Virus record (IMG/VR): IMGVR_UViG_3300009514_000515
Location: 1 to 64,000 of that record
Length of the DNA: 64,000 nucleotides
Reading direction: 5' to 3' (one strand)
DNA from: a virus
Shown: in pieces, positions 1-64,000 of the stretch
Numbering within the stretch: position 1 is the stretch's first letter
Layout of the letters: every line of letters begins with the position of its first letter
Made by a program: the position numbers and the translations under genes
The notes under the pieces: model-generated
What the model saw: the letters and a program-made list of their open reading frames with translations, nothing else
What the model was told of the DNA's origin: nothing
Database searches by the model: none

Positions 1-59
1 TCTTCGAGCCAATCGAGTTGGGGTTGGGTGAACTGAACCATTTTTCGGGGATAAGGCAT
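1..59 (-). CDS. Partial small protein, N-terminus only
   Basis: An ATG at 59 preceded by AAAGGAGTCACG (good SD, about 6 nt spacing) opens a frame that runs off the window edge without a stop. The visible residues start MPYPRKMVQFTQPQLDWLEE. The phrase VQFT followed by QLDWL resembles the N-terminal strand of ribbon-helix-helix (Arc/CopG-like) regulators, but only 20 residues are visible, so this is a guess. The leader behind it (59-180) carries palindromes. Confidence 0.5.
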   Translation of the reverse strand, partial: MPYPRKMVQFTQPQLDWLE

Positions 60-90
60 CGTGACTCCTTTTGACACACAAAGGGATCAC

Positions 91-134
91 AAATAGGCTA
101 CCTATTGAACCGGGGTTCACCGAGGTCTTCGGTG
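91..134. promoter_or_regulatory. Palindrome cluster in leader
   Basis: Within about 45 bp there are three inverted repeats: AATAGG-cta-CCTATT (92-106), GAAC-cggg-GTTC (107-118) and CACCGA-ggtct-TCGGTG (118-134). They lie between the partial gene at 1-59 and the stop of the next gene at 180. They could be an operator for the partial, possibly DNA-binding, gene product, or a weak transcript end. No T-run follows, so an intrinsic terminator is unlikely. Confidence 0.4.
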
Positions 135-179
135 ATTTACCCAGACTTTCGAGTACTGCTCATGAACCCCTCCCTGCAC

Positions 180-914
180 TCAAGAATCTGGTTTCTTGGT
201 CTGTGAGGCTCCTTCGTTGGTGACGGTCATCCAGACCAGACGGGTCATCTGGTACGGACGAGAATACTCCTCGTCCAGGAGCCTTCCCGACTGAATGAGG
301 CTTGCCCTCTCATCCAGCTCCTCGCGGACGGCTTTCTTGTCCGGCCACATCCGGTAGTAGGTACTGACGCTGACGAACTTGTCAACAATGAACTCCTTGA
401 GGTCGTCTCGGATGGCGCCGTGATCCCAGTAGCGGGTGGCCATGTTCATGGCATAGCCGCGCATCTCCCACTCCGCCCTCCAAGGAGCCGGCAGTGGGGC
501 CAGGGCGACCAGGAACAGGAGGAAGAGCAGGAACCAGAGGCTCCAGAAAGCTCCCAGGGCACCCAGAGCACCCAGGGCCAAGACCTGGGGGAACAGGTAG
601 CTCACCGGGAACAGAACACGCTGCCGGTCCTCGTCGAAGAGGTGAACGTACTCGTGGGCCAGGATGCGGAACGCCTGGCGGGGGTTCTCCTCGACTGTCT
701 CGCGGGAGGCGAAGTAGACCACGGGGTAGAGGGTGGTCGTGAATCGGGTCATGAACTCCTTGTTGAAGACGCCCACCACTGCGGCGGCAATCTTGAGCTT
801 CCAGTCCTTCTTCCAGGTCAGGTCATCCTTGTACCCAACACGGAAGTCGGGGACGTCCTTCTTGACTTGTTTGGCGAGGGCTTCGTACAGCTCTCGTCCT
901 TTGGTGTCGCTCAT
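180..914 (-). CDS. Membrane-associated HExxH metallopeptidase-like protein
   Basis: About 244 residues. The start at 914 (MSDTKG) is chosen because CGAGGAGAACACAG precedes it; the open frame upstream has no SD. A zinc-protease motif H-E-Y-V-H sits near residue 88, in the context RILAHEYVHLFDE. It is followed by a long hydrophobic stretch (roughly residues 100-150, rich in Leu, Ala and Gly, probably two membrane spans). A conserved-looking EWEMRGYAM then follows, whose Glu could be the third zinc ligand. The order HExxH, membrane segments, E-x-x-A-Y resembles membrane metallopeptidases, but I cannot place it in a named family. The substrate is unknown. It is the last complete gene before the window edge. 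Confidence 0.6.
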   Translation of the reverse strand: MSDTKGRELYEALAKQVKKDVPDFRVGYKDDLTWKKDWKLKIAAAVVGVFNKEFMTRFTTTLYPVVYFASRETVEENPRQAFRILAHEYVHLFDEDRQRVLFPVSYLFPQVLALGALGALGAFWSLWFLLFLLFLVALAPLPAPWRAEWEMRGYAMNMATRYWDHGAIRDDLKEFIVDKFVSVSTYYRMWPDKKAVREELDERASLIQSGRLLDEEYSRPYQMTRLVWMTVTNEGASQTKKPDS

Positions 915-987
915 CTGTGTTCTCCTCGAACAGGGAAAGGTCGAGAGTGGCGGCCTCGCCGCCACGCCACGTGAAGCGATAGAAGCT

Positions 988-1188
988 CTAGTCGAACATC
1001 TCCTTGACCTCATGGGCCTTCGCCGTCGTCTCCAAGCCCAGACCACGCTTCAGCGTGAGCCAGGGCGAGGACCCCGTGTCTGCCCTGTGGGCGGACACCA
1101 CCTTCCAGAACCGGTTCCGGAAAGTGACGGTGCGACCGACGAGGGGGTGGTCGATCTTGGCGGACTTGGACTTCCTTCGTGCAATCAT
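988..1188 (-). CDS. Small basic hypothetical protein
   Basis: 66 residues starting MIARRKSKSAKI; the start at 1188 follows GGAGGAGGAAGCC. The N-terminus is basic, and VGRTVTFRNRFWKVVSAH looks like a small beta-barrel (KOW or SH3-like: VGRTV...WKVV), but it is too short to assign. The C-terminus is acidic. It lies between the membrane peptidase gene and the GIY-YIG gene, in the run of small accessory genes at this end. Confidence 0.55.
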   Translation of the reverse strand: MIARRKSKSAKIDHPLVGRTVTFRNRFWKVVSAHRADTGSSPWLTLKRGLGLETTAKAHEVKEMFD

Positions 1189-1252
1189 GGCTTCCTCCTC
1201 CCTTTCGCCAAGGGTTCCACTCAGCACGAGCTATCGACACCTCACCACCAGA

Positions 1253-1531
1253 TCACGAAAGTTCGAGTTTCCTCGCGACCCGACGCAGCTTAGCTTTCCG
1301 CGACAAGCGCTTGAACCTGTTCTCCGCCTTCGTGGCCGCTGACCGGTCCGGGTAGGGCCACGTGACCAGGAGCTTCACCGGACGTCTGGTCCTCGTGTAC
1401 CGAGCACCCTTGTTCGAGTGGTTGTGCTCCCAGACCCGACGCTCGACGTCCGTCGAGATGCCAGTGTACAGACTCCCCTTATCATCATTGCATTCGACCA
1501 CATAGAGCCACCACTTACGAGAACCACTCAT
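1253..1531 (-). CDS. GIY-YIG nuclease domain protein
   Basis: 92 residues from MSGSRKWW. The GIY-YIG signature appears as WWLYVVEC followed by LYTGIS. Then come the catalytic-helix region DVERRVWEHN with its Arg, and ATKAENRFKRLSRKAK with the conserved Glu of single-domain (UPF0213/YhbQ-like) nucleases. It should nick or cut DNA at branched or specific sites; as a free-standing single domain it could act in repair, recombination or mobility. Its first 17 bases overlap the end of the next upstream gene. The longer open frame upstream of this ATG lies inside the gene at 1515-1838 and is not used. Confidence 0.75.
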   Translation of the reverse strand: MSGSRKWWLYVVECNDDKGSLYTGISTDVERRVWEHNHSNKGARYTRTRRPVKLLVTWPYPDRSAATKAENRFKRLSRKAKLRRVARKLELS

Positions 1532-1838
1532 CTTCCTGCTCCCGCTGGACCTGCTCGACCAGCCGTTCAGCCCGAGTGCGCTCCCTGAAGTGGCGTCGAG
1601 GATTGCCACAGGCAGCACAGGAACAGAGCTGAGGGGTGCGGTACAGCCGACCAACGGCGACGTCCGCCGACCTGGGATCGTCATCCACCCACTCCCCGGA
1701 GTCATCGTTCCGGCGGCGGAAAGCGGCAAAGTACCACCGCCAGATTCCGAACCACTGCTCTGCCTTACGTCGCGCACGGGCCTTGGCCCGACGCTTCTGG
1801 AGGAATCGCCGCTGGCGGCGCTCCTTCTGGTCGTTCAT
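1515..1838 (-). CDS. Small zinc-knuckle protein, CxC..CGNPRR type
   Basis: 107 residues from MNDQKERRQRRF. The N-terminus is a dense Arg/Lys run, followed by an aromatic stretch (WFGIWRWYFAAF) and the motif CSCAACGNPRRHF near the C-terminus. Short proteins ending in C-x-C-x-x-CGNPR(R/K) are a widespread conserved group of unknown role in bacteria and phages; the Cys residues probably bind zinc. The SD GGAGGT (5 nt before ATG) lies inside a long hairpin (1843-1898), so translation is probably controlled. A shorter relative lacking the Cys residues is encoded just upstream (1911-2204). Confidence 0.65.
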   Translation of the reverse strand: MNDQKERRQRRFLQKRRAKARARRKAEQWFGIWRWYFAAFRRRNDDSGEWVDDDPRSADVAVGRLYRTPQLCSCAACGNPRRHFRERTRAERLVEQVQREQEDEWFS

Positions 1839-1842
1839 GTCG

Positions 1843-1898
1843 ACCTCCATGGGGTTTGCTCTCGGGGCCCCTGCCCCGAGTCATGAACCCATGGAGGT
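1843..1898 (-). promoter_or_regulatory. Leader hairpin masking a ribosome binding site
   Basis: Outer arms ACCTCCATGGGGTT (1843-1856) and AACCCATGGAGGT (1886-1898) are reverse complements apart from one bulged base. Nested inside are perfect 7-bp arms CTCGGGG (1861-1867) and CCCCGAG (1874-1880) with a 6-nt loop. In the minus-strand RNA the 3' outer arm contains the GGAGGT SD of the gene starting at 1838, so folding hides the SD. Confidence 0.65.
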
Positions 1899-1910
1899 GT
1901 CGCTCTTCTC

Positions 1911-2204
1911 TCATGTCTCGTCCCCACCCTCTCCCGAGGGACTGTCCAACTCCCGGAGCTGGAGGGCGTAGTCTTCGTTCGCCTTCCGCTCCTGGATAGT
2001 CAAGCTCTCTCCACCCTTCCCGTAACGTCGCCACCACCTTCCCGTGTCATACTGAACAGGACGGCCTGAGTGCACCCAACGACCGAGGTCTACGGGATGG
2101 ATGTAGTCGCGGGTCCACATCCACCTCCCAGTGAGAAGGCGGACTATGTGGCGCTTACGCTTGAAGAAATGGTGACGACGAAACGCTTGTCCTCTCTCGT
2201 GCAT
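1911..2204 (-). CDS. Cys-less relative of the CGNPRR small protein
   Basis: 97 residues, starting MHERGQAFRRHHFFKRKRH at 2204 with a GGAGG SD. It has the same plan as the gene at 1515-1838: a basic N-terminus, an aromatic middle, then GRWWRRYGKGGESLTIQERKA. The ending GE-x-L-T-I-Q-E-R-x-A matches the tail that follows the CxC..CGNPR motif in that protein group, but the metal-binding Cys residues are absent here. I infer a diverged copy that lost zinc binding. Its leader also folds around its SD (2210-2258). Confidence 0.55.
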   Translation of the reverse strand: MHERGQAFRRHHFFKRKRHIVRLLTGRWMWTRDYIHPVDLGRWVHSGRPVQYDTGRWWRRYGKGGESLTIQERKANEDYALQLRELDSPSGEGGDET

Positions 2205-2209
2205 ATCGA

Positions 2210-2258
2210 CCTCCGGGGGTAGCCCCGGGGTCTCTCCCCCGAGGTAGTACCCCGCGGA
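2210..2258 (-). promoter_or_regulatory. Second SD-overlapping leader hairpin
   Basis: Outer arms TCCGGGGGTA (2212-2221) and TACCCCGCGGA (2248-2258) pair with one bulge. An inner GGGG/CCCC stem lies around tctct. The layout (SD in the outer stem, GC-rich inner stem, about 6 nt from stem to start codon) matches the hairpin at 1843-1898 though the bases differ, which supports a shared regulatory device. Confidence 0.5.
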
Positions 2259-2288
2259 ACTCCGACATGCTGTGGAGAGACGTGCTGG

Positions 2289-3038
2289 TCATCGTTTCTT
2301 CCTCTTGCGCTTTTTGCGTGCCTTCGAGGTGCGTTCCTGGCTTGCCTTACGGGACCGGACCACACGACCAGCTCCTCTGAAGAGGGCACGCCGACTCTTG
2401 GCGTACTTGGCTAGAGCCCTCTTGCGGCTCAATTGAGCCGGGATGCGGTCGAAGAGGAGAACTCCGTCGAGATGGTCCAGTTCATGGGCAAGAAGGGAAG
2501 CGCCCCAACCCTCGACCGTCACCTCGAACTCCTCGCCCTCCAGGTTGGTCGCCTTCACCTTGAGAACATTCGGACGTTCAACGTAGGCCGTGACGCCGGG
2601 GAGGGACAAACACCCCTCTCGGGCCCTCTGGGTCCCTTCCGACGACACCACCTCGGGATTGATGAACACCTTGGGGTCCCTAGGCATCTCTCGGGGACCG
2701 AGGCGGGTAGGAACCACCTCGGGCAGCCGGACGATGAGTATCCTTCCCGAGACCCCCACCTGAGGGGCAGCGATACCCAAACCGTTGTAGGCCTTCATAG
2801 TGTCCAAGAGACCGTCACAGAACGCCCGCACCTCGTCGTTGACCTCAGGGATGGGGTGGGCCTTGGCCTTGAGATAGGCGTCGTTCTCGTCCCCGAGGAG
2901 GATGATGGGGAACACATCGGGAGCCGGGACGTGCTCGTGGTCACACTCCGAGGTGCACTCGTGGTGGCCTTCGGGTGTCGGCCCCAGTTCGAGATTCTTG
3001 TGGTCGTCGACGAGGACCTGGGTGGTGGTTTCTTCCAT
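2289..3038 (-). CDS. def: Peptide deformylase
   Basis: 249 residues; removes the N-formyl group from new proteins. All three family motifs are present: GLGIAAPQ (86-93), EGCLSLP with metal ligand Cys143, and HELDH (185-189) with two His ligands and the catalytic Glu. It is longer than the usual 150-180 residues because of two extra ends. The N-terminal segment (about 24-38) is rich in His, Cys, Asp and Glu (HHECTSECDHEH) and could bind metal. The C-terminal tail of about 45 residues is Lys/Arg-rich and may bind ribosome or nucleic acid. The start at 3038 overlaps the previous stop as ATGA. Phage deformylases are known, mainly in marine phages. Confidence 0.93.
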   Translation of the reverse strand: MEETTTQVLVDDHKNLELGPTPEGHHECTSECDHEHVPAPDVFPIILLGDENDAYLKAKAHPIPEVNDEVRAFCDGLLDTMKAYNGLGIAAPQVGVSGRILIVRLPEVVPTRLGPREMPRDPKVFINPEVVSSEGTQRAREGCLSLPGVTAYVERPNVLKVKATNLEGEEFEVTVEGWGASLLAHELDHLDGVLLFDRIPAQLSRKRALAKYAKSRRALFRGAGRVVRSRKASQERTSKARKKRKRKKR

Positions 3039-3847
3039 CAGTCGACCCCCTTGCAGCAGGCATCCTTGCAGGGGTGCTTGTCGAAGGACTGAATCTCGAC
3101 TCGCTCCGTTAGGTCCAGGCACATATTGACGCCGGCCGTGGCCGCCGCATGGGACAGGGTCTCGCAACACAGACACCTGGTCGTGACCTGGGTCCGAAGT
3201 AGGGTGGACCTCGTCACGCTGTCGTTGACATAGCCAGTCTCGACGCCGGAGGCCACGACGGGACCGCTGTTGAGATGGACGTCAGTGACGAGCCCCGGGC
3301 GGCGGAGGCAGGTAGACGTGTCCGAGCCGTAAGGGTTGATCCACCCTGCGTCTACAAACATCTCGGCCATGTCATAGGCCTCGGCTCCATCCTCCTCCAG
3401 GTGCAGCTCGACCTCGTGTTTCCCAGAGACCTGGATATTGGCCCAGGCCACCAGGTCGTCGAGCTTGCCGCTGACCGGTCGGAGGAACCCCTGGACAAAC
3501 CGGAGATCCTCGCCCATCGGGAGAGACAAGGCCGAAAGCGGGGGGAGAGCCTCTGTGCCGGCGGCGTAAGCGGCCAGACGCTCCTCCGTAAGGAGCCACC
3601 GAGCCGTAGGCGACATCTGAAGCAGCCGCTCTTCGACCTGCTCCCAGAAGAAAGAGATGTATCTCTTCTTCTCCCCACGAGATATCGGCAGCACGAGGAG
3701 CCCGTCTTCCTCCTGGGCCTTCTCCTGAATGAGCGTTTTCACCTCGGACACATGGTCCCCGAGCTGTTCGGTCAGCTCTCCGAGATTCCTCTGGGCCTCA
3801 TAGAGGCTGAGCTTGCCTTGTTCGAGCTGTACGCAGATGATGCACAT
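3038..3847 (-). CDS. Hypothetical protein with MCIIC N-terminal module
   Basis: 269 residues, unrecognised as a whole. The start MCIICVQLEQGKLSLYEAQRNLGEL resembles a short module found alone in small phage and plasmid proteins (MCI-x-C-x-x-L-x-x-G-K-L-x-x-x-E-A-x-R-N) and also in the gene at 4638-4823. The last third has a CRCLCCET-like cluster (RCLCCETLSHAAATAGVNMC) and ends CKDACCKGVD, so metal binding is likely. ATGA overlaps on both sides make it part of the run 3847-4194, 3038-3847 and the deformylase. Confidence 0.6.
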   Translation of the reverse strand: MCIICVQLEQGKLSLYEAQRNLGELTEQLGDHVSEVKTLIQEKAQEEDGLLVLPISRGEKKRYISFFWEQVEERLLQMSPTARWLLTEERLAAYAAGTEALPPLSALSLPMGEDLRFVQGFLRPVSGKLDDLVAWANIQVSGKHEVELHLEEDGAEAYDMAEMFVDAGWINPYGSDTSTCLRRPGLVTDVHLNSGPVVASGVETGYVNDSVTRSTLLRTQVTTRCLCCETLSHAAATAGVNMCLDLTERVEIQSFDKHPCKDACCKGVD

Positions 3848-4194
3848 CAGTCTTCCCTCTCGTCTTCGATGTTGAACATGACCATCCGACCCTTGGCGTT
3901 GTTGACCGCCTCGATGATGGTCCAGGCGCGGGCCTCGTCGTAGTTCTTGCAGCGACGGACCACTTCTCCAGTGTCGGGGTCGACGACCTTGATGGGGCCT
4001 TCGCCTTCCTTGTCGTGAGAGCCGGTGAAGTCGTGAAGACCGTTCTCCTCGACCTTCCAGACACTGTCACCGCTGTCCTCTTGAGACTCCGCATCGCGTC
4101 GAACCTGCCTGAGGACCGCCTTCGTGACCACAAAGACCACCAGGAAACAGACCACCAGACAGCCGGCAATGAGAACCCAGTCGATGAGACTCAT
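3847..4194 (-). CDS. Small membrane-anchored protein
   Basis: 115 residues from MSLIDWVLIAG. One N-terminal membrane span (about residues 5-27, very rich in Val, Leu and Cys) is followed by RQVRRDAES, which suggests that the soluble C-terminal part lies in the cytoplasm. The soluble part contains DPDTGEVVRRCKNYDEARAWTIIEAVNNA, possibly a small alpha/beta fold. Function unknown. Both ends overlap neighbours by ATGA, so it is translationally coupled to the genes at 4191-4595 and 3038-3847. Confidence 0.6.
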   Translation of the reverse strand: MSLIDWVLIAGCLVVCFLVVFVVTKAVLRQVRRDAESQEDSGDSVWKVEENGLHDFTGSHDKEGEGPIKVVDPDTGEVVRRCKNYDEARAWTIIEAVNNAKGRMVMFNIEDERED

Positions 4195-4595
4195 GAGACG
4201 CCCCCCTTCGGCGTCCACACTACCGGCAAAGCCCTGGAAAGCTCAACCTTGACGTTACGACCCATATCGTCCAGGGCCTCCTGGTAACCGTCAACCATCT
4301 CCTGGAGGACGTGAGTACCCTCGGGGTCGTCCTCGGGATAGGCGAAGAGGACTAGGGAATTGTCGGGCGGGTCGATGACCGTGGCACTGACGGGGAAGTT
4401 GACGAACACAATGGAGACACCTCGGTTAGCGATGTCCTCCAACTGCTCCCACAAAGCGGCGATGCGCTCCTCAGAGACCTCCGGCGGGACCTCGATGAGC
4501 CATAGGGAGCCTTCCCCCGCTGTGAGAACCTGTGATCTTTCCAGGGCTTCGGCGAACACCTGGCGCAAGTCTGCCGTGGTGGTGTCGTCTGACAT
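4191..4595 (-). CDS. Hypothetical acidic protein
   Basis: 134 residues, acidic, no membrane span. A pattern of alternating strands (SLWLIEVPPEVSEERIAALWEQLEDIANRG, SIVFVNFP, SLVLFAYPEDDPEG) looks like a small alpha/beta domain. I do not recognise the family. It is coupled by ATGA overlap to the small membrane protein downstream. Confidence 0.55.
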   Translation of the reverse strand: MSDDTTTADLRQVFAEALERSQVLTAGEGSLWLIEVPPEVSEERIAALWEQLEDIANRGVSIVFVNFPVSATVIDPPDNSLVLFAYPEDDPEGTHVLQEMVDGYQEALDDMGRNVKVELSRALPVVWTPKGGVS

Positions 4596-4637
4596 GTCGT
4601 CCTCGCGAATTCATTGTCCAAGCCCTAGAGAGGTCCC

Positions 4638-4823
4638 TCATTTCCGACGTTGCCGGTCTTGTCGAGACCTCTTGTTTGTCTGCTCCCAGAAGGGGTCCTG
4701 GAGGCGCTTATCCACCTCCCTTGCGTGCTCCTCATCCATCGTAGGACGAATCTCCGAGAAGTTTCGCTTCGCCTCCTCCTGTGTGAGCCGACCTCTCAGG
4801 TAATCTGTGCAGAGGATGCACAC
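4638..4823 (-). CDS. Short MCILC-module protein
   Basis: 61 residues with a GTG start (4823); GGAG lies 4 nt upstream. The sequence begins (M)CILCTDYLRGRLTQEEAKRNFSEI, the same module as the N-terminus of the gene at 3038-3847. It then becomes highly charged and ends in a basic tail RSRQDRQRRK. The two copies within 2 kb suggest duplication with later fusion or truncation. Confidence 0.5.
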   Translation of the reverse strand: MCILCTDYLRGRLTQEEAKRNFSEIRPTMDEEHAREVDKRLQDPFWEQTNKRSRQDRQRRK

Positions 4824-4937
4824 GGCTCCGTCCCGTCAATTGCTCCTTGTGAGTGAAGCGCAGGGCCGACTTGCGGCTCCCACGCCTCCGCCTACAAAGG
4901 CAACGAGTATCAGAGGATGACCGATTCCTGGTCCAGG

Positions 4938-5102
4938 TCAGCGGACGTCACGAGAAGGTCCCGGAGTACGGTGGGGGAGGCCGTGCATGTGGCCGTGCAT
5001 GTGGCCTTCGGCCAACCACCCCTTCTGACCCGTCCCCTTCTTGAGCACCTTACCCGTCCCCTTCTTGAGCACCTTACCCGTCCCCTTCTTGAGCACCTTC
5101 AT
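4938..5102 (-). CDS. Repeat-built basic peptide
   Basis: 54 residues from ATG at 5102. The frame starts inside a 13-bp repeat and then reads KVLKKGTG three times from three exact 24-bp repeats. After QKGWLAEG it reads HMHG twice from 12-bp repeats and ends in a Pro/Arg-rich tail. The upstream GAGGCGGCC serves as SD. No homologue comes to mind. It may be a genuine cationic peptide or a by-product of slippage behind the gene at 5136-5705; the in-frame 24-bp period slightly favours coding. Confidence 0.35.
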   Translation of the reverse strand: MKVLKKGTGKVLKKGTGKVLKKGTGQKGWLAEGHMHGHMHGLPHRTPGPSRDVR

Positions 5103-5139
5103 GGCCGCCTCACATGGCCGCCTCACATGGCCGCCTCAC
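5028..5139. repeat. Two adjacent tandem repeat arrays
   Basis: Three exact 24-bp units at 5028-5051, 5052-5075 and 5076-5099 are followed, after one base, by three 13-bp units ATGGCCGCCTCAC at 5101-5113, 5114-5126 and 5127-5139 (the last with one mismatch at its end). In minus-strand RNA each 13-bp unit supplies TGAGGCGGCCATG, that is, a stop, an SD-like GAGG and an ATG. A shorter 12-bp duplication (GGCCGTGCATGT) lies at about 4980-5003. Confidence 0.85.
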
Positions 5140-5705
5140 TTGGCCTTCTTCGCCTTCGGCTTCTGGCTGGTCGGGGTCTTGGGGTTGGTCGGCTTCTGGC
5201 TGGTCGGGGTCTTGGGGTTGGTCGTCTTGGCCGGTCCGGTCTTGGGGTTGGTCGCCGGTCCGCTCATGCCGAGCCGCTCCCCGAGGTCCTTGTAGATAGC
5301 CAGAAGCTCACTGCGAACACCCACCAACCACTCTTGGAGGACCTCCCCCAGAGCAGGACCCTTACCCAGAACACCCCCAGAGGGGCTCTTGAGCGTCCAC
5401 GACGTGACTACGCCCGTAGGGGCGGACTCAGGGTGGTAGTGGCTGTCGAACGACAGCACAGCGGACGACTGGAGCCCCTTGAAGGAAACCTTGAAGGCCA
5501 TACTGACTCCGACTCCTCCAGGGACCACGGAAGACGGTTGGAAAGCGATGCCGAAACACTGCTGAGAGCAGCCATAGCCCCCAAGCACCTTCTGAACGTT
5601 TTCACGGGCATCTACCAAAGGGTCGAACTCCAGTCCATCGAGACAGATGGAGAACTCCTGGTCTTCGCTGAGATCACCGAGAACATTACCGAGGTCGAAC
5701 ATCAT
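5136..5705 (-). CDS. Hypothetical protein with Pro/Thr/Lys repeat tail
   Basis: 189 residues, no recognised family. The first 150 residues look like a beta-rich globular domain (VSMAFKVSFKGLQSSAVLSFDSHYH). The tail is low-complexity, with an 11-residue unit TNPKTPTSQKP repeated twice, and ends KPKAKKAK, so it is positively charged. The start at 5705 overlaps the previous stop by one base (two adjacent ATGs, 5705 and 5702). The stop lies in the first 13-bp repeat. Confidence 0.55.
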   Translation of the reverse strand: MMFDLGNVLGDLSEDQEFSICLDGLEFDPLVDARENVQKVLGGYGCSQQCFGIAFQPSSVVPGGVGVSMAFKVSFKGLQSSAVLSFDSHYHPESAPTGVVTSWTLKSPSGGVLGKGPALGEVLQEWLVGVRSELLAIYKDLGERLGMSGPATNPKTGPAKTTNPKTPTSQKPTNPKTPTSQKPKAKKAK

Positions 5706-5998
5706 CAGTCTCCTTGAGCGAATCCGTGTGTCTTTGGTTTTAGGAGCCCGACGAGATCAAACGCGTCTTCGATCCGCACATCGTTCGGGTGTGTGCCGTA
5801 GACGTAGCACCCAGCTTTCCAGCCATCTGGGAAGCGTCGAGAGGTCATCTCTCCGATGTCGATGTCAGCACTATGAAGGGAGTTCGAGATCTCATCTTGC
5901 AGCGCGCTGAATGCAGCGCTATCAGCCTCGTCATCGTTGCGCGCGAGGATTACGACGTCGACCGTGACGCTGGCGGTGTAGAGCTTCCATTCACTCAT
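5705..5998 (-). CDS. Hypothetical small protein
   Basis: 97 residues from MSEWKLYTASVTVDVVILA at 5998. This start is preferred over the longer frame because the first 34 residues of that frame look non-coding. It has a strand-rich start, an acidic helix (DDEADSAAFSALQDEI) and a Gly/Tyr segment (GWKAGCYVYG). Its SD is weak (GAAAG). It is the first protein gene after the tRNA and may be read from the same promoter at 6292-6320. Confidence 0.5.
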   Translation of the reverse strand: MSEWKLYTASVTVDVVILARNDDEADSAAFSALQDEISNSLHSADIDIGEMTSRRFPDGWKAGCYVYGTHPNDVRIEDAFDLVGLLKPKTHGFAQGD

Positions 5999-6162
5999 GG
6001 CTTTCAGTCCAGGTTTCTGTGTGGTCGCGACCATAGACGGAGGTCTGATTCCTCGACGTCTACCAAACATACCGCAAGACAGCTCCTTCATCGTATCCAC
6101 GATATCGACTTCATCGAGCGAGTCGCCTCAACTCGGGTGTGCATGACGTTCTCCGGCTTCTA

Positions 6163-6235
6163 TGGGCCCTCCGGGATTCGAACCCGGGCACGTCGTCTTA
6201 TGAGGACGGTGCTCTAACCACTGAGCTAAGGACCC
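6163..6235 (-). tRNA. tRNA with anticodon CAT (Met or Ile2)
   Basis: 73 nt, no encoded CCA. The acceptor stem GGGTCCT/AGGGCCC has one G-U pair. The D arm is GCTCAGTGGTTAGAGC. The anticodon loop CTCATAA gives CAT at positions 34-36, with a C-A mismatch at 27-43. The T arm is CCGGG-TTCGAAT-CCCGG and the discriminator base is A. It is not an initiator (position 1 pairs with 72, and there is no GGG/CCC anticodon stem). It reads either Met or, if the C34 is modified to lysidine, Ile AUA. The start GG..CCTTAGCTCAGTGGTTAGAGC resembles bacterial Ile2 tRNAs. Confidence 0.93.
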
Positions 6236-6291
6236 CCAGGAAAGACGGACAGGTGACCTGGACACTACCGCCGTTGGTTGTCGACACCCCT

Positions 6292-6320
6292 CTATACGAC
6301 ACCAGGGACGGAACTGGACC
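6292..6320 (-). promoter_or_regulatory. Phage promoter, GGTCCA-17-GTATAG
   Basis: On the minus strand GGTCCA (6315-6320) and GTATAG (6292-6297) are separated by 17 bp. The same pair with the same spacing occurs at 53910-53938 and 58197-58225, and the three share further bases, including TGTC just before GTATA. It points at the tRNA 57 bp downstream and begins immediately behind the stop of the fusion gene at 6324. Confidence 0.7.
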
Positions 6321-6323
6321 CAG

Positions 6324-8873
6324 CTAGTTTTTCTCAGACCCCAGAACGGGGTCTGGTTTGCGGAAATAGGTCAGGTCCTGGGCCTTGCCCGAACGGAACA
6401 GTTTCTCCCTGCGCCGGTGCTCGGGACAACAGTAAGACATGGAGTTCTTCATAGAGGTATCGACGAAGTCCTGGTCGCAGTGTCGGTACTGGCACGACTT
6501 CGTCCTCCCCTCAAGGTCTCGCTTCTCCTTACAGGCCGGACAAAGCTGGAAACCCCCGGAAGACTTCTCTTGCCACGTCGACCCGCAGCCCTTGCAGGTG
6601 AACGTCCAGGATGTTCGAGGAGACCTGAGCCGTCTCTTCTGAGCACGCCGATGGCGAGCGTAACAGGTGTCCCCACAGAACCGGCGACTGCTCCTTTTCG
6701 CAAGGAAGTGCTTGCCGCACCCTTCACAGATGGTGGGGATGCCTTCAGAGGCCTTACACGCCTTGCAGACGCCCCTGACCAGGTCCGATTTGCTTTGCAA
6801 ACCCCCACACCTCGAACAGCGAGACAGGGCCATGTCGGGGGCCTCAGAGAGTCTCTGAGGCGGCTCTCCCGGCTTCAGAAACGCCAAGACCTTCTCGTGG
6901 TTCTCCCGATTGCCGAACCGGGGCATTTCGTAACGGAACGTCTCCATACGCCCCAGTCCGAGGTCTCGACAGATTTTGATGGTGTCGGCAACTAGGTTGT
7001 AGCGGGCTTTTCCGACCGTGAAATCGTCGACATTCAAAACCATCCAACCACCAGACCGCAAAGCGACAAAAGCGCGCCTCAGGGCCTCCTGCAGAAACCC
7101 GGTCAACCAGGCCTCGTAGGTGCTGTATCGATTAGACGACTGCATCGGGTCGTCCGCATCGTAGACCTCCCGACACCAGTAAGGAGGGGAGGTGAGAACC
7201 AGGTCGCACGCCGGAGGATTGAAGTCCTCCGCTGGGCTCGAATGCAACTCCACCCGAGGGGATACTCCAGGCACATAATCGTCGAGCCACCTGACCAGGT
7301 GGCTCAGTCGAACAACACCCTCTCGATTAGGGTCACACCCGACATATCGCGGAGCGTGATTCGACAGAACAGACCCCAAAAGACGACCGCCGTATCCCGC
7401 ACAAGGGTCGTAAACGACCCCCCCAGGGCGGCAATAGCGGTCGACCAAAATCTTGGCCACCGACGGACGGAAGTTGTACACCCCCGAGAGCCTCCAGCTA
7501 CGCACGGCCGTTCGAACTTCCGCAGGACTATTCGGACGGCCAGAGAGGGCAAGACGAGAACGCAGGGCCTTTCGTAGAGACTGGGGGTCTAGGAACACCT
7601 GGAGAGGACTCTGCCGAGAACCTCGGCTGAGACCCTCCCAGATGTGCTTGGCAAAGGCATGACAGGTAGCCTGGCCCACTCGGTGGTATTTCAGAGACTC
7701 TCCGTCGCTTCGTAGAACATGCTCCGAGGACAGAGACATCAACGTCTCTAGCTCCTCTGGACGGGGAGACTGATAAGGGAATCCTCTCTCGTGCCAATAG
7801 GCTACCAGGTCATCCAGAAAGGACTCTTGCTGGCCTTCTTCCAGGGTACCCCACCACCGGGAGCGGGAGGCCAATGCCTCGGGAACCTTATCCTCTGGGG
7901 GAGTTCGATGAGGCCTGGCAGGAATTCCCCCTCGGGGCCAATGCTTCGGGGGTATCTTGTGAAGCATGTCCTCCGTTGCGTAGTCCCGCACCAGGTGTAG
8001 AAACACATCCGCACTCCGGGCACGGATGCCCATCTGCCTACAGGTGTCGGTAGATTGTGGGCGAACATACGTATCAAGTCCGAATCTCTTCTGGACCTGA
8101 AGACAGACCTCTTCGGCCTCCTTGTCGCTGATATCCCCAAGGGCAAAGGAAGGGAGACCGTCGCCTAGGCAACCGTCATCGAAATACCAGATAGCCAACC
8201 CCAAGGGACTCAGCCCTTGGAGAACACTCTCCGGGAACACTCTCCTGCCCTCGGGGTAGAACACCTGTCGCATTGATTTCAGCCACACATGCTGAACGGT
8301 CCGGAACGAGAACCCAAAGGTGACGGACCCCGTCCTCTCCATCACCTTCTCCTCATAGGAGATGGTCTTGGACAGAGGTTGGAGGAGGGTGTGCAAACGG
8401 CGTAGGTAGGTCAGCTGGTGCCAGGCATGGCCGACCTTCAAAACCCCTCTCTCCAGAAGATGGCCGTCGCCAAGCATCGTCCCCATCACAACCTGCTTCT
8501 GGTCGTCCGTAAGGAGACTTGTCTTCGTCGCCCGCTCCAACTTGCTGAGGGCTTTGATTCCCCACTTCTCGCGGAGTTTACGTATCGGAAACTTCGAGAC
8601 CCCGTAAAGAGAGCCAATCTGGGTGTCCGACATCTGACTGACCAGGTCGGCCAGAGACGCCGGACTCAGGTCGTCAAGACAGGGACCCTCTCGACCCCTC
8701 CGCTTTCTCTCTCGGGCTGAGATAGTCTCTATACCCCACCGGGACCTCAGACGACATACGGCAACGTCGGAGACCCCATACAGCGACGCAATCTCCGCAT
8801 CCGTGTGCTCCTGGTATAACTCCCGAAGCTGCCCTGGAGTCACCGCCTTTGACAATTTACCCCACTTACCCAC
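6324..8873 (-). CDS. LAGLIDADG endonuclease / DNA methyltransferase / zinc-ribbon fusion
   Basis: 849 residues with a GTG start at 8873, chosen for the SD GGGAGGTGGTTCG. Order: two helix-turn-helix repeats with the same phrase (ASLYGVSDVAVCRLRSRWGI and GSLYGVSKFPIRKLREKWGI); a LAGLIDADG domain with motifs MGTMLGDGH (130-138) and LAIWYFDDG (226-234); an amino-methyltransferase with SAM motif DPCAGYGG (about 489-496) and catalytic SPPYW (562-566); then several CxxC zinc ribbons. There is no N-terminal splice Cys and no HN junction, so it is not an intein. One chain could both cut and modify DNA. The usual roles are N6-adenine or N4-cytosine methylation and site-specific cutting; the joint role is inferred. 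Confidence 0.85.
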   Translation of the reverse strand: MGKWGKLSKAVTPGQLRELYQEHTDAEIASLYGVSDVAVCRLRSRWGIETISARERKRRGREGPCLDDLSPASLADLVSQMSDTQIGSLYGVSKFPIRKLREKWGIKALSKLERATKTSLLTDDQKQVVMGTMLGDGHLLERGVLKVGHAWHQLTYLRRLHTLLQPLSKTISYEEKVMERTGSVTFGFSFRTVQHVWLKSMRQVFYPEGRRVFPESVLQGLSPLGLAIWYFDDGCLGDGLPSFALGDISDKEAEEVCLQVQKRFGLDTYVRPQSTDTCRQMGIRARSADVFLHLVRDYATEDMLHKIPPKHWPRGGIPARPHRTPPEDKVPEALASRSRWWGTLEEGQQESFLDDLVAYWHERGFPYQSPRPEELETLMSLSSEHVLRSDGESLKYHRVGQATCHAFAKHIWEGLSRGSRQSPLQVFLDPQSLRKALRSRLALSGRPNSPAEVRTAVRSWRLSGVYNFRPSVAKILVDRYCRPGGVVYDPCAGYGGRLLGSVLSNHAPRYVGCDPNREGVVRLSHLVRWLDDYVPGVSPRVELHSSPAEDFNPPACDLVLTSPPYWCREVYDADDPMQSSNRYSTYEAWLTGFLQEALRRAFVALRSGGWMVLNVDDFTVGKARYNLVADTIKICRDLGLGRMETFRYEMPRFGNRENHEKVLAFLKPGEPPQRLSEAPDMALSRCSRCGGLQSKSDLVRGVCKACKASEGIPTICEGCGKHFLAKRSSRRFCGDTCYARHRRAQKRRLRSPRTSWTFTCKGCGSTWQEKSSGGFQLCPACKEKRDLEGRTKSCQYRHCDQDFVDTSMKNSMSYCCPEHRRREKLFRSGKAQDLTYFRKPDPVLGSEKN

Positions 8874-8961
8874 CGAACCACCTCCCTGTTGTAGGATTGG
8901 TTCTAACCTGTGGGGCAAAGGACTGTCAACCGGATTTAGACAAAAACACCGCGACGTTCAC

Positions 8962-8996
8962 AAAAGGAAAAGGCCGCCTCCTGGTTGGAGACGGCC
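8962..8996 (-). terminator. Intrinsic terminator of the capsid operon
   Basis: In the minus-strand RNA GGCCGTCTCC-aacca-GGAGGCGGCC is followed by TTTTCCTTTT. The stem is nearly perfect (one mismatch) and GC-rich. It lies just downstream of the major capsid gene stop (9033). Between them is a perfect 14-bp palindrome GCGCTAGCTAGCGC at 9012-9025. Confidence 0.88.
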
Positions 8997-9032
8997 CTCT
9001 CGGAATCCTTGGCGCTAGCTAGCGCTCAGCCA

Positions 9033-10016
9033 TCAACGAGTGACGGTGAGGCGAACCAGACCACGAGGATTGTACGCCCCAATACCGAGATTCTCGAAGA
9101 CCGAGAATCCGATGGTGCGTTGGCGCGGGTTGTCGGCAGACAGGACCGTGAGTTCCGTGCGAACGGGGATGCGTCCGAACATCTCGGGCTCACAGCAGGC
9201 ATACACGATGCCGGCAGGCACGAGGCGACTGACGATGATTTGGGCGCCCCAGAGGGTTCCCATGAGACCGGTGCGGAGCAGGCTCTGCTGGGTCTCGACA
9301 TCGAGGATGTCACGTCCGAACTTGCGGATGTCGGCGTAGTCCACCGCGTTCATGTAGAGACGCGCGACGCGGAGGTCGTGACGCTCGATGGACGCGAAGG
9401 CATCAGCCAGAACAGCGCCGTTGAGAGGAGCCACGACCGGGATGTCCGGGTTGGTTCCACCGGGAACGCTGTCGAAGCCACTGACGGCGATGGAGTCCAT
9501 GATGGCGAAGACTCGGGAGTCCTCGGCAGCCTGGATTTCCGCACGGGCCAGGTCTTGGGACCGCTCGATGATGTCGTAGCGGCGCTCCTTGATCTGGGTC
9601 AGCGGGATTTCGGGGTTCGAGGCAATCTCGAACAGCGGGAACAGGACGCGGCGGCTCTTGACCATCGCGATGATGTTCTCGCCTTCCTCACCGACGACGA
9701 ACGCTGTGACGTCCGGGTCCTTGTCGTAGATGGGGAGTGCACCGTCGGGGAGCTGCTCGACCAGGAAGGTCTTGCGGCCGACCGCCGTGTAGTCACGACG
9801 GAGACGGAGCGGCTGAGTGAGGCTCAGGGCGAGCTTCTGACGGCCACCTGCGGTACGCAGGAGCTGAGTCACGATGGCTCGACGCTGGGCGGCGGTGACG
9901 TTGCGGCCCGTAGGTCGCTGGAGCATCATTCCTGGGGGAATCATGCCCGGCTGGGGCGGTACGACACCTGTGAATGGCACTGGGAAGGTGCCCTGTCCTT
10001 GGTAGTTCGGGTACAT
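9033..10016 (-). CDS. Major capsid protein
   Basis: 327 residues. The domain plan fits an HK97-fold capsid protein: a Pro/Gly-rich N-terminal arm (1-35), a helical segment, the long spine-like helix around QIKERRYDIIERSQDLARAEIQAAEDSRVF, then an A-domain-like part with LLRTGLMGTLWGAQIIVSRLVPAG and an ending with FENLGIGAYNPRG. The phrase G-x-L-W-G-A-x-I and the terminal IGAYNPRG-x-V are typical of capsid subunits of several large phages. The position after the protease and scaffold genes and before a strong terminator fits the usual order. The fold is inferred from layout and motifs. Confidence 0.78.
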   Translation of the reverse strand: MYPNYQGQGTFPVPFTGVVPPQPGMIPPGMMLQRPTGRNVTAAQRRAIVTQLLRTAGGRQKLALSLTQPLRLRRDYTAVGRKTFLVEQLPDGALPIYDKDPDVTAFVVGEEGENIIAMVKSRRVLFPLFEIASNPEIPLTQIKERRYDIIERSQDLARAEIQAAEDSRVFAIMDSIAVSGFDSVPGGTNPDIPVVAPLNGAVLADAFASIERHDLRVARLYMNAVDYADIRKFGRDILDVETQQSLLRTGLMGTLWGAQIIVSRLVPAGIVYACCEPEMFGRIPVRTELTVLSADNPRQRTIGFSVFENLGIGAYNPRGLVRLTVTR

Positions 10017-10029
10017 TGGGTCTCCTCCC

Positions 10030-10707
10030 TCAGATGCGCTGGTCGTAGACCATCAGGTTGACGGAAGAGTCCGCGGGGCACTTGAGGATGGCGATGAGCG
10101 TCGAAGCCGCTCGGCCATGCTCAACTTCGGCAGCGTTGGCAGCGTCGTCCGTAGAACGAGGCGTACCACCACCATCGATGATCTCGCGGGGCATCAGGTA
10201 GCCGTTGCGGCTCGCAATCAGCTCCACACCAACCGTGTACGGGATGGTGTCACCGGTCGCGAAACCGGTGATGGCGCCGCCGTCCAGAACCTGAGTCTCG
10301 AAGAGACCGTTCTGGTACGTGCCCTGGGAACTGAAGTACGGGCCCTTGCCAGAAGCCTGGCCGGGCAGATTCTCGAAGGCGTTGCCGTTGGCTGAGTTGA
10401 TGAAACAACCCAGCGGTCGAACGAACGTCTCCAACGACGGTACGGCCAGACCCTCGGCGTTACCGCCGATGAAGTTGACCCCCGCGTCGGGGCGAGTGAA
10501 AGCGATGCTACCACCGAGGACGCCTTGTCGACTGGTGTCGACCTGCGTCGAAATGGTGCTCGCCGTCGTGACGTGGGGCGGGTTCGTCTGAGAGAAGCTG
10601 TCATCGGTGAGAACACCCACCGAATTTGCCGTCCCCTTGTGGAGAGGGCGCAGTGCAGAACTGCTCTCCGTGAAATCGCCCGACGACTGTCCAAGAAGAC
10701 CGCTCAT
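10030..10707 (-). CDS. Capsid-associated structural protein
   Basis: 225 residues from MSGLLGQSSGDF; the start at 10707 has GGAGGAGACAAGCTC upstream. It is rich in Gly, Ser, Thr and Asn with no membrane span, as in capsid decoration or head-accessory proteins. It sits 14 bp before the major capsid gene and shares its transcript. I do not recognise a family. The leader has a hairpin (10745-10763), and the transcript ends at the terminator behind the capsid gene. Confidence 0.6.
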   Translation of the reverse strand: MSGLLGQSSGDFTESSSALRPLHKGTANSVGVLTDDSFSQTNPPHVTTASTISTQVDTSRQGVLGGSIAFTRPDAGVNFIGGNAEGLAVPSLETFVRPLGCFINSANGNAFENLPGQASGKGPYFSSQGTYQNGLFETQVLDGGAITGFATGDTIPYTVGVELIASRNGYLMPREIIDGGGTPRSTDDAANAAEVEHGRAASTLIAILKCPADSSVNLMVYDQRI

Positions 10708-10744
10708 GAGCTTGTCTCCTCCCTGTTTACAGTGACGGAACAGA

Positions 10745-10763
10745 CGAGGGCTACCCGCCCTCG
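10745..10763 (-). promoter_or_regulatory. Hairpin in the capsid operon leader
   Basis: CGAGGGC-taccc-GCCCTCG is a perfect 7-bp stem, 37 bp upstream of the start at 10707 and downstream of the terminator at 10823-10868. It has no T-run. It may stabilise the 5' end of the capsid mRNA or mark a processing site. Confidence 0.5.
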
Positions 10764-10822
10764 AACGAGGACCCACCACGGGACCTCTACTCTTACGGGG
10801 CAGCTATCAAGTCGTTATCGAC

Positions 10823-10868
10823 AAAAAAGAGAGACCCCCGACCCTGACTGGCAGGACCGGGGGTCTCT
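10823..10868 (-). terminator. Strong intrinsic terminator before the capsid operon
   Basis: AGAGACCCCCG and CGGGGGTCTCT form an 11-bp perfect stem. In the minus-strand RNA the stem is followed by CTTTTTTG. It lies 26 bp behind the stop of the scaffold-like gene, so it separates the packaging/protease transcript from the capsid transcript. Confidence 0.9.
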
Positions 10869-10894
10869 TCGAGACTCTCGGAACTCGGCGGGGC

Positions 10895-12588
<1,694 letters not shown>

Positions 12589-12592
<4 letters not shown>

Positions 12593-15500
12593 GATGTACT
12601 CCTCTGTTCTGCCGCCCAATGAGCGAGCATGTTTCCGAGTCGGACCAAGGTACGCGACTCACATTCGGTGGGACTTCTCCGCATGGATTGTCCGCAGGCC
12701 TGGACATAGGTCCCGACATTTGGATACCGGTTGGTTGGGCCCACCCTCAATGCAGCCCGGTAGACATCCACCGGGACTGTAACTCCAAAAGCGTTGTTGA
12801 TGCTGGCCACACCATTCACCAACGCGATGTCACTGGGTGCCATCTGACGAACAGCATTGATGCTCGCCCGATACACCCGACCAGTAAACTCTCGCTGTTG
12901 AGATTGGACCCGAAGAACGGCTTGGCGGACGAGGTTGTCGTCCTCCTCGGTTGTCTTCCGGGCGGATTCTGCCTCTTCCGAGCCAGTCCCCTCCATCTCT
13001 TCTCGAATTCTCTTCACGGTCCGGCGACCGACCTCGTCCTTGACGTCGTCAACCAGGTCTCCGAAGAAGTCTTTCTCGCCACCACTACCACCACCCTCGT
13101 CCTCATCCGGACCGCCGAAGTCAAACTGTGCCGTCCGGTAGGCCTCCACCAGGGTGGCTGCCTTGACGAATCCGCGAAGGGACTCAGGACTCCAGGACTT
13201 CGGGGGAGAGGAGATGAGGTCGACAGCCCTCTTGAGGTTGTCGGGCGTGAGGTCCTCGGGGACCAATATGTTGCGAAGGACGGCGCCCTGGAAAGCCGCA
13301 ACGGCGACCCAGGAGGCCTCGATGAACCGGACTCCGCCGGTCTCGCCCGCGGTCTTGTGTCCGCAAAGCTCAGCGACTCGATGGCGCTGTCCCAGTTCAT
13401 CAAAGAAGATGCTGCCCTTGTTGCCGTGCCGAATGCAGTGACACATCCCCGGCTCGTCCACAGCGACGTTGCCGCACTTGGTGCAGATACTGAAGTCGAT
13501 AGAGCAATTGTGTACCGCCACCCCCTCAACCAGGTAGCTGTGATCTTCCTCGACCTCCATATCGTAGACCCACCCTTGATGGTCGTCCTCCTCGATGGAA
13601 GTGATGGGGAAGATGACGATGTCATCCAGAACTCTGAGGTGTCTCTTGTCGAAGTGGGAGTTGCCCGGAGCTTTGTCGGTATAGGAACTCAGCTCCTTAG
13701 CCACCGTTTGACCAAACACGAGCCTGAAAGCCGGCAGCTTACCTGTGTCCTCGTCCCGGACAACGACTCCGCCGTTCATGACCTCCTGAACCTCGCGGGC
13801 ACGCCCCTTGACGCTACACTCAAGGCGAACAAACAAACCACATCTCATGCTAAGAGCATGAAGCTGGCACGCCAGGTCATAGGAGGTGGTCGTTCCTGAG
13901 GTCTGCCTATGGGCGTGGTTCCACAGGGTTCCATCGCCAGACAACCAACATCCCAGGAGGTGTTTCTGACATTCAGTCGACCAGGCCATAACCTCGGGAC
14001 TGAGGACCTTCCGGTTGCTATACTCCCCTCCGTGGTCGAGGAACCACTTTGCGATGTCGCGTCCACAAACGTGAACCGCACAGGTGTTCCTGTCAGAGCG
14101 ATCCTGTGTCCAGGGCGAACACCCGGGGAACTCTTCCTGGAGAAGCTCCACAACCTCTTGGACGTAGGTGTTGCGTTCCTCCATCGAGAAGTTGAATTGA
14201 ACCTCGACAGGCTCTCCCTTCCTCTTCAGGAAAGATCCCTCCGCAAGGAAGTACCCCAGAAGGCGGGCCCGCCCTGTGCTTGCATCCACACCGACAGAGG
14301 CGAACTCAGTCCTGGGGAAGCACAGGTAGTCTCCCACCCGTAGCTCATCTGCTCGGACTTCCTCAACCTCCTGCTGCCGCTCGATGTCTTCGAGTTGAGA
14401 CTGCCGACGGCGCAGTTCTTCCAGGGAATACGTCCCGTTCGGATTGAGAATGCGAGCCCGATGTCCGCGCTTGAACCTCTTGCCCATTCTGCGGACAGGG
14501 TCCTTGGACTTTCGTGCGTGAAGGGACTCGCCGCAACCGCAAGCACACGTCTCCCGAGGTCGGAGAACAAAGAAGGGGTGGTTGTCTGTCGCCTTGATAG
14601 TGCTCGGCACACCCACGGCTTTGATCTTGCGAGTAGACCAAACTCCTTTGCGATGTTGCTTGTTCAGCACCTCGCGGGGAACTCCCTTGTGGGAGATGAC
14701 CATATCGCCTGGAACGATGTCCTCAATCGCCACCCGCCGACCATCGGCCATTGTCACCTGCGTACCCGCCAGGAAACACCCCATCGATAGGGTCGACATA
14801 CGTCCCTGTTCGATGGCCGCGATGAGCTGGCGGTGTTTGCGGTTGGTCGCAATGAGAATGTCGACGTAGAGGCTGTCCCCGATGTCGCGGGCAACGGCAT
14901 CGACGATGCGACCCTTGCTCTGCTCGGGGATTTGAACGTGCTCAACGAAGTTGTAGCCGCCGATGAACGTCGGGTAGCTCATCGCCAGAACGGGACGGTC
15001 CCACGCATCACAGTTATGTACCGCCATCCCATTAGCGACGTAAGAATGGTCCTGGTCGACCTCGATGTTGTAGACGGGCCCCTCATAGTCTAGGACCTGC
15101 ATGTCCCCCAGCATCTGGAGGTGGTACCCATTCAGGAACCGAAGGTCAGGGGCATTCTGAATCCCTCCGCGCTCCTCCACGCAAGTGAAGTACTGGTGCT
15201 CATACACAGTCTCTCGCACCAGCTCAGGAATCCACCCACCGCCACAGGAGACATGCCATCCGACATGCTTCTTAGTGGGGTCGCTAACCACTCGAACCTC
15301 GCCGTCAATCACGAGACGTTTACGACCCTCTTGCTCAGAACGACACAATCTGGAAGACACCCCCAGACGGCGCAAAACCATCTGCATTTGATTGGCCAGG
15401 GACCGACACGCAGTGCTCCCGACCAAACGCAGGTCAGACTCCGTTTCTAGGAAAGAGCCGTCTCCCTCAAACCAGCCTCTCACAACCTCCATCTGGATAT

Positions 15501-16617
15501 CGAAAGGGGCCCGCATCAGGTCAGGGTGAAGTGTCTTCGTCTTCGCCCCCTCACCCCTTACCCAATGAGAGAAAAAACCTGCCAGGTCTCGGTTGGTTCT
15601 GGTAGTGACGTGTATTCCATTGTCGTCGGCATGTTCTCGGATGACACCTTCGACCCCAAACTCCGACTTGAGCAGCTCGACAATGTCCTTTGCCAAGGTG
15701 CCCGTCTCATCCTGATGGAGAGCCCAAACAGCACCTACCCTTTCGTTATCGTTATCATTGAAACCATAGAGTTCGTAATACCCTTCGGCAGCAAACAGGC
15801 CAATGAGACGAGCCTGTCCAAGTGTCAGGTCAACGTCCTGAGTACTCCGGTCCACGGGCACAGCAGTATAGTCCCGACTTGAAAGGTCTTTTGTTTCGAC
15901 GAACTCTCCTCTCTTCTCCGCCAGCAATTCCCGATTCGTTCGGCGCAACTCCTGGTAGCACTTGGACCCACAGTAGAACTTGCCAAGCAGGTGACTTATC
16001 GCTCCCAACTTCCTGTAGACAGCCGTCCCGCAGTTGGCACAAGAGTGGTTGGGGCGGAACACGAAAAACGGATGTTCTCCAGTGGCGTAAGTCCGTTCCG
16101 TCGTCCCTCTCGGGTTCAGTTCGTATATCTCTCCCTGAATGTCCCGACGGAACGTATGCGTGACCTTTCGGCGCCTTCCGAGGTGGGTAACAACCTCGTC
16201 CCCCACTTCGACGTCCTCAATAGACTTGACCGTTCCGTCGGCCATCGTAATGAGGGTTCCTGGGGTGAAGCAATTGTTGTTGATCCACTGGTCGCACTTC
16301 GGGTCCACTCGGAAGTTGGCGAACTTCCTGTTAGGAGAGAACCCGTACATGTTCGGGGAGGCTGCCGTCTTCCAATTGGGAACCTCAACTGTATCCACAC
16401 TGGCCACGATGGTGGCGTGGCTCAGGAGGTAGTTGGCCGGGGAGAACGCATCCGAGAGGATGTCACTCGCCTGTTCCAGGAGGTTCTTCGGAACGTGCGT
16501 GGTCGCCGTACGAACGTTGCTTCCCAGCGCGTCACCTACACGAACGCCTTGATGCCACACACCCAAGGAGGTGTCTGACCGCGTCGTGACAGCATTTGCG
16601 TATCGTAGGAAGCCCAT
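12589..16617 (-). CDS. Prohead maturation protease carrying two inteins
   Basis: 1342 residues, of which 498 remain after removal of two inteins (residues 116-535 and 614-1037). The first extein part ends QWINNN. The middle part (536-613) contains FVEHVQIPEQSKG with the probable catalytic His and ends MSTLSMG. The last part begins CSIDFSICTKCGN. The joined sequence LSMG-CSIDFSICTKCG matches the serine-protease motif of prohead proteases of large phages, with Ser before M-G as nucleophile. A long acidic, helical C-terminal region follows. The protease should cut scaffold and capsid precursors. Its gene lies in the packaging cluster just before the scaffold-like gene. Both splice sites have Cys at +1. 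Confidence 0.88.
13507..14778 (-). other. Intein 2 with LAGLIDADG domain
   Basis: 424 residues. It starts CFLAGTQVTMADGRRVAIED, has ATDNHPFFVLRP (block B), RLLGYFLAEGSFL and LLGCWLSGDGTLW (LAGLIDADG motifs), and ends VYDMEVEEDHSYLVEGVAVHN followed by Cys. Intact splicing residues. It interrupts the motif with the catalytic Ser (LSMG/CSIDFS). It is clearly related to intein 1 at the ends but differs in the middle, so it is not a recent copy. Confidence 0.92.
15013..16272 (-). other. Intein 1 with LAGLIDADG domain
   Basis: 420 residues. It starts CFTPGTLITMADG (block A, catalytic Cys1), has TGEHPFFV (block B, TxxH), homing-endonuclease motifs RLIGLFAAEGYYE and VVRGWFEGDGSFL, and ends YNIEVDQDHSYVANGMAVHN (blocks F and G) followed by Cys. 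It also holds a small zinc cluster (CANCG, CGSKC). All residues for splicing are present. The insertion is just before CDAWDRPVLAMSY, which leads into the catalytic His region. Confidence 0.92.
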
Positions 16618-16623
16618 GATCTC

Positions 16624-17097
16624 TCAGCGATGCTTGAGAATAAGATCGAGAAGTTCGTCGCGGCTCTCCGATTCGGAATGGGCGATACCCACCAGGCTCT
16701 CCATCAGAGCGGTGCGGCGCATGTGGCCACCCCACCACTGAGGAACCCAACCGAACATCTTGCCGGGGGCGTCGAGGAGCTTGGCCAGACCAATGGCGTC
16801 CAGACCGGTGGCCTCGAAGTAGTTGTCGTTGGAGGTCCGAAGGGACACCCTGTGATGCCGATAGCCAGCAACGACATCCCACTTGTTGTCGCGAGAAGTC
16901 ACCGCCAGTTTGAACACCGGGGTGCGCTCGGCCGGACGGAAGATGGCAACCATCCCCTGGTCACTGACCTGGGTTCCGTCCTTGTAGAGGTTGTAGGTGC
17001 GTCCCGTAACCCGGCGCAGATGAGTCTCGATGCCCCTGGTGTGGACAAAGAGGAACCTCTGGAGGGCCTCGGAGTTGGAGACTCGTCTGAGGGCCAT
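16624..17097 (-). CDS. Hypothetical protein of the packaging cluster
   Basis: 157 residues, basic, starting MALRRVSNSEALQRFLFVH. The middle looks beta-rich (VFKLAVTSRDNKWDVVAGYRHHRVSL). No recognised family. It overlaps the previous gene's stop as ATGA and lies 6 bp before the protease start, so it is co-translated with virion assembly genes; a head-completion or assembly role is only inferred from position. Confidence 0.55.
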   Translation of the reverse strand: MALRRVSNSEALQRFLFVHTRGIETHLRRVTGRTYNLYKDGTQVSDQGMVAIFRPAERTPVFKLAVTSRDNKWDVVAGYRHHRVSLRTSNDNYFEATGLDAIGLAKLLDAPGKMFGWVPQWWGGHMRRTALMESLVGIAHSESESRDELLDLILKHR

Positions 17098-17759
17098 CAG
17101 GAACCTCCTCGCACCAAGCTCAGGAGCGTTGTGTGGGAGGGGGTTGGGAGGACCTTGGGCGGGGGCTCCGACCTGCGGTTGAACGGCAGGATACCCTCGA
17201 TATGGTCCTCACAGACCAGGAACATGCAGCTCTGACACCCCAGAAGGCGCTCGCTGATGCCCTTGTCCCGACGGAAGATGGCCTTGCGGAGGTTACCTCT
17301 GCACTTGGGGCAGGTATAGGAGCCGTTATCTTTCTCGGACTTGGTAGCCCGGTAGCGACGGTCCTTGCTCCTCCAGTAGATGCCCTTACGGTTGGCGAAC
17401 TCCTGGGCGACGTCGGCGGCAATGCCCTCGGCTGCGCTTCGAGGAATGCTCGTCGCGGGTACGACCTTCGACGGGGGGCCGCCGGAGACACTCACCGTAC
17501 CTGCTCCGCCGGGGATGTCCTCAGTACGAGGGGGGATGACTCCGACCCGCTCGGGGTCGAGAATCTGAAGCTCCTCGACCGCTTCGCGGGAAGGACCCCA
17601 AGTCCACTGGACGTCGACGTACCCGATGGCTGGCCACACCGCGACCACCCGACCAGCCCGGGACGGGCTTTGGCCGGTGTGGATGACTACGTCGCCAACC
17701 TGGAACTCGTGTGCACGCTCCTGCTGGTCGACGTAGTATGCCGTACGGGTGTCAGTCAT
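17097..17759 (-). CDS. Zinc-ribbon protein with SH3-like N-terminus
   Basis: 220 residues. The N-terminal part (about 18-65) has FQVGDVVIHTG, RAGRVVAVWPAIGYVDVQWTWG, a KOW/SH3-like pattern of the sort found in nucleic-acid-binding proteins. The C-terminal part (about 150-185) has YTCPKCRGNLRKAIF and LLGCQSCMFLVC, a two-CxxC zinc ribbon. Pro-rich ends. Function unknown; it lies between the fusion gene at 17772 and the small gene at 16624 in the packaging cluster. Confidence 0.6.
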   Translation of the reverse strand: MTDTRTAYYVDQQERAHEFQVGDVVIHTGQSPSRAGRVVAVWPAIGYVDVQWTWGPSREAVEELQILDPERVGVIPPRTEDIPGGAGTVSVSGGPPSKVVPATSIPRSAAEGIAADVAQEFANRKGIYWRSKDRRYRATKSEKDNGSYTCPKCRGNLRKAIFRRDKGISERLLGCQSCMFLVCEDHIEGILPFNRRSEPPPKVLPTPSHTTLLSLVRGGS

Positions 17760-17771
17760 CCGGGGGTGTCC

Positions 17772-19838
17772 TCAGGCGGCAGAGAACTGGTCGAATCCGA
17801 GATGGGCCATCTTGTCGGCCGTCGGAAGCTGACCGGCTTCCTGCTTCTCGCGAAGCTCGGACCATTCCTTCTCGGTGAAGTTCGGGCTCATGTAGCCGGA
17901 CTCGTCCGCGTCGCCTTCGAGGTAACCTGGTACCTTCTCAGCAATCTGGTCGGGGTCCCAGCCGTCCTTTTCGGGGACACTGGGGTGGAGAGCGGCTTCG
18001 ATGATCGAACCATCGGCGTTACGGAAGATTCCGACCTGACGCTCCAGGTGGTCACTCATGATGTCAAGGCGGCGGGCCAGGTCAGTGGCGATGTCCTCGG
18101 GGACGTTCATCTCAGCGTGGGCTGAGATGAACAGCTCGGCGTAGCGCTGAAGACCAGCGACGATCTGCTGTGCACCCTTCTTCGTCATCTTGGACATGTC
18201 TGTACTCCAGGAATGAATGTGTCTTGCGGAGACACGAGGGTGGCGTTCGCTGTCTCGGCTCACCTCTCCGCTATTACTGCCCTTCGTATAGAGAGACGAA
18301 CGAGGAAAATCTGAACCAACCCGCTTATGGTTGAGGCTCAGGTCCTTGTCGTCACCCCTATCTCCAGTGTCGACATCGGGGTCGTCGACGTGAACCCTTT
18401 CTCGCCGCTTGTCCTTGCGTGGCGGCTTTTTCTTCGGATTCGGACGGACCAGTCTCTCGGACTCTTCGTCCTCTTTCTCACTGTCAGTCTTCGTCGCTTT
18501 CTTAAAATTCTCGACCACGGTGCCGTCGTGGAGAAAACGGTCCACCAGTCCCGGCACCAGGTAATCGGACTTGAGAGTCGAAGGCTCGTGACCGACGACC
18601 TTCGCGACCTCTTCCAAGGCCTTCTTCAGCTCGTCCTTGAGAATCTTGTCCTTCTCCTTGCGTCCTGACGGAAGTTTCGATCCCTTGCTCCGGACGGCCT
18701 TGAGAGCGGTCACCATCTCCCGGTTGGCGTGGAATCCGCGGATGTCCTTCGCTGTGATGCCGTGCTCCTTGAGGTACTTGTTGACCTCACTGCCGTCGAC
18801 ACAGCGGAGGCCGTCCTTCCCTTCGCAAGTCAGGATGTGGTCGCCATCGTCCTTACCCTCAACGGCATTCTTGAGCAGGCTGACCACCTTCTTGTCAGCC
18901 ACCGTCTTCTGGTGCTTGACCCCACTCTTTCCAGTATAGGTCAGGGTGGCCTTGTTGCCGGAGAACGAGATGTGCTTGCAGCGCCAACCCGTCACCCCGA
19001 AACGGCCCTCCTTCGCCGAGGACTCGTTGCCGACCCTCTCGTAGGTCTGGTCCATCAGAGAGACGACAAGGGCCATGGTTTGCTTCGTAACATCGGAGCC
19101 GTCCAGATCACGGCTGACCTGCTTCCTCAGCTTGTCGATGCTGGTGCGGAGTTTCTCGGCCTTCTCGGCCTTGCGCTCGTTGCGGTTGGCAACCTGGCGA
19201 GGACCGTACTCGTAACGGGGCTTGCCTCCGTCAGGGTCCTCGACCTTCTTCTTGTATCTGGCCGCCACCCTCTGGGCCATGTCCAGGCTCAGGCACGCAG
19301 CCGCCACCCTCTTGGCCATGCCGGCGCCCAGACGGACCTTATGGACCTCCGGGAGACCCCACACCTCCATGGTGTCGAACTCCCAGGCGCCCTGGACGGC
19401 GATACGCTTGATTCGAGAATTGAGGGGGAGATAGGCAAGGGTCGTGTGAGGATTGTACTCACGCCAGGAGTCGGACACGTCGAACCCCGCCTGGCGCAGG
19501 CCGTTGACCAGGTTGAGGCGGTGCCACCCCATATCCTGGTCGAAGAGGACCTTCTGGAATGCCACCGAACGATTCTTGTCGTGGTGGTGGAAGTAGTCGA
19601 CACCTCCCAGGGTAGCCATCACCTTCGGCGGTAGATCACCAAGTAGGTTCTCGGTAACTCGGAGGAATTCTTCCTCCCTCTCAACCGGCACCGACCCCAC
19701 ATATAGGAACGTGCAGTGAGGGGAAGACAAGTCCTCCGGAGCCCTGGACGGGAACTGCTTAGCTAAGTCCGAGGGGAGGGGAATGAAGAATCCCACACTG
19801 TCTCGGGTGCCCGTCTTCTTACCGTCCGCTGCTGCCAT
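17772..19838 (-). CDS. 2H phosphoesterase / topoisomerase IB fusion
   Basis: 688 residues. Residues 1-175 form a 2H phosphoesterase (RNA ligase/CPDase type) with HCT (41-43) and HTT (131-133). Residues about 185-440 match type IB topoisomerase: RVGN (268-271), Arg286 and His289 in GVTGWRCKHI, Lys304 in TGKSG, Arg367 in TAKDIRGF, His417 and nucleophile Tyr426 in VGHEPSTLKSDYLVPG. A charged linker follows. The last 140 residues (from MSKMTKKGA, about 548) look like a separate helical protein; an ATG at 18197 with CCTGGAG upstream could start it independently. The TAATG overlap with the portal gene links it to packaging. It may relax DNA or trim RNA ends; the joint role is unknown. Confidence 0.82.
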   Translation of the reverse strand: MAAADGKKTGTRDSVGFFIPLPSDLAKQFPSRAPEDLSSPHCTFLYVGSVPVEREEEFLRVTENLLGDLPPKVMATLGGVDYFHHHDKNRSVAFQKVLFDQDMGWHRLNLVNGLRQAGFDVSDSWREYNPHTTLAYLPLNSRIKRIAVQGAWEFDTMEVWGLPEVHKVRLGAGMAKRVAAACLSLDMAQRVAARYKKKVEDPDGGKPRYEYGPRQVANRNERKAEKAEKLRTSIDKLRKQVSRDLDGSDVTKQTMALVVSLMDQTYERVGNESSAKEGRFGVTGWRCKHISFSGNKATLTYTGKSGVKHQKTVADKKVVSLLKNAVEGKDDGDHILTCEGKDGLRCVDGSEVNKYLKEHGITAKDIRGFHANREMVTALKAVRSKGSKLPSGRKEKDKILKDELKKALEEVAKVVGHEPSTLKSDYLVPGLVDRFLHDGTVVENFKKATKTDSEKEDEESERLVRPNPKKKPPRKDKRRERVHVDDPDVDTGDRGDDKDLSLNHKRVGSDFPRSSLYTKGSNSGEVSRDSERHPRVSARHIHSWSTDMSKMTKKGAQQIVAGLQRYAELFISAHAEMNVPEDIATDLARRLDIMSDHLERQVGIFRNADGSIIEAALHPSVPEKDGWDPDQIAEKVPGYLEGDADESGYMSPNFTEKEWSELREKQEAGQLPTADKMAHLGFDQFSAA

Positions 19839-21598
19839 TAGAACCGCCCGCCGCCCTCATCGGGCTTCTCGTAACTCATCCCGAGGTACGCGGCTGCCGT
19901 CTCGGCGGCGTTGGAGTTCTCGGCGATGTCGTCACCAAGACGACTGTATAGGCCCCTCAACAGCTCGTTGAAGTTCGGATCGTTGACGGTCATCACGTCC
20001 TTCTTCAAGCGCTCCTGGACGACACGCCAGTCAATGTTGAGGTGCTCCAGGATGGTCTGGATGTCCAAACTGCCCTTCTGGTACAAATTGAACATGTGGT
20101 CGAACGTGGTCTCGTTGTCGCGCAGACCCATGCGGGTGAATGACAGAGACGGGTAGATGACGATCTCGTCTCCGTCCTCGTCCTCCTCGACGAAGCCCAT
20201 GCGGGCGCACATCGGCTTGAGGATGTTCTCCTCGACGAACTCCTGAAGAATCTCACGCAGCAACATGTAGCGCTGGTTGATGACCTCCAGGTTGATGCGG
20301 TCGCCGCTGTAGCTCGACTCGCCGCTCAGCAGACTCTCGGTCACACCCAAACCGGCGTAGAGAAGGCGGTCGATACGGTCGTACTCGCCCGACAATTCCA
20401 GGAGACGACCGTTGGAGGGCATCTCCTCCCAATTGATTTGGTAGTTGGCGATGATGGAATGATCAGGGTCCATCAGGGACAGGTCGATCTGCTCCCTAAG
20501 GGCCTCGATGTCTCCTGCATCCATCCCCTCGGCCCACACAACACGCGTCGGCGTCATGTTGCGACTGGCAATGGACGTCTGGGCCTGGCGCAGTTTGTCA
20601 CTGTAGACCAGGGTGTGAATGACCGACTCCAGCATCGAACGCCCACGGGGCTCGTACTGGCTGCGCTGACGCGCCAGATAGGCCACAAAACTGCCCGCTT
20701 CGGGGTCCGTGTTCAGTGTAACCTTCGAACCGTCGCGTGCGGCGTTGACGACCTCAGGAGGCATCGAGTCGCGGATACGTTGGGCATGGGGATCACCCAT
20801 ATCCGCCTGGTCGACAATACTCTTGGTCTTGCCGTCGATGATGAGCTGGATGAGCTTCTTGTCGGTGAACGGAAAGCTCTCCATGTGAATCTGCTCAGGG
20901 GGCAGAATCCGGATGCGTGTCCATCCCTTGTAGTTCTTGTAGAGCCAGGCGACGTGCTTGTGCCGTGTCTCGGGGTCGTCCTTGAGATCACGGTAGCGAT
21001 AGGGCTGCCCAGTCGTCTCATCGATCCCCTCCTCGACCTCGAAGAATTCGTCCGGTTCCTCGGGGTTGGTGTCCTCACACCAGGGAAACACCTCGCCGAT
21101 CTTGTGATACTCATGAACAATTTCGAGAAGGCGCTGGAAAAGGCCGACCCGCTTAGCCCACTTGGTGCAGAACCGGAGAGACTTCTCAGCCAAAGCATGA
21201 TTTCTGGCCTGAGGAACCCCGAACCGGGTTTTGGAGAGAGGAAGCTCCGTATGAATGTCAACGGCCTGCCGAACGAACGGCACCATGTTGTAGAAGAACC
21301 GATAGTACTGCCGCTTTTCGTCAAGGCTCTGGGCCAGCTCCAGGAAGTCCGTGGACAGCTCTGGGCTGTAGAAGTTGCCGCCGGAGCCGGTCGACGTTCC
21401 TGAGATTCCTCCCAGGCCTCCCAAACCGAATCCAAGTCCCGAACCGAGACCGAGACTACCCCCACCCCCAAACCCGGAGGCGAACTTGGACCTCAGGGCC
21501 GAGGTTACGAGTCGTTGGGGTTTACCCACACGAACGGACCCGCGCTTGGGAATTTTCGCTACTACCGTGCCCTCAGAGGCTTTGGTTGGTTCAGACAT
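19838..21598 (-). CDS. Portal protein
   Basis: 586 residues. Forms the ring at the capsid vertex through which DNA is packaged. Evidence: size, position after the large terminase, and sequence features of large-phage portals: FYNMVPFVRQAVDIHTELP near the start, the stem-like region around SMLESVIHTLVYSDKLRQAQTSIASR, and the phrase GVTESLLSGESSYSGDRINLEVINQRYMLLRE, typical of portal wing/stem segments. The N-terminus has a Gly-rich stretch (about residues 42-75). It overlaps the next gene as TAATG. The SD before 21598 is weak (GAGAG). Confidence 0.85.
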   Translation of the reverse strand: MSEPTKASEGTVVAKIPKRGSVRVGKPQRLVTSALRSKFASGFGGGGSLGLGSGLGFGLGGLGGISGTSTGSGGNFYSPELSTDFLELAQSLDEKRQYYRFFYNMVPFVRQAVDIHTELPLSKTRFGVPQARNHALAEKSLRFCTKWAKRVGLFQRLLEIVHEYHKIGEVFPWCEDTNPEEPDEFFEVEEGIDETTGQPYRYRDLKDDPETRHKHVAWLYKNYKGWTRIRILPPEQIHMESFPFTDKKLIQLIIDGKTKSIVDQADMGDPHAQRIRDSMPPEVVNAARDGSKVTLNTDPEAGSFVAYLARQRSQYEPRGRSMLESVIHTLVYSDKLRQAQTSIASRNMTPTRVVWAEGMDAGDIEALREQIDLSLMDPDHSIIANYQINWEEMPSNGRLLELSGEYDRIDRLLYAGLGVTESLLSGESSYSGDRINLEVINQRYMLLREILQEFVEENILKPMCARMGFVEEDEDGDEIVIYPSLSFTRMGLRDNETTFDHMFNLYQKGSLDIQTILEHLNIDWRVVQERLKKDVMTVNDPNFNELLRGLYSRLGDDIAENSNAAETAAAYLGMSYEKPDEGGGRF

Positions 21599-21612
21599 GA
21601 GTTACCACTCTC

Positions 21613-22251
21613 TCAACGGGGACGGGCTCGTCGGGTCAAACGTCTGGACAAGAACCCACCCCGGTGGAGAGCCGCTTGGACTCTCTCTACAATCTTGCGA
21701 GCGGCCTCCAGACGAACGGTCTCGGCATCCCGTGTCCGTTCCAGGAGGTCCACCATACCCTGGAGACTCCCCTTTACCTCCAAGGTCGTGTGAAGCAAAT
21801 CATTCTCAAGCTGAACGAGAGGTGGTGACCCCTCGCCTTGGGGGACCCTCAACACACCCTCAACCTCGCCAAGGTGGTCGAGCGCAGTGCGGAGGTTTGC
21901 CAGGCGACGCTGAGTAGCTTCCTCACGGTTATGAGAGGCTGTCACCAGGTTCAACAGACCAAGAGAGACCTGGCGAGTTTTCTCACTCAGGTCCTCGACA
22001 AGGTTGGACAGGATGCGGTCGTCCCCTGTCCGACTACCCTCGACGCTTCGAGGCAGAAGACGCTCGACCCTCGTAAGCTCCAGGAGAACCCCTCTGAGGC
22101 GTCCCGCCTGTGAGGGGGACTTCACCCTGGCCACCCGTCGTCGATGGCCCTCGGCCACGTCGAGGGCCGACTCAAGGGCAGAAATGGCCGCCCCCACATA
22201 GCTGCCGAACTGGCGTGTCAGGGGTGTCGCTCCAGTCAGGTGTCGGGACAA
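21613..22251 (-). CDS. Coiled-coil protein between terminase and portal
   Basis: 212 residues, TTG start at 22251 with ideal SD AAGGAGGTGACC. Nearly all helical with heptad-like patterns (ILSNLVEDLSEKTRQVSLGLLNLV, LENDLLHTTLEVKGSLQGMVDLLERT), very basic C-terminus (RRLTRRARPR). No recognised family. Tightly placed 3 bp from the terminase gene and 14 bp from the portal gene, so probably involved in packaging or head assembly. Confidence 0.6.
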   Translation of the reverse strand: MSRHLTGATPLTRQFGSYVGAAISALESALDVAEGHRRRVARVKSPSQAGRLRGVLLELTRVERLLPRSVEGSRTGDDRILSNLVEDLSEKTRQVSLGLLNLVTASHNREEATQRRLANLRTALDHLGEVEGVLRVPQGEGSPPLVQLENDLLHTTLEVKGSLQGMVDLLERTRDAETVRLEAARKIVERVQAALHRGGFLSRRLTRRARPR

Positions 22252-22254
22252 AGG

Positions 22255-24213
22255 TCACCTCCTTCGGAGATTCTGGCGAGGGAATTGACGGGACGAATGG
22301 CTGCCTCCCAGCAGGGACCGACGACGTGCCGCCAGTCGAGGACTGAGACCCACTGACCTCTGGGCATCCAGGTCATCTCCTGAACGCAAGCTCCGTCCCT
22401 TGGCCAGGTATCTGACGTTACCGAGCTTCTGGCTAGCCAGCCACACCGCGCGGACAAGAGCATCGGCTCGGTCATCATGGAGGTCGTCTCCGCCTTGGGG
22501 GGCTTCGACCCTCGACACGTAGCGGGAGACCTTCTCTTCCTCTAGGAGGAGAAGCTCCTCGATGTAGTCGCAGTGATCCTGGCCAGGGGGGATACCCGGC
22601 CAGTCACTTCGAGCGACACCGTCGGGCGGGTCCTGCCAGTCGTAGAGGACCAGACGGCCATCCCACATCATGTTCTTGAAGTTACGGAACATCTCGGTCC
22701 GCTCGACCGGAGAGAACCGCTTGCTCTCAATCTTGCGGAGGCCCTTGCGCTCCAGGTGCTGGACCAGCGGGATGCCGCCGACAGCCTGGTCAAGAAGTCC
22801 CTCAGAGATATAGAACCGACGGTGCAGCTTAAGGAACCAATCAGCGATGTGCTCCTCGAAGTCCAGGCGGTCGACATCGACGTACTCCCCGATGCCGGCC
22901 CGAATCCACCCGAGGTAGTCCAAGACAATTCTCTGGTCCGGACTGATGTGGACCAGGGCAACGGCAGTGCCATCACCACCCTTGGTGACACCAACGTCGG
23001 CCCCCAGAAAATGAGGCCTCTTGGCCGGAGCCCTATGGGACGGCCTGAGCCTCGGGTCGATGCACTTCTCCAGGTCTTCGGACTTCTCAATCCAGGTCAG
23101 CTTGCGGCTGTCGAACTGGGCGCCGTACTCAGAGAAGAATCCGGTCGGGTCGTCGACGTACTCGGACTCGAAGAAGTTGCCGGATATGGTCGGGTTGACC
23201 TCCCAGGTCGGGGCCTGGATGCACAACACGTCGTCAGGAAGATACCAACCGTCTCGGAACTGCTTGTAGAACCAGCCGCCCCGTCCGTTGGGGGAGCTGA
23301 TGAGAATGACTTTGGCATCCGTCTGTCCGTCGACCAGGGGCCGATGGGGGTTATTCGGGTCCTTCGGCTCGAACATGGCACGTGAGGGGCCGACGGCTTT
23401 GTAGACCTCCGCGGCCGAGGATTGGCCCTTGTTCACGAAGTGGGCGACCTCGTCCAGAATGATGACGATGTTGCCAGCACCGCGAAGACCCTTGGCCACA
23501 CAGGAGTAGAACGTGACGAGGACGGTCGACAGCGTCGCATTGTTGTTTGGGTCGAAGCGCCCGTAGGTACCGATGTCGTACTGAGACTGGAAGCTGCTGT
23601 AGGTCTTCGTCATGTTCGCCTGGTAGGGGTCGAACCGCGAACACCCGAGGAAGTGACTCTTGACCTTCGAATAGAGGATGCCGGCCTGGTCCTTACCGGT
23701 GGCGACAGAACAGACCTTGATCTCCTCACCCTGGCCGATACCATAGTGGGCCTGGGGATTGGGAAGTCTCAGGAGACGGTCGGTCTCATAGGCCCCAATC
23801 CACCCCGCAAGCTCGGTCTTGCCCGAGCGGCGGCCAATCGGGAGGACGAGCTTGCTCCGGACGACTCCTGGCTCGACCTCGCGGATGTTGCAGCGCTCGT
23901 TGTCGTAGAGCCACCGAAGGTAGTCGGCCTCGGTGAACGACTTGAACTTCTTGCGCCGCCAGTCAGAGATGACAACAGCATCCTTGTCCTTCTCGTCGAG
24001 GGCGATGCCGTAGAAGGCCTTGAGGATGACCCGCTGTACCGGGAAGGGACGAACACGGCCGGTGGTGTTGAGCCCCCAGGGCTTCTCGATGAAATCGACA
24101 ATGTTGGGGCCCCTCGCGGCCACAGTAGAGGCGGTGGACGATGACGTACCGCCCCGGTAGACCCCGCGGGTGAGGTCCCCAAGACCAGTTCTGCCCCTAC
24201 TCCTCTTCGCCAC
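22255..24213 (-). CDS. Terminase large subunit
   Basis: 652 residues, GTG start at 24213 with GAGGAGGTAGGCG. DNA-packaging motor. The ATPase part has Walker A LPIGRRSGKT (124-133) and Walker B IVIILDEVAHF (249-259, catalytic Glu255), then the coupling motif region LISSPNGRGG. The nuclease part has the RNase-H-like LGADVG with its first Asp, and DDRADALVRA near the end with the last acidic pair. The longer C-terminal tail is basic and low in complexity. Followed by the coiled-coil gene and portal. Confidence 0.93.
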   Translation of the reverse strand: MAKRSRGRTGLGDLTRGVYRGGTSSSTASTVAARGPNIVDFIEKPWGLNTTGRVRPFPVQRVILKAFYGIALDEKDKDAVVISDWRRKKFKSFTEADYLRWLYDNERCNIREVEPGVVRSKLVLPIGRRSGKTELAGWIGAYETDRLLRLPNPQAHYGIGQGEEIKVCSVATGKDQAGILYSKVKSHFLGCSRFDPYQANMTKTYSSFQSQYDIGTYGRFDPNNNATLSTVLVTFYSCVAKGLRGAGNIVIILDEVAHFVNKGQSSAAEVYKAVGPSRAMFEPKDPNNPHRPLVDGQTDAKVILISSPNGRGGWFYKQFRDGWYLPDDVLCIQAPTWEVNPTISGNFFESEYVDDPTGFFSEYGAQFDSRKLTWIEKSEDLEKCIDPRLRPSHRAPAKRPHFLGADVGVTKGGDGTAVALVHISPDQRIVLDYLGWIRAGIGEYVDVDRLDFEEHIADWFLKLHRRFYISEGLLDQAVGGIPLVQHLERKGLRKIESKRFSPVERTEMFRNFKNMMWDGRLVLYDWQDPPDGVARSDWPGIPPGQDHCDYIEELLLLEEEKVSRYVSRVEAPQGGDDLHDDRADALVRAVWLASQKLGNVRYLAKGRSLRSGDDLDAQRSVGLSPRLAARRRSLLGGSHSSRQFPRQNLRRR

Positions 24214-24224
24214 CGCCTACCTCC

Positions 24225-24980
24225 TCAATTCAGTGCAGGAGCAGCGTCGCCGCGCTGACCTTGGAGGGCCTTACTTCGCCACTCCTCGGTCTCGACCTCA
24301 CTTGCAAATTCGGAGAGGACCAGGCTGATCATCTCGGCGTCCACACCAGACCTGACCATCGCGTCACGTAGGGTCTCGACGACGAGAACGAAGATGGCCC
24401 GGAAAGCAGAACTCTCCAGGTCGACTTCCTGGTTCTTGAGTTTCTGCTCGATGCGCTTGACCGAGGCGTCTCGGAGGGACGTCAGGATGATGGAGTGTCG
24501 ACGAGCCAGTTGGCTGACCGGGGTCCCGAGGCGGACCGCCTCGCCGATCTCGAACTCGATGGACGCCGCCGACTCCGCCAGCTTCAACATGACCTGGCGA
24601 AGGACGTTGACGGACTCGAAGTCCCCCTCGATGGAGCGACGAAGGGGGTCGTTGGCCAGGAACTTCTGACGCTGTCTCCCCAGCTCCTCGACCATCGCAT
24701 TAGCAGGCTTGATATCGACGTGGACCTTCTTCTGAGGGCGGCGGCCAGGTTCTCCTCTCTGAACGTTGGGTGTGCCGTCGCTCTTGAAAATGATGATGTC
24801 CTCGTCTCGCAGGTCAGCCAGAGGACGCCACTTGGTCTTGCCCTTCTCGTCAACAACGTTGATACGCTGCACTTCCTTGGACAGGCCAGCCAGAATCGTC
24901 CTCTTCTCCTCAAGAGACTGAGGCTTCTTCGGGATGGTGAGTCCGGCGTTCTTGCCTCCCTTCTTTCGTTTGCTTGCCAT
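24225..24980 (-). CDS. Putative terminase small subunit
   Basis: 251 residues from MASKRKKGGKNAG; this ATG has GAGGGA upstream, and the frame further upstream overlaps the neighbour and is not used. Basic start, then helical segments (VNVLRQVMLKLAESAASIEFEIGEAVRL, LARRHSIILTSLRDASVKRIEQKLK). Placement immediately before the large terminase and the helical, basic make-up suggest the DNA-recognising small subunit; no specific motif proves it. Confidence 0.5.
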   Translation of the reverse strand: MASKRKKGGKNAGLTIPKKPQSLEEKRTILAGLSKEVQRINVVDEKGKTKWRPLADLRDEDIIIFKSDGTPNVQRGEPGRRPQKKVHVDIKPANAMVEELGRQRQKFLANDPLRRSIEGDFESVNVLRQVMLKLAESAASIEFEIGEAVRLGTPVSQLARRHSIILTSLRDASVKRIEQKLKNQEVDLESSAFRAIFVLVVETLRDAMVRSGVDAEMISLVLSEFASEVETEEWRSKALQGQRGDAAPALN

Positions 24981-24988
24981 GGTGTCCC

Positions 24989-25819
24989 TCAGCTGATGGC
25001 AGGGGGGCCCACGGAGGGACCACCAACAGCCAGCGAACCCCCGTCGGGGGACAGCGTGAAGTGAGTCACCGTACCCCCCTGGTCGGCCTCGAAGAGAACT
25101 TCGCCCGGACCAGCCGGACCGACGATAGTCACGTCGGCACCTACCGAGGACGCGCTGAACCCCGGGAGGTTGTCGATGGCCGCGGCGAGAGCCGTGGCAG
25201 ACGCCGTAGCGTCGCCGAGGGTGGTCTCCCACTGCAACCCGACCACCAGAGTGAAGTCGCCGAGGCGGATAGTCGTCTTACCCTGAGAGACACCTCCCAG
25301 AAGGGAATCCCCACTAAGGGCGATGTCAGTGGGGTTGTCCGTTGCCAGACTGACGTTGCCTGCCGTGCCGGTGGCCACAGCGACCAAACACACCGAAGGA
25401 GACTCGTCTGTCGCAGTGACATCGCCGGAGAAACTGTTGGCGCCGTCATTGATGGCGGCGACAATGTCGGCCACGACACCAGCGAGGGTGCCTGAGGAGA
25501 CACTGAAGTCGTCGGAACCTGGAGTCCTCGCCCCCGCCACTGCGGTCAGGGGGTTGCCGTTGATGGTGATGGTGTCGCCAGCCGTCGGGACCCCTATCAG
25601 AGTAATGACGGCAGTCGCCAGGACGTCCTGGAGGACGAAGTTGGCATCGTCGATGGTGATGGTCCCACCGGAGGCCGACGGAGCATCTGTCAACAGAGCG
25701 AGGCGAGCCTGGTTCTGGTCGTCCAGGACGATCTGCTGAGTGAACTTGCGGCGCGTCGTTCCGGGCGGCGGGGCGACCAGAATCTCGAACGGGCCAGGAG
25801 CTGTGAACTTGCGGGCCAT
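24989..25819 (-). CDS. Structural protein with beta-sandwich repeats
   Basis: 276 residues. Two related units contain the phrase found in many phage tail and neck proteins: GDTITINGNPLTAVAGA, then a run of FSVSSGTLAGVVADIVAAINDG, then VTATDESPSVCLVAVATGTAGN; the second copy is looser (KTTIRLGDFTLVVGLQW, ATALAAAIDNLPGF, VTIVGPAGPG). Likely a virion surface or tail protein. Ideal SD GGAGGTAACCC before 25819. Confidence 0.68.
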   Translation of the reverse strand: MARKFTAPGPFEILVAPPPGTTRRKFTQQIVLDDQNQARLALLTDAPSASGGTITIDDANFVLQDVLATAVITLIGVPTAGDTITINGNPLTAVAGARTPGSDDFSVSSGTLAGVVADIVAAINDGANSFSGDVTATDESPSVCLVAVATGTAGNVSLATDNPTDIALSGDSLLGGVSQGKTTIRLGDFTLVVGLQWETTLGDATASATALAAAIDNLPGFSASSVGADVTIVGPAGPGEVLFEADQGGTVTHFTLSPDGGSLAVGGPSVGPPAIS

Positions 25820-25822
25820 GGG

Positions 25823-28072
25823 TTACCTCCTCGGAGCGAATGTCCAGCCGGCCAGGCGAGGATGCTTGGGCAGCTCCTCTCGTCCTCGGGGCACTCCCGT
25901 AATACCGGGCTCGTCGGTCTCTACGACATACCGCGTTAGCGTCGAGAACTGACGACCACCGGGCATGCGCTTGATGTCTTTCTTGGTCGGTGGAGGCCCT
26001 TTGGCGCGCTCCGCCGGGATGATGTTGGATAGAGCACCAGAGTCGTGGAACTGCTTGACCTCACGCCGCTCGGGATTGTCGAAGAAGTAGCTCTCGGCGG
26101 TTAGGGGGTTGATAGGGTGCGAAGCGAACCAAAGGCGACGGAAGTCCTGAGCAGCCTTCTTGCCCTGTTCATCGACCATCTTCTGGAGGGACTTCTCGAT
26201 AACCTCCTCGTCGGGCTTGATGAGCTTGCGCGCCAGTTCGTCGAAGAACTCACCGAAATCGGCCTGGGCAGGAACCTCGTCCCCAACCTCGGACTCTTCC
26301 TCCCCAGACTCGACCTCGGACTCCTCGGTGGAGAACAAAAGGCGCAAACCGGCTTTCTTGGGCTTCTCGCGCTTCTCCTTCTTGTGCCCCCTCTCGATCT
26401 CTTTGTCCTCGCGGGCTCGCTCGGACTCGACGACTTCCCGCTCGGCTTCTCCAGAGGGGCCCGCCTGGGCGTAGTCCTCAGTCAGACGAGATATTTCTTT
26501 GACGGAGTCTTGGAGGCTCTTGGTCAGTGTGCGGGAGCGGTTGTGGGCATCTGAAACATCCCGCCCACCTTCCTCGACCTTGTCCTTGAGCTTGCGCAGC
26601 TTGTCGTCTTCTGGGTCGAGCTTCTTCTCGGCCTCGGCCAGGTCCTTCTTGGCCTGCTCCAGGGCCTTGGTGGCTTCGTCCCAGTCCTTGTTCGCCTCGT
26701 TGAGCTGAGTCTGCTGGTCTTCCAGCTTGATCTTGGCCTGGTCGTGCTTCTTCGAGTACTCCTGGTACCGCTTGCGCTTCTCCATCGCCGTCTCGGTGCC
26801 CTCGGGCTTGCCGGCGAACTCCAGCATGCTGTCCAGGATGTGTTCGATGGCGAACGCCAGGAACGAAGACGGACGACCCTTGGCCACCTCTGGCGGGAGG
26901 TTCTTGGCGAGGTTCTCGGCGAACTGGCGCTTGGTCTTCTCATCAGGGATAAGATCGCTAATCTCGGTCGACCCCTTGGCCTCGACCTCCTCCTGCATCT
27001 CCTCCTCGACCTTCGGGAACATCTTCTTCTTGAGGTCCTCGACCTGGCTGTCTAGCTCCTTATCGGTCATCTTATCGACCTCAGAGAGCCACTTGACGAC
27101 CTCACGATTCTTGAGTTTGTTGGCCAAACCGACGATGCGCTGACGAATGCTCGACTTGCTCTTGCCCAAGTACTCATCGATGAGCGCCTGGTCGTGTTCT
27201 GAGACGTCCTCGGCCTTCCCTTTGGCCTTGTCCTGCTCAGCCTTGAGGTCCTCCGGGGACTCCTCGGGGCGAGCCTCCTCGGGTTTCTTCTTCTTCGGAT
27301 GTGGCTTTTCGTCAGGCCCGTCCTTCGAGACCTCGGTCTCATCGAACTTCTGGCGGGTGTCCGGGCGGTCATCGAACTTCTGGCGGGTGTCCGGGCGGTC
27401 AATCCCCTCTACCCAGTCCCCCCACTCCTTGCGGTTAAGGGCCTTCTCTCCCTTGTCTCTCTTGCGCTTGACGTACGCCCGGTAGTCAGGGTCCTGCTCA
27501 CGACGTTCGACCCCCTTGGCCTCCAAAGAGAACCAGGCGAGGCGGAGCCGGCTTGACGCGAGGCGGTCCATGTCCCGTCGAGCGATGCGCTGACGCAGGA
27601 GGTAGATGTGACTCTCGTGGTCGTTCGCCAGAGACATCAGGAAGTCGTCGAGGCCGAGGGTCAGTACATCCAGTCTTTTGAGGATGTCGTAGACACTCTT
27701 GAGGGCCTTCTGGAGGTCCTGTTCACTCCTCAGACTGCGACGGTGGGGACAAGTGTAGATGGACCAACTACGAAGCCACTCTGTAGCCTTGTCGACCTGA
27801 CTCTCGTTGGAGAACGGGTAGATGCCCTCGGCCGGATCTCCCAGGAGGCCAACGACCTTCTCCGCTAGGGTGTCAACCTCCTGGCCCAGGTTGTTGTAGA
27901 GCCTCTCGAACAACAGGTGGTCGCCGTAGTAGGCGTTACCATGCACCTGCCAGTGGCAGGTCTGGTAATTCCACCTCTGAGCACGCAGCAGTGCCAACAC
28001 CTCCGTGAGATACCCACGGAGGGCCTGGCGTGCAGGGTCCGCCACGCGGTCTGTGGGGCGTCGTGTCTGCAT
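25823..28072 (-). CDS. Dps-like ferritin domain fused to a long coiled coil
   Basis: 749 residues from MQTRRPTDRV at 28072 (weak AAGG SD; one codon after the previous stop). Residues about 12-150 match Dps/ferritin-like proteins: ALLRAQRWNYQTCHWQVHGNAYYGDHLLFERLYNNLGQEVDTLAEKVVGLLG, with His, Trp, His and Glu in the spacing typical of the iron-binding helices. The rest is highly charged and helical, with a duplicated RPDTRQKFDD unit (30-bp tandem repeat at about 27340-27400) and long Lys/Glu coiled coils, and ends with a short globular part. It lies among virion genes, so it may be a head-internal or ejected protein. Free Dps proteins protect DNA and store iron; whether this one does is unknown. 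Confidence 0.7.
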   Translation of the reverse strand: MQTRRPTDRVADPARQALRGYLTEVLALLRAQRWNYQTCHWQVHGNAYYGDHLLFERLYNNLGQEVDTLAEKVVGLLGDPAEGIYPFSNESQVDKATEWLRSWSIYTCPHRRSLRSEQDLQKALKSVYDILKRLDVLTLGLDDFLMSLANDHESHIYLLRQRIARRDMDRLASSRLRLAWFSLEAKGVERREQDPDYRAYVKRKRDKGEKALNRKEWGDWVEGIDRPDTRQKFDDRPDTRQKFDETEVSKDGPDEKPHPKKKKPEEARPEESPEDLKAEQDKAKGKAEDVSEHDQALIDEYLGKSKSSIRQRIVGLANKLKNREVVKWLSEVDKMTDKELDSQVEDLKKKMFPKVEEEMQEEVEAKGSTEISDLIPDEKTKRQFAENLAKNLPPEVAKGRPSSFLAFAIEHILDSMLEFAGKPEGTETAMEKRKRYQEYSKKHDQAKIKLEDQQTQLNEANKDWDEATKALEQAKKDLAEAEKKLDPEDDKLRKLKDKVEEGGRDVSDAHNRSRTLTKSLQDSVKEISRLTEDYAQAGPSGEAEREVVESERAREDKEIERGHKKEKREKPKKAGLRLLFSTEESEVESGEEESEVGDEVPAQADFGEFFDELARKLIKPDEEVIEKSLQKMVDEQGKKAAQDFRRLWFASHPINPLTAESYFFDNPERREVKQFHDSGALSNIIPAERAKGPPPTKKDIKRMPGGRQFSTLTRYVVETDEPGITGVPRGREELPKHPRLAGWTFAPRR

Positions 28073-28077
28073 GTGCC

Positions 28078-30066
28078 TTAGAGGAGGATGAAGCCATCGC
28101 CAAACTGGATGTCGAACTCTTCCGTGTCGGGTGACTCCGAATAGAGACTGAAGTTGTTCAAGGTTCCGTTGACCAGACCGAACTCGGCCGCTGGGTCCAC
28201 AACGGGCGCGTAGTTCGACGCGGTGCGTGTGGGCATGTTGTCGGCCGTGTACTCCATATTGGAGGCCGTGATGGTCTGAGCCTGGAAAGCCTGCTTCTCG
28301 TTCTCCGGGAAGCCTCCGGCGAGGGGTCGGTTGTACTTGGTGCAGGTGTTGTGCATGTTGCGGAATACACACCCCGAGCACTTGTCCATTGCGAGGACGT
28401 AGGGGGCGGAACTCTTCGAATGGTGCTGAGCACCTGTCTCACACCCCTGGATGCCGGACTCGCCGTAAGCTGCAGCCTCGATATAGAGGTGTCCGGCCAG
28501 TCCCTCGTGCTGAGTCCTCATCGCATGGGTGAGGTGGGTGGAGGCTGTCAGGATGTTGGTGCCAAACTCGGAACGCATCAGACCGTCGAGCCGATTGCCG
28601 GCCCACCCGTCATTGAGGTGCAGGCGGAGGCGCTGGAGCATATTGGTCACCTCGGCGACCTTGACCCCAGCTACGCCAGCCACCCTCTTCAGCTCCTGTT
28701 GCCAGGGGTCGAGCTGAGGAACGGACTGCTCTCCGGCATGTCCCCGGAACACGTCACCCTCGAACTGGCCTTTCTTGCTCTGCTGCTTGGAGATGTACAA
28801 CGAAACCATATCCTGGATACCTGCCAGGTGGTGTCCACTCTGGCCCAGAGCGATGGCCTGCTCCTTAGTGAGGTACCCCGCTCGGACACATTGGCCGAGG
28901 TAGGTGGCTACCTTGCGTGCCATCTGGTCACCCTCTCGGGCTCGCAGGGCAGTGACGGCAATGACAGCTTCGTCGGCTTTGGCCTCCCGCATCAACTCAT
29001 CGATGCGGAAGTACTTGTGGCTGTGGTCGACAGGGAAGTCTCGCTCAGGGGTCTCGATGTGGCCCGGAGTCGCGAACGCCTGGCGAAGGACCTCCTTAGG
29101 GTCTCCTTGCGTAGCGATCTTCACACCCAACGAAGCGAGCCTCGGGACGTAGTATAGATAAGCATGCTCCCAGGGCACCGAGGCCACCAGACGCCGCTGA
29201 AAAATCCCACAGGCGCTGTTCTGGTTGTAGACACACCCCACGCACTTGGAGCTGGCCACGACGTACTGGGCGGACTGAGGAACCTGGTTGTTCCAGGTAC
29301 CCTGCTCACAGCCGGGGTAGACAGACGCTCGGAGGAACACCTTGCCTGCAAGGCCGTGCTCCTCAATGATGGACTTCATCGCCGACGCAACCCGGTTGGA
29401 GTCCTCACCCAGGACCTGAGCCGTCTCGATAAGGATGTTCCGGATAGGGTCTCCCGCGGCAGAGCGACGGGCGGCTGCTTGAACAACCGCCTGAATCTGA
29501 CGCATCGAGAACCGCTGCGGACGCGGAGCCTCTTTGTCGGGGTCGGTGAAGTAGCGGGCATGGTCGAGGTCGACGTTCGAACCTTCCAGCCTCATCTTGG
29601 AGCCTTCACTACGGATTCCGTGCGTACGACGGTCGATGCCCCAGGCCTGACTCAGCTCCTCGATACTGAGGTTCGAGGGGTCTCGGGGAAGGCGGTTCGG
29701 GTCCTGCTTCTCCAGGTCTGTCTGGAGTTCCAACCAATCGAGGTTGGGGAGTCGGCTCTCGTGGATGTCTGCGGCCAGGAACGAACGCAGGTCGAGGCCG
29801 TCCTCCTCGGAGAACCAGTTCGTGATACCGGGGTCCTCTTCGGCCCTGACAGTTCGAGGGCCGTAGGGGGCGTTGTCAAACTTGCCGTGCTCCGAGAGGT
29901 TGTTGCCAGGCAGACCGGAGAACCCTTGGGCGGACGGAAGACGTCCTCCCTGCATGACACCTTCGCCAGTGCCCTCGCCGTCGAAGAGGAACCCGTCGAG
30001 GTTCCAGTTCGAGCCAGAAGTCGAGGTGAAGACGCCCTCGGGCAGATTTGACTTGTTGTTCGCCAT
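28078..30066 (-). CDS. Virion-cluster protein with duplicated Cys module
   Basis: 662 residues, no recognised family. Two copies of the same pattern occur: GLAGKVFL...C253, C275xxC278, C286 and GLAGHLYI...C542, C563xxC566, C575. Each has 20-21 residues before the CxxC and 7-8 before the last Cys, so two zinc or disulfide modules are likely. Between them are helices with QMARKVATYLGQCVRAGYLTKEQ. The N-terminal 130 residues are Gly/Asn/Pro-rich. Position among packaging and structural genes suggests a structural role. Confidence 0.62.
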   Translation of the reverse strand: MANNKSNLPEGVFTSTSGSNWNLDGFLFDGEGTGEGVMQGGRLPSAQGFSGLPGNNLSEHGKFDNAPYGPRTVRAEEDPGITNWFSEEDGLDLRSFLAADIHESRLPNLDWLELQTDLEKQDPNRLPRDPSNLSIEELSQAWGIDRRTHGIRSEGSKMRLEGSNVDLDHARYFTDPDKEAPRPQRFSMRQIQAVVQAAARRSAAGDPIRNILIETAQVLGEDSNRVASAMKSIIEEHGLAGKVFLRASVYPGCEQGTWNNQVPQSAQYVVASSKCVGCVYNQNSACGIFQRRLVASVPWEHAYLYYVPRLASLGVKIATQGDPKEVLRQAFATPGHIETPERDFPVDHSHKYFRIDELMREAKADEAVIAVTALRAREGDQMARKVATYLGQCVRAGYLTKEQAIALGQSGHHLAGIQDMVSLYISKQQSKKGQFEGDVFRGHAGEQSVPQLDPWQQELKRVAGVAGVKVAEVTNMLQRLRLHLNDGWAGNRLDGLMRSEFGTNILTASTHLTHAMRTQHEGLAGHLYIEAAAYGESGIQGCETGAQHHSKSSAPYVLAMDKCSGCVFRNMHNTCTKYNRPLAGGFPENEKQAFQAQTITASNMEYTADNMPTRTASNYAPVVDPAAEFGLVNGTLNNFSLYSESPDTEEFDIQFGDGFILL

Positions 30067-30078
30067 CGTGTCTACCTC

Positions 30079-30795
30079 TCAGGTGCGTTCCGACTGGTCC
30101 TGGCTGATTTCCTCGTCGGCCCACCCTTCCGGATTCTGCTTGATCTCGTCTGCGTGCTCGATGATGTCCTCGACCTGACGACTGGACGCGGACCAGTGCG
30201 AGGCATGGACTTCGTCATGTAGCGTGTCTGATAGGGCAGATAGTGCCTCGACGACGTTCATGTACGCGCGACGCATCTCCGAGATACGCTGGATGTAGCC
30301 TCGACCTCCGAGCTTGCCGTCGGGGGAGACCATCCGAGACTTGATTTTGGCGAAGAGAGTGTAGCCGCTCATCGCGTGGCCAAGAGCGGCATTCGTCGCC
30401 CGCAGAGTCTTGGCCAGAGCCTTCACCTGCTTGGGGTCGTAGGTGTAGGCATCGGCGCGAGGCATGTCCCGTTCTGTCGGCGGAGTGGTGAATGCCCAGG
30501 AGGTAGCGTCGTTGGTGTTGTCCTTGACGTGGCGAACCTCTCCGGCCGTCCGAATCATGTAGGCCTGGGCAACCCTCTGGGCCACGTCGCGCTTGATGTG
30601 GGCTAGGACGGAGCGACGGACGTCCTTGAGAACGCCCAAAGGGACGTCCGCACTGGCCGTCCTGAAGCGAGGGTCCGCCTGTGTCCGCAGGGCCTGTGTC
30701 CACTGACGACAAGAGGAGGCCAACTGCTCCTTCGGGGTAGTTGGGGGGAGATGAAAAGACCCCACAACACATCGAGCGATGTCCCTGCGGTCCAT
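30079..30795 (-). CDS. Hypothetical helical protein
   Basis: 238 residues, mostly helical: RRSVLAHIKRDVAQRVAQAYMIRTAG, KQVKALAKTLRATNAALGHAMSGY, ISEMRRAYMNVVEALSALSDTLHDEVHASHW. The phrase RDVAQRVAQAYMIR is similar to AEIAQRVADRYFIR in the split gene at 36977-37288 and AQRVAARYKKK in the topoisomerase fusion, a short A-Q-R-V-A-x-x-Y segment shared by several virion-cluster proteins here. Function unknown. Confidence 0.58.
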   Translation of the reverse strand: MDRRDIARCVVGSFHLPPTTPKEQLASSCRQWTQALRTQADPRFRTASADVPLGVLKDVRRSVLAHIKRDVAQRVAQAYMIRTAGEVRHVKDNTNDATSWAFTTPPTERDMPRADAYTYDPKQVKALAKTLRATNAALGHAMSGYTLFAKIKSRMVSPDGKLGGRGYIQRISEMRRAYMNVVEALSALSDTLHDEVHASHWSASSRQVEDIIEHADEIKQNPEGWADEEISQDQSERT

Positions 30796-30797
30796 GG

Positions 30798-31388
30798 TTA
30801 TACTCCCTTGAGGGGAGACCCGTCCGAGTCGAACAGACGCTCGACGACGTATGTCTCGCCTTCCTTCCGATAGCTCCAGAGGTCCTGGGTCGATTTGTTC
30901 ACCAGTTCGTTGTGGCCGTTGAGGAAGAAGCTAGTGAGGTCACCCAGGCTCGTTGCCGTCACCATGACAGAACTGGCCTGTCGAAGGAGCGGAGGAGCTG
31001 GCTTGAGGTGATGAGCAGCGACAGCCCTCAGAAGGCCGTCGTCCCACATCACGAACACTCGCCCATCGAGGGCTGTCACGTCGCCGGATGCCGTCCGAAC
31101 CTTGACCACGGTGCCTTCGGCGTCGACCTGACCCCGCAGAGGGGTTGGGAAGTCCGAGTAGGCCAGCATGGCTTCGGCAGAAGAGACGAAGGACACCCGA
31201 GTGCCCGACAGAAGAGGAGCAGGCTCCGGAACGGGCAGCGGAGTGGGAGCTTTCCCAAACAGCACACCGAGGTCGTCGGTGCCGTCGGTACTGGTGATAG
31301 CCCGCCCAATTACGCTGTTGGCGAACCCGATGTCTCCAGAGGAGCCGATGTCGATGTTGCCTTCCAGAAGGTCTTCCCAGTATCCCAT
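30798..31388 (-). CDS. Hypothetical virion-cluster protein
   Basis: 196 residues; the start at 31388 has GTGAGGTAGCC upstream. Beta-rich middle (TRVSFVSSAEAMLAYSD, GTVVKVRTASGDVTALDGRVFVMWDDGLLRAVAAHHL), resembling a small barrel, and a strand-rich end (YVVERLFDSDG). It carries no known motif. It directly precedes the helical protein gene at 30079-30795. Confidence 0.55.
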   Translation of the reverse strand: MGYWEDLLEGNIDIGSSGDIGFANSVIGRAITSTDGTDDLGVLFGKAPTPLPVPEPAPLLSGTRVSFVSSAEAMLAYSDFPTPLRGQVDAEGTVVKVRTASGDVTALDGRVFVMWDDGLLRAVAAHHLKPAPPLLRQASSVMVTATSLGDLTSFFLNGHNELVNKSTQDLWSYRKEGETYVVERLFDSDGSPLKGV

Positions 31389-31399
31389 GGCTACCTACC

Positions 31400-31790
31400 T
31401 CACAGTACCGGGACCAGCTCCTTTCGCCGGTCCACGCCGATTCTGTCCCAGTGAATGACAAACCCTTTGTCCTTCACCCATGAAAGAACTTTCCTATAGA
31501 GAAGGTACAACAGCCGAGCCATGATGGTCGCCGGCAAGAGAGCGAAGGTCCCCAGGCCCGGGAACAAGGTCGCCACCAGGAGGCCGATGCCGGATTCCGG
31601 CAAGGACCCCAATAGCTCGCCCATCGACAGCCCGCCCGTGAACCCCCTGATGAGACCTTCGACGTCCCACGAAATCTCGGCCACATTGAGCCAGACCCAG
31701 ATGAACGCCGCAGCCATCAGGGGGCGGGCCAAGGTCTTGGCCAGACCCAGATGAACGCCGCAGCCATCAGGGGGCGGGCCAAGGTCTTGA
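31400..31790 (-). pseudogene. C-terminal half of a split phage gene
   Basis: The open frame reaches into foreign DNA at 31948, but phage-like coding begins at KTLARPLMAAAFIWVWLNV. It goes on with LPESGIGLLVATLFPGLGTFALLPATIMARLLYLLYRK and VIHWDRIGVDRRKELVPVL: hydrophobic helices and a short soluble end. I infer that it was once continuous with the N-terminal half at 37020-37288, because the half genes sit at the two edges of the bacterial island and neither is complete. A 50-bp tandem duplication (31691-31790) lies at its broken end. Confidence 0.5.
31691..31790. repeat. 50-bp tandem duplication at the island junction
   Basis: Bases 31691-31740 and 31741-31790 are identical except for the last base. 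Since 50 is not a multiple of three, the outer copy is out of frame with the phage gene. The copy sits exactly at the left edge of the foreign segment, which suggests a repair or insertion scar, or an assembly join. Confidence 0.9.
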
Positions 31791-31794
31791 CCAC

Positions 31795-31990
31795 CCTGCT
31801 CTTCTCCAACACTCTGTCGATAGGTTGGATGACAATGGGGGCGAAGCTTCTGATGGTAGTCGCGGACGAAGTCGTAGAACTTGTACTGGCGTACATGCTC
31901 CCGCTCCACGCTCCAAAACAGAAACGACCCGATGGGGTAGCCTTGCATCAGGCTGTCGAACAGCCGCGCGATCTGCTCCGGTCGCCTCCG
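31795..31990 (-). pseudogene. DUF262 (GmrSD-type) gene fragment
   Basis: About 65 codons reading RRPEQIARLFDSLMQGYPIGSFLFWSV and YKFYDFVRDYHQ, the conserved early part of DUF262 nucleases that restrict modified DNA or take part in defence. Both ends are missing: a stop lies just upstream of RRPEQ in this frame, and downstream it runs into the 50-bp duplication. The catalytic DGQQR motif, which should follow shortly after, is lost. It is remnant DNA from a bacterial defence region. Confidence 0.7.
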
Positions 31991-32062
31991 GTTTCATATG
32001 ACCAGCTACGCCCCTGGCGCAGCAGCAGCGAGCCGTGACCAGAAGAACCCGGCACGCGCACA

Positions 32063-32480
32063 TCACGGCACCTCGATGCGGTGCGGCTCGAGCAGGTTGA
32101 AGACCGCTTCGTGGGCGTACCACCCGTCCAACGCCGGGTTCTCGTCCCAGCCGACATAGGCCGGGCTCGTTGGCGGAATTCCCTCGACGAGGGAACGGTC
32201 TGCAGCGCGACCAACCACGATGCAGGCGTGCCGATGGCGTGTGAGCATGACGCAGAGCCGACCGGGATCGAGATGGAACTCATCGACGTCGACGAGGCCC
32301 GCAAACGGGTGCCACGCGATGACGATCTCGTACGTGAGCCCCTGGAGCTTGTTCGCGGTGTTGACGACGACGTCCGTCAGACCGGCGTCGTCGAGTGCCA
32401 CCCTCAACAAGTTCTTCTGATCGTTGTGGCTTACGGCAACTGCAATTTCGTTCGCCTGAACGGGCTTCGCCCTCCGGTGC
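32063..32480 (-). pseudogene. C-terminal fragment of an SF1-type helicase
   Basis: The frame reads from about PVQANEIAVAVSHNDQKNLLRVALDD through NTANKLQGLTYEIVIAWHPFAGL and GRLCVMLTRHRHACIVVGR to a stop at 32063. NTANKLQGLTYEIVIAWHP and the R-L-C-V-M-L-T-R-H segment are helicase motifs V and VI of superfamily 1. The N-terminal ATPase part with Walker A is missing; upstream the sequence switches to the end of the restriction helicase gene near 32480-32490. A broken remnant. Confidence 0.65.
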
Positions 32481-32579
32481 GTCTCGCACTGGGCAACGGG
32501 ACCGCGATCGAGGAGCCGAAGCAGTAGTGGTCGACGTGGAAGGAACGGGTCTCGCCCTCGTGGTCCGACGCCGTCTGGA

Positions 32580-34850
32580 TCATCTCCGGGAGCGCGTGCA
32601 CGATGTAGCAGTCATCCGGAGGGGACCCGGGCGGCTCGCGGACGAGTGCGACTCCTTCTCCCAGGCATCAAGCTGGTACAGCGCACGGAAGACTGCCGGG
32701 ATGACGTGGTCGTAGAGCAAGTCGTTATGCCGACTGACCCACTCGACGATCTGGTCCAGGAGCTTCGGGGTTTGCTCGAACAGCTCTTCGATCGCGATGG
32801 GGCTCTTGTTGAGATAGCGTGCGACCTCCGCGACGACGGTGAGACGCGAGTGCTGGCGATCCTCCATGTCCACGACCTCGGACCGGCTGGACACGTCTCG
32901 GCCGTCCCCCCGCAGGCCAGTCTGGATGGTGCGGAGCACCTTGTAGCGCTCAACGAGCTCTTCTGAGAACGACAGGTCGAGCGGCCTGGGGGAGGCGATG
33001 TCCTTTAGCTCCCACAGGTGCCGCTTGCGGCGGATCTCCAGATGAGGGACCGGACGAACCGGACGGACTTCGACCCGCTGCTTGGACTGTCCGTCCTTCT
33101 TGAGTTCGTCGACGGTGAGCTTGTAGTTCTCGTGAAGCTCCTGATCCAGCATCTCCTTGCACTGCGTCGAAAGGTAGACGCGGCCTGTGCGCGTCGGGGG
33201 CATGTCGATGGCGCGGAGGCAGCGCATCGACGCCTGAAGCACGAAGATCTTGGACGTGGGCTTCCGGTAGAGCACGACACCGAAGAGCGACCGACAGTTC
33301 CAGCCCTCCTTGCCCTTGCCTACCAGGAGGATGAACTGCTTGTCCGAGTCGTGGGTGTCGAGGAGGTTGAACGAGCGGATGTCATCTGCCGTGGTGTGTT
33401 TGGAATCGCCCACGTTCACCAGGACCGATGTGCCTGAGATACCCGCGTCGCCCAGAACCTCGAGGAGCACGCGTCTCACGGGATCGATGTCTTTGATCTT
33501 GGGGACGAAGATCGCGAGCTTGGGAAGCATGCCCTCGTAGCGTCGGCCCCCGCCGTGGTGGCGAATGAAGTCGGCGACGGCATCCTTGACGAACTTCTTC
33601 TCGAGGACCTTTTTCTCGTCGACGTGCTGGACTTCGACCTCCTTGAGATAGCCAGCCTCGATCGCCTGCTTGAGCCCGTAGGCGTAGACCACCTCCGGGA
33701 AGACCTGTCCCTTGGCGTAGGGCGTGCCTGTGAAGTTGTAGCAGCCCACGACGCGCGTTCCGCGCTCCTTCAGGTCCTGCCCGAGGAGGTCGACTGTTCG
33801 CCGTAGGCTCGTAGCGCTCTCGGGGTCGAGGTCCTTGATGAGTGTGTTGCCGAAGGCGTGGTGGGCTTCGTCGATGAAGACCCCGAGCTGCTCCATTCTG
33901 CGAAGGGTCTCGTACCGCTGGTTCGTGACGATCTCCGCCTCGTTCTCAATCTCCTCGGTGTCGAACAGGTTCCGAGCCCGCGCTTCGGCGGAGGTCGGCT
34001 CGAGCGTCCGGGGCGTCGCCGCAAACAACTTGGCGGTCGCAGACGGCGTCTTGCTCTGCCGCTTGAGAATGATCTTCTGCGCGTTGCTGACGATGATGTT
34101 GAAACGCTGGCGCAGGCCCGTGAGGGTGGCGCCGTCCTCCTCGAGAAACCGAGCTTCCGCCGCGTCGATCACGTGCATGTACTCGGGCGGGACGACCAGC
34201 AAACGGTCGAACTGTTCAATGTCGCGGCGCAGAGTGGCGAGGACGGTCTTGTCCGGGGCGAAGATCAGGGCATTGTGCGCGTACCGGACATCCTTGGGGT
34301 ACGTGTTCGCCATCAGAAAGTCATAGAAGATGCACGTCGCCATGAGCAGCGTCTTGCCGGTGCCCATGGTCAACGCGAAGATGTAGTTCGCGTACTCGAC
34401 GGCCCCGCCCAGCTTCTTCATCTTCTCGAAGGCAGCCTTGTAGGCTTCCTCTCCGAAGTCCGCGTCGAAGAGCGACGCCTGCTCGTCGACCGATAGGCCG
34501 ATGGCGTCTCGCGTCGCGAACGGCGTCTCCTTCCGGTACCACTTCTCGAAGATCTCGTGGACCGGCCAGGCGCGCACGGCGCGGCCGCCCGCGGAGCGTT
34601 CGACCATGCGCTCCTTGAGGAAGATGTACATCTCGAGGGCCTGCGCTTGAGGCACGCGCAGGAAGCGAGGACGGGCGCGCCGCGCTTCCAGCACTTCGTC
34701 GTAGCCGAGGGGGGCGTTGTACTCGAGGAACCGTTGCGTCACGCCAGGGTAGTTGGCGCGGATCACGACGCGGTTCTTGCGGTACCAACCCCATAGCTCG
34801 TGGTGGAAGGCCTCGTCGAGCGTGACCACCTTGCGAACCGGCTTAGCCAT
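32580..34850 (-). CDS. Type III-like restriction helicase subunit, frameshifted end
   Basis: 756 residues as an open frame. DEAD-type motor: MGTGKT (motif I, about 165), FIDEAHHAFGN (motif II), FTGTPYAKG (motif III), and GKGKEGWNCRSLFGVV and QASMRCLRAI (motifs V and VI). It should translocate DNA and cut with the partner methylase. Near 32655 the frame is shifted: the true C-terminus continues in another frame as DDCYIVHALPEMIQ and EGETRSFHVDHYCFGS down to about 32490, then joins an unrelated helicase fragment. It overlaps the methylase stop (34843). It is probably inactive or altered for cutting. Confidence 0.85.
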   Translation of the reverse strand: MAKPVRKVVTLDEAFHHELWGWYRKNRVVIRANYPGVTQRFLEYNAPLGYDEVLEARRARPRFLRVPQAQALEMYIFLKERMVERSAGGRAVRAWPVHEIFEKWYRKETPFATRDAIGLSVDEQASLFDADFGEEAYKAAFEKMKKLGGAVEYANYIFALTMGTGKTLLMATCIFYDFLMANTYPKDVRYAHNALIFAPDKTVLATLRRDIEQFDRLLVVPPEYMHVIDAAEARFLEEDGATLTGLRQRFNIIVSNAQKIILKRQSKTPSATAKLFAATPRTLEPTSAEARARNLFDTEEIENEAEIVTNQRYETLRRMEQLGVFIDEAHHAFGNTLIKDLDPESATSLRRTVDLLGQDLKERGTRVVGCYNFTGTPYAKGQVFPEVVYAYGLKQAIEAGYLKEVEVQHVDEKKVLEKKFVKDAVADFIRHHGGGRRYEGMLPKLAIFVPKIKDIDPVRRVLLEVLGDAGISGTSVLVNVGDSKHTTADDIRSFNLLDTHDSDKQFILLVGKGKEGWNCRSLFGVVLYRKPTSKIFVLQASMRCLRAIDMPPTRTGRVYLSTQCKEMLDQELHENYKLTVDELKKDGQSKQRVEVRPVRPVPHLEIRRKRHLWELKDIASPRPLDLSFSEELVERYKVLRTIQTGLRGDGRDVSSRSEVVDMEDRQHSRLTVVAEVARYLNKSPIAIEELFEQTPKLLDQIVEWVSRHNDLLYDHVIPAVFRALYQLDAWEKESHSSASRPGPLRMTATSCTRSRR

Positions 34851-36774
34851 GGTTCACCTCGACGCTCGCTTCGAAGACGTCGGAAAGCACATCCGTGATC
34901 TTCACCCGGATGGTGCCGGCGCCATCGGGAATCTCGTACTCCCCGGCGACCATCTCACCGCGAGCCGGGATGTCTGTCACCGCCGGGCGCAACACAGCAC
35001 CATCGAAGTTAAAGTCGATGAGCACGCTGTCGACGAACTCGCGCCAGTCGGAGACGGCCGCCTTCTCCATCGACAGCTTCTGGAGGAGGTTCATGGGGTA
35101 GAACCGCTCAATCCGCAGCCGCTGCCGCTTGACCGTGATCTTCGCCTCGCTGTCCCGCTTGAACTGGATGTGATCCTTGTCGCGAAGAATGTCGACGACC
35201 TCGATGTCGACTTTGCAGCCTGGGTCGTTGAGGCTGTTTCGGATCTCAGTGGTCAATTCCGCGGCGATGTCGGGTTCGTGTCCCATGCAGAGGAGCGTGA
35301 TTCGCTCTACCGGCTTCTTGGGCGCGTCCACGCGACGACGCGCAAGCTCTCGGTAGTCAAGGTTCTGAACGATGGGGGCGAGATCGGCCTTGGTGGCGAT
35401 ACGGTTGACCGGCATTACGCGGACTTGTCGGGCCTCGGTGCCTTCTCCAAGCTCCCCATGCCAGAGCGCGCCCCCTGCGAGCGGGCGCACGCCGATGGCC
35501 TCAAGCAGCAGTTCTCGTGCCTCGAGTTCGTTCCGGAAGACCTCGTACTGGTTGACGACGAACACGTCGAAGCCGGGAAGCGAAGCGGCCTGCGACTGAT
35601 CATCACGAGGCGTCGGCTTGCCCAGCGAAAGCTGGGATCGCAGGCGATGGATCGTTGTGGTTATCGCCCCTTGATTGATGTCGCTCCCGACAAATCGACG
35701 GCCCAGCCGAGACGCACAGGCCAACGTCGTTCCAGACCCGGCAAAGCAATCCAGTACGAGCGCCCCTGGCTTGGTCAGGCCAAGAATGATGCGTTCGAGC
35801 AGCAGCTCGGGCTTCTGGGTTGGGTAGCCGATACGTTCTGACGACTTCGGATCAAGCCCCTTCATATCCCAGACCGAGTCGATGGGTTGCCCGAGGGCCT
35901 CGTACACAACGTCATCAGCACCCGGATCTCGGCCGTGTTGCTTCTTCCACTTGTTCAAATAGCGAACAAATCTCGAATCCTGCGTGGGCATGTTGCCCCC
36001 TAGAATCCGCCCGCTCTCGTCCATGTAGGACTTCCAGCGCTTTCCATCGATCGTGTCGGCCAACTGTGTGTCAAAGAGCTGGTTGTAAGTGAAAGACACG
36101 CCTTTCGTGTACCAAAGGAGGGTGTCGTGTTTGCGGGGAAAATAGCCGTGCGTCTGCCCCTGGAAGGTGCGGTACCTCCAGACGATCTCGTTCTTGAATC
36201 CAGGCGCCCTTCCGTCTCCACCACCGTCGCCGAACACTTCGTCCATTAGGCACCGAAGGTGGTGCATCTTGTGCCAGTCGCAATGAAGAACGATGGATCC
36301 CGTTGAGCTCAGCAACTCGCGCAGCAGGTACAGCCTCTCATACATGAACTGCAGATACTCATCATTGGTCCACAGGTCCGAGTACTGTCGCTCCTCGAAT
36401 GCCGTTCCGTCGGATGAGGCGACTCCGGCTCGCTGCACGACCTTCTTCTTGTAGTCGGCCTTCGAGTCGAACGGTGGGTCGATGTAGACGAAGTCAACTC
36501 GTCCTCGGAACTTCCGCAGCAAGTGCCCCATCACCTGCAGGTTGTCGCCCCAGTACAGCTGGTTGCGCCATCCATGGACGGCGTCACCGTGGGACTCCTT
36601 GTGCTGCGCCGGGTAGTAGTGGACGCCGTTGAACGGCCGCTTCCCCTTCCACCACAGCTCCGGAAACCCGCGCTGGGGGTCTGGTCGGGAGGTCTCGACC
36701 TCGAAGAACTCGGTCTGCTCGGCCTCCGCCGGGACCAGGTCTTGCTGGCCGTCATTCTTCTTCTTCATCGTCAT
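34843..36774 (-). CDS. Type III-like DNA methyltransferase (Mod)
   Basis: 643 residues, apparently complete. Amino-methyltransferase of the beta order: VDFVYIDPPFDSKADY (motif IV, about 92-107) comes before LDCFAGSGTTLACASRLGRRFVGSDIN (motif I, about 343-369), as in type III Mod proteins. The variable region between should recognise the DNA target. Preceded and followed by ATGA or close overlaps with the helicase/nuclease fragment and the restriction subunit, so this is a small bacterial operon. With the restriction partner damaged, it might still methylate the phage DNA. Confidence 0.9.
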   Translation of the reverse strand: MTMKKKNDGQQDLVPAEAEQTEFFEVETSRPDPQRGFPELWWKGKRPFNGVHYYPAQHKESHGDAVHGWRNQLYWGDNLQVMGHLLRKFRGRVDFVYIDPPFDSKADYKKKVVQRAGVASSDGTAFEERQYSDLWTNDEYLQFMYERLYLLRELLSSTGSIVLHCDWHKMHHLRCLMDEVFGDGGGDGRAPGFKNEIVWRYRTFQGQTHGYFPRKHDTLLWYTKGVSFTYNQLFDTQLADTIDGKRWKSYMDESGRILGGNMPTQDSRFVRYLNKWKKQHGRDPGADDVVYEALGQPIDSVWDMKGLDPKSSERIGYPTQKPELLLERIILGLTKPGALVLDCFAGSGTTLACASRLGRRFVGSDINQGAITTTIHRLRSQLSLGKPTPRDDQSQAASLPGFDVFVVNQYEVFRNELEARELLLEAIGVRPLAGGALWHGELGEGTEARQVRVMPVNRIATKADLAPIVQNLDYRELARRRVDAPKKPVERITLLCMGHEPDIAAELTTEIRNSLNDPGCKVDIEVVDILRDKDHIQFKRDSEAKITVKRQRLRIERFYPMNLLQKLSMEKAAVSDWREFVDSVLIDFNFDGAVLRPAVTDIPARGEMVAGEYEIPDGAGTIRVKITDVLSDVFEASVEVNHG

Positions 36775-37019
36775 CCTCGCCGGTCGCAGTAGGCTTTCAT
36801 GTCGCAGTTCTTGCAGAGCTGTTCGGGCCGTTCCTGAATGTCGAAGTCCTTCGACTCGATGCGCGCGACCACGTCATCGAACCCTTGCATCGTGCGCTCG
36901 ATACGCACGGGATCCATGTCGTATGAGATGCGGGGGTTCCCGTGGAGCGCTCCGGTATAGTGCAGGTGGAGCTTGGTCACTCGCTTGCCGTGGCGCTTCT
37001 CCACGAGTTGCCCGTATCC
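36771..37019 (-). pseudogene. C-terminal fragment of a helicase/nuclease gene
   Basis: The frame reads GYGQLVEKRHGKRVTKLHLHYTG, GNPRISYDMDPVRIERTMQGFDDVV and ends RPEQLCKNCDMKAYCDRRG at 36771. The C-x-x-C-x5-C ending and the layout match the C-terminus of large UvrD-like helicases with a RecB-type nuclease and Fe-S or zinc Cys cluster. The rest is missing; upstream the sequence becomes phage gene near 37011-37020. It overlaps the Mod start as ATGA, so it belonged to the same operon. Confidence 0.6.
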
Positions 37020-37288
37020 TTGATACGAGTCCAGACCTTAGGCGCCCTCTTGAAGAGCTTCAGGAGGCCATTGAGCTTGCGTCCCAGACCACCCAGGAGT
37101 GCCGTGCGTGTCTTCGCGTTGATGGCCGGGAGGGTGAACGCCTCCGCGAACCCAACGAGGACCTCGGGAGTCAGGTCGTGCAGGCTCGCAGAGCGTTGGT
37201 GGAACCCGACCGAGGCGTAGGCTTCGGCGGCCGCGACTCGGATGAAGTACCGGTCGGCGACCCGCTGTGCGATCTCGGCCTGGACCAT
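36977..37288 (-). pseudogene. N-terminal half of a split phage gene
   Basis: The frame starts MVQAEIAQRVADRYFIRVAAAEAY at 37288 and stays phage-like through LPAINAKTRTALLGGLGRKLNGLLKLFKRAPKVWTRIKD. The last dozen residues (TGNSWRSATASE) are read out of frame inside the bacterial fragment. The AEIAQRVADRYFIR phrase is shared with neighbouring virion proteins. The matching C-terminal part is probably at 31400-31790 on the other side of the 5.2-kb island. Confidence 0.5.
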
Positions 37289-37292
37289 CGAC

Positions 37293-38018
37293 TCACCACA
37301 CGCTGTGCTGGTAGTCGTAGCCAATCTTCTCCTTGCTCAGCCAGTCGGTGAACCCCTCCCAAGACACACCCTTGAGGGCCTTAGGGTCCGCCTTCAGGAT
37401 CTTGAACAGCTTACGTGCTGCCCCGGAGCTTTTCTCCTTAATCTTGGTGTAATAGGGGTCCTGTAACTGGAAGTCAGAGCTGGGGGAGTAGGCACTGAAC
37501 TCTGTCCACTCCGAGGTCACGGCGAAGTCCTTGGCCTCGGCAGTGATTGGCTGGACGTCGAGAGGAACCACCTTGAGGTAGAACACCTGCTTCTCGGAGA
37601 CGCGCACGCCATCGTCCTTGTCGAGGCCCTTCTTCTCGACAGCCTTACGAGCCTTGTCGACCGCCCCTTTGAGAGCCTTGAGGACCTTGTCGTAGTCCAT
37701 GCTCTTCGAAAGCTTGGCGTCGTTGATGAGGTTGATACCGAGGAACTCGTCGAGGTGGAGAGTCTGCACCGCATACCACATCGTGATTTCAGTGTATCCC
37801 ATCTGCCTCTTGAACTTCTTGCCTGGGATTTCCTCTACCAGGATGTACGCGTTGTGGTAACTGACCCGGACGTCCTTGCCAATCCAGACCGCGTCCCAAC
37901 GCCCACCTCCGCGAGCCCACTTGGCTCGGGCATCGTGGTTGAACACCAAGGGAACCAGTGTCTCCCGAAACTCGGGGCGTTGACTGGCCAAACGAATAAC
38001 GGCCTCGCGAAGACCCAT
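37293..38018 (-). CDS. Hypothetical phage protein
   Basis: 241 residues from MGLREAVIRLASQRPEFRETLVPLV (start at 38018, CAGGAGGTTGTG upstream; the GTG before it is less likely). Strand-rich start with VWIGKDVRVSYHNAYILVEE, a long charged helix (KALKGAVDKARKAVEKKG), and SKEKIGYDYQHSVW at the end. The opening A-x-R-L-A-S-x-R-P-E-F-R pattern is common at the N-terminus of virion-associated proteins in this kind of phage. No domain recognised. Confidence 0.6.
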   Translation of the reverse strand: MGLREAVIRLASQRPEFRETLVPLVFNHDARAKWARGGGRWDAVWIGKDVRVSYHNAYILVEEIPGKKFKRQMGYTEITMWYAVQTLHLDEFLGINLINDAKLSKSMDYDKVLKALKGAVDKARKAVEKKGLDKDDGVRVSEKQVFYLKVVPLDVQPITAEAKDFAVTSEWTEFSAYSPSSDFQLQDPYYTKIKEKSSGAARKLFKILKADPKALKGVSWEGFTDWLSKEKIGYDYQHSVW

Positions 38019-39223
38019 CACAACCTCCTGTGGACGGCATACTTGACCGTCGTCGTCTGAGCGCCTGAGAAGGACGCGGTGAACCCAGAGGCCGTAGGAC
38101 TGGTTGTCCCGAGGGCTTCGGTCAGTTCCGTCTCGTAGGTCACATGGTAATCATCGTCGGGGCCGTCCACCGCGAAGGAGACGGCCTCAGAAGACGATGC
38201 TGTAAAAGAAATCGTACCTCTCTGGAGGTCCTCGGCGATGGTACCGGCCCCTGCGATGGAGGTTCTCTTGCAACCCCGCATGACGAGAGGGGCAGAGTTG
38301 TTGACCACCACCGAATCGAGGTCGCTGTTCGCCGCCTCGAAAGTTCCGACCCCGTCTCCGTCAAGAGTGAGGCCACCACCAGACCCAGACCTCATAACGC
38401 TGTCGATGGACAAGCTGCCCACGCCCGTCAGGGTCGACATGATGTTGCCGAGCAGCGCCATGCTGGCCAGGTGGTAAGACGAACTCACCAGGGAAGGAAT
38501 GGGGTTGCCGGAGTCGTAGTCGAGCTGAAGGTGAACGGCCTGGTCGATGTCGCGAATCGAGCACCGGGCACATTGGGTGATGCGAGTCAGGGACGTCGAG
38601 TGACTTCCCGCCCAGGTGCCTCCTTGGATGCGGATGTTGTTGACAGTGGTCGCTCGGACCTGGAACGCCCCGGCGCCCGAGGCGACCAGGTCGCAGTCAA
38701 CGATGCCGACCTCGGCAGAGCCGATAACGGACGTAGCTCCACCGATGATGTCGATGCAGGGGTCGCCTGCGAAACTGTTGGCAATGCGCAGGTTCTGGAT
38801 ATGAAGCCAGTTCGGGTCTGTACCGACGGCCGACTGGACGATGATGGTCGCCCCTGCTGAGGGCGCCTCGATGGAGGCCCCTCCAGGACTCATGAGCCAG
38901 ATGCCGTCCTTCTCGATGGTCACCTGCTCGGCGTACACCCCCGCAAGAATGTAGACGATGCTGGGGTCTGTCAGGCTGCTCGTCGCCAGGACGGCATCGA
39001 CGGCGGCCTGGATGGTATTGTACTGAGCACCGCTGCCACTCTTGCCGACGACGAACACGTTGGCGATGGAACGCAGACCGGCCAAGTCGGCCACAGTGAG
39101 ACCGGCCACCGTTGGGTCGGTGATGCGGATGGCACCAGTCGCGGGGTCTCGCTCAATGAGACGCGTCCCGGTCTCTCCGGGAGCAATCTGGATGGCGTCG
39201 ACTTGGATGGGGTCCTGGGGCAT
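38018..39223 (-). CDS. Beta-helix tail protein
   Basis: 401 residues. After an N-terminal adaptor, the phrase YNTIQAAVDAVLATSSL and PSIVYILAGVYAEQVTIEKDGIWLMS is the classic entrance to a right-handed parallel beta helix (pectate-lyase-like). It is followed by short repeating strands with Asn, Val and Ile ladders to about residue 330, and a small beta-sandwich C-terminal domain. Typical for tail fibres and tail spikes that bind or cut surface glycans. No catalytic residues can be named. ATGA overlap with the next gene. Confidence 0.75.
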   Translation of the reverse strand: MPQDPIQVDAIQIAPGETGTRLIERDPATGAIRITDPTVAGLTVADLAGLRSIANVFVVGKSGSGAQYNTIQAAVDAVLATSSLTDPSIVYILAGVYAEQVTIEKDGIWLMSPGGASIEAPSAGATIIVQSAVGTDPNWLHIQNLRIANSFAGDPCIDIIGGATSVIGSAEVGIVDCDLVASGAGAFQVRATTVNNIRIQGGTWAGSHSTSLTRITQCARCSIRDIDQAVHLQLDYDSGNPIPSLVSSSYHLASMALLGNIMSTLTGVGSLSIDSVMRSGSGGGLTLDGDGVGTFEAANSDLDSVVVNNSAPLVMRGCKRTSIAGAGTIAEDLQRGTISFTASSSEAVSFAVDGPDDDYHVTYETELTEALGTTSPTASGFTASFSGAQTTTVKYAVHRRL

Positions 39224-39234
39224 CTCGAACTACC

Positions 39235-39663
39235 TCACACAAAGACGTCGAAGCCAACGGTTCCGGTGATGGGGGCGGAAAGCTCGATAGTGAACCCGGT
39301 GGTGGCCTTGTTGGTCACCCGCCAGTCCACGAACTCGGGCAGTTCGGGGTGAACCCGGTAATTCGTGTTCGAGAACGCAATGCCGAACACGAAAGAAGCA
39401 GTGACGGCGTTGGTAAAGGTGAGCTGGCCGCCCACCGCGCTGGTCTGTGCCACGAGGTCCTCCACTTGTCCGATGGCCGTTTGGATGTCGTTGATGACCT
39501 CCTCGGGGAGTCCCGTGACGGAGTCCGTAACGCGTCCCGTGGGAGTGACGATATTGCGGACGGTGACGTTGCTCAGGGTGTCCTGAGCGACCTCGAAAGT
39601 GTAGAACACCCCGCCGCCGCCGGACCGAAACGTCAGTGCTGTCTCTTGACGGACTAGTACCAT
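39235..39663 (-). CDS. Small tail or receptor-binding-like protein
   Basis: 142 residues. The C-terminal part has FTNAVTASFVFGIAFSNTNYRVHPELPEF and RVTNKATTGFTIELSAPITGTVGFDVFV. The F-x-N-T-N-Y-x-V plus T-N-K-T-G-F-T-I-x-x-S pattern is found at the ends of many phage tail fibres and baseplate proteins. N-terminal part Gly-rich. It lies directly before the beta-helix gene, suggesting that both build a host-contact structure. Confidence 0.65.
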   Translation of the reverse strand: MVLVRQETALTFRSGGGGVFYTFEVAQDTLSNVTVRNIVTPTGRVTDSVTGLPEEVINDIQTAIGQVEDLVAQTSAVGGQLTFTNAVTASFVFGIAFSNTNYRVHPELPEFVDWRVTNKATTGFTIELSAPITGTVGFDVFV

Positions 39664-39673
39664 CCCGACGTCC

Positions 39674-39991
39674 TCACCAGATTCCAGAGGTCTCCATATC
39701 CCGGCCCTCAGCCCAGTCCCTCAACGTGACCAAAGCCTCATAATCCGAAGACCAGACCGACACAGAGTCAAATCCGGACTCCACTCCTAGATCAGGAATC
39801 GTCTTGACGTTGGCAATCTTCGTCTTGCCGTCCCTCATCGCCCGAAGCAGACCAGACATGTTGCGCGTGTAAGTCCCACTGGCGTAGATGGTCAGACGAT
39901 ACTCAGGCTTGGCTCGGCGTTCGAGCCAGCGTCGAGCGACCTTCTTCGCCATGACAACACGTGTCGCGGATGTCGCGGATTGCTTTGACAT
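39674..39991 (-). CDS. Hypothetical small basic protein
   Basis: 105 residues. The N-terminus MSKQSATSATRVVMAKKVARRWLERRAKPEYRLTIY has a basic helix with the pattern A-K-K-V-A-R-R-W-L. The middle has DGKTKIANVKTIPDLGVESGFDSVSVWSSDY, probably a small alpha/beta fold. No known family. SD AGGGACCC. The 77 bp upstream (39992-40068) separate it from the HTH gene and hold only short inverted repeats. Confidence 0.5.
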   Translation of the reverse strand: MSKQSATSATRVVMAKKVARRWLERRAKPEYRLTIYASGTYTRNMSGLLRAMRDGKTKIANVKTIPDLGVESGFDSVSVWSSDYEALVTLRDWAEGRDMETSGIW

Positions 39992-40068
39992 GGGTCCCTA
40001 CCAGGATGATGCCTCGGACTCCGAGACTCCTATGGAGAGAGACTCGATAGGGACTTTAGTGGAGCCCC

Positions 40069-40671
40069 TCAAGCAACCCTGTAGGTCACAGTCGCATCCT
40101 TGGACGAGCGACGGACCTCTCGGAGGATGTTGAGGTTGTTCTGGATGGCCTCGAAGAGTTGGACGTAACGGTCCATGTCCTCGGCCTCCTTCATACGACG
40201 CAGAGAACGGATGAACCGATGACGTACCAGTCCCTGGCTCTCCCCCAGACGCTTGGCCACCGCACTCTGACACGTCGTCTCAAACATCAGGACCATGATG
40301 CGGACATCCTTGGGATCATCCAGGAACTCGCCCAGGACCTCCTCCAGCTCCGCCTCGGTGACGTCCGGTAGGTGGAGAAGGAACATGATACGGGCCGTCG
40401 CCCTCTGAAGGCGATAGCAGACCGTGGGCTGACTGACCCCATATAGCTCTGCGATGGCCGTCTGCTTCATGTGCCGGAAGTAGTAGAGCTTGACGAAGTC
40501 TGACTCCCTCGCTGGCAGGTTATCGAGGATGGCCTTGATGCGCTCCATCTTCTCCTGACTCTCCTCGGACGGTGCCGAGAAGACGGAGTCCATGTGAGCC
40601 ATCGAATCCTGGACGCTGAATCGAGAAGATAGCTCGACCGGGTCGATTACCTGGTGTCCTGGCCACATCAT
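40069..40671 (-). CDS. Sigma-region-4-like double HTH regulator
   Basis: 200 residues from MMWPGHQVID at 40671 (GGGAG upstream; earlier frame looks non-coding). Residues 45-95 read like sigma region 4: ILDNLPARESDFVKLYYFRHMKQTAIAELYGVSQPTVCYRLQRATARI. A second HTH-like segment (about 125-160: VLMFETTCQSAVAKRLGESQGLVRHRFIRSLRRMKE) follows. A region 2 that would bind the -10 element is not visible, so it may be a partial sigma-like factor or a DNA-binding regulator. Adjacent to the NusG-like gene; together they could steer transcription to the phage promoters. Confidence 0.68.
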   Translation of the reverse strand: MMWPGHQVIDPVELSSRFSVQDSMAHMDSVFSAPSEESQEKMERIKAILDNLPARESDFVKLYYFRHMKQTAIAELYGVSQPTVCYRLQRATARIMFLLHLPDVTEAELEEVLGEFLDDPKDVRIMVLMFETTCQSAVAKRLGESQGLVRHRFIRSLRRMKEAEDMDRYVQLFEAIQNNLNILREVRRSSKDATVTYRVA

Positions 40672-40712
40672 GTCCGCACTCCCTGTCGTCGCTGTTTGCA
40701 CAGCACCAAGAC

Positions 40713-41795
40713 CTAGACGAGGACTGCCTCTCCCTCTTCGTCCTCTACTGCGAGGAACATCCGAGGAAAACACAGAGTGGCCCGAAGAGACTGAAGCCCC
40801 TCCGTTTCAACGATGACGAGGTCGTCCTCCAGGAAGCACAATACCTTGACCGTCAGGCCCTTGAGACGACCCTCAACAACTCGGGCCCGGTCTCCAATGC
40901 CGAGATCGCGAACACACAGACCACGCAGACTGACCCGCATGGACTCAATCTCTGCGTCAGAAACACAGTGGAGGACTCGGATGCCGTTGGTCCCCACCGA
41001 GGACATGACCTGGTTGACATAGTTGGTCCTGGTCTCCAGGCTGAAATACTTGACCTCGGACAGGCCAGAGGCTACGAACACGTACCCCTGAATCAAGGTC
41101 TTGGTCACGACACGGTCAGGGCGGTGGTAGGTCACCGCGGGCACGAAAATCAGGTGGCCCTCGTCGATGTCCAGGTCACGGCGAAGGGTGCTCTCCAGGG
41201 TCCCTTCCTCAACCCGGACCTCCCCCGCATGTCCCAGCTCGATGACGACCCAGGTTTGTCGGTCCCTAGGATCACCCTTAGCTGTCTGGGATAGTTGCTC
41301 GGCGGTGTCTTCGAGAAGCCTCCCCGGAGTCGCCTTCTCGGGGACGGACTCGGCGAACTCCTCTGGCTGTCCATAAAGGTACTGAGACCTCTCGACCCCG
41401 TCCTCCGTCAGACCCCAAAGACCTCGGCCCAGACTCAAACAGAAAGAGGAGCGGCGACCAGAATACCTGACCGCCCTACCACTCTTGTGAGAGACTCTAT
41501 CTGGTCGTTGGTTGCGGTGAGCCCACCCAATGACCCGGTAGAGGCCCAGAGGCTTAGATCCCCTCAAAGGCCACGGGCTATTCCGTGGGTCGATACCCAC
41601 CTCCCCCAGAACCTCGTCAAGCACCGTCTGGTATGGAACCCCGACGTAAGCTGAGAACCCTGTCAGGCGACCGAGGACCTTGACCAGGGGATCAAAGAAC
41701 TCCTGCGCCGTCGGACGTGGCCTCGACTGCTCCTGGGGAGCCTTGTCCTGAATCTCTGTCAATCCCACCCTGCCCCACCGAACGCTGCATACCAA
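40713..41795 (-). CDS. NusG/RfaH-like transcription factor with extra N-terminal domain
   Basis: Up to 360 residues. The C-terminal part (about 180-330) has an NGN-like domain with TLIQGYVFVASGLSE and a KOW motif GDRARVVEGRLKGLTVKVL, as in NusG and RfaH, which bind RNA polymerase and prevent pausing or termination. The first 140 residues contain a winged-helix-like segment (GLYRVIGWAHRNQ, GLWGLTEDGVERS) not found in NusG. The 5' end overlaps the DnaX gene by about 100 bp; the first codon of the frame is TTG, and a GTG or TTG 27-33 bases in could serve instead. Probably an antiterminator for long phage transcripts. Confidence 0.72.
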   Translation of the reverse strand: MVCSVRWGRVGLTEIQDKAPQEQSRPRPTAQEFFDPLVKVLGRLTGFSAYVGVPYQTVLDEVLGEVGIDPRNSPWPLRGSKPLGLYRVIGWAHRNQRPDRVSHKSGRAVRYSGRRSSFCLSLGRGLWGLTEDGVERSQYLYGQPEEFAESVPEKATPGRLLEDTAEQLSQTAKGDPRDRQTWVVIELGHAGEVRVEEGTLESTLRRDLDIDEGHLIFVPAVTYHRPDRVVTKTLIQGYVFVASGLSEVKYFSLETRTNYVNQVMSSVGTNGIRVLHCVSDAEIESMRVSLRGLCVRDLGIGDRARVVEGRLKGLTVKVLCFLEDDLVIVETEGLQSLRATLCFPRMFLAVEDEEGEAVLV

Positions 41796-43257
41796 GCTCT
41801 AGAAGACGGCTGCGGAGCAGGGAACAGAACTCCCCTAATCCCATCTGGTCAGTCTCACCGGAGCCCGTCTGCTGAACCTGAGGTGCTGGGGACGGGACCG
41901 GCTTGGAGACACTCGACTCTGCCTTGCCAACCGGACTCGCCCCGAAGCTATTTCGGTTCACCGCACGGGGATCAACGTAGACTCCACCCTCGATGTACGT
42001 CTCGTCAGCCATACTGATGAGACGTGCAGAACCCTCTGACACCGTCACCGAATCTTCTCCGGAAACTTTCTCCGCAGAAGTTACATCCGGCTCCGAGTTT
42101 TCCAGAGAAGGGTGGGGTAGGTCAAGTCTTCTGTCAATAAGCACTGGAGAGGAATTCCTCGTTTCCAAAAGCGAGAAACAACCCCCCAAAAATTGGCGGT
42201 GTAGTAGGAACAGGTCACACTCCAACATCTCCCGAGTGGGTCGTCGGGGGCGGGAGGCGAGGGACTCACTTACAAGAAGGAGTCCGTCCCGATGTCTCTG
42301 TCCGATGCCGGTTAGTCTCTCGGAGTCCCAGTAGGTGGGGGCTTTCTCAACTGAGAGCGCCACCTTGAAGGCCAGGAGAGCCGCCTCGGACAGGCGCTTG
42401 TACAAAGTTGCTGGTGAAACTTTCTCCAGCAGAGTTTGGGTGGCCTGGAGGGACTTGGGGATGTCCGTCCCCAGGCCTTCGAGGATCTCAAGAACCAGTT
42501 CATTGAGGTCGTCCCCGAGGAGCTGACGGACGGACTCCAGGGTGATAGGACCTGGGAGTCGGGCGAGGCTCTCCAGGGATTTGATAGCGGCTCGAATGCC
42601 GCCCTCGGCCCCTTCAGCGATACGTAACAAGGCCTCGTCCTCGGCCTCGAATCCCTCCTGGTCACAGATGAAGCGCAGGCGCTCTGCAATCTTCTTCGGG
42701 GAGACGACACGGATGACGAACGTTGGCCCACAGCGGTTGGCCACCGTGTTCCGCATCTTCTCCGGCTCGGTGGTGCAGAAGATGCACGTCAGACGGCGAC
42801 TCCCCGTCTCCTGGTCCGTGTCCTCCATGGGCTTCAGCAGAGCATCCATCGCGTCCTTGGAGAGCTGGTGTGCCTCGTCGAACAGGTAGAACCGCCGACG
42901 TCCTGAGAACGTGGCATACTCGATGTTGCTCAGGATGGAGCGAATGTTCTCCTTACCACTATTGGTGGCGGCATCGATTTCCGTGAAGGCATCCGAGACA
43001 CCTCCCCGGAGAACCTCGACGCAAGAGCTGCACTGGTCGCAGGCCTCACCCCTGGCGGGAGACTCACAGAGAAGGGCCCTCGCCAGAATGCGACCAAGGG
43101 TCGTCTTGCCGGAACCGGACAGACCGGCGAAGAGATACGACTGGTGGCGGCCTTCCCCGCTCGCCACTATCTGGCGGAGCATCGTCTTGGTGTGCCCTTG
43201 ACCAAGAACCTCGTCGTACCTCTTCGGCCGGTACTTGATGTCCAGCGGCTCCCCCAT
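41692..43257 (-). CDS. dnaX: DNA polymerase III gamma/tau-like clamp loader
   Basis: 521 residues. AAA+ ATPase that opens the beta clamp. The N-terminus IKYRPKRYDEVLGQ is the family hallmark. Walker A GLSGSGKT (45-52), zinc ligands C64, C73, C76 and C79, DEAH (127-130), and the SRC-like ANRCGPTF. The domain III region follows to about 350; the rest is a Ser/Pro/Glu linker with a short C-terminal helix. It is smaller than full tau and could work with the HolA-like protein (62897-63880) and the beta clamp (46440-47594). Ends inside the next gene. Confidence 0.92.
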   Translation of the reverse strand: MGEPLDIKYRPKRYDEVLGQGHTKTMLRQIVASGEGRHQSYLFAGLSGSGKTTLGRILARALLCESPARGEACDQCSSCVEVLRGGVSDAFTEIDAATNSGKENIRSILSNIEYATFSGRRRFYLFDEAHQLSKDAMDALLKPMEDTDQETGSRRLTCIFCTTEPEKMRNTVANRCGPTFVIRVVSPKKIAERLRFICDQEGFEAEDEALLRIAEGAEGGIRAAIKSLESLARLPGPITLESVRQLLGDDLNELVLEILEGLGTDIPKSLQATQTLLEKVSPATLYKRLSEAALLAFKVALSVEKAPTYWDSERLTGIGQRHRDGLLLVSESLASRPRRPTREMLECDLFLLHRQFLGGCFSLLETRNSSPVLIDRRLDLPHPSLENSEPDVTSAEKVSGEDSVTVSEGSARLISMADETYIEGGVYVDPRAVNRNSFGASPVGKAESSVSKPVPSPAPQVQQTGSGETDQMGLGEFCSLLRSRLLELGMQRSVGQGGIDRDSGQGSPGAVEATSDGAGVL

Positions 43258-43766
43258 TACTCCTCACTCCCCTCGTCTTCAGAGGCGGACTCTTCCTCCT
43301 CGGCGAACAACTCCTCGATGGCCGAGGCACTTTCTTCGGCGGTGTCGTCCTCCGTATCGTACTTCATCCAGAAGCCGAAGAGCTTGATGTTCTCGTAGAA
43401 CACCGAGGCGTCAGGAGGCCGCACGAAGTACCTCTCCGTCCCGTCCTCCTTCTCTTCAACCCCGCAGCAGCACAGGAGATGGTGCAGGGCGGCCATCTTG
43501 GTCTCGTCGGAGAACGTCAGCCACTCGTCGTTCCCGATCTCCAGGAGGAACACCAGCTCCCCTCGCTCCTTGGTCAGGGCCTGGATGACCGCCGACGCCT
43601 TCTTCGACTTCCCGAAGATGACCTGACCCCCGGACTTCGTCGCCTTCTCCTTGAAGAGAATGGCGATCTTGTCATCGACAGTTGCCAAGTGAGGCAGGTG
43701 TTCCTTGATGATGTACTCCATCAACTCCCGGGTGGCTCCGGTTGCTTCCCAAATTTTCGACGACAT
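43257..43766 (-). CDS. Phage metallopeptidase-like protein with altered active site
   Basis: 169 residues from MSSKIWEATGA at 43766 (GGAGGGCGCA upstream). The central part ASAVIQALTKERGELVFLLEIGNDEWLTFSDETKMAALHHLLCCCGVEE follows the layout of the small phage metallopeptidase group, in which this site reads HELCHxG. Here the place of HExxH is occupied by HLLCC, so the Glu and second His are missing. I infer a relative that has lost zinc-peptidase activity. Acidic C-terminal tail. It starts inside the primase gene end (94-bp overlap). Confidence 0.5.
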   Translation of the reverse strand: MSSKIWEATGATRELMEYIIKEHLPHLATVDDKIAILFKEKATKSGGQVIFGKSKKASAVIQALTKERGELVFLLEIGNDEWLTFSDETKMAALHHLLCCCGVEEKEDGTERYFVRPPDASVFYENIKLFGFWMKYDTEDDTAEESASAIEELFAEEEESASEDEGSEE

Positions 43767-44445
43767 TGCGCCCTCCAATAGCGTGAGCAAATGCTTCGAG
43801 GAGGACCTCTCGTCCTCCTCGCTCCCAAATTTCGCCGGGGTCCTTGCCTCCGATATAGGCAACCTCCCGACACCCGATAGGTACGTCAAGTAGGTCCTTG
43901 ATGGCCCTACTTGACCCGGAACGGCCAGCCTCGTCGTTATCGTAGACGACGTAGACGAATCTGGAAAACCGGCGAAGGAACTGGAGGTGACTGAATCCGA
44001 GACGGGCTCTTCCAGTGGCCAGGACGACCTCGGAGTGGGGAACCACCCACTCCATCGCGAAGAGATCGAAAAGACCCTCGACCAACCAGACAACTCCGTG
44101 GACCCAAATCTGTTCGACCCCCTTCGCCGCCCCCAGAAACACGGGGTTCCACCGAGATTCCGGAAGGCGGAACTCGGTCTTCCAGTCACCCCGACGACCG
44201 ATGAGCCCCAGAACGCGACCCTGGGGACACAGAAGCGGCGCTACGAGACACCCGTCCAATTTCTGGCCCCGAGACCCGTATCTCTTCCGGAACTCCTTAG
44301 AGGGCGCGTCGCTTGGTGCTGTATCCCATGTCGTGAGCTGCATCCTCTGAAAAGAGTCGAACCTGGCTCCCCGGGCCAAAAGCATCTCCTCATGGTCGGG
44401 AGACAGCTCGCACGAGCCCAGAACACCACTCAACCATTCCCTCAT
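43672..44445 (-). CDS. TOPRIM DNA primase
   Basis: 257 residues from MREWLSGVLGS at 44445, ATGA overlap. DnaG-type catalytic part: VVWLVEGLFDLFAMEW has the TOPRIM Glu (EG-x-x-D), YVVYDNDEAGRSG the DxD-like motif, and AYIGGKDPGEIWERGG the later K-D-P motif. An N-terminal half precedes it with GRVLGLIGRRGDWKTEFRLPES. There is no CHC2 zinc finger and no helicase-binding tail, so it is a minimal primase. The partner replicative helicase is not in this window. Confidence 0.82.
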   Translation of the reverse strand: MREWLSGVLGSCELSPDHEEMLLARGARFDSFQRMQLTTWDTAPSDAPSKEFRKRYGSRGQKLDGCLVAPLLCPQGRVLGLIGRRGDWKTEFRLPESRWNPVFLGAAKGVEQIWVHGVVWLVEGLFDLFAMEWVVPHSEVVLATGRARLGFSHLQFLRRFSRFVYVVYDNDEAGRSGSSRAIKDLLDVPIGCREVAYIGGKDPGEIWERGGREVLLEAFAHAIGGRNVVENLGSNRSHPGVDGVHHQGTPASLGNCR

Positions 44446-45047
44446 GTCTCCTTGCCCTTCCTGCTCTTCTTCTTGAGTGAGCGGGGCGGTGTCTTGCGTG
44501 CCACCGAGATTCCTCGGACAGCGTTCTGGACAACGGCGAACATCCCCGAACTCCCGGCCAGGGTCACCATGCCCACGAAGGATCTCTCCTTGGGCAGAGC
44601 AACGGCCGTGTACTCCGGAACCCACTCGGCGCCAACGACGGGGTAGTCACCGATGGTACCCCGCTTGAGATACCTCTTCCCCGAAAGGGGAGACACCAGA
44701 AGCTCGATGTCGCGAAGGCCAAAACTGGAGACGTAGTCTCCCGCCGCCTCCATCCCCTTGAGGGTGAACGGATGGGTGTTCCCGTACTCCAGCTCATGAC
44801 CACGCTCAACGATGGCATCGATAACCAGGCAGAAAAAGGCCGCCAGGTCCTGGCCTGGCCTGACCCCTGCCCGTACGGTCCCGTTCCCCAGGGGGCGTTC
44901 GTACCAATAGAGGGGGGTTTTTAGCGACACGTTGGTCGTCAGGATGGCATCGAGACGAGGGTCTACAGGAACGACGACCGCGAGTGCTTGGGCACCCTCG
45001 CGGACGAACTTGGGGTCTCGGTACACAGACAGGAGCGGGTTGTCCAT
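44442..45047 (-). CDS. Hypothetical protein upstream of primase
   Basis: 201 residues from MDNPLLSVYRDPKFVREGAQALAVVVP (start at 45047, overlapping the previous stop; the ATG just before it is also possible). Mixed strands and helices, VAGVRPGQDLAAFFCLVIDAIVERGHE-like helix, and a Lys/Arg-rich tail (PPRSLKKKSRKGKET). No family recognised. Translationally coupled to the primase, so it may be a replication accessory. Confidence 0.58.
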   Translation of the reverse strand: MDNPLLSVYRDPKFVREGAQALAVVVPVDPRLDAILTTNVSLKTPLYWYERPLGNGTVRAGVRPGQDLAAFFCLVIDAIVERGHELEYGNTHPFTLKGMEAAGDYVSSFGLRDIELLVSPLSGKRYLKRGTIGDYPVVGAEWVPEYTAVALPKERSFVGMVTLAGSSGMFAVVQNAVRGISVARKTPPRSLKKKSRKGKET

Positions 45048-45781
45048 CATTCCTCCGTCGCCTCTCGGCGCCAGAACATGAACCAGACCAGCACGCGACG
45101 CCACCAAGGTAGGGCGTAGTGAGCCAAGGAGTAGTTCGTCTCCACGATGATCCCACTCTCTTGGGGGTCCCCTACCTCTCCACCGCTAGAAGTAGAAGCC
45201 GATACAGAATCGGACTGGCCACCTTCAACACCCAGATCAGAAACTGGAACAACATCGTCTACCTCGTCTTCGGGGACTTCTGACCCCTCGTCTTCGTCAT
45301 CGTCCTCCCCGTCACCTTCGACCTCTCCGGGTTCCTTCGGGGAGGCCTCCTCGTCAACAGAGGCCACAGCCTCCGAGGCGACGGGACCATCGTACAAGAC
45401 CCAAAGCAGAGAGCCGACGTCGGGGTACTCGGCCACCAAAGGACCCATCTCCCCGTCCCTGGCTCTATTTAGGAGGTCCTGCATATGGAGGACGAACTGG
45501 CCTTTTGCCTCATCCTTGGTCAATCGGGACTCCAAATGAGGACACCCCTTCGCTGTCGAGAGACACTCCGGCATATCATCGTCGCAGACAACGACGGACC
45601 ACTTCACTCCCTCCGGCGGAGTGAACCGACACACCCCGACCTCCTTTCCGGAGACCGAGGCGACCCTGTCGTTGTGCTTGCATCGGCAAGGAACACGACG
45701 GAAGTTATCCTTGAGGACCTTACTCTGGTGTCTCCAGATGACCTGCTGAAGCTTGCGTCGGACCTTGCCTTCGCTCTTCAT
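45047..45781 (-). CDS. Hypothetical protein with Cys-rich head and acidic linker
   Basis: 244 residues. N-terminal part basic, with four to six Cys in FRRVPCRCKHNDR, GKEVGVCRFTPPEG, VVCDDDMPECLSTAKGCPHL, probably metal-binding. A long acidic linker (about 145-205) follows, then PWWRRVLVWFMFWRRE, an amphipathic aromatic helix that could touch membrane. Function unknown. Short overlaps on both sides place it in the replication cluster. Confidence 0.55.
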   Translation of the reverse strand: MKSEGKVRRKLQQVIWRHQSKVLKDNFRRVPCRCKHNDRVASVSGKEVGVCRFTPPEGVKWSVVVCDDDMPECLSTAKGCPHLESRLTKDEAKGQFVLHMQDLLNRARDGEMGPLVAEYPDVGSLLWVLYDGPVASEAVASVDEEASPKEPGEVEGDGEDDDEDEGSEVPEDEVDDVVPVSDLGVEGGQSDSVSASTSSGGEVGDPQESGIIVETNYSLAHYALPWWRRVLVWFMFWRREATEE

Positions 45782-46443
45782 CTCTGAACCTCGTTCTCCA
45801 GGGTGAACTTCGCCGTGTCCTTCCTGGCTTGACGAACCCGGTACGACCTGTGAGACGCGTCCACGAACGTCTGGTTGTGTGTGATAATGAGGATATCCAA
45901 ACCCAAACGATCACACAAAGCCACCAGGAACCGGCCCATGTTTGTAGCGTAGCGAGGGTCGAACGCCGGCAAGGCCTCGTCGAGGAGAAGGAACCTCCTC
46001 ATATCACGCTTCGCCAGGATAAGCACTCGCAAGAGTACCGACTCGACCGTGGTCACAGAGCCGCCGAACGCCTCGCGACTGATTCCCTTCTGGACAGCAC
46101 CGTCCGAGAGGGTCTTAGTCGTCACCAAATCAACTGCGACCTTGCCGCGCTCGACGGCGACCCGCGTCTCAACAGACAACTCCTGGTCGTCAAACACCGC
46201 CTTGAGGGCCTCGGATTGGAGCCCCTCAAGGGTGGTCACGGCATCCTTGATTTCGGCGTCGATGAGACTCCGGAACAGGGCACTGACGTGCTCCAGGACG
46301 GACTCCTCGTCACGAAGCTCCTCGACCTCTTTGTCCACTCGGCGAAGACTGGCCCGGAGCGCAGAGCGGCGTCCCTGGGCCCTACTGAAGTGGGTCTTGA
46401 GGGAGTCCAGGTCCGGGAGTTCTGGTAGAAGGGACATCATCAT
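45778..46443 (-). CDS. SbcC/Rad50 C-terminal half as a separate protein
   Basis: 221 residues. A coiled coil (about 15-75) is followed by the C-terminal ATPase lobe: ISREAFGGSVTTVESVLLRVLILAKRD is the ABC signature region, RFLLLDEALPAFD is Walker B with catalytic Glu, and DILIITHNQ is the H-loop. No Walker A is present. It should pair with the N-terminal half at 49878-51128 and with SbcD at 48907-49881 in a DNA-end-processing nuclease. Three ATGs in a row overlap the stop of the clamp gene. Confidence 0.78.
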   Translation of the reverse strand: MMMSLLPELPDLDSLKTHFSRAQGRRSALRASLRRVDKEVEELRDEESVLEHVSALFRSLIDAEIKDAVTTLEGLQSEALKAVFDDQELSVETRVAVERGKVAVDLVTTKTLSDGAVQKGISREAFGGSVTTVESVLLRVLILAKRDMRRFLLLDEALPAFDPRYATNMGRFLVALCDRLGLDILIITHNQTFVDASHRSYRVRQARKDTAKFTLENEVQR

Positions 46444-47594
46444 CCCGCCTTGGCCGATACCCAGGACAGGACGGTGAGCCGTTTGCTATCCCCGATCTCC
46501 TCGCAGAAGGAGACCCACCCTCCCTTGTTCTGGGAGGAGACACCCATGACCACCCTGTCGCCAGAATACTGGCTCACGATCTTGGTGAGATACTCGTAGT
46601 TGAGGGTGAACCCCTTGTCTGGGAGGGTGCCTTCGGCGGTGTTCTCTTCCAGCTCCAGAAGAGGGACTGAAAGGGACACCGTATCCCCGGTGGCCGACAC
46701 CAGGCTCATCTCGATGAAGGACCCTTCGACGCGATAGGTCGACCTCCTCCAGTTGTCCTCGTAGTTGGCACTGCTCGACAGAATGTCCAGGGCGGTTAGC
46801 ATCTCGGACTTGTCGAACGTCCACTTCTGGTGAGCGTTCGAGAAGGCTGACGCCACTCGACCCATCTTGGGGAAGTCCTTGCCCTGACGCTCACTGCCGA
46901 ATAGACGGCCGTCGGGGGACCGGAGGAAAAAACCCCGACTGTGCTCGTAAATTTCGACTTCGCACCCGACCACGTCGAGAAATTTACAGGACTTACCGAT
47001 CTCACGTCCGGGGACTCGGAGGCTGGACTCCTCCATGCCGGGAACGGTGACGCGGACGCAGGACGCCCCGTCGGTTGCGAGAAGCGCTCCGCCCCGGAAC
47101 TGGCAGTTGCAGAGGTGGGGCTCCATCGTCTCGTTCTTCGAGACGAAGTGCTTGGCGTACCCAAGGGCGGCGGCCAGGTCGGATGACTGAATCTTGGCCG
47201 TCGTCTTGGCCTCCTCCAGGGTCTTGTCCCAGAAGGGGAAGGAGGTCGGGTCCTTCGATCGGAACTTGACCGACCCGCGAGGGCTCGTGGCCTTGACTAC
47301 ACCCCGGTGGTGTTCGAACACTAGGGCCGAGTCATCGACGGCCCCCACCCATCGACGCAGGCGCTTCGACTCAATGGTGAACTGGTTATGCCGATTGTCG
47401 TCATCCAGGCCTTCGACACGACAAATCATCGGAGATCCCGAGAAGAAGCTCTCGTTGTAGCTCAGGACCTCGATCTCTCCGTCGACGTGACGAAAGATGA
47501 AGTCGGCGTTGATGTTGTCGCCGCTGGCCGCGACGGTGTTGCTTGTAATTGCGAGAGCTGACTCCAAGTCGCTCTTTGCCACTGTGACCTTCAT
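46440..47594 (-). CDS. dnaN: DNA polymerase sliding clamp (beta-like)
   Basis: 384 residues, the length of a bacterial beta clamp. The start MKVTVAKSDLESALAITSNTVAAS, internal repeats of the clamp fold, and phrases such as LLATDGASCVRVTVP, LSVPLLELEENTAEG and DKGFTLNYEYLTKIVSQYSGDRVVMGVSSQNKGGWV match the three-domain DnaN pattern, although the family C-terminal MPMR-type ending is replaced by VLSWVSAKAG. Encoded between the SbcC half and a small helical protein, with ATGA overlaps. With DnaX and HolA it makes a phage-encoded processivity system. Confidence 0.85.
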   Translation of the reverse strand: MKVTVAKSDLESALAITSNTVAASGDNINADFIFRHVDGEIEVLSYNESFFSGSPMICRVEGLDDDNRHNQFTIESKRLRRWVGAVDDSALVFEHHRGVVKATSPRGSVKFRSKDPTSFPFWDKTLEEAKTTAKIQSSDLAAALGYAKHFVSKNETMEPHLCNCQFRGGALLATDGASCVRVTVPGMEESSLRVPGREIGKSCKFLDVVGCEVEIYEHSRGFFLRSPDGRLFGSERQGKDFPKMGRVASAFSNAHQKWTFDKSEMLTALDILSSSANYEDNWRRSTYRVEGSFIEMSLVSATGDTVSLSVPLLELEENTAEGTLPDKGFTLNYEYLTKIVSQYSGDRVVMGVSSQNKGGWVSFCEEIGDSKRLTVLSWVSAKAG

Positions 47595-47878
47595 GTGTCT
47601 CCTTCGATGAAAGGGGCCAATTCGGCCTCCACTGCCTCAACCTCTGCGACGGCGGCCTCGACCTTCTCTCGGTACGCCTTGTGAAGTTTAGCCAGGAACC
47701 CGTCGATGTTGTCGGGGTCGATGTTCTTCTCCCGGCACTTCTCGCGGAGCTGCTGCATGTTCTTGCGAGACTGCTCCAGAGCCCCAGTCTTGCGGTTCTT
47801 GATTGCCTGAAGCTCCTCGCGACGCTTGGCTGCCGCGTGAAGTCGGTCGTGTAAAGAACTATGTGCTGACGCTGCCAT
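47591..47878 (-). CDS. Small coiled-coil protein
   Basis: 95 residues, almost fully helical: AAKRREELQAIKNRKTGALEQSRKNMQQLREKCREKNID and KAYREKVEAAVAEVEAVEAELAPF. The middle DPDNIDGFLAKLHKAYREK hints at a helical hairpin. Acidic end. SD GAGGTAGAGGA. It is coupled to the clamp gene downstream (ATGA). It may be a structural accessory of the clamp or SbcCD; unproven. Confidence 0.62.
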   Translation of the reverse strand: MAASAHSSLHDRLHAAAKRREELQAIKNRKTGALEQSRKNMQQLREKCREKNIDPDNIDGFLAKLHKAYREKVEAAVAEVEAVEAELAPFIEGDT

Positions 47879-47908
47879 TCCTCTACCTCATACTGTCGGT
47901 CGGCGGAC

Positions 47909-48904
47909 CTACTTGAACCCGATGGTCTTGAATTCCCCACCCTCGATGTCCAGGGCAGGGTCCACCTTCTTACTCTTCGGTCTCCTCTTACGTCGATTGA
48001 TCTCTTTCTGGGCCTGACGTTGGGGACAATTGTCCTCCCAATCACAGAGCTTGCACATCGGAGGTGACGGTCTGGCCTCGAATTCCTGGCGGTCGATGCC
48101 GCGGCGGGCGTCGACCGCTCGCTGGGCCAGACCCCGGACATCTTTCTTGTCGTACTCGACCCACTCAACCCCTTGTTCGATCTCATCGGTGTCCGACCCT
48201 AGTCGCGTCCCGTAAGGGAACCGGTAGTAGACGAACCCCAGGCGGTCGGGAAGGACGCCATGGGACAGGTAGAGCAGAAGCGCGTACCAACGGAGCTGGT
48301 CAGGGCTGCTATAACGACCCTTGTACTTGCTGTTCTTGCCGTCGATGATAGTGATGCCCGTGGCGGGGCGTCCGGGCTTCTCGTCCCGACGAAGGATGAC
48401 GTCCGCGACACCTCCCACCGGGGTCTTGTCATCGACAAACCCCAGAAGACGGAACTCAGCTCGGACCCATTCTCCTAAAAGGTGGTGGGCCCGCATGGTC
48501 TTGAGATAGCCCAGGACGCCCTTGACGCAGGTCTCCAGCAGGTCACCAGGAGCAGGAGACTTGCGCCAGTCGATGAACGTGTCCTCGTCCGAAGTCTCCC
48601 GGTCAAACACCTTATTGGTCATATCCTTGAGCGTATTGGCCAGGTCTCGGGCATTCATCTCCCCTCGCTTGATGGCCTTCCACATCTCATTGTTGTAGAA
48701 AGCCTCGATGACCTCCTGGATGACCGTCCCCATGATCATGTGGTGCTCTGAGCGCCGCTCTGGGAGGGGCTTTGGACGTCCTACTCCACCTCCCTGATCG
48801 ACCCCAGGGATGCCGTATTTGAAGGCAAACTTCTGGGGACAGTCCTCGTACATGCTGAGAGAGGACCAGTAGAGGGCTTTGATCTTCTTCTTCGGTCTGG
48901 CCAT
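47909..48904 (-). CDS. Cas4/RecB-like PD-(D/E)XK nuclease
   Basis: 331 residues from MARPKKKIKALYWSSLSMYEDCPQKFAFKY. The start (S-x-x-x-x-x-x-C-P-x-x-F) and the ending CKLCDWEDNCP give a four-Cys cluster as in Cas4 and AddB nucleases. The core has MGTVIQEVIEAFY, GGVADVIL and IIDGKNSKYKGR, the D...(D/E)XK-type catalytic set, then a Q-L-x-x-Y-A helix (DQLRWYALLLYL). It should degrade single-stranded DNA in recombination. Located directly after SbcD in the same operon. Confidence 0.83.
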   Translation of the reverse strand: MARPKKKIKALYWSSLSMYEDCPQKFAFKYGIPGVDQGGGVGRPKPLPERRSEHHMIMGTVIQEVIEAFYNNEMWKAIKRGEMNARDLANTLKDMTNKVFDRETSDEDTFIDWRKSPAPGDLLETCVKGVLGYLKTMRAHHLLGEWVRAEFRLLGFVDDKTPVGGVADVILRRDEKPGRPATGITIIDGKNSKYKGRYSSPDQLRWYALLLYLSHGVLPDRLGFVYYRFPYGTRLGSDTDEIEQGVEWVEYDKKDVRGLAQRAVDARRGIDRQEFEARPSPPMCKLCDWEDNCPQRQAQKEINRRKRRPKSKKVDPALDIEGGEFKTIGFK

Positions 48905-48906
48905 GG

Positions 48907-49881
48907 TCACACCGCCATCTCAAGGTAGCAGAGAGCCTTCTCCTTCACCGTCTGTGGAACTCCTGGCAACCCACGGACCTGGTCTTCAAGGGGGACCTTG
49001 ACACTACCGTCCAGACCACTCTCCATCCGTCGGACAAAGTCCTCGATGACCACGGAGCGCGCTTCCTGGCGTACCCGTCCTGCGATGTCAAACACCTCGT
49101 CCGACGGTTCCACGTCCAGGTCAAATCGAACGTATCGAACGCGGTCCTCGTCGAATGTGAGGACCACCGCTGCGGGAGAGCGGTCTATATGGTCCTCCGA
49201 GATCGAACCCCGGGTGAGACTGCCCACGTTCACCACGAACTTGGTCTCTCCCTTCGAGGACACCAGTTCCGTGACGCCCTGGTCCTTGTGCCAGTGCCCG
49301 AACATGAAAACATCAGCATCAAGGTCGGCCAGGTCACCGTGGCCGACGATGTCTTCTCCCTCGAACATGCTACCCCCGGCCTCGCTGGCCAGGACGTGGG
49401 CAACCACGACGAGGTAGTCCTCGTCGCCCTTGACGACTTTGAACCTCTCCATGTCGTAGGAGGTCCCGTGGTAGGGAACACCCACCACCCGGACCTTGAC
49501 TCCGCCCTTCTCGAACACGGCCTCGTGTTCGTCGTAGAGACGACGGAACACCCCCGCCTCAAACAGGACGCCCAAGGGCTGTTGAGGGAGCTTGGTGTAG
49601 TCTCCGTAGACACAATCGTGATTGCCGACGCAGGCGTAGACGGGGCAGGGATAGCTCTCATGGGCCTCGATGACTCGACGGACGAGGTGGTGCGTATTAC
49701 GGCTCGGGGACTTCACATGAAAGAAGTCCCCTCCGTCGAGGACGGCATCAGCCTGGACACGTCGAGCGATATTCTCGACCTGGCGTAGCTTGCCGAACAC
49801 CGTCTCTGCCCAGTCGTCCAGACGGGACTGGGGCGCTCTGTCGGCCAGGTGAACGTCAGTCCTCCACACCAAATTTATCAT
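48907..49881 (-). CDS. sbcD: SbcD/Mre11-like nuclease
   Basis: 324 residues from MINLVWRTDVHL. All phosphoesterase motifs: D9 and H11 (TDVHL), GGDFFH (50-55), GNHD (86-89), VVVAHV, and GHWH near 210. A short capping C-terminal part ends QTVKEKALCYLEMAV. Mn-dependent nuclease that opens DNA ends and hairpins together with SbcC. ATGA overlap with the SbcC N-terminal half upstream. Confidence 0.92.
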   Translation of the reverse strand: MINLVWRTDVHLADRAPQSRLDDWAETVFGKLRQVENIARRVQADAVLDGGDFFHVKSPSRNTHHLVRRVIEAHESYPCPVYACVGNHDCVYGDYTKLPQQPLGVLFEAGVFRRLYDEHEAVFEKGGVKVRVVGVPYHGTSYDMERFKVVKGDEDYLVVVAHVLASEAGGSMFEGEDIVGHGDLADLDADVFMFGHWHKDQGVTELVSSKGETKFVVNVGSLTRGSISEDHIDRSPAAVVLTFDEDRVRYVRFDLDVEPSDEVFDIAGRVRQEARSVVIEDFVRRMESGLDGSVKVPLEDQVRGLPGVPQTVKEKALCYLEMAV

Positions 49882-51128
49882 CCCAAAACCCTCGCTTCGT
49901 GCCGGGGAACGGACCCACACACGGGACACTCCTCCAACCCTTCCAGTTCGTTCCCGATGAACTCGGTCAACCCCTCAATCTTCTGGTCCAACCCTTCGAT
50001 CTCAGACTCTAGGAAAATCACCTGGCCGGTGACCTTTATTAGTTCCTTGGCCAAACGAGCGACAACTTCGTGAGCCCTCTCGGCCTTGCGGGCTATCCTC
50101 TCATGATGGTCGTCACTGAGGTCGACCCCCTCGAATGCCTCCAAGGCCTCCTCATGGGAGAGAACCTCGTCTCGGAGGCTCTCAACCTCGGCGAAAATGG
50201 ACTCCCCTTCCTGAACCTGTCCCCAGAGTGCAGTCGCTTCGGCGAGAGACGAGATGGAGAGATCCACCTCGTCGACGCCGGACAATCTCTCGGCAACCCC
50301 CTTCTCATGATCGAACTGAGACTTGAGACGCTCAACAGAGCGAATCTCGGCCGCAACGTCAAGGGCATCCTGTATATTGGCGTCGGAGGGCATAACGACC
50401 GCCTCAACGCCCGATAGGTCAGCAATGATTTCGGCCTCCCGGTCGAGCTGGACCTGGATGCGTTCCAGCTCAGAGACACCACGGCGAATCCGTCTCGCCT
50501 TCTTGACCGTGGGACCCAGAGAGTCCATTCGAGTCTGAATGTCATCCAGAGCCTTGTAAGGCACCAACTCCTCAGCGAAGCGGGTTTGGTCCTTCAGCCG
50601 GACCTTCAGGGTGGAGTGGACCGATCTCAGGTCCTTCTCTGACGCCTTCAGGGCCTTGTTGATCCGGCCGACACGTTCGACGTCGGCAATGGCCTCAGCC
50701 AGGACGGACCCCGGCATATCTGGGGCCAGGAGGAACATGGTGTCCACGAACTGACGAGAGATTTGGGGCCACAAAGTGCGTGAGGCCGCCATGATAGGGT
50801 GAACCCCCAGGACGTCGACAACCTCCGGGGGGACTCCTTTGCCCACGTTCTCCATCCACTTGCCGCCGTTGACCTGATAGCGGTTGATCTTTTTGCCCTT
50901 CTCCCAGGTCACCGTCGAGTCGTCGTCGAAGCGCATCTCGACATGGGAGAACTCGGCTCCGTGGCGGACGAAGTCATGTCCTGGAGCGTTGCAACACAAT
51001 CCCCGAACGGCCCGGAAAAACGCCGACTTGCCGATATTGTTCCCTCCGGTGATAGAGGTCAGTCCGTCGACAACAAGGGTGGCGTCCTCGATGGACTGGA
51101 AGTTCTGAACGTGGATGGTGATGGGCAT
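49878..51128 (-). CDS. SbcC/Rad50 N-terminal half with zinc hook
   Basis: 416 residues. Starts MPITIHVQNFQSIEDATLVVDGLTSITGGNNIGKSAFFRAV, giving Walker A GGNNIGKS at about 28-35. A Q-loop-like region follows, then about 200 residues of coiled coil and a final CPVCG (near 405), the zinc-hook CxxC. The protein ends shortly after, where a normal SbcC would continue with the returning coiled coil and Walker B. Those lie in a separate gene at 45778-46443. So the ATPase is split at or near the hook. Confidence 0.78.
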   Translation of the reverse strand: MPITIHVQNFQSIEDATLVVDGLTSITGGNNIGKSAFFRAVRGLCCNAPGHDFVRHGAEFSHVEMRFDDDSTVTWEKGKKINRYQVNGGKWMENVGKGVPPEVVDVLGVHPIMAASRTLWPQISRQFVDTMFLLAPDMPGSVLAEAIADVERVGRINKALKASEKDLRSVHSTLKVRLKDQTRFAEELVPYKALDDIQTRMDSLGPTVKKARRIRRGVSELERIQVQLDREAEIIADLSGVEAVVMPSDANIQDALDVAAEIRSVERLKSQFDHEKGVAERLSGVDEVDLSISSLAEATALWGQVQEGESIFAEVESLRDEVLSHEEALEAFEGVDLSDDHHERIARKAERAHEVVARLAKELIKVTGQVIFLESEIEGLDQKIEGLTEFIGNELEGLEECPVCGSVPRHEARVLG

Positions 51129-52441
51129 CAGTCGTCCTTGACCTGATTCTGGCCGTCGAGGATTTGAGCATCGATGTCGGCTGCGGAGAGGGAGGGCCCC
51201 TTGTACGCCATCCCCTCAGCGAGGAACATGTCCGCCCCGTCTCCCGTGGACATAAGGCGACGAGCATGAGCCAACATCTCCTCGCGACCTCCGGGGAGGT
51301 CGTTGATACCTTCAAGGAACTTGCCCAAGCCTTGTTTCCTGAACTCCTCTCCGTTCTGGCGAATCCAGGTGTACCAACTCCCACCCTGCTTCACGACGCC
51401 GCGATTCTCCAAGACGGTCGAAGCCGCGAGCACGGGGTCGAACCCGATACCCCTGATTAGAGGGACCTCAACCTCTCGGTTCTGCTGCATCGACACTTTG
51501 GATTTGCGGATTTGGACCTTGACCTTGTGGCCGATGGGGGTGCTCACATTCTTGCCGAGGACGGGGTTGTAGACCGAGTTGTTGATGAGACCCCCCTTGA
51601 ACACCCGCGACAGCTCGATACGCAGAGCCGCATAGAACTTCCAGGCGTTGCCTCCCTGGACGGTCTTCGACCCCATGCCGCTTCGCGTCTGAGAGATACC
51701 GATGAGCGCGGTGTTGCCGTCCGACAAGTAGCCGCAAATCTTCGGTAGGTAGAAGCTCCAGGCCGCCGCGACAGCACCTAGACGACCCCTCTCGCCGGCC
51801 TCGATCTCTTCGAGGGACTGGTCGGCAACAGTCTTGGGAACAGCCGCTCCCGCAGAGTCCAGAACAACAAGGTCCACTCCGTTATCGGCAGCAGCGATGA
51901 TAGCGGACACGCCCTCTTCCAGGGTCCGAGGTTGGAGAACCCCCCAGAGGTCCGGGTCGGTGACCGGAATGCCCAAGCTCTGGCAGTAGAGAAGGTCCAG
52001 GGCATGTTCGAAGTCCACGAAGAGGACACACCCACCCTGTTCAATCACGCCGGCAGCACAATGCAGCGCAAGGGTGGTCTTCCCCGAGCTGAAGTCCCCG
52101 TAGATGTTGGTTACCTTGCCCCTGGGAGGGCCAGGGCATTGGTTGAGTCCCTGGCGATTGTGTTCGCCGCCTATGACGAACTCGAAAAGGATGTTGTTTG
52201 TGGGGACGTGAGGCTTGACTGTCCTCAAGGAACGTTCGTCACAGGGGACGAAATTTTCCGTACTGGCGTTCTTCATTCCCCCCAGCAGCTTGCGAGTGCT
52301 CGCAAGGGCGGTGGTCTTTTTCTTGGGCTTGGGCTTCGACTTAGCCTTCGTCGCCTTCGTCGCCTTCGACTTGGTCGACTCTGTCTTCGTCGCCGCGGCT
52401 TTCGTGGCGGCCGCCTTCGTCTTCGCTTTCTTCGCTGCCAT
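51128..52441 (-). CDS. recA: RecA-like recombinase
   Basis: 437 residues from MAAKKAKTKAAATK at 52441. A Lys/Ala/Thr-rich tail of about 45 residues is followed by the RecA core: GDFSSGKTTLALH (Walker A), CVLFVDFEHALD, LVVLDSAGAAVPK (Walker B), ALIGISQTRSGMG and GGNAWKFYAALRIEL (L2 region). Forms filaments on single-stranded DNA for strand exchange. The basic N-terminal tail is unlike bacterial RecA and resembles a histone-like DNA-binding extension. It begins inside the 3' end of the RuvC-like gene. Confidence 0.93.
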   Translation of the reverse strand: MAAKKAKTKAAATKAAATKTESTKSKATKATKAKSKPKPKKKTTALASTRKLLGGMKNASTENFVPCDERSLRTVKPHVPTNNILFEFVIGGEHNRQGLNQCPGPPRGKVTNIYGDFSSGKTTLALHCAAGVIEQGGCVLFVDFEHALDLLYCQSLGIPVTDPDLWGVLQPRTLEEGVSAIIAAADNGVDLVVLDSAGAAVPKTVADQSLEEIEAGERGRLGAVAAAWSFYLPKICGYLSDGNTALIGISQTRSGMGSKTVQGGNAWKFYAALRIELSRVFKGGLINNSVYNPVLGKNVSTPIGHKVKVQIRKSKVSMQQNREVEVPLIRGIGFDPVLAASTVLENRGVVKQGGSWYTWIRQNGEEFRKQGLGKFLEGINDLPGGREEMLAHARRLMSTGDGADMFLAEGMAYKGPSLSAADIDAQILDGQNQVKDD

Positions 52442-53093
52442 CTGTTGCTCCAAACTTCGACCACAGGAAGAACCTGTCGTCCTCTCTGTGGATGATGCCC
52501 GTCTTGATGACCTTCCCCTCAAACTTGCCCCTCACAGGGAGATGAATGGCGGTGAAGGTTTTGCGCTCGTATGGGGTCAGGTCCTCGATGCTCAGAGAGC
52601 CGTCGAACAACTCCCAGAATCGTCCGCCGAGAAGAGCGGCCATGTAGGCATCTGCCTCGTCCCCACTCCAGCGGGACTTGGAGGTGTCTGTGTCGAGGGC
52701 CGCCGCCTCCCTCATGTCCTCCTTCTCCATCTTCCATCCCTGGGGGCGCTTCAGCATTCGAAAGCCGAGTGCCTTGGTCTGGTTGTTGGCGAAGAACACG
52801 ACGTCCAGATGGGCGAGTAGGAGGGCCTCGCACGAGTAAAGGAAAAGACCGTAGAGGCCCTCCGACCAGAGATCGTTGAAGATGGGATACTCTATAGCCA
52901 CTCGGTCAGGGCTGTACTCGGCCACCAACCCGAGGAGACACGTCCGCATGTAGATGTAGCGACTGAGGAACAGTTCGTCCGCTTTCGTACGAAATCGGCC
53001 TCGGGCAGGACATCTTGCCCGGCCCGAGGCTTCCGTATCATGCAGCGCCCACCCGAACGCAGTCAGGGATGGGTCCAGGCCGAGGACGAGCAC
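52341..53093 (-). CDS. RuvC-like Holliday junction nuclease
   Basis: 250 residues. RNase-H-fold catalytic set: LGLDPSLTAFGWAL with D7, VAIEYP with E68, and SGDEADAYMAA with D145 and D148. The middle matches the dimer helix region of RuvC relatives. The acidic C-terminal end (ESEDEGGRHESRGDEDRVDQVEGDEGDEG) is read across the basic RecA tail gene in another frame, so about 100 bp code twice. Expected to cut branched replication or recombination DNA before packaging. Confidence 0.85.
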   Translation of the reverse strand: MLVLGLDPSLTAFGWALHDTEASGRARCPARGRFRTKADELFLSRYIYMRTCLLGLVAEYSPDRVAIEYPIFNDLWSEGLYGLFLYSCEALLLAHLDVVFFANNQTKALGFRMLKRPQGWKMEKEDMREAAALDTDTSKSRWSGDEADAYMAALLGGRFWELFDGSLSIEDLTPYERKTFTAIHLPVRGKFEGKVIKTGIIHREDDRFFLWSKFGATDGSEESEDEGGRHESRGDEDRVDQVEGDEGDEG

Positions 53094-53094
53094 C

Positions 53095-53841
53095 TCACTC
53101 GTCCTCGGCGTCGTCCACCAGGTCGCCGAGCATGTTATCGAAGTCTTCCTCGTCCAGAGCGACCTCTCCGGGGCCGGAATCTCCCGTGAGCCCCTCAGAC
53201 TCCATGCCGAGCTTCTCGCGGAGGCGGTCGAGGCTCATGTCCGAGCCGATGAGCCAGTGGAGCTGCTTCGCGCAGTCCTTGATCTCTTCGAGAGCCTCGG
53301 CGAAACGCTTCCTCCCCTTGCTGCCCATCAGTGTGCGAAGCATGTTCTTCTTCACAGGAGTAAGGGTGATCTTCTGGTACTGGGTGTCCGTACAGGTCAC
53401 CTTCACGTCGCACTCGCCGAAGTGCCAGTCCAGGTGAAGATCCTTGAACTGGTTGAACTTCTTGTCTGAGAAGACGTAGGGCTCGACTGACCACTTTCCT
53501 TCGCGGACTGCTGTCTGGTCGAGCTGACCATTGCGGTCGAGTGGCCAGACCACGATCACTGTCGCGAATCGTTGCTTCGGACTTTCCCCGGCCAGCTTTG
53601 TGTACTCTGGGCCCTTGTTGATGACGTGACCCACATCTTCTATGTAGTTGGTGGCGTTCATCTCGATGCTCGGGGAAGCCTCGTCGAACTTGAGGACCTC
53701 GCGGCCGTCTTCCTCGACGATGGGCCAGAGGGCAAAGCTGATGCGGTACTTCTTGCTCTCCTCGAACTTGAACTTCTTGCGCTTGCCTTTGCTGACCTTC
53801 TCGTCACCAACTCCGAACCCGATGGTTTCGAACGTGCTCAT
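53095..53841 (-). CDS. Putative single-stranded DNA-binding protein
   Basis: 248 residues. A basic N-terminus (KVSKGKRKKFKFEESKKYRISF), a central beta-rich part with aromatic residues (FATVIVVWPLDRNG, YVFSDKKFNQFKDLHLDWHFGECDVKVTCTD) and a strongly acidic end (DEEDFDNMLGDLVDDAEDE) fit the plan of gp32-type and other phage SSBs, whose acidic tail recruits partners. No OB-fold proof without structure prediction. It stands at the head of the RecA/SbcCD operon behind the promoter at 53910-53938, as an abundant SSB would. Confidence 0.55.
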   Translation of the reverse strand: MSTFETIGFGVGDEKVSKGKRKKFKFEESKKYRISFALWPIVEEDGREVLKFDEASPSIEMNATNYIEDVGHVINKGPEYTKLAGESPKQRFATVIVVWPLDRNGQLDQTAVREGKWSVEPYVFSDKKFNQFKDLHLDWHFGECDVKVTCTDTQYQKITLTPVKKNMLRTLMGSKGRKRFAEALEEIKDCAKQLHWLIGSDMSLDRLREKLGMESEGLTGDSGPGEVALDEEDFDNMLGDLVDDAEDE

Positions 53842-53909
53842 GTCTTCTTTCCTTGGTCTTGGGGCTAGTCAGGGACAGTAGGTTTGGTCTTGGACGCCCC
53901 GAAACTATC

Positions 53910-53938
53910 TTATACGACACCAGGTCCGGAAATGGACC
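53910..53938 (-). promoter_or_regulatory. Phage promoter, GGTCCA-17-GTATAA
   Basis: GGTCCA (53933-53938) and GTATAA (53910-53915) with a 17-bp spacer on the minus strand, the same arrangement as at 6292-6320 and 58197-58225. It lies just beyond the stop of the gene at 53942 and about 70 bp upstream of the putative SSB gene start, so it probably drives the recombination operon. Confidence 0.72.
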
Positions 53939-53941
53939 CAC

Positions 53942-54976
53942 TTAACTGAGAATACTTTCGTCCAGGGCGTCCCCACCGCCGTCCGCGTCGAACAGGAGGT
54001 CGACATCGACATCGTCATCGTCGTCATCGATCTCCTTCGCCACGATGTCGGAGAAGTCGATATCGAGGAAGTCATCGATCTCACCCTCGGAAGAGGTTCC
54101 AGCGAAAGCGACGTTCGGGTCCTGTTGGGACTCGGGCTGTGGCTTGGCAGACTCGATCTCCTGCGTGGCAGCGACAGGTTCGGGCTGTGGCTTGGCGTCG
54201 GGCTGTGGCTTGGCGTCGGACTGTGGCTTGGCGGACTCGGGCTCCTGGGCAGCGACAGGTTCGGGCTCCGGTTGAGGGACCGAAGGTGTCGCCTGAAGAT
54301 TCTCGCCGTCCTCGTCGTCCTGGACCCCAACCAACTCATCTCGGGGAGGAAGAGAGAGATCCACGCCGAGATCGTCCAACAGCTCGTCGACGCTGTCAAC
54401 CGCCATTGCTGCGGCCACCAGGTCGGGTTTGGGGTTCGTGTCGATTTCCGAGGGGGGCTTCTGAGAACCCCACCGGGCATTCAGAGAGACCTCCGTCTGG
54501 CAGAGCTTGATTTGGTCCCGGATGCCCGTGATGGTGGCCCCGAGGTCGCGCTTCTTCGTCTTGATGGCCTCCAGGACCATAATGACGTCCAGGACCGCAA
54601 GGTCCAGGGCGACCTTCTCGGCCAATTCATCCTGGAGCTTGTGATACGCCAAGGCCTCTCTCGCCTTCTGAGAGGAACCTGCCCTGACCAGGGGGTCTGT
54701 AGCCATGAGGCTCATCACTGCGACATCCAAGGAGGCTTCGGCAGCCCTCTGGGCGGCCTTCAGGTCATGAGCCACACGATGCACCCGGAGGAAGAACTCC
54801 TGAACCCGAGTCAGGTAGTTGCGGGCCTTCGCCATCTTCTCGTTGAGGCGCTTGGGTCCGTAGATCAGAGGATTTTCGTCGAGCTTGACCTCCATGACCA
54901 GCATCTCGTCGTAGATGAGCTGCATCGCCTCTGGCGTGATGCCCCTTATCGGCTTGGGCTGGTTCAACTCACTCAT
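53942..54976 (-). CDS. Hypothetical helical protein with acidic tail
   Basis: 344 residues from MSELNQPKPIRG at 54976 (GAGG upstream). Residues 10-170 are helical (RNYLTRVQEFFLRVHRVAHDLKAAQRAAEASLDVA, MVLEAIKTKKRDLGATITGIRDQIKLCQTEVSLNARWG). The end is Pro/Gln/Glu-rich with repeats of AKPQPDAKPQP, and finishes in a run of Asp residues. Such acidic, disordered tails occur in DNA-mimic or SSB-partner proteins. No family recognised. Eight-base overlap with the gene upstream. Confidence 0.58.
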   Translation of the reverse strand: MSELNQPKPIRGITPEAMQLIYDEMLVMEVKLDENPLIYGPKRLNEKMAKARNYLTRVQEFFLRVHRVAHDLKAAQRAAEASLDVAVMSLMATDPLVRAGSSQKAREALAYHKLQDELAEKVALDLAVLDVIMVLEAIKTKKRDLGATITGIRDQIKLCQTEVSLNARWGSQKPPSEIDTNPKPDLVAAAMAVDSVDELLDDLGVDLSLPPRDELVGVQDDEDGENLQATPSVPQPEPEPVAAQEPESAKPQSDAKPQPDAKPQPEPVAATQEIESAKPQPESQQDPNVAFAGTSSEGEIDDFLDIDFSDIVAKEIDDDDDDVDVDLLFDADGGGDALDESILS

Positions 54977-55292
54977 CCGTAGTGCCTCTGATGCTTGCGA
55001 CATGGGCCATCGCCAACGCGCCGTAGTTGTTCCGGGCAGACCGGACCTGGTCATGATAGTGCTGGTCGCTGATAAGGCCGCTCGCCCTGGCGTGAGTCAG
55101 GACACCGATCTCGACCTCGACCTGGGCAAGAACAGCCGCCAGTCGAGCCTCGTCCAAGGTCATTCCACCTTCCAGGGAAACCTCATACTCCAGCTCGACG
55201 GAACCTGACTGGTCCATCCTCTTGACCTTCAGAGACGTGACCTTCGCTGACGCCCGAATCCGATCTCGTATTTCTCTATCTGACTCTGACAT
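54969..55292 (-). CDS. Hypothetical small helical protein
   Basis: 107 residues from MSESDREIRDRIRASAKVTSLKVKR at 55292 (GTGAGGCAC upstream). Two short strands (SVELEYEVSLEGGMTLDEA) and then helices (RLAAVLAQVEVEIGVLTHARASGLISDQHYHDQVRSARNNYGALAMAHVA). Could be a partner of the gene at 53942-54976, with which it is coupled. Function unknown. Confidence 0.55.
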   Translation of the reverse strand: MSESDREIRDRIRASAKVTSLKVKRMDQSGSVELEYEVSLEGGMTLDEARLAAVLAQVEVEIGVLTHARASGLISDQHYHDQVRSARNNYGALAMAHVASIRGTTDE

Positions 55293-55297
55293 GTGCC

Positions 55298-57712
55298 TCA
55301 CGCTGGGGTAGGGACCGCAATCTCGCAGGCCGCCACATCGTCCTCAGAGAACGCCGCCACCAGTCTGTCCACGAACAGGGTGTTGCGAGTGTCCTCCTTG
55401 TTGTTCTCCACCGCCTTGGCGAGAGCCTTTCGGCTACCCACCAAGATGACCCGCTGACGTGCTCGCGTGATGGCCGTGTACAGGAGGTTACGTTGGAGCT
55501 GGCGCCCAAACCCCATAACCAGAGGCATCACAACCGTGTCGACCTCCAAACCCTGATACTTGTGGACCGTACAGGCGTAAGCAAGCCTCAGATGAGACGA
55601 GGCCTGTACCAAATTGAACGAAATATGGCGAGGAGGAGAATCCAGGACCTCGACGATGACCAGCTTGTGCTTGCGACTGATTCTTCGAATCTTACCCACA
55701 TCCCCGTTGTACACACCAAGGTCGTAGTTGTTCTTGACCACCATCACGCGATCACCCTCTCGGGCACTCTCGACGCCGACCTTCAGCTCCTGGACACCCT
55801 TGGAACGGGGGTTGAGGCGGGCCCTGATGTGGTTGTTGAGGTTGGTCACCCCAACCGTGCCGCCATGGCGAGGAGAGAGCACCTGGAACGTCGGGCCAAT
55901 GCCCTCACCCTTGTAGGCCTTCGCCTGCTTGTAGAGGCGCTCACAGACTTTCAGGATGGCGTTGAGCACCTTCTTGTCAGTCGACACGGGAGCCAAGGCG
56001 AAGTCGGTCCCGATGCTCGTAGCCGGGACCTCCCCTCGATAGATGGCATGAGCCGCATGGACAATGGCGCTGGTGTCCTCTTGGCGGAAAATCTTGGTTA
56101 AATTGACCGTCGGGAACGCCTCTGACTTGATAAGATCACGAAGGACGTTGCCTGGTCCTACTGAGGGAAGTTGGGCGGCATCTCCAATCATAACCAACCG
56201 GGTCGACAGCTTAGTGCCTGTCAGGATGCGCCACATCAGATGCTGGTCGACCATGCTGAACTCATCGACGATGACAACGTCAGCGGGGTGGGGGTTGTCT
56301 GGGCCAAACTCCCAGATCTCTCCTCGGCCGCCGTGGCCCACCTTCTTCGTGGCCGAACCAACGATGCCCTTGTAGGTCGACTTGCGGCCGTCGTCCTCCT
56401 TGCTCCCCCGGGCCCCGAAAGCCCGGTGAATGGTCGATGCCGGATGCTTCGAGACTGTTGCGAGACGCTTGGCCGCGATGCCTGTGGGGGCAACCATGAG
56501 AAAGGGCACTTGAATCGACTGGAGCAGCCGCACCAGGACCTTCATAGAGGTCGACTTCCCCGTCCCAGGCAGACCCGTCAAGATGCTGACAGGCTCCATC
56601 AGTGCATTGTAGAGTCCCTGGGCCTGCTTATCAGAGAGCTGGAACCCGGAGGAGTCTGCACACTCGTTGAGGGCCGTGTACACGATGTCATCATCTGACG
56701 CGTCTGAGTCCTCCACCACCGCTCTCGTCACCGGACCCACTCGGGCCAGGAGATCGACATCGTCCCCGTCGACGACCGCTTCCGCAATTCTCTGTCGGAG
56801 GAACAGGGAGGATTCCTCCTCTGTCCTGTGCATCCAGGGGTCGTAGATGGCCGTCATTCCCGTCCGAGTCTTGCGGTCCAGGACGATGTTCCCCCGTTGG
56901 TGTCCGTCCTTGATAGCCACTGCGATGGACTTGGGTCTCGTCCCTGGAAGGAGCTTGCCGACTTCAGTGAGAATCTGACCAGCTACGAGAAACATGTCCC
57001 CTTGTTGGCGGCCTCGACGTGTCGCGTGGACAACCGCAGCCACCCTCCGGTCGGAGTTATCCAGGTCGATGCCCATCTGTTTGGCGACGTTGTCGAGGTC
57101 GGCCCAAGGAATACCGTCGATATCGACCAGAGCCCAAGGGTTCTTGGTCAGAAGCTCCTCCGTCTCGTCCCCGAATGTCGCCCAAATCTCCCCCACCTTG
57201 TGGCGCGGGAGGTTCATGTTGTTAAGTGTCTCCAGGACCTTGAGGCGATTGATGACGGCCTTCCACCGGGTCACCAGAAACTCAGCTTCCAGAACACCGA
57301 CACCCAGGCCCTTCTTGATCTCATCCGTATCCTGGAGTGCCTTGAACAGACCCTCTCCAAACACCTTTGTCAGACGCCGAACGACCCGGTCGGGTAGTTG
57401 ACCATCGGAGGTGAGCATCTCCGAGATCACCTCGGGGGCGATATGGTCTCGAATGACCGGCGCCTTGGTGACTGAAATCTGCAAACCGTACTTGGGGTCG
57501 TTGATCCACTTGCCCTGGAACCCGAACCAAACCCCAGGCTTAATCTCGACCCCTGGGACATACCCCTTGACCACAACCTCCTTCCAGAGGAGAGCCTTCT
57601 CCTCATCCAGGTCGTCTGGAGGAGTCCCGTCGAGAGTCATCTTGACGATATTGAAACACTGGTCCTCGTTCTTGAAAAAGACCGCCAACACTCTGCCTGA
57701 AAAATAAGCCAT
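55298..57712 (-). CDS. RecD2-like SF1B helicase
   Basis: 804 residues from MAYFSGRVLAVFFKNEDQCFNIVKM. N-terminal OB-like domain (1-95) and HhH-type region, then the helicase: ILTGLPGTGKSTSMKVLV (motif I), VAPTGIAAKRL (Ia), VVIVDEFSMVD (II), MIGDAAQLPSVGPG (III), KIFRQ (IV), AYACTVHKYQGLEVDTVVMPL (V), NLLYTAITRARQRVILVG (VI). This is the RecD2/RecD family layout, a 5'-3' helicase acting in replication or recombination. ATGA overlap with the small gene upstream. Confidence 0.9.
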   Translation of the reverse strand: MAYFSGRVLAVFFKNEDQCFNIVKMTLDGTPPDDLDEEKALLWKEVVVKGYVPGVEIKPGVWFGFQGKWINDPKYGLQISVTKAPVIRDHIAPEVISEMLTSDGQLPDRVVRRLTKVFGEGLFKALQDTDEIKKGLGVGVLEAEFLVTRWKAVINRLKVLETLNNMNLPRHKVGEIWATFGDETEELLTKNPWALVDIDGIPWADLDNVAKQMGIDLDNSDRRVAAVVHATRRGRQQGDMFLVAGQILTEVGKLLPGTRPKSIAVAIKDGHQRGNIVLDRKTRTGMTAIYDPWMHRTEEESSLFLRQRIAEAVVDGDDVDLLARVGPVTRAVVEDSDASDDDIVYTALNECADSSGFQLSDKQAQGLYNALMEPVSILTGLPGTGKSTSMKVLVRLLQSIQVPFLMVAPTGIAAKRLATVSKHPASTIHRAFGARGSKEDDGRKSTYKGIVGSATKKVGHGGRGEIWEFGPDNPHPADVVIVDEFSMVDQHLMWRILTGTKLSTRLVMIGDAAQLPSVGPGNVLRDLIKSEAFPTVNLTKIFRQEDTSAIVHAAHAIYRGEVPATSIGTDFALAPVSTDKKVLNAILKVCERLYKQAKAYKGEGIGPTFQVLSPRHGGTVGVTNLNNHIRARLNPRSKGVQELKVGVESAREGDRVMVVKNNYDLGVYNGDVGKIRRISRKHKLVIVEVLDSPPRHISFNLVQASSHLRLAYACTVHKYQGLEVDTVVMPLVMGFGRQLQRNLLYTAITRARQRVILVGSRKALAKAVENNKEDTRNTLFVDRLVAAFSEDDVAACEIAVPTPA

Positions 57713-58176
57713 CAGCTCTTGCCCCGGAGCTTCACTAGAAGATCGCGTAGAGCAGTCGCTCTTTGCTGCAACGCTTCCACCTTCCCCGTCCCACCCCGAT
57801 CTCGGTCCCGGAGATGGGCCACCACTACCTGTGAGTGGTGACCCTCCAGGAAAAGTAGGGGTACTTCGACGTCTTGGATGAACCAACGCCGACCATCCCT
57901 GCTCAGAACTCCTATCTGAGTGAACAACAGAAGCTCCGCTGGCTCCTTATGGTGTCCCGCCGGACACTCTGAAGGCTCCCAAAGACATGACCCCTGACCC
58001 CAACGCTTCGTCTGAGGAGGGGCTGGAGGCTGATGACATACGTGGACCGCCACCCGACGGCCTTCATAGCCTGCCATGAGTTCGGTCACGTTGACGTCAG
58101 TTCCGTCTTCCTGAATGAGGATGTTGCCCTCTTCGAGGAAGGCAACACCGCTCGCCATCGACACTCTCGGCTCCAA
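57712..58176 (-). CDS. Hypothetical protein behind its own promoter
   Basis: About 154 residues if it starts at the TTG at 58176, which follows AGGAGGTGTCCC perfectly; an ATG 18 bases in (58158) is the alternative. Contains two to three Cys/His (VHVCHQPPAP, CLWEPSECPAGHHKEP), strands around LLLFTQIGVLSRDGRRWFIQDVEVPLLFLEGHH, and a basic helical end. Family unknown. It is the first gene after the promoter at 58197-58225 and leads into the helicase gene. Confidence 0.55.
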   Translation of the reverse strand: MEPRVSMASGVAFLEEGNILIQEDGTDVNVTELMAGYEGRRVAVHVCHQPPAPPQTKRWGQGSCLWEPSECPAGHHKEPAELLLFTQIGVLSRDGRRWFIQDVEVPLLFLEGHHSQVVVAHLRDRDRGGTGKVEALQQRATALRDLLVKLRGKS

Positions 58177-58196
58177 GGGACACCTCCTCAACCCGT

Positions 58197-58225
58197 ATAT
58201 ACGACATTGGAGAGGAAAGTGGACC
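58197..58225 (-). promoter_or_regulatory. Phage promoter, GGTCCA-17-GTATAT
   Basis: GGTCCA (58220-58225) and GTATAT (58197-58202) with a 17-bp spacer on the minus strand. The SD of the next gene lies only about 10 bp downstream, so the leader must be very short. Before the IS insertion this promoter stood directly behind the ribonucleotide reductase stop codon. Confidence 0.7.
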
Positions 58226-58413
58226 CCCTTAACCTAGAAGTGAAGAACCTTGAGGCCGTCGTAAAAAGCCTGGTGTGACGTACGAGCACTCGAATTCTGC
58301 CTCCGAGATCATTCGGTATCGCATCTCGCTCCTTCCTGCCACCTCTGCTCCTTCTCTGCCATGTTGAAAGAGCTGTCACGTCACAGGACCACGACGACTC
58401 AGTCGACCGGCCT

Positions 58414-60483
58414 TCACACTGCCAGAGCCGCTGTCGATCCGTTTCGTAGTTGCTCGAGACCGTGGAACACCGCCCGCTTCACGTTCAGTGAGAGTATCTT
58501 GAAGTGCGCCGAGAGATTCACCCTCTCCCTCCCTCGAACTCTCAGATTTCCACCGCCGTGCCGCCCCTTGAACTCATGATTTGTGGCCTCGATCGAACTC
58601 CGCGCTCGGTACTCGTCTTTGAACGCCCCCGTCTGTTGCTCCACCTGTCGCACTGCAGTAGCGAGTTGATGCGGTCCGCGTCGGAGCGTCCGCCGTCCAT
58701 CGCTGAGCTTTCGCGTCGGGCAGAGCCCTGCAAGTCCGCACTCAGCGCATGCCTCGGCCCCGAATGTGGCGGTCAGGCCCCGGCGATGTTGGGTCTGCTC
58801 CACTGGGCGGTGTCCTGTTGGGCAACTCTCTACCAGCTCGAATGTCGAGCTGAAGGCGAACTCTGCAAGTTCGAGGTCCTCATCAGTCCCATCACTATAT
58901 TCTCTGCTTTCCGGTCGCATCGTGGTTTCGTCGAACGGGTCGCGGCGACTCTCACCCTTGTGCGGATCACGAACTGGCGCGACCAATCGCACTCCCCTCT
59001 TCGCGCTGTTCACGATATTGGCACCGCTTCCATACCCAGTGTCTGCGAGGATTTCAGTCGGCGACATCTGGTCCCGTTCCAGCTGGTTGAGCATCGGAAT
59101 CAGCGCTTTCTGGTCCGACTCGTGCGCGCCGTTGAGCGCTACTCCCGTCACCAATTGATAGGGGTTGCCACCAGCACAGGTCTCGCTGAGCTGAAGCTCA
59201 TAGCCTTTGCCCTTGTGGCCATATGTCGCATCCAAATCGTGGGGGCTCTGCAGCGAAGTGCTTTGCACCGTCTCTGGGTCCCGAAGTTGGACTCGACGAG
59301 TTCGTCCACTCCGACGGCCGAGCTTGCGTCGATTCTTTGCCTTGCGCTTGGGCTTGCGGGACAGCGGGCTTGCCTCACTCCCGCCCAATCCGGCTGCGTC
59401 GGCCTCATCGGCCTCGTCGGCCTCGTCGGCTTCGTCGGCTTCGTCGGCCTCGTCGGCTTCGTCGGCTTCGTCGGCCTCGTCGGCTTCGTCGGCTTCGTCG
59501 GCCTCGTCGGCTTCGTCGGCCTCGTCGGCTTCGTCGGCCTCGTCGGCCTCGTCGGCCTTGTCGGCTTCGTCGGCCTTGTCGGCTTCGTCGGCCTCTTCGG
59601 CCTCGTCGGCCTCGTCGGTGAACTCACTCACCTTGGCCTCCGGCTCGGACCGGGAGCGGACTTTTACGGGGTCAACCGTGCCCGCAGAGCCGGCGCAACC
59701 ACCTTCATCGTACGGCTCATCGATGAGTTCGCACTGCTCCTCGAAGAGCCGAACCAGGAGCGAATAGGCTCCAAGCGTCGACACGAGCTCGTCGCCTCGG
59801 AACATCTCGATCAGCTCATAGAGGTCCTGCGCAACGATCCCGAGACGCCGCTTGGCTTGGCTGCGTTTGGCGTCACAGAAGTAGCCCTCGCGGTCGAGAT
59901 ACCGCTTGAGAGTGATCGGCTCCAGGACCGAGAGTCGCCCAGGCGTCTCCTTGCGGACTTCGCGCAGGAATTTCGAGATGGTCTCGACGAAGAGCGTCAG
60001 TCGCGAGAGCACCGCGATGTTGGACATGATGTGAGTCGAGTCGAGCCGCTGGAGTGCCCAGGAGACGCCATCGGCCTCAGCGAGGGCGCGTGTCAGCTGG
60101 GCAAACATAGTCTCCACACGGTCGTTTTTGGCGGCACGGACGCGGAAGTTGTGCAGGCTCTTCTGGCAGCTGTGGGCGGACTCAGGCTCGACAGCCAGCG
60201 CGTAGTGCCACTGGAGATTGTACTCCAGCTGCTCCAGGACTTGCTCGTCGGTCAGGTCATTGAGCTCCTTGAGCAAGTGCAAACTCACCAGAAGACGGAT
60301 AGACATATTGGGGCGGCCCGTCCCGTCACTGAACGCACTCCGGAAGACCAGCTCGTCGATGAGCGGAAGCACAGTGTGGCGGAAGACATGGGCCCAGGAT
60401 TCCTTCAGGCGCTTGGTCTTCTTCGGCGAGAGAAGATACTGCGCTTCGAGAAGAGAGAGTTGGGGGTCGGTCTCACGAAACAT
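58414..60483 (-). CDS. IS1182-type transposase with DEA repeat
   Basis: 689 residues. N-terminal domain [38 protein letters not shown] and [41 protein letters not shown] is the DUF772-type start of IS1182/IS5-like enzymes. Catalytic DDE parts: [14 protein letters not shown] (first Asp), [15 protein letters not shown] (second Asp) and [20 protein letters not shown] (Glu). Between the first two lies an expanded Asp-Glu-Ala repeat (about 25 units, 59398-59620). A zinc cluster-like [11 protein letters not shown] occurs late. Length and frame are intact, so it may be active. Confidence 0.92.
59398..59620. repeat. Asp-Glu-Ala codon repeat in the transposase
   Basis: A 9-bp unit (GCTTCGTCG or GCCTCGTCG on the plus strand) repeated about 25 times with few variants (Lys for Glu or Ala), encoding DEADEADEA. 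It creates long shadow frames on both strands. The mix of two synonymous third positions shows repeated unequal expansion. Confidence 0.9.
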
Positions 60484-60580
60484 CGTTCACTCCAGCATCG
60501 GTCGGTCTCCTTCGAGGATCTCACAGTGAGCTCGTCGGGTCGATCCCTGATCAACCGGCTGGCGACTTTTTACGAGGGTC

Positions 60581-62767
60581 TCAACCTTGAGATGCCATCT
60601 CCCCCCCATAATCGCCAAACCGATCTGGTTCCGTAGGACAAATCCCGCTTTCGCAAGCAAGGTGATCAGGGTCATATGCCTCACGGTCGAACCGACGAAT
60701 CGCAACCATGTAGGAGTCATAGACCTCTTTCGAAATCCTCTCCTCAGGCAAATACACGTAGGCCGAGGCATCTTCCTGAGGCATCACCGAACAAGCTCGT
60801 ACCGTAGGCTGGTTGCGCAGAATTGACCCCATGTAGTCCTCGTAGGACACCTCCCTAGGGTCGTACTTCAGCGTATAGGAGACGTTGTTCCCCTTGGGGC
60901 CAATCCAGTATTTCTCCAGAAGTCTGAGCCACTCGAAGTGCTGGTCAGGAGAGGGTTCGCCCGCGCAGACCACTTCGCTACCCATGAGATCAGCTATGGG
61001 CATGGAGGTGGGGAATCCCACGACGACCCGGCCCGAGTACTGACTGCTGATGTCTTTGACCGGATAACCCCGGAGTCGATGGTCTTGGACCTCTGGCGAG
61101 TCCGCGGAAAACTGAACCCACCGCATGTAGTGGGCGTAGGCCGGGAGGTGGGCACCTTCAGTGCAACTACACACCTTACTCACAGTCCCGCTCGGTTTGA
61201 TGGTGGTCACTGTGTGTGGGACCGAGAGCCCTCGGGCCTTGCTGTATTGGCTGGCTTCGTCCTCAGCAAGAGTGCGCAACTCAGCGAGGAAGCCCCAGAA
61301 GGGCTGGGATTTGCTCTCATCAATGAGATCCCAGAAGGTGTAGCCGAAGTGTTTCCAGGCGAACTCATGGATGCCTGTGAGACCCACGCCGATACGGTTG
61401 GTGCGCTTCACCTCCGCGTCGTAGAAGAAGGTCATCGTGTTGGTGCGGATCAGGAACTGGGCCATCAGTCTGGCAGCGTCCCGAGCTTCGTCAAGATGCT
61501 GGACAAGGGCCAGGCAGATGTCACCGATTACACAGTAACCCCCCCACACGGCCAGGACGATCTCACCGCATGGATTAACGAGGAATGGAAACATCTTGCG
61601 CTTGGCGTACTCCAGCACAGAGCCCATCATCTCATGGGTTCGTAGATGGAGGTTGAGAGGCTTGAGGGAATTTTCCTTCACCATCGTCTCTGGGGTGATG
61701 TTATCTACTCCCTCGTTGTTCCAAGCCATGCGAGAGACCACCAGAGCACCAGGCTCCCCCGTCTCATCGAAATACCCGGCGGAACACATGGCCTCGAACA
61801 CGCGTCGGGCATGACTCGGCGCAGGAGACCTTGCCCTCTCCCAGAACTCCTCGTCTGTGGAGACAGAGTTGTTGGCCGTGTAGAGCCACCCACCCCTCTT
61901 GAGATCGATGAAATCGATGATGTCGCGGTCGCGCCAGGTCTTGACAGCGATCCTTGCAGATCGACGGATGCCCCCGAGGGCCACACAGTCACTGAGGTAG
62001 TGGTCGATGAACATCGCCTGTTTCCAGGGGCGCATGCCGGCCCCTTTGATAGAGGCGACCTTCATGAGTGCCTCAATGAGAGGCACCGGACCTGACGCGG
62101 GCCGTCCCTGCTGACCGAGTATCGGGGAGTCCCTCCTCCGTACAGGAGTGAAGTCGAAGATGAATAGCTTGTTCGCATGTTTGGCCTGCCAGGCAGCTGT
62201 CTCCAGGATCTCCACGACCTTGGCCCAGCCCTCAGCAGAATCTCCTACAGCAAACCAGCGAACATCCTCTGACTCGGAGTCATATTTGTGCTGCGCCGCC
62301 TGGAGGGTCTCGATCCAGGGCTCGTAGTCGGGGTGCCCACCGGTGTTCGTCTTAGGGTCAGGACCTTCCAAGACGAACCGCACATTAGGCATGTTGTCCC
62401 AGTTCACTCGACATAGGTCGCCGTCGTAGCATCGACCGACACCACTCCCCTTCAGGAGGAGCCAGAACTTGGTGAAGCTGAACATGGCCGTGGTACAATT
62501 GCAGTAGATCTCTCCGATCTTCTTCGACTGATTCCGGTCCCCGTGCTGAAGATGTCTGCCACTAAAGGGCATGACACCAGCCCGAGCCAGCCCCAGTGTA
62601 CGACTGTAGTCCACCGTCGATGCTGTTTCGTCCAGGGAGAAATTACCCTCGACCACCTCGGCAACCCGCTCCCCCCAGCTCTGAAAAGAACCGTCCGCTT
62701 TTCGGCGGCTGTACTTATTCTCGAAAATGGACCGGGGCATACCTTCGGCGACCGAAAATGTCCGCAT
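60581..62767 (-). CDS. nrdJ: Class II (B12-dependent) ribonucleotide reductase
   Basis: 728 residues from [11 protein letters not shown] at 62767 (AGAGGAATCC upstream). Monomeric adenosylcobalamin-type RTPR pattern: [97 protein letters not shown] with active-site Cys and Glu, and the C-terminal Cys pair CESGICP. Makes deoxynucleotides without oxygen, needing coenzyme B12 from the host. The stop codon TGA is supplied by the IS end; without the IS the protein would end QGSSLLG with TAA. The five-residue loss after the Cys pair is probably harmless. Confidence 0.92.
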
Positions 62768-62896
62768 GGATTCCTCTGAAACAGAGCCGGATTGAAGCAA
62801 AAATAAACCCCCACTACCGGCACTCGCAGGGGAATCCACCCTTAGTTTTTGAACCACTAAGGACGAGGTATCGAACGCCTATCATCCCCGCTACCA
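62768..62896 (-). other. Leader between delta subunit and reductase genes
   Basis: 129 bp without a gene. In the minus-strand RNA CTTAG-tggttcaaaaa-CTAAG forms a small hairpin, and TAGTGGGGGTTTATTTTTGC could be the 3' part of a weak terminator (only a 4-bp CCCC/GGGG stem). No cobalamin-riboswitch B12 box is visible, and no copy of the GGTCCA/GTATA promoter. Confidence 0.4.
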
Positions 62897-63880
62897 CTAG
62901 CGCGTACCGATCTCACGACAGGCCCTCAGGAGACCTGCACAGAATCTGAGCCAGGGAGACACGCTGCCCTTGAGGACACCCCTCTCGGCCCGTCTCAGGG
63001 TTCCCATAAGCTCGAAAAGACGACGACGGCTCCACCGCTTCGCGACGGGCAGCAACTTGTTCTTGTGATACCAGGAGTTGAGGTTGAGATCGGAGGCTGC
63101 TTCCCCTGGTGACACCCCCTTCTCGTGTAGATCAGCAACGGCCAACCACTTGGTCAGCGAGGGATACATGAACCCGACGACTTTCATCGTCGGGTCTCCT
63201 GGGTGAGTACGCCCGACCCAGGAGAGCTGACGAGACACCCGGCGCACGTTCGCCGTACCGACGGCGTCAATAAGGGGCTGCACCCCTGAGGCCTCGACCT
63301 GGGAGACAACACCCCAGACGTGCTTCGTCGTGGCTTCCTCCTCTCCTCGGGCTTCCAGGAGGGTGCAGAGCTTGAATACCTCCCAGTGCAGAATCCCGAG
63401 GTTGGGACCGACGACGCTCACCAGTATCTCGGCCGCCTCCACAGGAAGACTCTTGCCCCTCTCCTTGGTCTCCTCGACACACATGCGGACGGCATCGTCA
63501 GGCTGCTTGAAGAACGGTGGCAAAGCGAACCGCTGATGGAGACTCTTCGGAAGGACTGTCACCAACTTCGCGAAAGTCCCTGACTTCTTCGGGGCACCCT
63601 CATTGACCACAGCCAGGGTGACCCCCGGCTGTGGGTCGTGATAGTGGTCGAGGATAGTGTCCACGTCGGCCTTGTCCGGTTGACTGACCAGGACCAGCTC
63701 CTTGCTCTCGAACAGCACCGACCCGGAGATGGCGTTCACGAGGTCGAGGTGGTCGCCCCCCTCGACCCAGGTCACCTGGTAGCCCTCTGACAGAAGGCCT
63801 CTCTCCAGAGAGAGGACGGCCTGGCGCCGGCGATACTCGTCCGTCCCCGAGAACAGAACCACAGGAAACTCACGAGCCAC
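62897..63880 (-). CDS. holA: DNA polymerase III delta subunit-like protein
   Basis: 327 residues with a GTG start at 63880 (GAGGTGTTCC upstream; the GTG at 63892 is less likely). HolA pattern: VVLFSGTDEYRRRQAV at the start, SVLFESKELVLVSQPDK, DPQPGVTLAVVNEGAPKKSGTFAKLV (a Walker-B-like strand without ATPase residues), then helical parts and the collar-like end WYHKNKLLPVAKRWSRRRLFELMGTLRRAERGVLKGS. Delta opens the clamp for DnaX. Overlaps the previous gene by 11 bp. Confidence 0.85.
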   Translation of the reverse strand: MAREFPVVLFSGTDEYRRRQAVLSLERGLLSEGYQVTWVEGGDHLDLVNAISGSVLFESKELVLVSQPDKADVDTILDHYHDPQPGVTLAVVNEGAPKKSGTFAKLVTVLPKSLHQRFALPPFFKQPDDAVRMCVEETKERGKSLPVEAAEILVSVVGPNLGILHWEVFKLCTLLEARGEEEATTKHVWGVVSQVEASGVQPLIDAVGTANVRRVSRQLSWVGRTHPGDPTMKVVGFMYPSLTKWLAVADLHEKGVSPGEAASDLNLNSWYHKNKLLPVAKRWSRRRLFELMGTLRRAERGVLKGSVSPWLRFCAGLLRACREIGTR

Positions 63881-64000
63881 GGAACACCTCACAGGCGCTG
63901 AGGAGGGCGTGAGAGACGCCTATCTTGGAGGGGTTCGTGAAGGCCATCTCCGGCCGAAGACGTTCCCAAACCGCCAGGGCAGAGAGGTCTCCCTTCTGAA
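63870..64000 (-). CDS. Partial protein, C-terminus only
   Basis: Open from the window edge to TGA at 63870. The last residues are DLSALAVWERLRPEMAFTNPSKIGVSHALLSACEVFRGS. Coding is supported by the 11-bp overlap with the GTG start and SD of the delta-like gene. The A-V-W-E-R-L-R-P-E-M segment looks like a helix in a replication or recombination enzyme, but too little is visible to name it. Confidence 0.5.
   Translation of the reverse strand, partial: QKGDLSALAVWERLRPEMAFTNPSKIGVSHALLSACEVFRGS

Follow-up and report, generated by a model that had tools for sequence, protein, structure and literature searches.

A gene on the minus strand of a 64,000-nucleotide stretch of viral DNA (hereafter, the window; positions 1 to 64,000 of the 86.6-kb IMG/VR virus record IMGVR_UViG_3300009514_000515) in all likelihood encodes the head maturation protease of a tailed phage interrupted by two independent, mobile, self-excising inteins, each combining a Hint domain with a LAGLIDADG endonuclease. 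The frame at 12589-16617 starts with ATG and extends over 1342 amino acids without an internal stop; removal of the two inteins, denoted a and b, leaves a joined extein of 498 amino acids, the length given by an earlier interpretation of the letters without database searches (the sequence-only reading). The close relatives of the window phage are jumbo phages, and all results on the window gene and its relatives are computations. The precursor consists of the following parts:

12589..16617, minus strand: precursor of the prohead (head maturation) protease, 1342 aa including both inteins (uninterrupted ORF; PHROG matches of the joined extein)
16273..16617, minus strand: N-extein, aa 1-115, with the C-terminal letters CDQWINNN (junction alignment with intein-free alleles)
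15013..16272, minus strand: intein a, aa 116-535, 420 aa, Hint and LAGLIDADG endonuclease (Pfam and NCBIfam models; site-a clade)
14779..15012, minus strand: middle extein, aa 536-613 (His and Ser invariant in 112 homologues)
14938-14940, minus strand: catalytic-type His560 (FVEH) in the middle extein
14785-14787, minus strand: Ser611 (LSMG) in the middle extein
13507..14778, minus strand: intein b, aa 614-1037, 424 aa (Pfam; AF2 model and PI-SceI match; site-b clade)
12589..13506, minus strand: C-extein, aa 1038-1342 plus stop (junction alignment; homologue model)

The C-extein comprises a Cys-rich loop, the FIEASWVxxxAF motif, an acidic linker and a helical C-terminal part. Intein b is inserted two residues past Ser611, inside LSMG|CSID, where the sequence-only reading had located it; intein a, placed by the same reading just before the segment with the probable catalytic His, lies 24 residues N-terminal of that residue in the numbering of the joined extein and hence not directly in front of it. 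The minus-strand location of the gene is a further detail to add to that reading.

Both insertions carry complete sets of splice residues. Intein a possesses Cys1, TGEH in block B (T179-x-x-H182), the terminal VHN (H534-N535) and Cys536 at the +1 position, along with the endonuclease motifs LIGLFAAEG and WFEGDG, in which both LAGLIDADG acids are present (E278 and D386). The corresponding residues of intein b are Cys1 (Cys614), TDNH (T677-x-x-H680), VHN (H1036-N1037) and +1 Cys1038, and its endonuclease motifs are LLGYFLAEG and WLSGDG, with the acids E793 and D895. Pfam searches of the precursor yielded Intein_splicing (E = 3e-22), LAGLIDADG_3 (4.7e-18) and Hom_end_hint (2.4e-17), and the NCBIfam intein C-terminal model matched both a and b. 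The AF2 model of intein b (pLDDT 91) aligned with PI-SceI over its full length in Foldseek (E = 5e-20) and also matched TliVMA, and the Hint fold of intein a was identified by Pfam only. In an alignment of four proteins, intein-free alleles cross both junctions without a gap (NNN|CDAW vs NSN|LDSW; LSMG|CSID), and the N preceding site a and the G and C flanking site b are invariant in an alignment of 112 proteins. Judged by these residue sets, family matches and empty-site alleles, a and b are canonical class 1, LAGLIDADG-bearing inteins, as had been claimed; we infer from the complete residue sets that both splice, and both are predicted to be active endonucleases that cut empty alleles.

The joined extein is, by profile and sequence comparison, a head maturation (prohead) protease. 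Compared with PHROG, it matched phrog_2774 (E = 6.9e-15) and the head maturation protease family phrog_18299 (E = 6.2e-7), and 48 of 48 intein-free homologues matched the latter family, the best at 2.6e-17. The tblastn hits of the extein included the head maturation protease of Tunturiibacter phage Tunturi_5 (3e-42), the capsid maturation protease of Gordonia phage Stormageddon (3e-11) and, over the whole length, an unannotated 485-kb phage (3e-102). For L014, a homologue without an intein, the Foldseek search with the structural model (pLDDT 76.5) gave BFVD matches to viral prohead proteases, with E-values of 1e-8 or better, and top PDB matches to herpesvirus maturation proteases (assemblins), at a non-significant E-value of 0.025. 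The assignment to prohead proteases made in the sequence-only reading is thus borne out by PHROG, tblastn and Foldseek. The Pfam search of the extein gave no match, and the sequence search of the PDB with the extein profile gave no significant one. The His of FVEH, the Ser of LSMG, and the Glu and Ser of FIEASWV are invariant in 112 distinct proteins. Alignments of the extein profile with T4 gp21 (E = 0.16) and HK97 gp4 (E = 0.03), both weak and not significant, fall on corresponding motifs: GMSVGFSV with TLSMGCSV, and VNRNKRLYPKRIL with INNNNDCWDRDVL. The motif order His - Ser - ExSxV..PA is common to herpesvirus assemblin, HK97 gp4, T4 gp21 and the window protease, which differs from the others in its long Cys-rich loop, its helical C-terminal part and its inteins.

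The position of the gene in a portal-protease-scaffold-capsid order also points to this identity. Terminase, portal, a topoisomerase fusion, two small genes, the protease, a probable scaffold, a 249-aa protein and the major head protein follow each other, all on the minus strand; the product of the probable scaffold gene had no family match and was assigned by position and composition only:

22258..24216, minus strand: terminase large subunit (phrog_2, E = 5.9e-20)
19838..21598, minus strand: portal protein (phrog_16240, E = 3.1e-26)
10895..12619, minus strand: probable scaffold, 574 aa, acidic, with long Gln-rich and acidic runs
9033..10016, minus strand: major head protein (phrog_2522, E = 5.6e-51)

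Relatives of the protease show how often this gene is invaded. An alignment search recovered 183 relatives, and the best 80 of the 183 were intein-free, as expected from a ranking that favours uninterrupted genes; carriers were added by junction-directed searches and a genome scan. In total, 36 distinct inteins were delimited in 32 distinct genes, at seven sites around the active site, given here from the N-terminal to the C-terminal end of the protease domain:

Site e (H|CTIV), the most N-terminal: L152
Site a2 (N|CNGD): L132, L143 and L257
Site a (NNN|C or S, DAW): the window, L004 and L094, with a mini-intein in the distant L141 that was placed by eye
Site c (NF|CEH, directly before the catalytic-type His): L093 (c only) and L112
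Site b (LSMG|C): about 19 genes, many with b only, including mini-inteins in L112 and L130
Site b' (LSMGLN|C): Eggerthella phage LE2-3
Site d (C of ETxxC), the most C-terminal: L101, L129, L247, L285, L287 and L135

Inteins a and b occur at the same two sites in three IMG/VR contigs (L004-L006; 372, 497 and 87 kb), at about 53% identity, and a comparison of the window with L004 gave 64% identity for intein a, 59% for intein b and 62% for the extein core. An assembly or sequencing error, be it in a splice residue or in the two-intein gene as a whole, is excluded in practice by this recurrence. L094 contains intein a only, with Ser at the +1 position. Double occupancy is present in at least four lineages (a and b in the window and L004-L006, b and d in L101, c and a mini-b in L112) and applies to 4 of the 32 genes. 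The protease is a repeated target, and the rarity that the sequence-only reading ascribed to two inteins in this protein is not supported. Among 112 distinct protease cores, sampled non-randomly, 85 lack an intein at any of the seven sites. The endonuclease region is kept in 33 of the 36 inteins; the three others are mini-inteins and candidates for fast-splicing tools:

L112, 5037-5438: mini-intein of 134 aa, without endonuclease
L130, 5001-5546: mini-intein of 182 aa, without endonuclease
L141, 4060-4599: mini-intein of 180 aa, without endonuclease

The Eggerthella phage LE2-3 gene LE23_71 (L011 2587-5700), labelled as a tRNA synthetase, belongs to the protease relatives and carries an intein two residues downstream of site b. 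Weak intein matches in LR756511, Enterococcus phage vB_Efa29212_3e and MT835477 were rejected because, as the translated flanks were read, these inteins reside in ribonucleotide reductase or DNA methyltransferase rather than in proteases.

In a tree of the 33 endonuclease-bearing inteins, three sites each form a single clade: site b with 17 rows (support 100/99), site a with 3 (97/87) and site c with 2 (100/100). Five of the six site-d inteins form one clade that is sister to b. The nearest neighbours of the window's intein a are the a inteins of L004 and L094, and its intein b falls inside the 17-member b clade; because they belong to different clades, the two are separate lineages of old standing. 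Many branches of the extein tree are weak; on it, the occupancy of site b requires 13 changes and occupancy at any site 18, and the double carriers, the window and L004, are not neighbours. The +1 residue of site a in the 85 intein-free alleles is Leu, Gly, Asn or others and never Cys, that of site c is mostly Val, and the Cys residues of sites b and d are invariant, so that a and c brought their own +1 Cys, whereas b and d use a native one.

Formal tree conflict was rejected as proof of homing at site b, given that a clade of L108 and L111 on the exteins is not rejected (p-AU 0.3) and that the extein split is also present, weakly, in the intein-b tree, which is in no clear conflict with the extein tree. 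Hence horizontal movement at this site rests on patchiness and on the contrast between L113 and L115, which share intein b at 91% identity and the extein at 75%, the reverse holding for other pairs. Loss rather than gain could account for part of the patchy occupancy. Grouping of the inteins by site, patchy occupancy and the contrast between L113 and L115 together form, on these comparisons, the pattern of homing elements in an essential gene and not that of a conserved activation timer.

We propose that each intein would excise by the class 1 path (Cys1, terminal Asn and +1 Cys), and that excision of both would rejoin the active, 498-aa protease. As long as either intein is still in place, the Ser strand or the catalytic domain would be split and the protease inactive. 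In the L014 model, the strand 180-187 carries the nucleophile Ser182 and the site-b insertion falls after Gly184; because intein b splits this strand two residues after the Ser, the unspliced precursor is very probably inactive, and the earlier statement that the protease is inactive until spliced is sound as a structural inference. During co-infection, the endonuclease parts would copy each intein into empty protease genes of related phages, and the essential, strongly conserved active-site region would shield the inteins from deletion. Such endonuclease-driven spread into empty alleles would account for the sites, the clades and the patchiness.

The sequence-only reading suggested that the inteins could time head maturation. 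In the most far-reaching form of this idea, the two inteins would constitute a double zymogen lock in which slow or conditional splicing of one or both (responding, for example, to redox state, zinc or prohead assembly) keeps the protease from acting before the prohead has been assembled. Such gating would fit the splitting of the catalytic domain by both insertions, with b inside strand 180-187, which bears the nucleophile in the L014 model, and conditional splicing is documented for other inteins in the accessible text of PMC6195587, PMC7360933 and PMC5790916. However, 85 of the 112 distinct sampled homologues have no intein, the insertion sites vary among lineages, the retained endonuclease motifs point to selection for mobility, and relatives without inteins must control their prohead proteases by other means. 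With so many relatives free of inteins, and with sites that vary, splicing-timed head maturation is an unnecessary assumption, and the sequence and structure analyses revealed no evidence of conditional splicing of a or b; we consider such a lock improbable and do not retain the timing claim.

The other alternatives are even less plausible. Decay of the inteins with loss of splicing, which would turn the gene into a pseudogene or its product into a fusion of unknown use, is very unlikely, considering that all splice-critical and endonuclease residues are intact, the frame is open over 4 kb, and both the extein and the two inteins are conserved between the window and L004. A recent duplication of one intein within the window gene is hardly credible: although the homology of the two inteins is clear (30% identity between a and b, E = 9e-46), they belong to different clades of the intein tree, which rules out a tandem duplication. 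Group I introns were dismissed as well, since no stop interrupts the frame and a full set of splice blocks is present in each insertion. Two independent mobile inteins in a protease gene thus remain the preferred reading.

Compared with PI-SceI and the VMA-type inteins, a and b share the splice blocks and two LAGLIDADG motifs, and b shares the full-length fold; they differ in their host, a viral prohead protease, and in extra Cys/His-rich segments. These segments lie between block B and the endonuclease, with the pattern CxxC..CxxxC in a and CxCGCG..F..GH in b and d, and are possibly zinc-binding parts involved in DNA recognition or a zinc- or redox-sensitive element.

Inteins of mycobacteriophages and other phages are described in TerL, portal protein, RecB-like nuclease, NrdA and helicase (accessible portions of PMC5050341, PMC9040626 and PMC7344957). 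These, too, reside in essential genes and at functional motifs, with several sites per host gene in the case of TerL; in contrast to the window gene, a head maturation protease with seven sites, the accessible portions name neither a protease nor a prohead protein as host. The emphasis of the mycobacteriophage survey PMC5050341 is on TerL and RecB-like hosts, with portal proteins also mentioned; in its accessible text, no word begins with 'capsid' or 'prohead', and 'protease' occurs once. A parallel to two inteins in one morphogenesis gene is the TerL of a crAss-like phage with two Hint-Hop inteins (accessible text of PMC7886860), where the host is the packaging ATPase and not a protease, and the endonuclease association is different. 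The open-access literature, as far as its text was accessible, yielded no report of an intein in a prohead, head or capsid maturation protease. Provisionally, the elements are of a known kind and their host protein, the head maturation protease, seems to be new; this adds to the intein targets a protein of large phages whose active site is surrounded by at least seven closely spaced insertion points. Empty, singly occupied and doubly occupied alleles form a natural series in which it can be asked why inteins choose active sites, how two of them can share a gene, and whether a protease can be gated by splicing. Inteins also account for very long or misannotated proteases, such as the LE2-3 gene, and several new inteins become available, three of them without endonuclease.

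No intein host other than the protease was found in the 86.6-kb record. Ribonucleotide reductase is a favourite intein host in phages, and the one encoded at 60581-62878 (minus strand) is without an intein. Between the portal and protease genes, 17772-19838 (minus strand) encodes a 688-aa protein in which a 2'-5' RNA ligase-like domain (E = 1.2e-5, just under the curated cut-off) is joined to a type IB DNA topoisomerase core (E = 3.5e-29); a topoisomerase-like part was likewise recognized, by eye, in the relative L122. Adjoining the major head protein gene, 6324-8957 (minus strand) encodes an 877-aa fusion of a LAGLIDADG_2 endonuclease (E = 2.8e-18) to a DNA methylase domain, and a protein read as similar follows the capsid gene in L093.
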